IMG/VR virus record: IMGVR_UViG_3300022934_000173
Location: 1 to 24,604 of that record
From: a virus
Direction: 5' to 3' (one strand)
Length of the DNA stretch: 24,604 bases
Part shown: positions 1 through 24,604 of the stretch, piece by piece
How the letters are laid out: every line of letters begins with the position of its first letter
Position numbering within the stretch: position 1 is the first letter of the stretch
The notes under the pieces: generated by a model
Seen by the model: only the letters and a program-made list of their open reading frames with translations
Databases searched by the model: none
Told to the model about the DNA's origin: nothing
Translations under genes and position numbers: made by a program

Positions 1-946
1 CGACAGTGACGATGGCAAAGCCGTGATTCCACCTGTTGATCGTTGCGTACTCTGGCTTCAGGTCGCAGAGACATCCGAGCGAGTAACATGGCACCAGTCG
101 CTCGTCGATTCCGGTTGTCTCGACGTGCGTGCTTGTTCGATGCCAGTGGCCCACCATCGCAGTTCCGGCGATTCGCAGGTAAACGCCGCGTCCGATGTTC
201 ACCGGATCAGTCAGTCCCCTGGGTAGCTCGTGGCCGTGTAGCAGTGGCAGCTTGCCGAGATGGTATTCCTGCTTGGACTGGATGAACTTCCACTTGTGAT
301 CTTTCAGCGGCAGGATGCGATCGAGCCGGAAGTCCTCCATTCCCACCAATGCTGGCGCACGCTGGTAGAGGTAGCTGTGATATCGTTGCTCGTGATTGCC
401 TACCTTGAACACGCGAACCGAGTCCGGCCCGAAGTGCTTGTTTAGCTCGCCAATGACCTCGGCACCGATCTTCAGTTCGTCCTCTGGATTCCTGGCTCGA
501 GGATCTTGATCCCAGCGGCTCAGGCGATAGAAGTCCATGAAGTCGCCATTGAGAACCAGATGCTCGCATCCAGCGTCGATTCCTGCTCGCAGAGCTGATT
601 CCAGTGCTTTCTCGCAGTGATAGGGGACGTGCAGATCAGAAAGCACCAGGTACTTGCCAGGCGTGCGGATCTTTACCGGCTTCTGTACCTGTTTGAGTCC
701 TTTCGGAAAGACGATCGTCTTGTGCTTGCCGTGTTCGCGGACGTGTTCGTCATCGACTAGCTGTTCTCGCTGTTTTTTTCCAACCGCTCCTCGCTGGTAT
801 CGCAGCCGAGTCCTGGCGACTTCCACTGACTTGAACTCGTGTGGATACTTCTCATGAAGCAGCCTTGCCAGCGTGCGAGTGTCCGCGTCTGGATAGTCAC
901 GCAGCATTTCGCGGACGACGTTTGGTTTGTCTTTTCTTTTTGCCAC
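1..946 (-). CDS. Metallophosphoesterase with N-terminal helical domain (partial, 3' end outside window)
   Basis: Read by direct translation of the minus strand; the frame is open for 315 codons and leaves the window, so the C-terminus is missing. Calcineurin-like phosphoesterase motifs are all present: DLH (Asp104, His106), GDFMD (134-138), GNHE (183-186), HGH (237-239) and GHWH (266-269). These residues bind two metal ions in the family, which hydrolyses phosphomonoesters or phosphodiesters, sometimes nucleic acids. Residues 1-60 form a basic helical segment containing VVREMLRDYPDADTRTLARL, probably a DNA-binding or helix-turn-helix unit. The GTG start has GGAG eight bases upstream. It follows the excisionase-like gene after a 50-bp gap and is the last gene seen in the early operon. 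The substrate cannot be told; DNA processing is only an inference from context. Confidence 0.85.
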   Translation of the reverse strand, partial: MAKRKDKPNVVREMLRDYPDADTRTLARLLHEKYPHEFKSVEVARTRLRYQRGAVGKKQREQLVDDEHVREHGKHKTIVFPKGLKQVQKPVKIRTPGKYLVLSDLHVPYHCEKALESALRAGIDAGCEHLVLNGDFMDFYRLSRWDQDPRARNPEDELKIGAEVIGELNKHFGPDSVRVFKVGNHEQRYHSYLYQRAPALVGMEDFRLDRILPLKDHKWKFIQSKQEYHLGKLPLLHGHELPRGLTDPVNIGRGVYLRIAGTAMVGHWHRTSTHVETTGIDERLVPCYSLGCLCDLKPEYATINRWNHGFAIVTV

Positions 947-996
947 CGGCTCGACTCCTTGCACTGAGTCTCACACGCGATTGGCATCCGTCAAAC

Positions 997-1218
997 TTAT
1001 GCTTTGCTCGTTTGCTTGGCTGTCTCTGATTGTCCTGAGTAGCGTTCCCAGAACTCATCTACCGCTTGCTGATCGGTTCTTATGCAAGCACGAGAGCCGT
1101 TTGGGACGATGTAACCTCTGAGCATTCCACACGCAATCCAGTTGCGTACTGTTTGCTGGCTTACACCCAACTGTTTAGCGGCTGATCTTGTGGTAAGGGG
1201 AGTTCTTGGATTACCCAT
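997..1218 (-). CDS. Excisionase/MerR-like helix-turn-helix protein
   Basis: A 73-residue protein with a clear helix-turn-helix of the excisionase (HTH_17) type: TRSAAKQLGVSQQTVRNW near residues 10-27, followed by a wing-like segment. Such proteins bind DNA as excisionases or small transcription regulators. The ATG at 1218 was chosen because a GAGGT ribosome binding site lies about nine bases upstream. The frame is open further up, so a longer form starting near 1314 is possible, but it would overlap the neighbour almost completely. The gene overlaps the end of the upstream gene by 58 bases. No integrase is visible, so a role in transcription control is as likely as excision. Confidence 0.7.
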   Translation of the reverse strand: MGNPRTPLTTRSAAKQLGVSQQTVRNWIACGMLRGYIVPNGSRACIRTDQQAVDEFWERYSGQSETAKQTSKA

Positions 1219-1403
1219 GGCTCGTTGACCTCCGCTACCTTCGGAATCTGATTGTTGATCACTCGGCGTGATCTTCTCGTTGCTGGTGACCATGTTTTTC
1301 TGATCTCCGCACACATCGCCTTAATTTCTTCCTGCGTCGGCTCGTGCGGTAGCCGCTCAAGTGCTTGCTCCTCACTAAACGTGTGCTGATTGTAATGTGT
1401 CAT
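1161..1403 (-). CDS. Small conserved phage protein, function unknown
   Basis: An 80-residue protein. Its middle part (EEQALERLPHEPTQEEIKAM, then CAEIRKTWSPATRRSR) is helical and highly charged and looks like a small protein family I have seen in phages, without a known function. The ATG at 1403 is preceded by AAGGA and GGTGAT; an in-frame ATG nine bases further up (1412) is an alternative but lies directly on the AAGG. It overlaps the RusA-like gene upstream by 29 bases and the excisionase-like gene downstream by 58 bases. The C-terminal 20 residues, lying in the overlap, look less constrained. Confidence 0.6.
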   Translation of the reverse strand: MTHYNQHTFSEEQALERLPHEPTQEEIKAMCAEIRKTWSPATRRSRRVINNQIPKVAEVNEPWVIQELPLPQDQPLNSWV

Positions 1404-1869
1404 GATCACCATCCTTGAATATTTCTATCAGAACAGCCGGACCTTCCGACCGCCTTGTCTTGTCTTGTCGTCCATCCATTTTCGTGATGTAGTTTGGACC
1501 ATCATCAACAAACCATCCGGCATCAACCAAGCTATCAATCAGTTGTTTAGCTGATCCCCGCAGAACAGAATCCGCATCCCATAGCTTTTGCTTCGGTCCG
1601 AGTATCCTCGTAAGAACAACGCGAACCGGAAACTCGAACGGCTCGCGGTGCATTCCCTGGCGTGCTAGCTGATCAGTGATTGCCTTTTTGACTGCTGCCG
1701 TTCGATACCATGCTCGTCCTTGACCGTCGTTATTGTTTGACAGGTCAAACGGTATTGTTGCAACGTAGATCGGATCGTCCATCTTTTCTTCCTTATAGGG
1801 ACAGTTGCGGCACCCGTGGCCGCAGCAAGTGCCACGACTGATCAAGTATTCTCGTGTAAGTGGTGCCAT
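1375..1869 (-). CDS. rusA: RusA-like Holliday junction resolvase with N-terminal Cys cluster
   Basis: A 164-residue protein with two parts. Residues 1-26 hold SRGTCCGHGCRNCPY, matching the cysteine cluster of DUF5522-type small proteins (CC, GC, CPY), probably metal binding. Residues 33-150 resemble RusA endodeoxyribonucleases: WDADSVLRGSAKQLIDSL, then WFVDD, gives acidic residues at 98, 100, 112, 122 and 123, in the arrangement that holds magnesium in RusA. RusA cleaves Holliday junctions made during recombination and replication. The first ATG at 1869 overlaps the previous gene by 28 bases. A second in-frame ATG at codon 30 (1782) has a strong AAGGAAG site seven bases upstream, so a resolvase-only form may also be made. 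The RusA call rests on the acidic pattern and length, without alignment. Confidence 0.65.
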   Translation of the reverse strand: MAPLTREYLISRGTCCGHGCRNCPYKEEKMDDPIYVATIPFDLSNNNDGQGRAWYRTAAVKKAITDQLARQGMHREPFEFPVRVVLTRILGPKQKLWDADSVLRGSAKQLIDSLVDAGWFVDDGPNYITKMDGRQDKTRRSEGPAVLIEIFKDGDHDTLQSAHV

Positions 1870-2081
1870 CCTAGAGCCAGTTGCTTTTTCGGTCTGATTC
1901 CGTTTGACAATCTGCCGACGTACTTAGCGAGTGACGGAGACGTCGGACATCCTCTTAGTGATCGTTCCATATAGCTTTTAGAGCGGTTCACAAGTTCCGC
2001 TATTCGCGTTGCACCGTACCCTTTTCGATACAGATATTCGATGTGGTACGCCTCTGGACAGTTCAGTGCTGGCCTGCTCAT
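1842..2081 (-). CDS. Small helix-turn-helix protein
   Basis: A 79-residue basic protein. Residues 12-40 (YHIEYLYRKGYGATRIAELV then NRSKSYMERSL) look like a sigma-factor or resolvase-type helix-turn-helix, with GYGATRIAELVNRSKSYMER as the likely core. It probably binds DNA as a regulator; its target is unknown. Its ATG overlaps the stop codon of the cytosine methyltransferase in a TAATG arrangement, so translation is probably coupled, and its end overlaps the RusA-like gene by 28 bases. The last dozen residues, lying in the overlap, look unconstrained. Confidence 0.6.
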   Translation of the reverse strand: MSRPALNCPEAYHIEYLYRKGYGATRIAELVNRSKSYMERSLRGCPTSPSLAKYVGRLSNGIRPKKQLALGWHHLHENT

Positions 2082-2929
2082 TATTCACGCTCCAATCTTT
2101 CTAGCAGCATTGTTCCCACTACTTGCGCAACTTGCGGCACTACTGCATTGCCTAGTCCTCTAAGTCTGTCCACCCGAGAGGGAACCCCATCAGCCACTCG
2201 ACCCACGTCGGGTTCAGTTGACCACTGCTCTCCGATGTCCTCACAGCCTCGTCTAAATTGCCTCGATAATATGGACTCCCCGCGAATCGTTTCTTGCTCG
2301 CTCCTTTTGCGTTGCTTGTTGTCGGAGTCGGCCACATTCCGGTCGATGCCATCCCACCGAGAGAATTGACACCTTTCCATTTCTTCACGTTCGCGTTCTT
2401 GTTCATTCTTCCCGTCCCTGTGTGATCCATTGTGTTTGGCGTAGGCAATGATAAACACCCGATCACGTCTGTGAGGCGCACCAACTCCGGCAGCCGGTAT
2501 GCAGTGCCATTCTGCGTCATACCCGATCTCGGCCAACTCTCCGAGTACGGCTCCCATTCCTCGAACAAGGAGTGCTGAGACGTTCTCCAACACGATTGCT
2601 CTGGGTTTGAGTTGTCGAGCCACGCGAACGATTTCAAAAAACAACCCTGACCGTTCTCCATTCAAGCCTGCTCCTTTCCCTGCTACTGAAATATCTTGGC
2701 AGGGAAACCCGCCAGCCATAACGTCCACTTTCCATTTACTGCTACTGTCGGGAGGAAATGTGCGAACGTCTCCCCATCGCTCAACGTTTGGCCAATGCTT
2801 TTCGAGAACTTTGTTGGCATATTTGTCTATCTCAACTTGCCACCGACATTTCATGCCGCAACGCTCAAAACCCAAATCAATGCCACCGATCCCAGCAAAC
2901 AGACTTCCAAATGTGATTTGTTTGCTCAT
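2081..2929 (-). CDS. dcm: DNA (cytosine-5)-methyltransferase
   Basis: A 282-residue C5-cytosine methyltransferase, complete in its catalytic motifs: I (FAGIGG, 11-16, AdoMet binding), IV (GGFPCQ, catalytic Cys77), VI (ENV, 115-117), VIII (PHRRDR, 152-157) and X (RLRGLGNAVVPQ near the end). It transfers methyl groups from S-adenosylmethionine to carbon 5 of cytosine in a specific DNA site. The target recognition part between VIII and X is short (about 100 residues) and very charged. No cognate restriction enzyme is adjacent, so it is an orphan enzyme, probably protecting phage DNA from host restriction. The frame is open upstream to 3019, but the ATG at 2929 overlaps the previous stop as ATGA and fits the usual short N-terminus. 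A second long frame lies inside it (2152-2661). Confidence 0.92.
   Translation of the reverse strand: MSKQITFGSLFAGIGGIDLGFERCGMKCRWQVEIDKYANKVLEKHWPNVERWGDVRTFPPDSSSKWKVDVMAGGFPCQDISVAGKGAGLNGERSGLFFEIVRVARQLKPRAIVLENVSALLVRGMGAVLGELAEIGYDAEWHCIPAAGVGAPHRRDRVFIIAYAKHNGSHRDGKNEQEREREEMERCQFSRWDGIDRNVADSDNKQRKRSEQETIRGESILSRQFRRGCEDIGEQWSTEPDVGRVADGVPSRVDRLRGLGNAVVPQVAQVVGTMLLERLERE
2152..2661 (-). CDS. Overlapping ORF inside the m5C methyltransferase gene, possible dual-coding gene
   Basis: A 169-codon frame, ATG start, lies wholly within the methyltransferase in another frame of the same strand. It would normally be dismissed. However, its product has features that I recall from phage proteins linked to cytosine methyltransferases: SESWPRSGMTQNGTAYRLP, WPTPTTSNAKGA, and the ending LNPTWVEWLMGFPLGWTDL. 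The same DNA encodes methyltransferase motifs VIII and X in the main frame, so either both frames are used or the recalled proteins are themselves out-of-frame annotations. No good ribosome binding site was identified. It is reported as a possible gene; the methyltransferase frame is the secure one. Confidence 0.3.
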   Translation of the reverse strand: MENGQGCFLKSFAWLDNSNPEQSCWRTSQHSLFEEWEPYSESWPRSGMTQNGTAYRLPELVRLTDVIGCLSLPTPNTMDHTGTGRMNKNANVKKWKGVNSLGGMASTGMWPTPTTSNAKGASKKRFAGSPYYRGNLDEAVRTSESSGQLNPTWVEWLMGFPLGWTDLED

Positions 2930-3222
2930 TTCCAATGCCTTGACCTGTAATTCCTTCCGTCCTTGCCTTTCACAATCGCATCCGCGATCACCGTTCTGGC
3001 TGAGTTGCCAAAGTTCCACGGTAGGCAGGTTGATGGCTCGCTACGTGTCGATGCTCCGACGCCAGAGAACGCAGCTCCGTCCGCTGGTCCGAGGATGTGA
3101 GCCACGATCCCGCGATCAGCCATCAGCCTAGCTTCCCGTTCAGCGTGTGCTTGAGCCGCTGGCTCGATGCTCGTTCCTGTTGGTGGCATCGCTGCGAGTA
3201 TTGCTGCCACGATCATGTCCAT
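2926..3222 (-). CDS. Small hypothetical protein
   Basis: A 98-residue protein of unknown family. It starts with a hydrophobic stretch (MDMIVAAILAAMPPTG), then an alanine- and charge-rich helix (EPAAQAHAEREARLMADRG) and a C-terminal part rich in Gly, Ser and Arg. The N-terminus is too short to be a confident membrane segment. The ATG at 3222 has AAGGAG eight bases upstream; an ATG two codons later is an alternative. It lies between the candidate helicase loader and the cytosine methyltransferase, overlapping the latter's start by four bases (ATGA), and is therefore in the same operon. I cannot assign a function. Confidence 0.55.
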   Translation of the reverse strand: MDMIVAAILAAMPPTGTSIEPAAQAHAEREARLMADRGIVAHILGPADGAAFSGVGASTRSEPSTCLPWNFGNSARTVIADAIVKGKDGRNYRSRHWK

Positions 3223-3251
3223 CTCTTTTGCTCCTTGCTCTCTGTGTCGAA

Positions 3252-3746
3252 TCAATTATCAATCATCCAGTCCGGCTTCTCCGTTTCGATGCCGTTGATG
3301 ACGTTCCTGTCCCACTCAAGTAGCTCCTCGAGCATCACATCGTTCTCTTGCTTGGTTATTTTTCCCTGCTTAACCCAAGATCCGAGCGTGATGCTCCAGT
3401 ATCCAGTCCGCATCTTCTTGACTGCTGCCATCGCTCCTCGGCTCTGGCCGTGATAGTTCTCTTGCTGCGTCTGCTTCGATTGTCGCTTGAATCGACGATC
3501 ATTGGCTTCTCGCTTGATGTTCTTCGGCAATGCGTCCGGCTTTTCATATCTTCCGACGGGATCTAAATTACCGGCCACAATCTCGGAGACGACCTCGGCG
3601 ACATCGCTGGCGTCACAATCGGCCAGCATGTTGCACCAAAGATCCAGAGTCGTGTTCGGCTGGTCGGTTCCTTCCAACCACTGCCTGTAGCTCGGAAACG
3701 CCGTTAGAACGCGGCCAAGCTCCGCTCGTGCATCCGTTGCGTTCAT
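3252..3746 (-). CDS. Candidate replicative helicase loader (G39P-like)
   Basis: A 164-residue protein beginning four bases inside the end of the initiator gene (ATGA), with GAGGAT just before the start. Residues 10-75 (LTAFPSYRQWL, TTLDLWCNMLADCD, VAEVVSEIVAGN, DALPKNI) resemble the helical N-terminal domain of SPP1 G39P-type helicase loaders, in which a short helical bundle is followed by a flexible tail that contacts the replicative helicase. The remainder is basic and glutamine-rich, then helical. The position directly after an O-like initiator matches lambda gene P, also a helicase loader. The assignment rests on pattern and place; no catalytic motif is expected. Other replication accessory roles remain possible. 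Confidence 0.45.
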   Translation of the reverse strand: MNATDARAELGRVLTAFPSYRQWLEGTDQPNTTLDLWCNMLADCDASDVAEVVSEIVAGNLDPVGRYEKPDALPKNIKREANDRRFKRQSKQTQQENYHGQSRGAMAAVKKMRTGYWSITLGSWVKQGKITKQENDVMLEELLEWDRNVINGIETEKPDWMIDN

Positions 3747-4432
3747 ATCCTCAGTTTTTCCTTTGTGCTGCCGGCATTGCGTTGTTTATCAAAGTCGCGA
3801 TCTGAGTCCAATATTGATCTGGCTCCTTTTTGAATAGAGAAGTCGATATCACGCTTCGCCTTCTCCGGTCCTCGGCGGTTCAGTTCCATCAGCACCGCGT
3901 CAGCTTGGACTTCTGGGATCTTCCGTCCGTCCACTGAGAACCGGAACTCACACCAGCGATTCCATTCGTCTGCAAATCCTTCCGCATGGGTGGAGAGAGA
4001 TATATTCTTCTCTTCTCTTCTCTTCTCTTCTCTGGTCACGCTTTTGTCACAAGTCGAGCGTGACACTTGCGTGACACTTTGGCGACGTTTCGCCTGCCGA
4101 ATAGCGTCAATTCCCCGTTTTTTCGCACTTTGCGATAAATGACGGTCCCAGTTAGGGATTCTGATCACCGGACGATCGCCAGTGTCGTCATACTCCAACC
4201 AACCCACGTCACACATCATCTCCGGAAAGCCGGGGAGATTTATACGACGTCCGAGCGACGTTAGCGTGACACCTGTCACGGTATCAGCGTGACATTGGCG
4301 TGACACCCACGACCAAAGAGCGTGACAGTAGCCTACGATCGCCTCTTCCCTGACGCCTAGTTCATCCGCCATTTGCATGACGGCTGGATCTTCCATTAGG
4401 TCGATCCTCATCTTGATCCAATCACCGGCCAC
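3743..4432 (-). CDS. Lambda O-like replication initiator
   Basis: A 229-residue protein. Residues 1-95 (DWIKMRIDLMEDPAVMQMAD, later GRRINLPGFPEMMCDVGWLE) resemble the winged-helix N-terminal domain of phage replication initiators of the O/DnaD kind. Residues 110-140 are a basic linker (REEKRREEK) and residues 145-229 are helical, a likely partner-binding domain. The GTG start is preceded by GAGGTGAC. The gene contains six GCGTGACA repeats in two clusters, as in lambda, where the origin iterons lie inside gene O. The initiator would bind these and bring in the helicase loader encoded next. It overlaps the genes on both sides (11 and 4 bases). The exact family cannot be named without a profile search. 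Confidence 0.6.
   Translation of the reverse strand: MAGDWIKMRIDLMEDPAVMQMADELGVREEAIVGYCHALWSWVSRQCHADTVTGVTLTSLGRRINLPGFPEMMCDVGWLEYDDTGDRPVIRIPNWDRHLSQSAKKRGIDAIRQAKRRQSVTQVSRSTCDKSVTREEKRREEKNISLSTHAEGFADEWNRWCEFRFSVDGRKIPEVQADAVLMELNRRGPEKAKRDIDFSIQKGARSILDSDRDFDKQRNAGSTKEKLRI
4008..4032. repeat. Five tandem TTCTC pentamers (polypurine tract on minus strand)
   Basis: Five exact copies of TTCTC lie next to the left iteron cluster; on the minus strand they form a GAGAA polypurine run encoding the charged linker REEKRREEK of the initiator. A long homopurine tract next to iterons could be a site of easy unwinding or unusual DNA structure, or may only reflect slippage in a linker that tolerates it. 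Confidence 0.8.
4034..4328. repeat. GCGTGACA iterons, probable replication origin inside the initiator gene
   Basis: Six copies of GCGTGACA in plus orientation start at 4058, 4069, 4264, 4287, 4298 and 4320. Spacings are 11 bp in the first pair and 23, 11 and 22 bp in the second group, near whole helical turns, so copies within a group face the same side of the DNA. Inverted copies or partial copies sit at 4034-4041 (GGTCACGC), 4045-4050 (TGTCAC) and 4274-4280 (TGTCACG); with the 4264 copy the last makes CGTGACA-CC-TGTCACG. The repeats fall in all three codon frames of the initiator gene (read as CHA, VSR or VTL), so the DNA and not the protein is conserved. This is the arrangement of a lambda-type origin. 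Confidence 0.65.
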
Positions 4433-4649
4433 TTGTCACCTCGCTGGTTCTGATACCTAAAGACATGCACCGGAAAGCAAAGTAGTTCCGCACTCGGTTC
4501 ATCTTTGCTTCGTCCAGTGTCCATTCCATTTCTTCCCACTTGTCGTAATCGATCTCAAAGATGCACTCACGAAGATCATCAATGTTTTGAGCCTTCTTGA
4601 TTCGCATCATGTGCCAACGATCATTCGGCATTTCAGAATGGGAAGTCAT
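4422..4649 (-). CDS. Small conserved protein between ssb and initiator, function unknown
   Basis: A 75-residue protein rich in charged and aromatic residues: RWHMMRIKKAQNIDDLRECI followed by YDKWEEMEWTLDEAKMNRVR. It looks like a compact helical protein; I do not recognise a function. The reading frame is open to 4715, where it lies fully in ssb; the likely starts are the ATG at 4649 (inside the end of ssb) or the ATG at 4631, one base after the ssb stop. Neither has a strong ribosome binding site, so coupling to ssb is likely. Its end overlaps the initiator start by 11 bases. The location in the replication operon suggests a role in DNA replication or recombination. Confidence 0.6.
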   Translation of the reverse strand: MTSHSEMPNDRWHMMRIKKAQNIDDLRECIFEIDYDKWEEMEWTLDEAKMNRVRNYFAFRCMSLGIRTSEVTSGR

Positions 4650-5037
4650 CTGCCATCGGTGCCTTTGCTGCTGGTGCTGGCGTCGGACGCTGTTTTGCTT
4701 CCGATCTTCCACCAAGTAACTGCAAGCGATCCCCGATGATCTTCAGCTTCTTCCTCTCGTATCCGTTCGGATCTGTCCAGGCTTCCAGTTTCATCCGTCC
4801 TTCGACGTAGACAGATGCACCTTTGCCTGCGTACTCGTCCGCGATCTCTGCGTTGCGTCCCCAGAGAGTAACATCCAAAAACAGCGTTTCCTCTTGCCAT
4901 TGTCCGTTCGCATCCTTCCTGTTCTCGTTTACTGCGATCCCGATGTCACAGACGGCAGTTCCGCCTTGCGTCCGTTTAAGATCAACGTCCCTGGTAACGT
5001 TTCCGATAACTTGCACTTTGTTTAGGTTAGCTGGCAT
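4633..5037 (-). CDS. ssb: Single-stranded DNA-binding protein
   Basis: A 134-residue SSB. Residues 1-110 form the OB-fold (NLNKVQVIGNVTRDVDLKRT, CDIGIAVNE, TLFLDVTLWGRNAEIADEY, GASVYVEGRMKLEAW), followed by a short alanine/proline-rich linker and the acidic tip MADDFPF. In the family this tip recruits replication and repair partners and it matches the bacterial DDIPF consensus closely. The protein coats single-stranded DNA during replication and assists RecT annealing. The ATG has AAGGAC seven bases upstream and overlaps the RecT-like gene by 11 bases, so the two are translated together. The shorter linker relative to bacterial SSB is usual in phages. Confidence 0.93.
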   Translation of the reverse strand: MPANLNKVQVIGNVTRDVDLKRTQGGTAVCDIGIAVNENRKDANGQWQEETLFLDVTLWGRNAEIADEYAGKGASVYVEGRMKLEAWTDPNGYERKKLKIIGDRLQLLGGRSEAKQRPTPAPAAKAPMADDFPF

Positions 5038-5626
5038 CGCTGATGTCCTTTAGTTCGTCTGTTGTGTAAAGTCCCAATCCGATCTCTGGTGCTGTCGTCC
5101 TGATCAAGAATGCGGCAGCTCGATAGCGAAGCATCAGCTCCGGCATCGTTTTCCATTTGCTTCCTGACTTCGTTGACCATCCCTCATTCTTGGCCATCTC
5201 GAGCGTAACCTTCGGACCTCTGATTTCTCGGCCAGTGGCTAGCTCCGTCGTGATGGCCACGCACTCGTCTTTCTGGTCGCTAAACTCGTAATAGATAGCA
5301 CCGAACCTTCCGCAAGCGTTGAAGCTCGCAATTAGGAATTGTGCCGACCATCCAGGCTTTCCGTGTATGATGTGCAGCGACTGCATAACCATCAGCGGAT
5401 CTGCATTCATACGCTTCGACATATTCATCGCGACCACCACGTCTGCGATGTTGCCTTGGTACTGTTTCGGCACCAGCGACGATGAAGAAAGCAGTTTAGC
5501 TTCCCTCTGCTTAAGCTCGAATGTCTTGGTATCAGCTTCGACGATTGATAATGCCGTCTCTGCATCTTTGCTCGCTGTGACATCCACCGCGGCACCATCA
5601 TCAAGCACCTCTATCAATTCGCTCAT
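5027..5626 (-). CDS. recT: RecT-family single-strand annealing recombinase
   Basis: A 199-residue protein. The core LVPKQYQGNIADVVVAMNMS, MNADPLMVMQSLHIIHGKPG, WSAQFLIASFNACGRFGAIY and MPELMLRYRAAAFLIRTTAP is that of a widespread phage annealase group related to RecT/Redbeta, which pairs complementary single strands in recombination-dependent replication. The first 45 residues are an acidic extension. The ATG at 5626 has AAGGAAG close upstream and AGGAG nine bases away; longer in-frame starts exist up to 5740 but would overlap the preceding gene heavily. The next gene is ssb, its usual companion. No partner exonuclease of the lambda Exo type is visible in the window; the PD-(D/E)XK-like protein at 9138-9713 is a distant candidate. 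Confidence 0.75.
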   Translation of the reverse strand: MSELIEVLDDGAAVDVTASKDAETALSIVEADTKTFELKQREAKLLSSSSLVPKQYQGNIADVVVAMNMSKRMNADPLMVMQSLHIIHGKPGWSAQFLIASFNACGRFGAIYYEFSDQKDECVAITTELATGREIRGPKVTLEMAKNEGWSTKSGSKWKTMPELMLRYRAAAFLIRTTAPEIGLGLYTTDELKDISDAS

Positions 5627-5885
5627 CTTCCTTTTCTCCTGAAGATTTAACATCGTATGCACTGCCGACCCGACCGGCAGCACGCATCTCGTTGACGATC
5701 TCGAGCCAGTCCGATGCTTCGTCCTGACGTCCTTTTTCATAGGCTCGCAAGCACATCAGCATAATGTCACCTTGTTTGCCGTATACATCTGCCTTCGGAT
5801 CGTCCGGCAGATTGTTTTGCTGTTTAGTTATTTCCCACTGCGGTTCAAAACTTCTTCGTCTTTCGCCTCGTAGCACTAATGTCAT
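5601..5885 (-). CDS. Small hypothetical protein
   Basis: A 94-residue charged protein without a recognised domain. The middle (GKQGDIMLMCLRAYEKGRQD then EASDWLEIVNEMR) is a likely helix pair; both ends are hydrophilic. The ATG at 5885 is preceded by GAGGAT. It overlaps the RecT-like gene by 26 bases and is only 15 bases from the membrane protein gene upstream, so it belongs to the same transcript. Being next to a RecT-like gene, a recombination accessory role is possible but unsupported. Confidence 0.55.
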   Translation of the reverse strand: MTLVLRGERRRSFEPQWEITKQQNNLPDDPKADVYGKQGDIMLMCLRAYEKGRQDEASDWLEIVNEMRAAGRVGSAYDVKSSGEKEDERIDRGA

Positions 5886-5900
5886 CAGTCCATATCCTCA

Positions 5901-6158
5901 TCACTTGGTGCGAGCCAGCACATCATCGAAACGGCGATAAGTATGACGATCATCGGCGATAATATTTGAAACAGCAGATCCATGTCGAATGTCATAATTT
6001 GATCCCGTGTCAAAGTTGTCCAGGTACTTTTGCCAGTCGTCCGCGATCTGGCGTATCTCTTTGATTCTTAGATCCGCATCTGACTGCATCGACAGTAGCA
6101 ATGCCATCGCCAGTGCAAACGGTGCGATAACACCGACTCCAATAATTGCAAACAGCAT
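5901..6158 (-). CDS. Small single-pass membrane protein
   Basis: An 85-residue protein with an N-terminal hydrophobic segment (LFAIIGVGVIAPFALAMALL, residues 2-21) followed by a hydrophilic helical tail (DADLRIKEIRQIADDWQKYL), probably cytoplasmic or periplasmic. No signal peptidase site is clear, so it is likely a signal-anchored inner membrane protein. The ATG overlaps the preceding stop as TGATG, indicating coupled translation. Small phage membrane proteins of this shape include superinfection-exclusion proteins and holin-like factors, but its early-operon place argues against a holin. Function unknown. Confidence 0.6.
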   Translation of the reverse strand: MLFAIIGVGVIAPFALAMALLLSMQSDADLRIKEIRQIADDWQKYLDNFDTGSNYDIRHGSAVSNIIADDRHTYRRFDDVLARTK

Positions 6159-6397
6159 CAATACAGTCCTCTCTTGATATAATCGAAAGCGATTCTAGAT
6201 GAATCGTAAAAAGCCGACGCTCTCTCTGCGTGACGTAAGGCAGCTTCGAAATCTTCTCGCTTTATCGCCTGTCTTTTCAGAACATGCTCTTCGCTGTTTA
6301 ACTCCATCAGATCATTTGTGATCTTCGACACTACCGCTCTGACCGCCTCGGCTCTCAATAGATACTCCGGCAGTTTTTCTTTTGTTTCTGCTTCCAT
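6158..6397 (-). CDS. Small helical hypothetical protein
   Basis: A 79-residue, highly charged, almost entirely helical protein (AVRAVVSKITNDLMELNSEE, KREDFEAALRHAERASAFYD). The ATG at 6397 has GTGAG about seven bases upstream; a GTG at 6406 is an alternative. Its stop overlaps the next ATG (TGATG), which supports that it is real. It overlaps the end of the cysteine-rich gene upstream by 86 bases, so one of the two may be shorter than drawn. Function unknown. Confidence 0.55.
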   Translation of the reverse strand: MEAETKEKLPEYLLRAEAVRAVVSKITNDLMELNSEEHVLKRQAIKREDFEAALRHAERASAFYDSSRIAFDYIKRGLY

Positions 6398-6509
6398 TGC
6401 ACTCACACAATACTTTTAATCGTCTGCACGTTACACATCTGCAACCGTCGCAGATTGTGTTTTTTGTTTGCCTGCCGCAGTGATTGCAGCAACTTGTCTT
6501 TTTTGCCAT
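6312..6509 (-). CDS. Small cysteine-rich zinc-binding protein
   Basis: A 65-residue protein with a dense cysteine cluster: CCNHCGRQTKNTICDGCRC then VTCRRLKVLCEC, giving at least four CXXC or CXC pairs, so one or two zinc sites (zinc ribbon or treble-clef style) are likely. The tail is basic and hydrophilic. ATG at 6509 was chosen over an upstream start at 6563 that would reach into csrA; the ribosome binding site is weak (TAGGTAA). It lies 47 bases after csrA. The 3' part overlaps the next gene by 86 bases and looks unconstrained there. Zinc-ribbon proteins of this size often bind nucleic acid; no specific role can be given. Confidence 0.5.
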   Translation of the reverse strand: MAKKTSCCNHCGRQTKNTICDGCRCVTCRRLKVLCECNGSRNKRKTAGVSIESRGGQSGSVEDHK

Positions 6510-6556
6510 CGCATTACCTACGCCGTGTGCGAGCCTGATTCCACTTCTACAAAAAA

Positions 6557-6745
6557 TCAGCACGACGTAGGATCTGCGATGCTTGGCTTATTCAGCAATT
6601 CCGCTCTCACAATGTTAGCTTCAAGCGGTGCTTTAATTCCGATCCTTGCTTTGTTGCTGTCAGTCCTTGTTACGACGACTTCTATCTTTTTTCCACACAT
6701 CTCAATGACGATTCCTTGATCTTCTTTTCTTGTCAAAATTAGCAT
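6557..6745 (-). CDS. csrA: CsrA-like carbon storage/translation regulator
   Basis: A 62-residue protein beginning MLILTRKEDQGIVIEMCGKK and continuing RIGIKAPLEANIVRAELL, matching CsrA/RsmA along its length, including Leu4 and the Arg equivalent to Arg44 that contacts RNA. CsrA dimers bind GGA motifs in hairpin loops at ribosome binding sites and usually block or stimulate translation. The ATG at 6745 gives GGAG a six-base spacing; a second ATG sits directly upstream. The frame is open further but its extension runs into the methyltransferase. Histidine 43 of E. coli CsrA is replaced by Val. It follows the methyltransferase after 19 bases. A phage-encoded copy could alter host translation or tune phage genes. 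Confidence 0.88.
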   Translation of the reverse strand: MLILTRKEDQGIVIEMCGKKIEVVVTRTDSNKARIGIKAPLEANIVRAELLNKPSIADPTSC

Positions 6746-6748
6746 CAT

Positions 6749-6757
6749 GCTCTCCTT
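6749..6757 (-). promoter_or_regulatory. csrA ribosome binding site AAGGAGAGC
   Basis: AAGGAGAGC precedes two consecutive ATG codons and decides the start of csrA. The AGGA core is also what CsrA proteins bind, so self-repression is possible. The same nine bases precede the genes starting at 9713, 10261 and 11474. Confidence 0.7.
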
Positions 6758-6764
6758 GTAGTGA

Positions 6765-7727
6765 CTAGAACAGAGCAGGAACATTCTGCTCTTTTTCCTC
6801 GGACCGTAAAAATCCGACAGCGGCATTGAAATAGCTTTCTTTCAGCTCAATGCCTACAAATTTTCTCCCAGCTCTAAGTGACCCGACACCTTCAGATCCA
6901 ATGCCTGCAAAAGGTGATAACACCACATCGCCTGGATTACTCCATATATCGACAGCTCTTTCTATTAAATCGAGCTGAAGTGGACAGATATGCTTTTCGT
7001 CTTGATCCGTCGTTGCCATTTTAAAATTCAAGACGTTAGTCTGGTTAATATCCCACCAAACTGGTTCTGCATATCTTCTCCAGATATCAATAGAAGGATC
7101 TGCCGAAGATGTCTTTCTGCAAAACGGCGAAGGATGCTGATTGTTTGATGATCCAGCTTGGCCGATATATCTGTCAAATCCACTTTTTCGAATAACTGGC
7201 TTATCGCTCATCAATCCTTCTGATGATGGCTTGCGGAATACTAAAAGATAATCCGCCATCCCTTGCCGAACTTGTGACGTGTCACGTTTGACGGTTTTGT
7301 GCAGAAGTCCGTTGTTGTTTGTTCTCTCACGCTCGGTTACTGGACACTTCCAGATAGTAACTCTCGAATGAAATACCCAGCCAGCCTGCTCGAATTCCTG
7401 AATGCAAGCACCAGGAAAGTCTATCAATCCAGTTGTTCCGTAAACATTTGCATAACGTGGAAGGTCTTTGCAATGGACGACGCAAACTCGACCAGCAACA
7501 CAAACGCGAAAAAGCTCCTCAATGCAAAATCGGTAATGCTCAAAAAACTCCTCGTCTGATGTGCAGTTACCCATATCGTTCTCGCTATCGCTGTATATAT
7601 ACAAAGACGAAAACGGAGGAGAATGAATGATCATATCAATTGACTCCTCAGGGACTTGTTTAAGAACAACGCAACTATCTCCGTTATATAAAGTCCAATT
7701 TTCTCCACTGTCTGTCTTTATTAGCAT
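6765..7727 (-). CDS. DNA methyltransferase, N4-cytosine/N6-adenine type
   Basis: A 320-residue amino-methyltransferase. Motif IV is SPPF (residues 36-39), the catalytic loop in which the base amino group is held; motif I is SPFAGIGSEG near residue 270, followed by RKFVGIELKESYF, the AdoMet pocket. Order IV then I is that of the beta class. SPP(F/Y) is more usual in N4-cytosine enzymes, DPPY in adenine enzymes, but this is not decisive. The part between, about 200 residues, holds the target recognition domain. ATG start, preceded by AAAGGAAA, overlaps the helicase stop by seven bases, a pairing that suggests a common task, such as modifying phage DNA against restriction. No restriction endonuclease partner is certain. 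Confidence 0.88.
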   Translation of the reverse strand: MLIKTDSGENWTLYNGDSCVVLKQVPEESIDMIIHSPPFSSLYIYSDSENDMGNCTSDEEFFEHYRFCIEELFRVCVAGRVCVVHCKDLPRYANVYGTTGLIDFPGACIQEFEQAGWVFHSRVTIWKCPVTERERTNNNGLLHKTVKRDTSQVRQGMADYLLVFRKPSSEGLMSDKPVIRKSGFDRYIGQAGSSNNQHPSPFCRKTSSADPSIDIWRRYAEPVWWDINQTNVLNFKMATTDQDEKHICPLQLDLIERAVDIWSNPGDVVLSPFAGIGSEGVGSLRAGRKFVGIELKESYFNAAVGFLRSEEKEQNVPALF

Positions 7728-9124
7728 TTGATTTCCTTTCGCTTTAAAAAGTTAGGCAATTCAATCTCCACTGATTCCGAATGCTTTGCTAATGATAGAT
7801 CGTCTGCAAGCTCTTTTAGATTTGCTCCTCGCATTGCATCTGCCATGCCTGATTGCATTAAAAAATGATCTGATTCCTTCGTGGCTATTGCTGATTCAAT
7901 AGCTGATTCGCTGTCAGACAAAACTATATCGACGGTAACTGGTTTAACCTGACCAAATCGCCAAGACCTGCGAACGGCTTGATAATAGGACTCAAATGAA
8001 TAACTCAGTCCGGCGAATATCTGCCTATGGCAGTGCTGCCAATTCATGCCGAAACCAGCTACGCTTGGTTTAGTTATTAGCGTTTTGATCTCACCGCAGG
8101 CAAAGTCCAAGAAAACCTGCTCTTTCTTTTTTTCGCTGTCAGTTCCACGAATTTCTACTGCATCCGGCAACTTTTCTCGCAAGCTATCCGCTTCGTAGTT
8201 TGTATCGCACCACACAATGAAGATTTCATCTTCTGCGTTGACAATTTCCGCTGCCTTCCGTGTTCGTGACTCGCATGTCAATCGCTTCTCTTCGTGAATA
8301 TTAGTTGCTGATAACCCACTCGTATTAAAGAGCATTCCATCGGGTGCGACATGCTCATCGGCTGTTACTACGTGTCGTTTTATATGCAATTCTGGCAGAT
8401 CAAATCCGGTATCTTCACCACCGATATCACTTGGCTTTCCTACACATACCGCCCAAGATGAAACCCACTTCCAGAAGTCCTTCTCGCCATGCTTTTTGAG
8501 TCGATAGCCGCCAGCTTTCATTGTGTCGTTGATGAACCACCGCGAAAGCATTTCATTTGATGGCATGATACCTAAGAAGTCGCTATGGTTTCCAAGCTCC
8601 ATTCGATCGTTTGGCGAAGGAGTCGCTGTGCAAGCTAATCGGTATCTCGCTTTTGCGTAGCTTTCAACTAATTGTCGTTTGATCTTTCCCGTGTAGTTTT
8701 TAAGAATGCTTGATTCATCTAAAACAACACCAGCAAACGTGCTCGGATCGAAGTGATGCAGTTTTTCATAGTTGACAAGGTTGATGCCGGTCACGACATC
8801 TGACTGCTTATTTGCGATCCGAACATCGACATCAATGCCGAACTTCTCCGACTCTGACTTTGTTTGCTGTCGCACTCCGACCGGACAATGCAGCACTACT
8901 GGCTTGTTAGTCTTTTTGACGACTTGCTCGGCCCAACTTAGCTGCTGTAGCGTCTTGCCAAGTCCGCATTCCTCAAACAATGCAGCTCGGCCACGTTTGA
9001 GCGACCACTCGACAATGACAGCTTGCCAGTCGAATAGATGCTTGTTGAGATCCCCGACTGGATCAAAACCGCACAACTGCACTGGCTTCCTTTTGCTGTT
9101 TATAAACTCGCTGTAAGTCCCCAC
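7721..9124 (-). CDS. SNF2-type superfamily 2 helicase/ATPase
   Basis: A 467-residue superfamily 2 ATPase. Motif I is CGLGKT (residues 53-58, ATP phosphate binding), motif II is DESS (136-139, a DEXX box variant), motif III is CTATPSPND (from 165), and the second RecA domain ends with SYYQAVRRSWRFGQ, the arginine-finger motif of SNF2 proteins. Such enzymes move along double-stranded DNA and remodel it; phage versions serve in replication or recombination, and others work in restriction systems. GTG start with AGGAAG upstream. It overlaps the methyltransferase and follows the nuclease-like gene after 13 bases; these three form a unit. The DNA here is visibly AT-richer than in the head genes. 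Confidence 0.88.
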   Translation of the reverse strand: MGTYSEFINSKRKPVQLCGFDPVGDLNKHLFDWQAVIVEWSLKRGRAALFEECGLGKTLQQLSWAEQVVKKTNKPVVLHCPVGVRQQTKSESEKFGIDVDVRIANKQSDVVTGINLVNYEKLHHFDPSTFAGVVLDESSILKNYTGKIKRQLVESYAKARYRLACTATPSPNDRMELGNHSDFLGIMPSNEMLSRWFINDTMKAGGYRLKKHGEKDFWKWVSSWAVCVGKPSDIGGEDTGFDLPELHIKRHVVTADEHVAPDGMLFNTSGLSATNIHEEKRLTCESRTRKAAEIVNAEDEIFIVWCDTNYEADSLREKLPDAVEIRGTDSEKKKEQVFLDFACGEIKTLITKPSVAGFGMNWQHCHRQIFAGLSYSFESYYQAVRRSWRFGQVKPVTVDIVLSDSESAIESAIATKESDHFLMQSGMADAMRGANLKELADDLSLAKHSESVEIELPNFLKRKEIKC

Positions 9125-9137
9125 CGCTTCAACTTCC

Positions 9138-9713
9138 TCATGATCTGTGTGTTACTGGTTTCCAAACATCAAAACCGAGCGGCGTCTGCTGCTGCTCGTA
9201 GATTGTCCTGGACGCATGATGACGCCTGAATGCAAGCGTCTTTAGATTTCGCGGATGACGATCAAACCGCATCAACTCAATCAGCTTTTGCTTGTCGATC
9301 TGGTGCCACTCAATCTTTGCCGCGTCCGACTCAATAAGTCCCTTTGGGATCACTCCCCACCACATATACTCGGACGAATCTGGATCGACTCCTGACATAA
9401 CCAAGAGAAAAACACCGAAAAACCTGACCACTCCTTGATTAGTGTCTTTCTGGCCGCAGAACATATTTAGCTTTGACAGCGTATCCATCTGAGCTGTCGT
9501 CGGCTTGCCTCTGCGAGTCTTTACCTCAATCTGCATCAATGCCTGGACTTCTCTGGTGCCTTGCTGGTCAACCGAGGTCATGTATCGATGCAGCGTTACA
9601 TCGTTATCTGATGCTGATAGTCCAAAGTCCCGACCGACGGATGGCAAATCTTTACAGTTTCGCATCCATTCGCAGAACTCAGTATCGCTTCCAAATATTC
9701 GCTCTCGTGTCAT
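9138..9713 (-). CDS. PD-(D/E)XK nuclease-like protein
   Basis: A 191-residue protein. ASDNDVTLHRYM followed by QALMQIEVKTRRGKPTTAQM matches the PD-(D/E)XK nuclease pattern: an Asp before a strand, then E-V-K on the next strand, and a Gln downstream as in VRR-Nuc-like enzymes. The predicted metal ligands are Asp37 or Asp39 and Glu63, with Lys65 catalytic. The C-terminal part is basic and of unknown fold. The ATG has AAGGAGAGC close upstream. It precedes the SNF2-type helicase and methyltransferase by a short gap, which suggests a joint role in DNA processing. It could also be an inactive homologue; I cannot prove cleavage activity from the sequence. Confidence 0.6.
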   Translation of the reverse strand: MTRERIFGSDTEFCEWMRNCKDLPSVGRDFGLSASDNDVTLHRYMTSVDQQGTREVQALMQIEVKTRRGKPTTAQMDTLSKLNMFCGQKDTNQGVVRFFGVFLLVMSGVDPDSSEYMWWGVIPKGLIESDAAKIEWHQIDKQKLIELMRFDRHPRNLKTLAFRRHHASRTIYEQQQTPLGFDVWKPVTHRS

Positions 9714-9725
9714 TTTGCTCTCCTT
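9714..9725 (-). promoter_or_regulatory. Shared ribosome binding site AAGGAGAGCAAA
   Basis: This 12-base site is placed directly before the ATG of the nuclease-like gene and is identical to those before the genes starting at 10261 and 11474. Confidence 0.65.
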
Positions 9726-9742
9726 CTCAAAATGTGTGATGG

Positions 9743-10261
9743 TTAGTCTTTTACGCTCTCTAGTTGTTCGGCCAGTTGATCGACAGTCTTATCTATCGCA
9801 TCAAAGATCAGTTGCAGTTCTCTAAGCACCTGGAACCGACGACGAAACTGCATCGCGTCTCGTATCGCTTTAGCTACCAGCAGATCCCGCGTTGCTGGAT
9901 CAGAAAACGCTTTCTCTGTAGTGGTATATAGAGTCTTGCCTTCTTCGTCGCCGCGTTTCTTTTGCACCGTGATCTGATGCGAGCGAACCGGCATCTCTGG
10001 CCGTTCTTCGTAAATGATCTCGATAGACCGCAGAAGCGTCCTTGCTTGCGTCCTGCGATGCTCTGCCGCTGCTTTCGTGTCGTCCCATTCAAAGACTGGA
10101 TGCAGGACGTGCGTCTTGCGTCTTGCCTTTTCGAGAACGTCATCCGCTGACAATTCACCACCGCAATCATGCCGGATCTGCTCAATCGCGTTGTATGCGT
10201 CCGAAGCGGACACTCCGCCGGTGTTCGCGTTATTCTTCCATCTAATATCTGTAATCTTCAT
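9743..10261 (-). CDS. Conserved phage protein, function unknown
   Basis: A 172-residue protein. Its middle holds LHPVFEWDDTKAAAEHRRTQ and ARTLLRSIEIIYEERPEMPV, a pattern I recall from uncharacterised phage and prophage proteins; the C-terminal 60 residues (RFQVLRELQLIFDAIDKTVD) are helical. The N-terminal SASDAYNAIEQIRHDCGGEL with DVLEKARRK may be a small DNA- or protein-binding unit. ATG at 10261 has AAAAGGAGAGC immediately upstream; the frame extends further into the CCNNA array but that part is low complexity and was discarded. It starts directly at the edge of the array and ends 29 bases before the nuclease-like gene. No function can be given. Confidence 0.7.
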   Translation of the reverse strand: MKITDIRWKNNANTGGVSASDAYNAIEQIRHDCGGELSADDVLEKARRKTHVLHPVFEWDDTKAAAEHRRTQARTLLRSIEIIYEERPEMPVRSHQITVQKKRGDEEGKTLYTTTEKAFSDPATRDLLVAKAIRDAMQFRRRFQVLRELQLIFDAIDKTVDQLAEQLESVKD

Positions 10262-10274
10262 TTGCTCTCCTTTT
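10261..10274 (-). promoter_or_regulatory. Shared ribosome binding site AAAAGGAGAGCAAA
   Basis: AAAAGGAGAGCAAA runs straight into the ATG and fixes the start of the 172-residue gene. It is the same module as before the genes at 9713 and 11474. Confidence 0.65.
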
Positions 10275-10290
10275 GTGCTTTTAGTAAATG

Positions 10291-10680
10291 CCAAACCTAA
10301 CCTCACCCAACCTAACCCCACCACACCGTACCTGACCTAACCATACCTGCCTCACCACACCTTACCAGACCATGCCGGACCTGACCGCACCTTACCAGAC
10401 CTTACCTGCCTCACCTCACCCCACCAGACCTCACCTGACCTCACCCCACCACACCAAACCCCACCGAACCTGCCTCACCAAACCGCACCAGACCTCACCT
10501 GACCGCACCTTACCAGACCATGCCGAACCTCACCTGCCTTACCATACCGAAACGAACCCGACCTAACCGAACCAAACCGAACCGCACCCCAGCACACCTG
10601 CCTCACCTCACCGCACCGCACCTTACCCGACCTCACCCAACCAGACCTCACCTGCCTCACCTCACCTCACCAAACCGACC
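10291..10680. repeat. Degenerate CCNNA pentamer array with CCTG phase breaks
   Basis: About 390 bp made almost wholly of pentamers of the form CCNNA (about 75 units); on the transcribed minus strand these read GG plus three bases, over and over. The two N positions vary freely. Single shortened units CCTG break the phase at 10346, 10405, 10469, 10533, 10597 and 10651; distances are 59, 64, 64, 64 and 54 bp, i.e. ten to twelve pentamers plus one tetramer. Each CCTG is followed by CCTCA or CCTTA. Longer blocks recur, such as CCGCACCTTACCAGACC near 10385 and 10503. No gene is convincing here. The minus strand is G-rich and almost free of C, so a transcript could form two-tier G-quadruplexes or R-loops. 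Confidence 0.9.
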
Positions 10681-10784
10681 CAGCGTTGCTTATGTTTATG
10701 CTTATGTAATGCTCTACCAAATACACTCGCATAAAGCCGGCTGACGCTGAGCCGCTTAACGAAACCATGCTTTTGGAAAAAGGC
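10681..10784. other. Intergenic spacer between array and upstream gene
   Basis: This 104-bp stretch is of ordinary composition. It holds three TTATGY units in a row (from about 10690) and, on the minus strand, a bulged stem-loop AAGCGGCT-AGCCGGCTT near 10736-10760 without a proper T-run, so it is at best a weak terminator. A TGGTAGAGC string recalls a tRNA D-arm but no acceptor or T-arm pairs with it. No gene is seen. Confidence 0.5.
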
Positions 10785-11474
10785 TTAAATCTGTCTAGCG
10801 TCCACTGCGATATCGGTATCTAGCTCAAAGCGTCCAAACTCTCCGCCTTTCTCTGGACGCCATTCAAGCAAGCCAGCACCGAAGCCTGCACGCTCAAGCA
10901 AAACGAGAAGATCGGACACCTGCAAAAGCTCCGCGTCTATCTCGAACGAAAGATCCGCTTTCCACTTGTCAATCTGTGGACGGTACCTGAGATCGGTGCT
11001 ACCCATACCGATTCGGCAAACGTCCTCTCTGATATGCGGATCAGTCGCTTCCGAGAACGGAATCACGCCGCTTGGATCTTCGCATTTGATAAACAGCGAC
11101 TTACGCACTAGAGTCTTTTCGATGCCAAGATCTTTGTGCGCCACATTAATCATCGCGGCTTTAATAGCGACTGCCGGAATGCCTACTTCGTCGATGCTTG
11201 TAAGATGCAAGCAGCTCTGAGCTTCTGCTTCAGGATCACGCAGTTCTCGGTCTTTGGTCTTTTTGCCTTTCTGCTGCTTCTCGCGAATCATGAGCTTTGC
11301 TTTCTCGCTCCACTTGTGCATGATGATCGGCGAGGTGCTTCTGATCGACACATCTACGATGCAACGATTGATCCGCTTTAGCTGAACCTGATCTTTGCCG
11401 TTTGCTTTGCCGTTCAACAGATCCGAAATTCTATTAGTTAATCCGTTCGTAGAACCGTTACTTGTAGCTGGCAT
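10785..11474 (-). CDS. Conserved early phage protein, function unknown
   Basis: A 229-residue protein. After a Ser/Asn/Lys-rich N-terminal 35 residues comes a globular part: STSPIIMHKWSEKAKLMIRE, IPAVAIKAAMINVAHKDLGI, DLRYRPQIDKWKADLSFEID and a Gly-rich end GAGLLEWRPEKGGEFGRFEL. This set recurs, as far as I recall, in uncharacterised proteins of many tailed phages; I know no function. The glycine-rich end resembles RNA-recognition-type or Cas7-like folds, but that is speculation. The ATG at 11474 is fixed by AAAGGAGAGC; the open frame further up crosses the terminator and is not coding. It is the first gene after the leader with the promoter and terminator, hence probably the first early product. 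Confidence 0.7.
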   Translation of the reverse strand: MPATSNGSTNGLTNRISDLLNGKANGKDQVQLKRINRCIVDVSIRSTSPIIMHKWSEKAKLMIREKQQKGKKTKDRELRDPEAEAQSCLHLTSIDEVGIPAVAIKAAMINVAHKDLGIEKTLVRKSLFIKCEDPSGVIPFSEATDPHIREDVCRIGMGSTDLRYRPQIDKWKADLSFEIDAELLQVSDLLVLLERAGFGAGLLEWRPEKGGEFGRFELDTDIAVDARQI

Positions 11475-11477
11475 TGG

Positions 11478-11490
11478 TTTGCTCTCCTTT
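11478..11490 (-). promoter_or_regulatory. Shared ribosome binding site AAAGGAGAGCAAA
   Basis: AAAGGAGAGCAAA lies three bases from the ATG at 11474 and fixes this start. It is the first of three near-identical copies in the early region; csrA has the shorter AAGGAGAGC. Confidence 0.65.
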
Positions 11491-11501
11491 AGCCATAACA
11501 T

Positions 11502-11547
11502 AAAAAAACCCCGGTTCACTTTAGCTGTCACGCACCAGTGCCGGGGT
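11502..11547 (-). terminator. Intrinsic terminator between late and early genes
   Basis: On the minus strand ACCCCGG (11547-11541) pairs perfectly with CCGGGGT (11514-11508) and is followed by seven T (11508-11502); inner CACT and AGTG can lengthen the stem by four pairs. It ends the structural operon 82 bases after its last stop. It is also downstream of the promoter at 11594-11622, so it can act as an attenuator on the early transcript. Confidence 0.85.
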
Positions 11548-11586
11548 AGGTCAAAGACCTGAAAAGTTCGTTAAATGGTGCGTGAC
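11527..11586 (-). promoter_or_regulatory. Leader inverted repeat interlocked with the terminator (pseudoknot-like)
   Basis: On the minus strand GTCACGCACC (11586-11577) pairs perfectly over ten bases with GGTGCGTGAC (11536-11527). The second arm lies inside the loop of the terminator hairpin, so both stems together would be an H-type pseudoknot, or compete. Between the arms is a small perfect hairpin AGGTC-TTT-GACCT (11560-11548). The arms share GCGTGAC with the origin iterons, so they may instead be a DNA operator. Confidence 0.6.
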
Positions 11587-11593
11587 GTTTGCA

Positions 11594-11622
11594 AAGATAC
11601 GGATCACGCAAGATCGAGTCAA
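11594..11622 (-). promoter_or_regulatory. Sigma70-like promoter for the early genes
   Basis: Minus-strand TTGACT (11622-11617), a 17-base spacer and TATCTT (11599-11594). The -35 matches at five of six, the -10 at four of six, with ideal spacing. Transcription would start near 11587, just before the leader inverted repeat. TGCGTGAT in the spacer is near the iteron core. Confidence 0.5.
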
Positions 11623-11628
11623 CACCGA

Positions 11629-12051
11629 TCAGATACTTTTTTTCGTTTTCTCGATCGCCATATTTAGCAGTTTCTTTGCCATTGCTCGCCGTCCTGACTC
11701 CGGAATCTTACGGAATAACGGAATCAGATTATCCGTTTGCTTCACTAGGTGCTCGATGATTTCGTCATAGTGCTCGCCGACGCATCCAGCGATTCCCCAG
11801 CGGTTCATCTTTGCTTCGAAGTCGCGGCATCCGCAGCCTTCCTTGTTGGCTACCGCCCAATCTGGAATTAATGACGCGAGAGCCGTTCCGACGTTCTCCG
11901 GCTTCTTCGGTGCTGGCTGTTCTCGTTGAACTTTTAGCGTCCGCTGACGCTGGCCGATCTCGTTGCCTTGGCCATCGTAGATTGCACCGCATCGGCAATG
12001 GTTTTCATCGGGATGCAATCGCCTAAAGGTAGCACCGCATTCGCAGATCAT
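11629..12051 (-). CDS. Small Cys-cluster protein at the end of the structural operon
   Basis: A 140-residue protein with two cysteine clusters. Residues 1-25 hold CECGATFRRLHPDENHCRCG, a zinc-ribbon-like CXC/CXC pair. Residues 72-92 hold KEGCGCRDFEAKMNRWGIAG then C, a GCGC...MN.WG..C motif that I recall from tail-region proteins of phages from Planctomycetota-like hosts. The C-terminal half is helical and basic (NMAIEKTKKSI). ATG overlaps the stop of the large protein upstream (ATGA). It is the last gene before the terminator. A structural or tail-tip accessory role is likely from position; the function is unknown. Confidence 0.7.
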   Translation of the reverse strand: MICECGATFRRLHPDENHCRCGAIYDGQGNEIGQRQRTLKVQREQPAPKKPENVGTALASLIPDWAVANKEGCGCRDFEAKMNRWGIAGCVGEHYDEIIEHLVKQTDNLIPLFRKIPESGRRAMAKKLLNMAIEKTKKSI

Positions 12052-14180
12052 GCCAGCACGTCAATCGATAGTGTATCGGAGTTTGAGTTGGTCGCTGTCT
12101 TTGTGACCGATCCACTTGTCGATGGGAGAGCGTTGCTGACGCCTGTGAACTCGATCTCCTTGCAATCGCTCGCACGACGAAATAAGAAATCCCAGTTTGT
12201 AAGATTGTACGGATGTGTATTAAACCACTTAACGTACCAAGTATCCGTTCCGTCTGTGAACTCCATCCACCTGTGATAATAACCACAAAAACCACTAGGA
12301 AATATTGGAATGCCTATCATGTCATCTTGAAACAATTCACTAGCTGTGCAAGCACAACCGCACGTTGCGTAGTCTGGTCGTGTAGTAGAAAAATTTACAG
12401 CCGTGTAATTCATCACGACGCCGTTTGTGGCAGAGAATGTTGATGCCTCATCAGCAATATAAAGTTGCAAGTTTTTGAGATGGTTATCTCGCGTTGATAG
12501 CTGAAAGAAACTTTTTCCGCCGATATAAACCTGATTTAAATCTGTTTCGGAGTAATACGGAATTTTTTTAATCGTTGCATCTTCATCGACATCGACATCC
12601 ACAAGGTTTCGTGAATATGTCCAACTGCAATTTATAGCTGCTTGGCTTAGTATTGCGGATCTCGTGAAGTTCCACGCTCTAGCGACGGTCGCACTTCCTT
12701 TCGCGACTGGATATGAAAAAGATCCACTTAGATTCCAGAAGTTAGATACTGCTGTTTCCGTCAGTATTGGTTTGCAGTTTCTCGCTAAATAATTAGGCGG
12801 AGGATATGCAGTGTATTGGATGTTTTTCCACACTTGCTGCGGATCGCCGGTACACCAACTAGGCTCAATGCAAGGAAAACTGTCAACAGCATATTGTCCA
12901 GCAAACCACGGACCTCCTGCCGGATAGATTCTATCGTCACGAATAGTATCTAGGTCCGCGGTAATATTGGCTTGGGTTTCAGCAACGATATTGCATCCAC
13001 CCGTGATAGACAGTGTATGGCTTATTGCATACGTCGCGCTATTTAATTCCGGCTCTATCCAATCAAACGCACGCCAATCGACTAAACGATCGGCATGAGT
13101 CCAACTATGGGAAGCACATTTTGCTAAATATGCCAAAAGGCTTGTTTCTTTTGCGGCAGATGCACTGCTGCCTTCGTCGATGAAACTTGAACCACTAGGA
13201 TTAGGTTGATAACCAGCGAGATCGTACCAAAAAAGATCCCATTGATGATTACCCGTCCACTGACTGAAATTGAATGATGTCGAGTATGTGTATGTGCATC
13301 CGGAACTGCCGCAAGAACCACTAGATTGAACGGTTCCCGACATCGATGATGTTTGTGTGCTGGTCGCGTTGTTGGTCACTAAAGATGCAGGATCTGTGAC
13401 AGTGTAAACGGGATCGTCTCCTGAGCATCCGGTACCGCTTGGGACACCGTCTAATGAATTGATTGATGAACAGGATAGATGGCCAGAGTGAACCTGTATC
13501 AATCCAATTTCAACTGCGTCGTTTCCGGTTTCAATGGTTATCTGAACCGTTAATCCTCCGGCATCATGTGGCAGTCGATCACTTGCTGCAACTTTACCAA
13601 ATAATGTTGACACATCGGATCTGTAAGGTGGTTGCTGATATCCGTAAGTTCCGCTTTCCATGACCTGATCAGCAAAAACTTCATAGAACCGATACGCCGC
13701 GTAATATTCACCGTAAAAAGGTTGCGTGTAAGATCCCGGAGAAATGGACCCTCGGCTCATTGTTTCGACTTCATGTTGCGAAAACAGAGTTGGGTACTGT
13801 ATTACGTCCGATGTATAACTCGCTCCGAAAAGCTCCGCTGGCGTCGTAGCTCGCAGTTCATTCGATACCTGCAAGCAGTCACCGACCTTGATCGTAAGTC
13901 CAGGACTGCTGTTTGTGACGTTCCCACCTGCATCATCAAGCACCTCGACATCGACAACGTAGTCTGTGCATCCGATCGGCACTGAAATAGTCACAGTGGT
14001 GTTAGCTGGGATGGTGTTATCCGTCCCGCTTATCCCAGTAACGTATGAAGCATTCCACGCGGTATCGCTGTAGCTTACGTTGCCACCGCCATCGACAGTT
14101 CTGACCGGCAGAGGTTTGACGACCTGAAGTTCGCAGCAGCCAGTGACGTCGCAGCAGCATTGCGGGTTTCTGCGGTTCAT
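12048..14180 (-). CDS. Large cysteine-rich tail-tip or receptor-binding protein candidate
   Basis: A 710-residue protein. The N-terminus has a dense Cys cluster (PQCCCDVTGCCELQ), followed by an Ig-like beta segment (TTVTISVPIGCTDYVVDVEV) and a long region rich in Thr, Ser, Asn, Tyr and Cys, typical of extracellular beta-structured proteins. It contains no signal peptide. Starting ATG overlaps the previous stop (ATGA); a TTG two codons further up is an alternative. It is the largest protein after the tape measure and the last large one in the operon, where lambda-like phages have host-recognition proteins. Its DNA is AT-richer: the 60 bases from 12481 hold 22 G or C, against 38 in the 60 from 16741. 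That suggests exchange by recombination. Function is inferred from place and composition only. Confidence 0.5.
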   Translation of the reverse strand: MNRRNPQCCCDVTGCCELQVVKPLPVRTVDGGGNVSYSDTAWNASYVTGISGTDNTIPANTTVTISVPIGCTDYVVDVEVLDDAGGNVTNSSPGLTIKVGDCLQVSNELRATTPAELFGASYTSDVIQYPTLFSQHEVETMSRGSISPGSYTQPFYGEYYAAYRFYEVFADQVMESGTYGYQQPPYRSDVSTLFGKVAASDRLPHDAGGLTVQITIETGNDAVEIGLIQVHSGHLSCSSINSLDGVPSGTGCSGDDPVYTVTDPASLVTNNATSTQTSSMSGTVQSSGSCGSSGCTYTYSTSFNFSQWTGNHQWDLFWYDLAGYQPNPSGSSFIDEGSSASAAKETSLLAYLAKCASHSWTHADRLVDWRAFDWIEPELNSATYAISHTLSITGGCNIVAETQANITADLDTIRDDRIYPAGGPWFAGQYAVDSFPCIEPSWCTGDPQQVWKNIQYTAYPPPNYLARNCKPILTETAVSNFWNLSGSFSYPVAKGSATVARAWNFTRSAILSQAAINCSWTYSRNLVDVDVDEDATIKKIPYYSETDLNQVYIGGKSFFQLSTRDNHLKNLQLYIADEASTFSATNGVVMNYTAVNFSTTRPDYATCGCACTASELFQDDMIGIPIFPSGFCGYYHRWMEFTDGTDTWYVKWFNTHPYNLTNWDFLFRRASDCKEIEFTGVSNALPSTSGSVTKTATNSNSDTLSIDVLA

Positions 14181-14890
14181 GTGCAAGGTGCCTGGATTGC
14201 TTCAAACTCGTTACCGCACTGGATGCACCATCCAGTGTCACCGGACGTCTGGTCGCTCATGATCGACAACGGGTCGAGCATGTTGACCGTTCCGTATGTA
14301 TTGCCTCGGCGATCTTTTAGTGTCACGCTGGTAGCACTCGGAGCAGAGCTCGCGCCAGTGCATTCATACCTCCAAAGATTCTGCTCTTGGCCGAGCATGA
14401 CGAACGCCATCTCAGTCGCATCATCAAGAGTCAGCGTTGTTAGTATCTTGGCAAATCCGCTGTAACTTGGCTTCGCTTCAGTGGTAGTCGTTGGATCAAT
14501 AAAAACGTGCGTCTCAAGGCTTGCGATGGCCGCCGTGAGCTTTACTAGGCAAAGTCCACTGACAACAACCATGCCTTGTTCGCCTGTCGGAATAGGCTCC
14601 GCACACACGCCAATGGTGTCGATCGATGTATGCCACACTGGAGCAGATCCAACCAACTCCAAAGAATCGTTTGCATCAAATGCGGACGCGGTGCTTCCGC
14701 CGAATGCAGACAACGCAAGAATCTCACCGACGTCTCGATTAGCTCCGCTGCTGTTGGACACTCGTACCATCGTCCGAGACATACCTAAACCACCAACACC
14801 GAACCCAGATGCCTCGGCAGGCAATCGGTCGATGATCCGATTCATAAACGTCGCGGTGATCGGATCGCCGGCTTTTGCTTTGAGATCCAT
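14177..14890 (-). CDS. Phage structural protein, probably distal tail
   Basis: A 237-residue protein starting MDLKAKAGDPITATFMNRII, a kind of opening seen in phage structural proteins that have a small N-terminal capsid- or tail-contacting helix. The rest is Thr/Ser/Gly-rich with beta character; near the C-terminus DTGWCIQCGNEFEA has a CXXC pair, and the last residues APCT hold another Cys. ATG sits directly against the preceding stop with GGAG upstream. Position after the tape measure and before the large Cys-rich protein suggests a tail-tip or fibre-assembly part. I do not recognise a named family. Confidence 0.55.
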   Translation of the reverse strand: MDLKAKAGDPITATFMNRIIDRLPAEASGFGVGGLGMSRTMVRVSNSSGANRDVGEILALSAFGGSTASAFDANDSLELVGSAPVWHTSIDTIGVCAEPIPTGEQGMVVVSGLCLVKLTAAIASLETHVFIDPTTTTEAKPSYSGFAKILTTLTLDDATEMAFVMLGQEQNLWRYECTGASSAPSATSVTLKDRRGNTYGTVNMLDPLSIMSDQTSGDTGWCIQCGNEFEAIQAPCT

Positions 14891-15805
14891 TTAGACTCCG
14901 ATGTATAGCAGCGAGTGATCGGCTTCACCGTAGATCCGGTTAACGTATGCGGCTCGAGGCTTGCTCTGTTGCAGTCCTGTTGTTGCGTCCTTGTCACTCT
15001 TGAACGAGAACCAGATGTAATCGTGGCCGTTCTTAGCGATGCCTGTGATGCTGCCGATAGTCAGACCGGTAACGTTTTTGGATGCTAAGAAGTTGAACTG
15101 CAAGCTCGGATCTTCCGCGATGATGTCACCACTCGCACCAGTAAACAGAAGCTCGCCGGCTGCGAACTGTCCGAATGCAGTTGCATTGTTGACGGTTCCA
15201 GTCAGTTCAGAGATGACCTGAGCGTAAGCCATCACGCCGCCGACCGTTGTGATGTTGGCGGTTTTGATCTTAGCTCGCACCGTGATCTTGAGTGCTGGGA
15301 TTACACGCTGCACTCCTTGTGGCTTGTTGTCCTGGACATCAATAGCATTGTTCATCCCAGGTGCAACTTCGCCAGTCGCTACATACTTCGCTTCAGAGTA
15401 AGCATAGGTCTGCATGATCTGACCGCCGGACGTGTCGATTGAGACGGTGTATTCGCCTGGCTCCGGCTCTCGTTGCTTGTATTCTGCGGTGAAGTCCCAA
15501 ACCTCATCGGCGACACGCTCACGCGAAAGCGAAGACATGCCTAGTCCGTCGTAGATGTTGTCGATCGGACCACCGACAACTAGCGGACTCAATCCGAGAT
15601 TAAGCAGAGCCGTTCGGCCAGCAGTAGGATCAGCAGAACCGGAAACACGCCAAGTGATAGAAGCAGTGCTCCCACCGGCGGAGTCGCTTCCTTCACGCGA
15701 TGCGATCTCTCTGATAGTGCATCCGTTGTTGGTGTAGACTGGTCCGCCTGTGTAGCTCGCAAGAACCGATGGCAGAGTCAGCGGTGTGTATAGATCAGAT
15801 GCCAC
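14891..15805 (-). CDS. Minor tail protein candidate following the tape measure
   Basis: A 304-residue protein, mostly beta-structured with many Gly, Ser, Thr (SDSAGGSTASITWRVSGSAD, EPGEYTVSIDTSGGQIMQTY, NFLASKNVTGLTIGSITG). No enzyme motif. The GTG start is eight bases after GGAG and four bases after the tape-measure stop. In siphoviruses the gene after the tape measure usually encodes the distal tail protein or baseplate hub; the length and beta content agree, but the sequence alone does not prove it. Confidence 0.55.
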   Translation of the reverse strand: MASDLYTPLTLPSVLASYTGGPVYTNNGCTIREIASREGSDSAGGSTASITWRVSGSADPTAGRTALLNLGLSPLVVGGPIDNIYDGLGMSSLSRERVADEVWDFTAEYKQREPEPGEYTVSIDTSGGQIMQTYAYSEAKYVATGEVAPGMNNAIDVQDNKPQGVQRVIPALKITVRAKIKTANITTVGGVMAYAQVISELTGTVNNATAFGQFAAGELLFTGASGDIIAEDPSLQFNFLASKNVTGLTIGSITGIAKNGHDYIWFSFKSDKDATTGLQQSKPRAAYVNRIYGEADHSLLYIGV

Positions 15806-15808
15806 TAT

Positions 15809-17644
15809 TTACGCTCCAAATGCCGGTACGTTTTGCTTCTTGATGTTCTTTGCAATGTCTTGCAGAACTCCGACTGCTTTCTTTTGCTCGTTAAGCAGTT
15901 TCGGATCGCTTACTTTTTGCTCAACTGGTGCAGCTCCGATCATTGATGCTGCAAACGCAGAAAATGTTCCGCTTGGACCCGCTCTTCCTGCTCTTGGTGC
16001 TTCCAGTCCTTCTGCAGAAATCTTGATCTGATCATTTAGACGCTTTTGCTCTTTTGCACGTTCGTCCGCTTGCACTTGTGCGGCTTTGAACTCTTGCTGC
16101 ATCTGCTGGCCGAGTTGCTGCCGACGTTCTTGTCTTGCTGCCGCGTCCTCGTCTCGTTGTTGCTGGCGTTGCTCTCTGCGTCCTCGCGCTTCATCCTCCA
16201 TCGCGACGCCGAACTGCCGGAGCGAGTCAATGCCGCTTTGTGCTGCCGATCCAACGCCGCCTAGATTCGCCTCGAATCCGCTTGAGCGTTCACCGATCGT
16301 GCGTACGCCAGTAAGCTCTCCACCAATATCAAGAACTGCGTTATAGATCTCGTCATATAGGCTCTTGTAGTAAGACATCATCGTCTCGAGAACGCTTGCA
16401 AGTCCTTGGAATACTTGGCCGATTGATTCTGCGATCGTGCTGCCAGTATTCAAAATGAACTCGAGCATGTTTACCCACGCGGCTCGGATCTCATCTGTCA
16501 TGTCGAGCCAAATCATTTCGATCATGCCAGAGACTAGCTCCCATGCTTTTTCAATGTCTCCGGCTTTTAGTGCAGCGATGATTGCACCGACTGCGTTCTG
16601 AACATCATCAACCAGTGGACCAAATCTAGCTTTAAGTGCGTCAATAGCTTGGCTTCCGATGTCACTGTATTTGACGAGTGCAAAACCGAGAGCGGTAACA
16701 CCGCCAATGGCAAGTCCGAGCGGGGAAAACAAAACACTGAAGGCCGTAGCAAGCACACCAACGGCCATGCCTGCACCGATCAGCAATCCGCCGACCGTCA
16801 TCAATGCAGCACCGAGTCCACCAACTGCGATGGCACCTACGGCAAACAACTTAACTAGGTGAGCGTTTTCGCGGATTAGCGGAACGACTGCTTTTGATGT
16901 TCTCGACACCAAATCAGCGAGGTAGGTCATCGCTGGTGCAAGTGCTGCACCGATCTGATTCTTGACGCCAATAAACACGCTTTTGACGCGGTTCATTGCG
17001 TCGGTAAGTTCCGCTGCTGCTTGTGCATCCTCAGCGGTCATCGTGCGGCCGAGCTCGTTTGCCTCTTTGCGTAGGTTTGCGATGCCTTCCGCATTTTCGC
17101 TTATCATCGGCAGCAATTCAGATCCGGCTCGTCCGAATAACTGCATCGCCAATGCTGCTCGCTTGCTTGGATCTTCGACGTCTCCAATGGCATCCGCGAT
17201 CATCGTGAATTGATCTTCAGGCGACATGCCAGACAATTCATCGACCGAAAGACCGAGTGCCGACAGAGCATCCGTTGCAGTCTTAGAACCCATCTCTGCA
17301 TTGAGCAACGATCGTTGCATCCCTCGGATGCCTTTTTCTACGCTGTCTAGGCTTGCGCCAGATTGTTCAGCGGCAAACGCCAGCTCCGACAATGCTTTGA
17401 CACCGATCCCAGTACGCTTTGACATCTTGTCGAGATTGTCACCGGCAGCAGCAAAAGATAGCGTCATTCCGGCCAGCGGTGCTGCTGCGGCAGTGGCGAG
17501 CGTAGCGAGTGATCGGCCAACGCCGGATACTTTGCCGCCGAGGTTTTTCAGATCAGCAGCTACCTGTTTTGCACCTGCGGAAATGCGGCTTCTAATGCCG
17601 ATCTCTACATACGCACTGCCTGCTTTAATGCTTTTACCGGCCAC
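15809..17644 (-). CDS. Tail tape measure protein
   Basis: A 611-residue protein. N-terminal helical segment (AGAKQVAADLKNLGGKVSGV), a core with ALSELAFAAEQSGASLDSVE and AALAMQLFGRAGSELLPMIS typical of TP901-type tape measures, a hydrophobic region at about 265-325 (VGAIAVGGLGAALMTVGGLL and more) which in the family may enter the host membrane, then a glutamine- and arginine-rich coiled coil at about 490-550. The protein sets tail length and is released before DNA passage. With about 0.15 nm per residue the tail would be near 90 nm, an estimate from the general rule. GTG start, GGGAG upstream. It follows the frameshifted chaperone and one minor protein, as is usual. Confidence 0.9.
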   Translation of the reverse strand: MAGKSIKAGSAYVEIGIRSRISAGAKQVAADLKNLGGKVSGVGRSLATLATAAAAPLAGMTLSFAAAGDNLDKMSKRTGIGVKALSELAFAAEQSGASLDSVEKGIRGMQRSLLNAEMGSKTATDALSALGLSVDELSGMSPEDQFTMIADAIGDVEDPSKRAALAMQLFGRAGSELLPMISENAEGIANLRKEANELGRTMTAEDAQAAAELTDAMNRVKSVFIGVKNQIGAALAPAMTYLADLVSRTSKAVVPLIRENAHLVKLFAVGAIAVGGLGAALMTVGGLLIGAGMAVGVLATAFSVLFSPLGLAIGGVTALGFALVKYSDIGSQAIDALKARFGPLVDDVQNAVGAIIAALKAGDIEKAWELVSGMIEMIWLDMTDEIRAAWVNMLEFILNTGSTIAESIGQVFQGLASVLETMMSYYKSLYDEIYNAVLDIGGELTGVRTIGERSSGFEANLGGVGSAAQSGIDSLRQFGVAMEDEARGRREQRQQQRDEDAAARQERRQQLGQQMQQEFKAAQVQADERAKEQKRLNDQIKISAEGLEAPRAGRAGPSGTFSAFAASMIGAAPVEQKVSDPKLLNEQKKAVGVLQDIAKNIKKQNVPAFGA

Positions 17645-17647
17645 CTG

Positions 17648-18181
17648 CTAACTCCCTACTACATTCGACCAAGGTGACAGGATATTGCCTGCCTCTGATT
17701 CCATTTCCAACGCTGGACCCATAAACGGACGCGGTGGATACTTAACGGTTCTGGTTCTTTTCTTTTGTCCTGGTCGCATTTTGCTTCGTAAGTTTCTGCG
17801 ATACCAACGGCCATCGGTATTCGATTGCGTTTCTTGTATCCGCAGAGATCCGCCGAGTTCCATCACACCAGGAATTGGAACTGGACCCGTTGATGTCATG
17901 CTGACTTTATTCAGCTTAACCGGTCCGACGATCCCGCCTTTCGTTTGCATGTCGTATGCGAAAAGGATCGTCTTTAATCCCGGGTCGCTATGAACGCTCG
18001 GAGGACTTCCGGCAGCAGAAACACGTTTTCGACGACGTAGCAGAGATCTTGCACGACGACGAACAAATGCAAGAGAACGACTGATGGCGCGACGCTGTTG
18101 CTTATCGACAGCGTTCTGCACAACCTTTCGATCGAAGAAAAACTTCTTCATCTCAAATGTTACGCGGAATGTTCCTGCCAT
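17648..18181 (-). CDS. Minor tail/tail completion protein (HK97 gp10- or gpZ-like)
   Basis: A 177-residue basic protein. RRRARSLLRRRKRVSAAGSP followed by PSVHSDPGLKTILFAYD is the signature pattern of phage tail completion or minor tail proteins (arginine-rich helix, then SxPGxPP.VH..LK). Its place directly before the tape measure in this genome, after the chaperone pair, is unusual; in lambda and HK97 the relative lies between connector and tail terminator. ATG overlaps the chaperone extension by 29 bases, with AAAGAGA upstream. It probably helps close the tail end that joins the head, or is an accessory of the tail tube. Confidence 0.6.
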   Translation of the reverse strand: MAGTFRVTFEMKKFFFDRKVVQNAVDKQQRRAISRSLAFVRRRARSLLRRRKRVSAAGSPPSVHSDPGLKTILFAYDMQTKGGIVGPVKLNKVSMTSTGPVPIPGVMELGGSLRIQETQSNTDGRWYRRNLRSKMRPGQKKRTRTVKYPPRPFMGPALEMESEAGNILSPWSNVVGS

Positions 18182-18407
18182 TCTCTTTTGCCATCAGTTC
18201 GCGGTATATCTTGCTCGGATCGCTGGACTTCTTTGGTTTCTTTTCTCGCAACGGATGAAAGTCGTCACGCGAATATCGACCGCCGCCATGCAGGTTTGCA
18301 TTGATGGCCAAGATCTCTGCCGTCTGATCCCATTCAGCTCTGAGCTTGCTTTCTGCTGCAAAGTCCAGTTCGCGAATGGTAAACGGCCACGGATCGAGAC
18401 CGGCCAA
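18153..18407 (-). CDS. Tail assembly chaperone extension (T-like, probably made by -1 frameshift)
   Basis: An 84-codon frame from a TTG at 18407; LDPWPFTIRELDFAAESKLR and AEWDQTAEILAINANLHG match the second part of tail assembly chaperones that precede the tape measure. The TTG seems artificial: upstream in the same frame the sequence QWIAELAALAG continues naturally, and the frame stays open to 18650, with no ATG, GTG or TTG before 18407. It is -1 relative to the previous gene, which has a slippery T-TTT-TTC and a downstream stem-loop at 18602-18557. A frameshift there would give a 242-residue G-T-like fusion, 95 residues from the first frame plus 147. The linker region is Gly/Asp/Arg-rich. 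Without frameshift the TTG is a poor start. Confidence 0.7.
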   Translation of the reverse strand: MAGLDPWPFTIRELDFAAESKLRAEWDQTAEILAINANLHGGGRYSRDDFHPLREKKPKKSSDPSKIYRELMAKENGRNIPRNI

Positions 18408-18412
18408 TGCTG

Positions 18413-18880
18413 CTAACTCGGCGATCCATTGCCATCGTCGCCAAGCATCATCTCCTCCATCTCCTTCGTCGCTTGCTCTAAGAGTGAATCGACCTTCCCA
18501 CTTTTCAGTAGATCTTCCAACCGTTGCTGAGCTTTTTCCATTGCCTCGATCGAGCTGGCGGTTAGGCGAGCCTGAACGGTCTGACCTAACCTCCGGAAAA
18601 AAGACTCTAGTTCCTTTAGGAATGACATACTTGCAGCGGATGCAACTCCCTCACCATAAAACCTAAGCTCCAATGCTTCCGCGTCGATGCCTCGGTCTTT
18701 TGCCTGTTCCTCAACAAGTAGAAAAACGAACGCGAGTCGATCGGTCAGACTGTTCATCACTTGTAAGTGATGCTGCGTATCAAGCAGATCCAATCCGAGC
18801 TTTTCGCGAAGTTGTCTAACCTTTCCGATCGTTAAAGCGACGTTCCAGGTTTGTCCTTCATTGTCTTTGAAACTTTGCAC
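18413..18880 (-). CDS. Tail assembly chaperone (gpG-like)
   Basis: A 155-residue helical protein starting MQSFKDNEGQTWNVALTIGK, a beginning typical of a phage family found before tape measure genes and thought to be the gpG-like tail assembly chaperone. The second half is charged and helical (MEKAQQRLEDLLKSGKVDSL). Chaperones of this kind coat the tape measure before tail tube polymerisation and leave before maturation. GTG start, overlapping the previous gene by 49 bases. Codons 94-95 are TTT-TTC within six T and C, the likely frameshift site into the extension. Order tail tube, small gene, chaperone with frameshift, minor protein, tape measure supports the call. Confidence 0.75.
   Translation of the reverse strand: MQSFKDNEGQTWNVALTIGKVRQLREKLGLDLLDTQHHLQVMNSLTDRLAFVFLLVEEQAKDRGIDAEALELRFYGEGVASAASMSFLKELESFFRRLGQTVQARLTASSIEAMEKAQQRLEDLLKSGKVDSLLEQATKEMEEMMLGDDGNGSPS
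18557..18602 (-). other. -1 ribosomal frameshift signal in the tail chaperone gene
   Basis: Heptamer TTTTTTC (18602-18596) read as T-TTT-TTC in the chaperone frame is a perfect X-XXY-YYZ slippery site. One to four bases later starts a stem: GGTTAGG (18591-18585) with CCTAACC (18566-18560), lengthened by two G-C pairs beyond an A-G mismatch; the loop is 18 bases. The -1 frame beyond is open to the end of the extension. Confidence 0.65.
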
Positions 18881-19077
18881 TTTTTGCTCTCACTTTTTGC
18901 TCCCTCTTGTGTTGACGAACTAGCAGCTTCCTGACAACGCGAGAGCATTTCGCTGTCAGCAAATACGATCCGGTCAGCCGCGCCAGCCGATGACAGATCG
19001 CACCACTTCTTGAGCTCGCCTTCCGGCAGCTTAGAAGCGAGTTCTGCTAGTTCGCCGCATGTGATTGAACTACTCAT
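18832..19077 (-). CDS. Small protein between tail tube and tail chaperone
   Basis: An 81-residue protein. The first 55 residues (TCGELAELASKLPEGELKKW, ADRIVFADSEMLSRCQEAA) are helical; the remainder is Ser/Lys-rich, low complexity and partly overlaps the chaperone gene by 49 bases. The ATG is two bases after the tail tube stop. No named family recognised. By position it may be a further chaperone or a tail assembly accessory protein. Confidence 0.5.
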   Translation of the reverse strand: MSSSITCGELAELASKLPEGELKKWCDLSSAGAADRIVFADSEMLSRCQEAASSSTQEGAKSESKKCKVSKTMKDKPGTSL

Positions 19078-19079
19078 GG

Positions 19080-19574
19080 CTATGCCGCAGTTCCGGTGTA
19101 GGCAGATACATCAACCTGAGCACCTGCCGCTGTGTAGGCATCTGCAAGAGCAAAGTTGATCGTGACCACTACGCTGTCACCGCCGTTCGACGTTTCGCTA
19201 AAGTCGGTCAGGATTACGGGAGCACGCCAGCCGACACTTGCCGCAGCAGGAAGTGCAACAGTCTCGGGACCGTTGAGATGAATCAGCTCGATAATTGATT
19301 GATTGTCACGAGCTGATTCGAGTGCAGCGAAAACGGTATCGGTGCCAAGTTTCTTGACATACTCGAATGAACCGTTGAAGGCTTCGTATGCGTGATGATT
19401 ACGAGTTGCCGATGATCCGTGAAAGTTCACCTCGGTAGCAGCAGCACCGCGATTGACCTGCACGTTTCTAACACGCTCCATCTCGACCCAAGTCGGTGAT
19501 GCGTTGGTTGCACTGTTGTAATACAGGTAAGTCTCCTTACCTGCGTAAGCTCCGCGATCTAAATCGGACGCCAT
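19080..19574 (-). CDS. Major tail tube protein
   Basis: A 164-residue protein with beta structure: KETYLYYNSATNASPTWVEM and VRNVQVNRGAAATEVNFHGS near the N-terminus, SFEYVKKLGTDTVFAALE in the middle, VVVTINFALADAYTAAGAQV near the end. This pattern (a description of a comparison with a reference value in the first part, a ring-forming beta sandwich) is common in siphovirus tail tube proteins. It builds the tail tube through which DNA passes. ATG at 19574 with GGAG upstream. Place after the tail terminator and before the chaperone pair agrees. The call is by length, composition and order, without an alignment. Confidence 0.7.
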   Translation of the reverse strand: MASDLDRGAYAGKETYLYYNSATNASPTWVEMERVRNVQVNRGAAATEVNFHGSSATRNHHAYEAFNGSFEYVKKLGTDTVFAALESARDNQSIIELIHLNGPETVALPAAASVGWRAPVILTDFSETSNGGDSVVVTINFALADAYTAAGAQVDVSAYTGTAA

Positions 19575-19586
19575 TGGAAACTCCTG

Positions 19587-20063
19587 TTAGTCGTCTGTCG
19601 TGTCTTGGTAAGTCAAACGAATTAGCGAAAGCCAAATGCCATCGCTGTATAGCTTTTGTGGATCGAACATGATCGGCTGTTCGATACCGATGAAACGATG
19701 GCCAGCTAAACCAGCGGTTCGTTTCGAGAGCACTCCGTTTGGTGACCAGAGTGCTATGATTTCTTCCATCAGGTCATCGAACACGTCGCACGCTGCGACT
19801 TCCTGCGAGCGGTGCGCACTTGAAACAGATCCAGTAAGTGCCGGAGTGACACCCACAACACCGATCTCGATGACGATGTTGCGTGTATCTGGACCCATGT
19901 CTATTTCAAGTTCACGCTCTGCAACCCGGACTGCGATCTTCGATCCGCTTGTTAGTTCTTCGCGTGTGTAATGCGGCACGATAAACGCCTCGACGGTTTG
20001 TCCCGTCAGACGAGTATTGAGTTCCGTTATTACTGCATCACGCAGGTCACTAGCTCGCGACAC
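19587..20063 (-). CDS. Tail terminator/completion protein candidate
   Basis: A 158-residue protein, beginning SRASDLRDAVITELNTRLTG, an opening helix like that in phage tail terminator or minor tail proteins (gpU-like), with a middle beta part (IVIEIGVVGVTPAL) and an end IWLSLIRLTYQD. Such proteins stop tail tube growth and form the interface with the head. GTG start overlapping the previous gene by 14 bases; no clear ribosome binding site, so coupling is likely. Position between connector and tail tube genes supports the call. Confidence 0.6.
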   Translation of the reverse strand: MSRASDLRDAVITELNTRLTGQTVEAFIVPHYTREELTSGSKIAVRVAERELEIDMGPDTRNIVIEIGVVGVTPALTGSVSSAHRSQEVAACDVFDDLMEEIIALWSPNGVLSKRTAGLAGHRFIGIEQPIMFDPQKLYSDGIWLSLIRLTYQDTTDD

Positions 20064-20418
20064 GTTTCACACAATGGATTCGCAGGAATGTTCTCCGACC
20101 GTCCGAATACTGCCACGCGGTCCCTTCGGTGCCTGGCAGTACGTCATAAACGCTTCCGTCTGCTTTCTCGATCTGATCGCCTCGCTGTGGTAGAACCGTT
20201 GCACTGTTTAGGACAAGTACTGACGGCTTGACCAAAAAGTCCACCGTTTTGGACAGTGGCCGGATCTCTCCGGTGGTCGATACTTCATCGAACTGCGACT
20301 GGCCGACTACTGCGGTGATCGACACCGTGGACGATCCTCGCTTGTAGGTCACGGTTTCCCCAGCCGCAGCATTCAACGTCGTAACGTGTGCTGCGAGAGC
20401 ATTATCGAGTAAAGCCAT
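20050..20418 (-). CDS. Head-tail connector/joining protein candidate
   Basis: A 122-residue protein, N-terminal helix (LLDNALAAHVTTLNAAAGET), then beta strands (VTYKRGSSTVSITAVVGQSQ, VDFLVKPSVLVL, RGDQIEKADGSVYDVLPG). This is the arrangement of small head-completion or joining proteins of the FII kind in lambda-like phages. ATG overlaps the capsid stop as TAATG. It lies between capsid and tail terminator, where connectors are found. No named family is proven. Confidence 0.6.
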   Translation of the reverse strand: MALLDNALAAHVTTLNAAAGETVTYKRGSSTVSITAVVGQSQFDEVSTTGEIRPLSKTVDFLVKPSVLVLNSATVLPQRGDQIEKADGSVYDVLPGTEGTAWQYSDGRRTFLRIHCVKRVAS

Positions 20419-21332
20419 TAGGCAACCACTGCTTCGGTTTGCACGATCTGATCACTGACAATGATCGGGATGCCTTCGACTTCAGTTGGTCGAGGTGCAG
20501 GTGCTCCGGTTGCGTTGGTTGCAGTTCGGCTTGCTCGCAGCAACTTCAAAGCACTTCTGTTCATGCAGATATGCGTAGGCTGAAGTGATGCTGGGAACGC
20601 TGCCAATGCTTCGTAGATCTTGTCATCGGTTAGCGAGCTTTCTACGTTGGCAATACGAGCTGCGGAATACTTGCTTCCGAGTTGAAGAGCCATGTAAGCG
20701 ACGATTGGAACGACCCAAGCGTCGTATCTTCCGCTGGTTCCTTCGATCATCGACTGATAAGCAGATCCGATGTCGATATTGCCGTTGTTACCGAATACAG
20801 AAACGACGCCAGTCGCATCAGGTGTCGCTCTGATTAGATACACGCTCGATTGTGCGCCAACGGTTGAACCGCCACCGTCGATCACCATGTCATCAGCGAG
20901 AGCATTGAGGTCTGCACTGTTGTAGAAGCCGTTAAAGCCGGATGCGTCACCGTTTGCACTGGTTCCGTAGAAGATCTGACGCTCAGCTTTTGCAAACGCA
21001 CTTTGCAGATGGCTGCGAGCTTCCATCGAAGCCAGTTCCGAGTTGTAGATTGCCGCATCCATGTCGAACGAAGCATCGAGAATCTGTAGAGTCTCGGTGA
21101 CGGTCGTGCGGACGGTGTAATCGTGATCTCGGCCATCGTTCAAAGAACGGAATCCAACAGTCGGCTCAGTGGTGAGCTTGTTGTATTTATGAAGCGTTCC
21201 GTTGCTCGCTTCGACTGCTGGCATTGCAGCAAGTACGGGAGCATCGCGGAGCAAATCGCTGATCTCGACGTCTGCGACGTTCTGATCGTTGATTTTGACT
21301 AATTCACTTACTGGTAATGGAGTAGATGCCAT
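20418..21332 (-). CDS. Major capsid protein
   Basis: A 304-residue protein. DLLRDAPVLAAMPAVEASNG with HKYNKLTTEPTVGFRSLN, then RQIFYGTSANGDASGFNGFY and SGRYDAWVVPIVAYMALQLG fit the HK97-fold major capsid group in which the protein begins directly with a target region for capsid contacts and has no large N-terminal delta domain; the scaffold is a separate protein here (the preceding gene). It makes the icosahedral shell. ATG at 21332 with AGAGGAAAC upstream; 39-bp gap to the protease stop. The high copy number explains its own good ribosome binding site. Confidence 0.85.
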   Translation of the reverse strand: MASTPLPVSELVKINDQNVADVEISDLLRDAPVLAAMPAVEASNGTLHKYNKLTTEPTVGFRSLNDGRDHDYTVRTTVTETLQILDASFDMDAAIYNSELASMEARSHLQSAFAKAERQIFYGTSANGDASGFNGFYNSADLNALADDMVIDGGGSTVGAQSSVYLIRATPDATGVVSVFGNNGNIDIGSAYQSMIEGTSGRYDAWVVPIVAYMALQLGSKYSAARIANVESSLTDDKIYEALAAFPASLQPTHICMNRSALKLLRASRTATNATGAPAPRPTEVEGIPIIVSDQIVQTEAVVA

Positions 21333-21371
21333 TGTTAGTTTCCTCTATCTGGAATGGTTGTTTTGGGTTGA

Positions 21372-22502
21372 TCAGTTTTCGCTTTGGTTGCTGAAGAAAT
21401 CAGACAAACGCTTTTTGTCATTGATTTGCAGTTCGCCGACATCAATCGGTTCTTCACCGACGCTTGCTGCGGCTTCGAGTTGCTCTTTAGCTTCGCTCAA
21501 CTCTGACTTGAGTTGTTCGACTTGCTCGGCAAGCATCTCGCACTGGCGACCAAGTGCTTCCTCGAGTTCGATTCCTTCGCTAAACCATTTCTGGCCGTTT
21601 TCCGATCCGAAGCGATCGACGTAAGCCGACAACTCAGACAGGAAATCCTCGCGAGTGAACGACTCAACGACGGGTGCAGAATCCGAAGTGACGGACTCCA
21701 CGACTTCGGGTTGCTCCGACATCTCGGGTAACTCCTCGTTACGGGGAACAATGGAAAACTGATGGCGATCGAGCCATCGACGCAAAAACTGACTCGCACG
21801 ATCGGCATCAACGCCGAACGCTAGAGCCTTTGGTTTGGTGTCGCTGAATCCCGCTGCATAAGTCAGCAAGTCATCAACGTCTCGAGCTAATCCCTGGCGA
21901 TCAAACAATCCCTCGGGATTTGCTGCTGGCTCGTCAACGATGTCCGCTGCTCTGAGCTTTGCCAGGCGTACATGCGGCAAGTTCCGCAAGTTGTCCTCGT
22001 CTGGTGACATGAACGAATCTTTGCTGAACTTAGTCATAAACTGCTGCTCGGCTTCCTGATCATGCTCAAACACGATGGAAAGACCGGCTGCTGCTGGATC
22101 TTCTTCTGCCAGCTTCATGACGTACTCGGCCAGGTCGCCTTCCGGCGTTGCGTGTGCCGACTGAGCGAAGTGCAAGTCACCGATGACCTTTTCACCTTCG
22201 ACTCGCACGTCTTTGAGTCTGCCGAGGTGGCGACCCATGCCATCTGCTGACATGCTTGGATGCGTAAAACGGGATTTGATGCCGTTGTTGCTCTGATTTG
22301 CGAACTCCGCGACCTGCATCAGCGTCACTTCGTCGATCCACATATCGTGGCCGAGTGCTTCGCCTTTAGCGATCAACGAAACGCCAGACAGCAATCCTGC
22401 GTTGTAATCGCCGCCGACGCGAGAGATCTGCACTGGCTCGTCTACGGTCGCACGAGCACCTCTGAACAGCGTTTCCTTGACTGGTAGTTCTGGATGTGTC
22501 AT
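21372..22502 (-). CDS. Prohead protease fused to scaffold
   Basis: A 376-residue protein with two parts. Residues 35-200 resemble the herpes-assemblin-like serine protease of phage proheads: catalytic His81 in SRFTHPSM, Ser142 in AAGLSIVFEH, and the motif LRAADIVDEPAANPEGLFD near 183-201 that commonly follows. Residues 260-376 are a scaffold domain with an acidic region and a coiled coil (MLAEQVEQLKSELSEAKEQL). The enzyme cuts scaffold and itself during shell maturation. ATG overlaps the portal stop (ATGA). The fused layout is usual, and an internal start for a scaffold-only product is possible but not evident. Confidence 0.75.
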   Translation of the reverse strand: MTHPELPVKETLFRGARATVDEPVQISRVGGDYNAGLLSGVSLIAKGEALGHDMWIDEVTLMQVAEFANQSNNGIKSRFTHPSMSADGMGRHLGRLKDVRVEGEKVIGDLHFAQSAHATPEGDLAEYVMKLAEEDPAAAGLSIVFEHDQEAEQQFMTKFSKDSFMSPDEDNLRNLPHVRLAKLRAADIVDEPAANPEGLFDRQGLARDVDDLLTYAAGFSDTKPKALAFGVDADRASQFLRRWLDRHQFSIVPRNEELPEMSEQPEVVESVTSDSAPVVESFTREDFLSELSAYVDRFGSENGQKWFSEGIELEEALGRQCEMLAEQVEQLKSELSEAKEQLEAAASVGEEPIDVGELQINDKKRLSDFFSNQSEN

Positions 22503-23914
22503 TCGCTTGCGTCCTCTTGTTGGGGTTGCTGGACTTCCTGCATTGCGAACTCAACCGGCACGCCTTTTTGCTCGGCATACGCGAGAGCCTTACTGATGGC
22601 ATCAACGTTGTCGAAGTAATCAGTACCGGTTGCCCGACAGATCCGCTGCGGCGTGTCAAGTCCTGCTTTGATGGCCGCGATGTGGCCGTTGATTTCTTTG
22701 GATGGGTCCCACCAAGGCATCCCGCGAGGCACCCACTCGAACAAAACGTCTGACTGACGCATGTTGGTCGGTAGCACTAACCGGCCACCAGCGATCCAGC
22801 TTTGCAGCTTCCACTGGGTATAGTTCCGACGCATCTCGATCTGGTCGTCTCGCTTGTCCTTGCAGCTTCGCTCGTAATGAAGCCACGCCGCACGAGAGCC
22901 AAAGAAGTTGGTGTGCGATTCGTCGTAGAACGAGAACGGGATGTCCAGTGACTTCAAAGCCACCTGCAAGACCAACTGCGTGAAGTTCTGAAACTCCGTT
23001 GATGGTTGCTTGCTCTCGATGACCTCGGCTTTTTCGCCTGGATTGAGGTCGATGTATCTGGTGTCCGATTTGACGAACGCCTGAAAGCCGCGAGGTTCTT
23101 CGATCGAATCACCATCTGCGTCGATCGTTCCCTGCTCTGGATCTGCTTCTACCGGAAGCACGCTGTCCGGTGAATCACGGTAGAACGCCATCGCAAAGAG
23201 CTGCGAAACTTTTGCTTTTGCCAGTGCAAATGAGAAGTTCTCGTAAACGTCACGCAGTGGATTAAGTGCCGATACCAGCGGTGACACGCCACGCACCTGG
23301 TCGGCTGCGTAACGGTCGAAGAATCCATAGTGAATCAGATTCGTCGCGTTGACTCGCCTAGTGAACTCAGTGCTGCTGTATCCGTCACGCTTGTGGATTC
23401 CGTAGGCGAGCGGACGGCCAAAGCCGTTGATCAGCACTCCGTTGATCCATTGCTCGTTCTGCGGGATGCGGTTCGGATCACGCACAAGATCCGCTTGGAT
23501 ACCTTGCATCCGACCGTCGCGGAGCTTGACTAGCAGCGTGTCACCATCGAGCACTCGGCGAGCTTCAGCAAGCCGGAATAGCTTTTCGCGAGTAAACCTG
23601 CCGGAGATGTCGGCTCGTGATGGCCGAGAATCCTCAAGCATCAGCGTCTCGATCTGCCGATTGATTGCTTCGTTTTCGTTCCTTCCGTGGAACTCAAACT
23701 GAGCGACATAATCCAAGTGACGGCGAACCATCCACCCTGCGAGCGACATATTGCGAACGAGATCCGCAGAGCTTGCCTGCAATCCTCGATGCTTGTTGCC
23801 GCGAGTGTGGTAATCTTCTCGGTAGACTGCTCGGCTAATCTTCTTACGACGTCCCTGCGGTTCCAGAGCGTCGTAGCCGAACATTGACTGAATGCGATTT
23901 AGTAACCCTGCCAT
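22499..23914 (-). CDS. Portal protein, lambda gpB family
   Basis: A 471-residue portal. LVRNMSLAGWMVRRHLDYVA, LVLPTNMRQSDVLFEWVPRG and the middle section HYGFFDRYAADQVRGVSPLV with NFFGSRAAWLHYERSCKDKR are typical of the lambda-family portal (ring of twelve at one vertex, DNA entry and exit). ATG at 23914 overlaps the preceding stop as TGATG with GGGGTGG upstream; the open frame begins at a TTG four codons earlier, a worse choice. Lambda gpB is longer (533 residues). It is next to gpW-like and protease/scaffold genes, as in lambda. Confidence 0.9.
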   Translation of the reverse strand: MAGLLNRIQSMFGYDALEPQGRRKKISRAVYREDYHTRGNKHRGLQASSADLVRNMSLAGWMVRRHLDYVAQFEFHGRNENEAINRQIETLMLEDSRPSRADISGRFTREKLFRLAEARRVLDGDTLLVKLRDGRMQGIQADLVRDPNRIPQNEQWINGVLINGFGRPLAYGIHKRDGYSSTEFTRRVNATNLIHYGFFDRYAADQVRGVSPLVSALNPLRDVYENFSFALAKAKVSQLFAMAFYRDSPDSVLPVEADPEQGTIDADGDSIEEPRGFQAFVKSDTRYIDLNPGEKAEVIESKQPSTEFQNFTQLVLQVALKSLDIPFSFYDESHTNFFGSRAAWLHYERSCKDKRDDQIEMRRNYTQWKLQSWIAGGRLVLPTNMRQSDVLFEWVPRGMPWWDPSKEINGHIAAIKAGLDTPQRICRATGTDYFDNVDAISKALAYAEQKGVPVEFAMQEVQQPQQEDASE

Positions 23915-24120
23915 CAGCCACCCCAAATGTTGATGCGTGCTGTTGGTGGTCTTTTGCTGCGTTGGCTTTGCAGCATTTGCAGGTAGCGATCACGCTCCGC
24001 TTTCTTAGCGTTGAGATTGACTTTGGTGCTCGTGCCGTCGGTCGTAACGCTCTCGATGGCCGCCGATATCTCGGAGTCCAGCGTGCGGATCTTTGTCTCG
24101 AGTTCTTCCTGCGTATACAT
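23914..24120 (-). CDS. gpW-like head-tail joining protein
   Basis: A 68-residue protein, MYTQEELETKIRTLDSEISA then VTTDGTSTKVNLNAKKAERD, ending in a basic tail. This is the gpW-type pattern (helix, beta hairpin, helix), which binds below the portal and lets tails attach. ATG at 24120 was chosen because homologues begin MYT; the frame is open from a TTG at 24135 which overlaps the preceding stop. Between terminase and portal, its place is exactly that of lambda W. Confidence 0.8.
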   Translation of the reverse strand: MYTQEELETKIRTLDSEISAAIESVTTDGTSTKVNLNAKKAERDRYLQMLQSQRSKRPPTARINIWGG

Positions 24121-24131
24121 GCAGGCGATTG

Positions 24132-24434
24132 TCAATCATTTTTTGCTGTTTGCGATGTTCTCGAAGTACGCAGTGCGGACAAAGTTGATTCGTCGAACTC
24201 AAAACGCTGATCCACGCGAGCCTGTCCGCATTTGAGACAGACGCATCTCGACTTGGTGAGACTAACGTATGGAGTGCCAGTAGGGATGTTAGATAAATTA
24301 CGCCATGTCCGTCCTGGTCCGAGCACTTGGCTGTTGCTGTATTTTGATCGTCGAGTGCTGCCGCATTGCTGGCACTTTGTCGGAATCGTGATGCCGGATG
24401 CCTGCTGGTGTGTTTTGCGTTTCGCTTTTGCCAT
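24132..24434 (-). CDS. Zinc-ribbon protein next to terminase
   Basis: A 100-residue basic protein with two Cys pairs, CQQC (21-24) and CVCLKC (66-71), enclosing about 40 residues: a zinc ribbon. Basic tails on both ends suggest nucleic acid binding. ATG with TAGGATAG upstream, nine bases after the terminase stop; a TGA end just at the gpW-like gene. Possibly a packaging helper, or a small regulator; no function known to me. Confidence 0.65.
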   Translation of the reverse strand: MAKAKRKTHQQASGITIPTKCQQCGSTRRSKYSNSQVLGPGRTWRNLSNIPTGTPYVSLTKSRCVCLKCGQARVDQRFEFDESTLSALRTSRTSQTAKND

Positions 24435-24443
24435 CTTACTATC

Positions 24444-24604
24444 CTAAAAATCGACGAACGAGCGACGTGCTTTTGGCTTGGGACGCGATGTCGGTTGAGT
24501 TTGTGCGCCACCGGGTAACGGCACACCAATCAAAGACGCGGCAACAGTGCAGCCAACAAACGTGTCGAACCAGTGATTCTCTTGATTCGGTCTTTGCTTC
24601 CACT
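24444..24604 (-). CDS. Terminase large subunit, C-terminal end (partial)
   Basis: Only the last 53 codons are in the window. WKQRPNQENHWFDTFVGCTV and AASLIGVPLPG match the C-terminal end of gpA-type terminases, where NH(W/Y)xD is the usual final motif, followed here by a basic tail (RPKPKARRSF) and a TAG stop. The protein cuts and packages DNA into the prohead. Right neighbour of the zinc-ribbon and gpW-like genes, as in lambda order. The ATPase and most of the nuclease are outside the window. Confidence 0.75.
   Translation of the reverse strand, partial: WKQRPNQENHWFDTFVGCTVAASLIGVPLPGGAQTQPTSRPKPKARRSFVDF

What the first reader, a model, noticed from the sequence alone, without database searches (positions are those of the whole stretch)
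10291..10680. Degenerate pentamer array with regular phase breaks
About 75 consecutive CCNNA units, two positions free, plus six 4-base units CCTG at 10346, 10405, 10469, 10533, 10597 and 10651, spaced 59, 64, 64, 64 and 54 bp. The pattern keeps CC and A exactly every five bases while the rest drifts, which is not simple slippage. On the transcribed strand it is GGNNN repeated, the ideal spacing for two-tier G-quadruplexes, and nearly free of C, favouring R-loops. Inference: a structured non-coding RNA, an R-loop origin, or a protein-binding track. I know no described phage element of this form.
Basis: partly seen in the sequence, partly recalled or inferred. Interest (0 to 1): 0.8.

Follow-up and report, generated by a model that had tools for sequence, protein, structure and literature searches.

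The report
A phage's VIPR guide-RNA array
The odd five-base repeat is a string of six guide RNAs belonging to VIPR, a CRISPR-like system first described in 2026 that phages use to switch off rival phages, and the "phase breaks" are the borders between one guide and the next.

Summary
In detail: 10289-10690 is an ACCNN array, read as GGTNN/YNNGG on the minus strand. GGT is almost invariant (position entropies 0, 0.22 and 0.19 bits) and NN almost random (1.9 bits). Shuffles never come near it.

It is not a G-quadruplex or R-loop element. It is a vrRNA array of a VIPR system (PMC13142463, preprint of April 2026). Evidence:
- The adjacent minus-strand gene (10785-11474) is a Vipr homologue. It shares phrog_4652 with the SUSP1 Vipr, hits the solved "SUSP1 Vipr protein" (36pp; profile E 5e-13) and has a predicted Cas7/Csm3-like RAMP fold (Z 12.3).
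- Of 79 viral loci chosen only by this protein, 61 carry a GGYNN array, always on the vipr strand.
- The gene after the array has homologues near vipr in 64 of the 79.

The six "breaks", plus a seventh at the array's end, are GGCA|GGT junctions that delimit six guides. In related phages whole junction-to-junction units recur, partly in different order.

No target was found. Novelty is membership plus the junction detail, which may equal the preprint's "staggered arrays".

The parts
10289..10690 (-). vrRNA array, (YNNGG)n on the minus strand: six complete guide units plus a 5' partial unit (10657-10685)
10600..10652 (-). guide unit 1, NN = GA CT TG GA CG AA GC GC GA GA
10536..10598 (-). guide unit 2, NN = GT GG GC TC TT TC TA CG TC TC AT AA
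10472..10534 (-). guide unit 3, NN = GA TC AT CT AA GC CA GA CT GC TT GA
10408..10470 (-). guide unit 4, NN = TC GG TT GT GG GA CA GA CT GG GA GA
10349..10406 (-). guide unit 5, NN = AA CT AA GC CA CC AT CT AA GT GA
10290..10347 (-). guide unit 6, NN = AT TA CA AC GT GG TA TG GA TA TT
10289..10292 (-). junction GGCA (TGCC on +) that ends the array; six more at 10348-10351, 10407-10410, 10471-10474, 10535-10538, 10599-10602, 10653-10656
   Evidence: sequence; junction conserved in 73 fetched contigs, 263 junctions
10785..11474 (-). vipr gene: RAMP protein of about 229 aa (ATG at 11474 is the likely start; the mechanical ORF runs to 11531)
9743..10261 (-). probable vipr-accessory (vap) gene, 172 aa, phrog_15946; starts about 28 bases after the array

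Best explanation
The array is the guide (vrRNA) locus of a VIPR system carried by this phage. It lies on the minus strand between the Vipr gene in front of it and an accessory gene behind it, and is probably transcribed with them. Each of six units is a run of 10-12 GGU/NN repeats closed by GGCA. Copies of the RAMP protein Vipr most likely sit on the GGY steps, leaving the NN dinucleotides free to pair with DNA that matches them in the pattern NNxNNx (one target base skipped per step). Binding would block transcription of the matched gene, most likely a gene of a competing phage, prophage or satellite. The phase breaks are the GGCA|GGU borders between guides. Shown here: the array, the Vipr homology and predicted fold, the linkage and strand rule, and the modular inheritance of units in relatives. 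Inferred from the preprint's experiments on SUSP1 and Pseudomonas fulva VIPR: RNA loading, the one-base skip and repression. Unknown: this array's targets and how single guides are cut out.
For: Array form equals the published vrRNA form: conserved GGY, hypervariable NN, 9-16 repeats per guide. Adjacent protein: phrog_4652 E 4.5e-25, the phrog to which SUSP1 Vipr belongs (1.4e-96); PDB 36pp_D 'SUSP1 Vipr protein' by phmmer E 2.8e-4 and by family profile E 5e-13 over nearly the whole domain; AlphaFold model pLDDT 85, pTM 0.76, matched to Csm3/Cas7 RAMP subunits at Z up to 12.3; invariant residues in the G-rich loop region, consensus GFGVGIGEWRPEKGG..GRF. Independent linkage: 61 of 79 loci fetched by the protein alone carry a period-5 GGY array, all on the vipr strand, none opposite; GGY at periods 4, 6 and 7 gives 0, 1 and 0. 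Accessory gene conserved in 64 of 79. Units between junctions are inherited as blocks in L018/L093/L098 (1-5 edits between shared units of 49-64 nt; most other pairs 12 or more), partly at different positions. SUSP1's own vrRNAs were recovered as a positive control beside its vipr and vap genes, as the preprint describes.
Against: No target was found: two 9-NN cores had no exact match in viral contigs, and three 8-NN cores gave 23, 2 and 16 matches whose flanking NNs agree only at about chance level. No dedicated 3' tail like that of SUSP1 exists between units. Expression is not shown, and no sigma-70-like promoter was found near the array.
Confidence: 0.94

Rival explanations
1. A degenerate pentamer satellite grown by slippage and unequal exchange, with no function; the breaks are copies of one deletion spread by higher-order duplication.
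For: Tandem Repeats Finder sees 59- and 64-base higher-order periods at about 72% match; units 3 and 5 share the run CT AA GC CA, and some units in relatives share halves.
Against: Slippage would not keep GGT while randomising NN (0-0.22 against 1.9 bits), nor place such arrays beside one protein family, on one strand, in 61 of 79 loci.
Confidence: 0.02
2. A G-quadruplex or R-loop element, for example a replication origin.
For: GGTNN repeats are G-rich and nearly C-free on one strand and could form two-tier quadruplexes (sequence).
Against: Quadruplexes need neither the conserved T nor random NN nor GGCA junctions; the window array is one of many tied to a RAMP gene. Quadruplex formation was not tested here.
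Confidence: 0.02
3. A VIPR array as above, but bound by Vipr as one long scaffold rather than as separate guides, so units are not cut apart.
For: No tail or spacer lies between units here; other arrays run to 78 uninterrupted repeats (L083).
Against: Junctions recur with fixed GGCA|GGY and bound units that move as blocks; the preprint reports overlapping vrRNAs in staggered arrays.
Confidence: 0.15

Closest known systems
VIPR (Viral Interference Programmable Repeat), Escherichia phage SUSP1 and Pseudomonas fulva prophage, type II (PMC13142463)
   Same: Vipr of the same protein family; vrRNAs of alternating GGY/NN; phage-borne; minimal locus with one accessory gene; arrays flank vipr on its strand.
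   Different: SUSP1 guides are separate and each ends in a structured 3' tail; here six guides follow head to tail with only GGCA between them. The accessory gene (phrog_15946) is not in SUSP1 vap1's phrog (phrog_5926).
VIPR 'staggered arrays with overlapping vrRNAs' (PMC13142463, fig. S18)
   Same: By the main text's words, probably the same architecture as here.
VIPR-like arrays of actinophages (Gordonia UmaThurman, Gordonia Ecliptus, Mycobacterium Saal)
   Same: Vipr relatives at 36-37% identity beside arrays with GGCA|GGY junctions.
   Different: GC-rich arrays use GGC more than GGT; the proteins are annotated only as hypothetical.
Class 1 CRISPR-Cas RAMP proteins (Csm3/Cas7)
   Same: Fold of the Vipr homologue (Z 12.3).
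   Different: No CRISPR repeats or cas genes seen at the locus; guides are read two bases at a time rather than continuously (by the preprint).

Membership tests
VIPR system | Vipr protein: RAMP homologue with RRM core, glycine-rich loop and thumb, about 20 kDa | tested here: met
   phrog_4652 shared with SUSP1 Vipr; PDB 36pp_D E 5e-13; RAMP fold Z 12.3; conserved G-rich loop. The thumb was not examined separately.
VIPR system | vrRNA of 9-16 YNNGG repeats, GGY conserved and NN hypervariable | tested here: met
   six units of 10-12 NN; entropies 0-0.22 against 1.9 bits
VIPR system | vrRNA locus beside vipr, with an accessory (vap) gene | tested here: met
   array about 95 bases behind vipr on its strand; downstream gene conserved near vipr in 64 of 79 loci. 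That it is one of the preprint's vap1-6 was not tested.
VIPR system | invariable 3' tail after the repeat tract | tested here: inconclusive
   no SUSP1-like tail between units; only GGCA|GGY is constant. The preprint describes tail-bearing type II and staggered arrays; the latter could not be read.
VIPR system | vrRNA expressed and bound by Vipr | not testable with these tools
   needs RNA sequencing and pull-down
VIPR system | targets follow the 1-nt skip rule | tested here: inconclusive
   no target found by exact cores in viral contigs; NN usage over 421 tracts fits codon positions 1-2 best but an order-only test does not separate this from genome background
CRISPR array | identical repeats separated by unique spacers, with cas genes | tested here: not met
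   the region shows degenerate 5-, 59- and 64-base periods and no identical repeats with unique spacers; no cas or other defence family hit for the vipr, vap and upstream genes in PADLOC, none in NCBIfam beyond insignificant ones

The most novel reading that the evidence does not exclude
A tail-less VIPR subtype in which the seven-base junction GGCAGGY replaces the structured 3' tail as both processing site and handle, so that guides are stacked at nearly no cost and exchanged as blocks between related phages.
Probability: 0.3. Interest if true: 0.55.

Novelty: new member of a known kind. Interest (0 to 1): 0.45.

Why it matters
The window is an independent, blind rediscovery of VIPR from raw sequence, in a phage with no close relative among the fetched loci, and it supports the preprint's claim that the system is widespread in phages. 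The strict GGCA|GGY junction and block-wise exchange of units give a concrete handle on two open points: how guides in continuous arrays are separated, and how a system without a known adaptation module acquires and renews guides.

Tried and rejected
Rfam: no family hit in the window. Local target search of 347 tracts against 2 Mb of fetched DNA with 0-3 skipped bases: a slight excess of near matches for one skipped base (22 best matches at 3 mismatches against 11 each for the other rules), too weak to use. Collection scans for targets of units 1-5: no extendable match; the recurring peptides of the unit 4 and 5 hits are a consequence of the pattern, and many hits lie outside plausible frames. 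Unit 6 was not scanned. Host by Vipr relatives in 294 genomes of one phylum: only distant hits, host not identified. Codon-phase test of NN usage: suggestive only. Fold of the accessory protein: confident model (pLDDT 92.9) but no significant PDB match, the weak ones being mostly winged-helix regulators.

Full report
Observation. The array lies at 10289-10690 and reads ACCNN on the plus strand, GGTNN on the minus strand. Over 68 units in register the three fixed positions carry 0, 0.22 and 0.19 bits of entropy and the two free positions 1.90 and 1.89. A run of 12 of 12 units occurs, while 100 dinucleotide shuffles of the window never passed 6 and 1000 shuffles of the array itself never passed 8. 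A seventh junction of the same kind ends the array at 10289-10292, so the spacings are 59, 59, 64, 64, 64 and 54.

It is not unique. Many of these are degenerate arrays with their own recurrent separators, while some are simple repeats. This showed a class of element, and a literature search found it described: VIPR, a phage-borne RNA-guided system made of a RAMP protein (Vipr) and vrRNAs with alternating GGY and NN (PMC13142463).

Vipr. The gene next to the array on the same strand (10785-11474) belongs to phrog_4652 (E 4.5e-25), as does the Vipr of phage SUSP1 (1.4e-96). It matches the solved SUSP1 Vipr protein 36pp directly (E 2.8e-4) and, through a profile of 27 relatives, at E 5e-13. The predicted model (pLDDT 85, pTM 0.76) matches Csm3/Cas7 RAMP subunits with Z up to 12.3. 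The family keeps a conserved glycine-rich loop. As a positive control, SUSP1's own vrRNAs were found in the gaps beside its vipr and vap genes.

Linkage. The 79 viral loci fetched by this protein alone were scanned for arrays. GGY at period 5 occurs in 61, in every case on the vipr strand and never on the other. GGY at periods 4, 6 and 7 gives 0, 1 and 0. The gene that follows the array in the window (9743-10261) has homologues, mostly just downstream of vipr, in 64 of the 79, so it is the probable accessory gene. Its predicted fold is confident but has no significant PDB match.

The phase breaks. Reading the minus strand, each break is GGCA followed by GGT. Between breaks lie six tracts with 10-12 NN each. 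The same junction, GGCA|GGY inside a GGY array, was found in 73 fetched contigs, 263 times, and in named Gordonia and Mycobacterium phages. In related contigs, whole junction-to-junction units are shared with 1-5 edits and partly at different positions (L018 unit 3 with L098 unit 1 and L093 unit 3; L018 unit 6 with L098 unit 7), while most other unit pairs differ by 12 or more. The breaks are therefore borders between modular guides. In the window the NN before the junction is nearly fixed (GA in 5 of 6), so it probably belongs to the junction.

Mechanism. By the preprint, Vipr holds the GGY steps and the NN pairs read target DNA with one base skipped per step, repressing transcription. For this array that is inference. 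Searches for targets of units 1-5 in viral contigs found nothing beyond chance. NN usage over 421 tracts resembles codon positions 1-2 in sense (divergence 0.029 bits; 0.153 and 0.142 for sense 2-3 and 3-1; 0.187, 0.085 and 0.263 for antisense 1-2, 2-3 and 3-1; 0.073 for the phase-less genome background; phase 1-2 the best in 200 of 200 bootstraps of sense/antisense mixtures). This would fit skipping the wobble base. But a stricter test on base order alone does not separate this from phase-less genome background, so it is only suggestive.

Verdict. A new member of a known, very recent kind. Two details go beyond what could be read in the preprint's main text: the GGCA|GGY junction as the border between guides in tail-less head-to-tail arrays, and block-wise exchange of guides between related phages. 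The preprint's supplement (staggered arrays, fig. S18) may already contain the first.

Noticed in passing
L083 (IMGVR_UViG_3300012971_000018), about 2608-10365 on +: Many GGYNN tracts of 14 to 78 nearly uninterrupted units, well over the published 9-16, some separated by a fixed TTTATTTGTAGATTTTCTGC spacer.
   Followed up: no
L229, L230, L231 (Gordonia Ecliptus, Mycobacterium Saal, Gordonia UmaThurman): Vipr relatives annotated as hypothetical proteins next to GGCA|GGY arrays; ready laboratory phages for testing VIPR.
   Followed up: partly
L119, L010, L082: Other separator types between tracts: a TTTCTC..GAGAAA hairpin in L119, GGCTAATG in L010 and L082.
   Followed up: no
window 6557-6754 (-): A phage-borne CsrA homologue (Pfam CsrA E 2.1e-16); CsrA binds GGA motifs (general knowledge), so a link to the G-rich RNA array is conceivable but untested.
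   Followed up: no
window 6765-9124 (-): A DNA methyltransferase gene beside a SNF2-type helicase gene.
   Followed up: no
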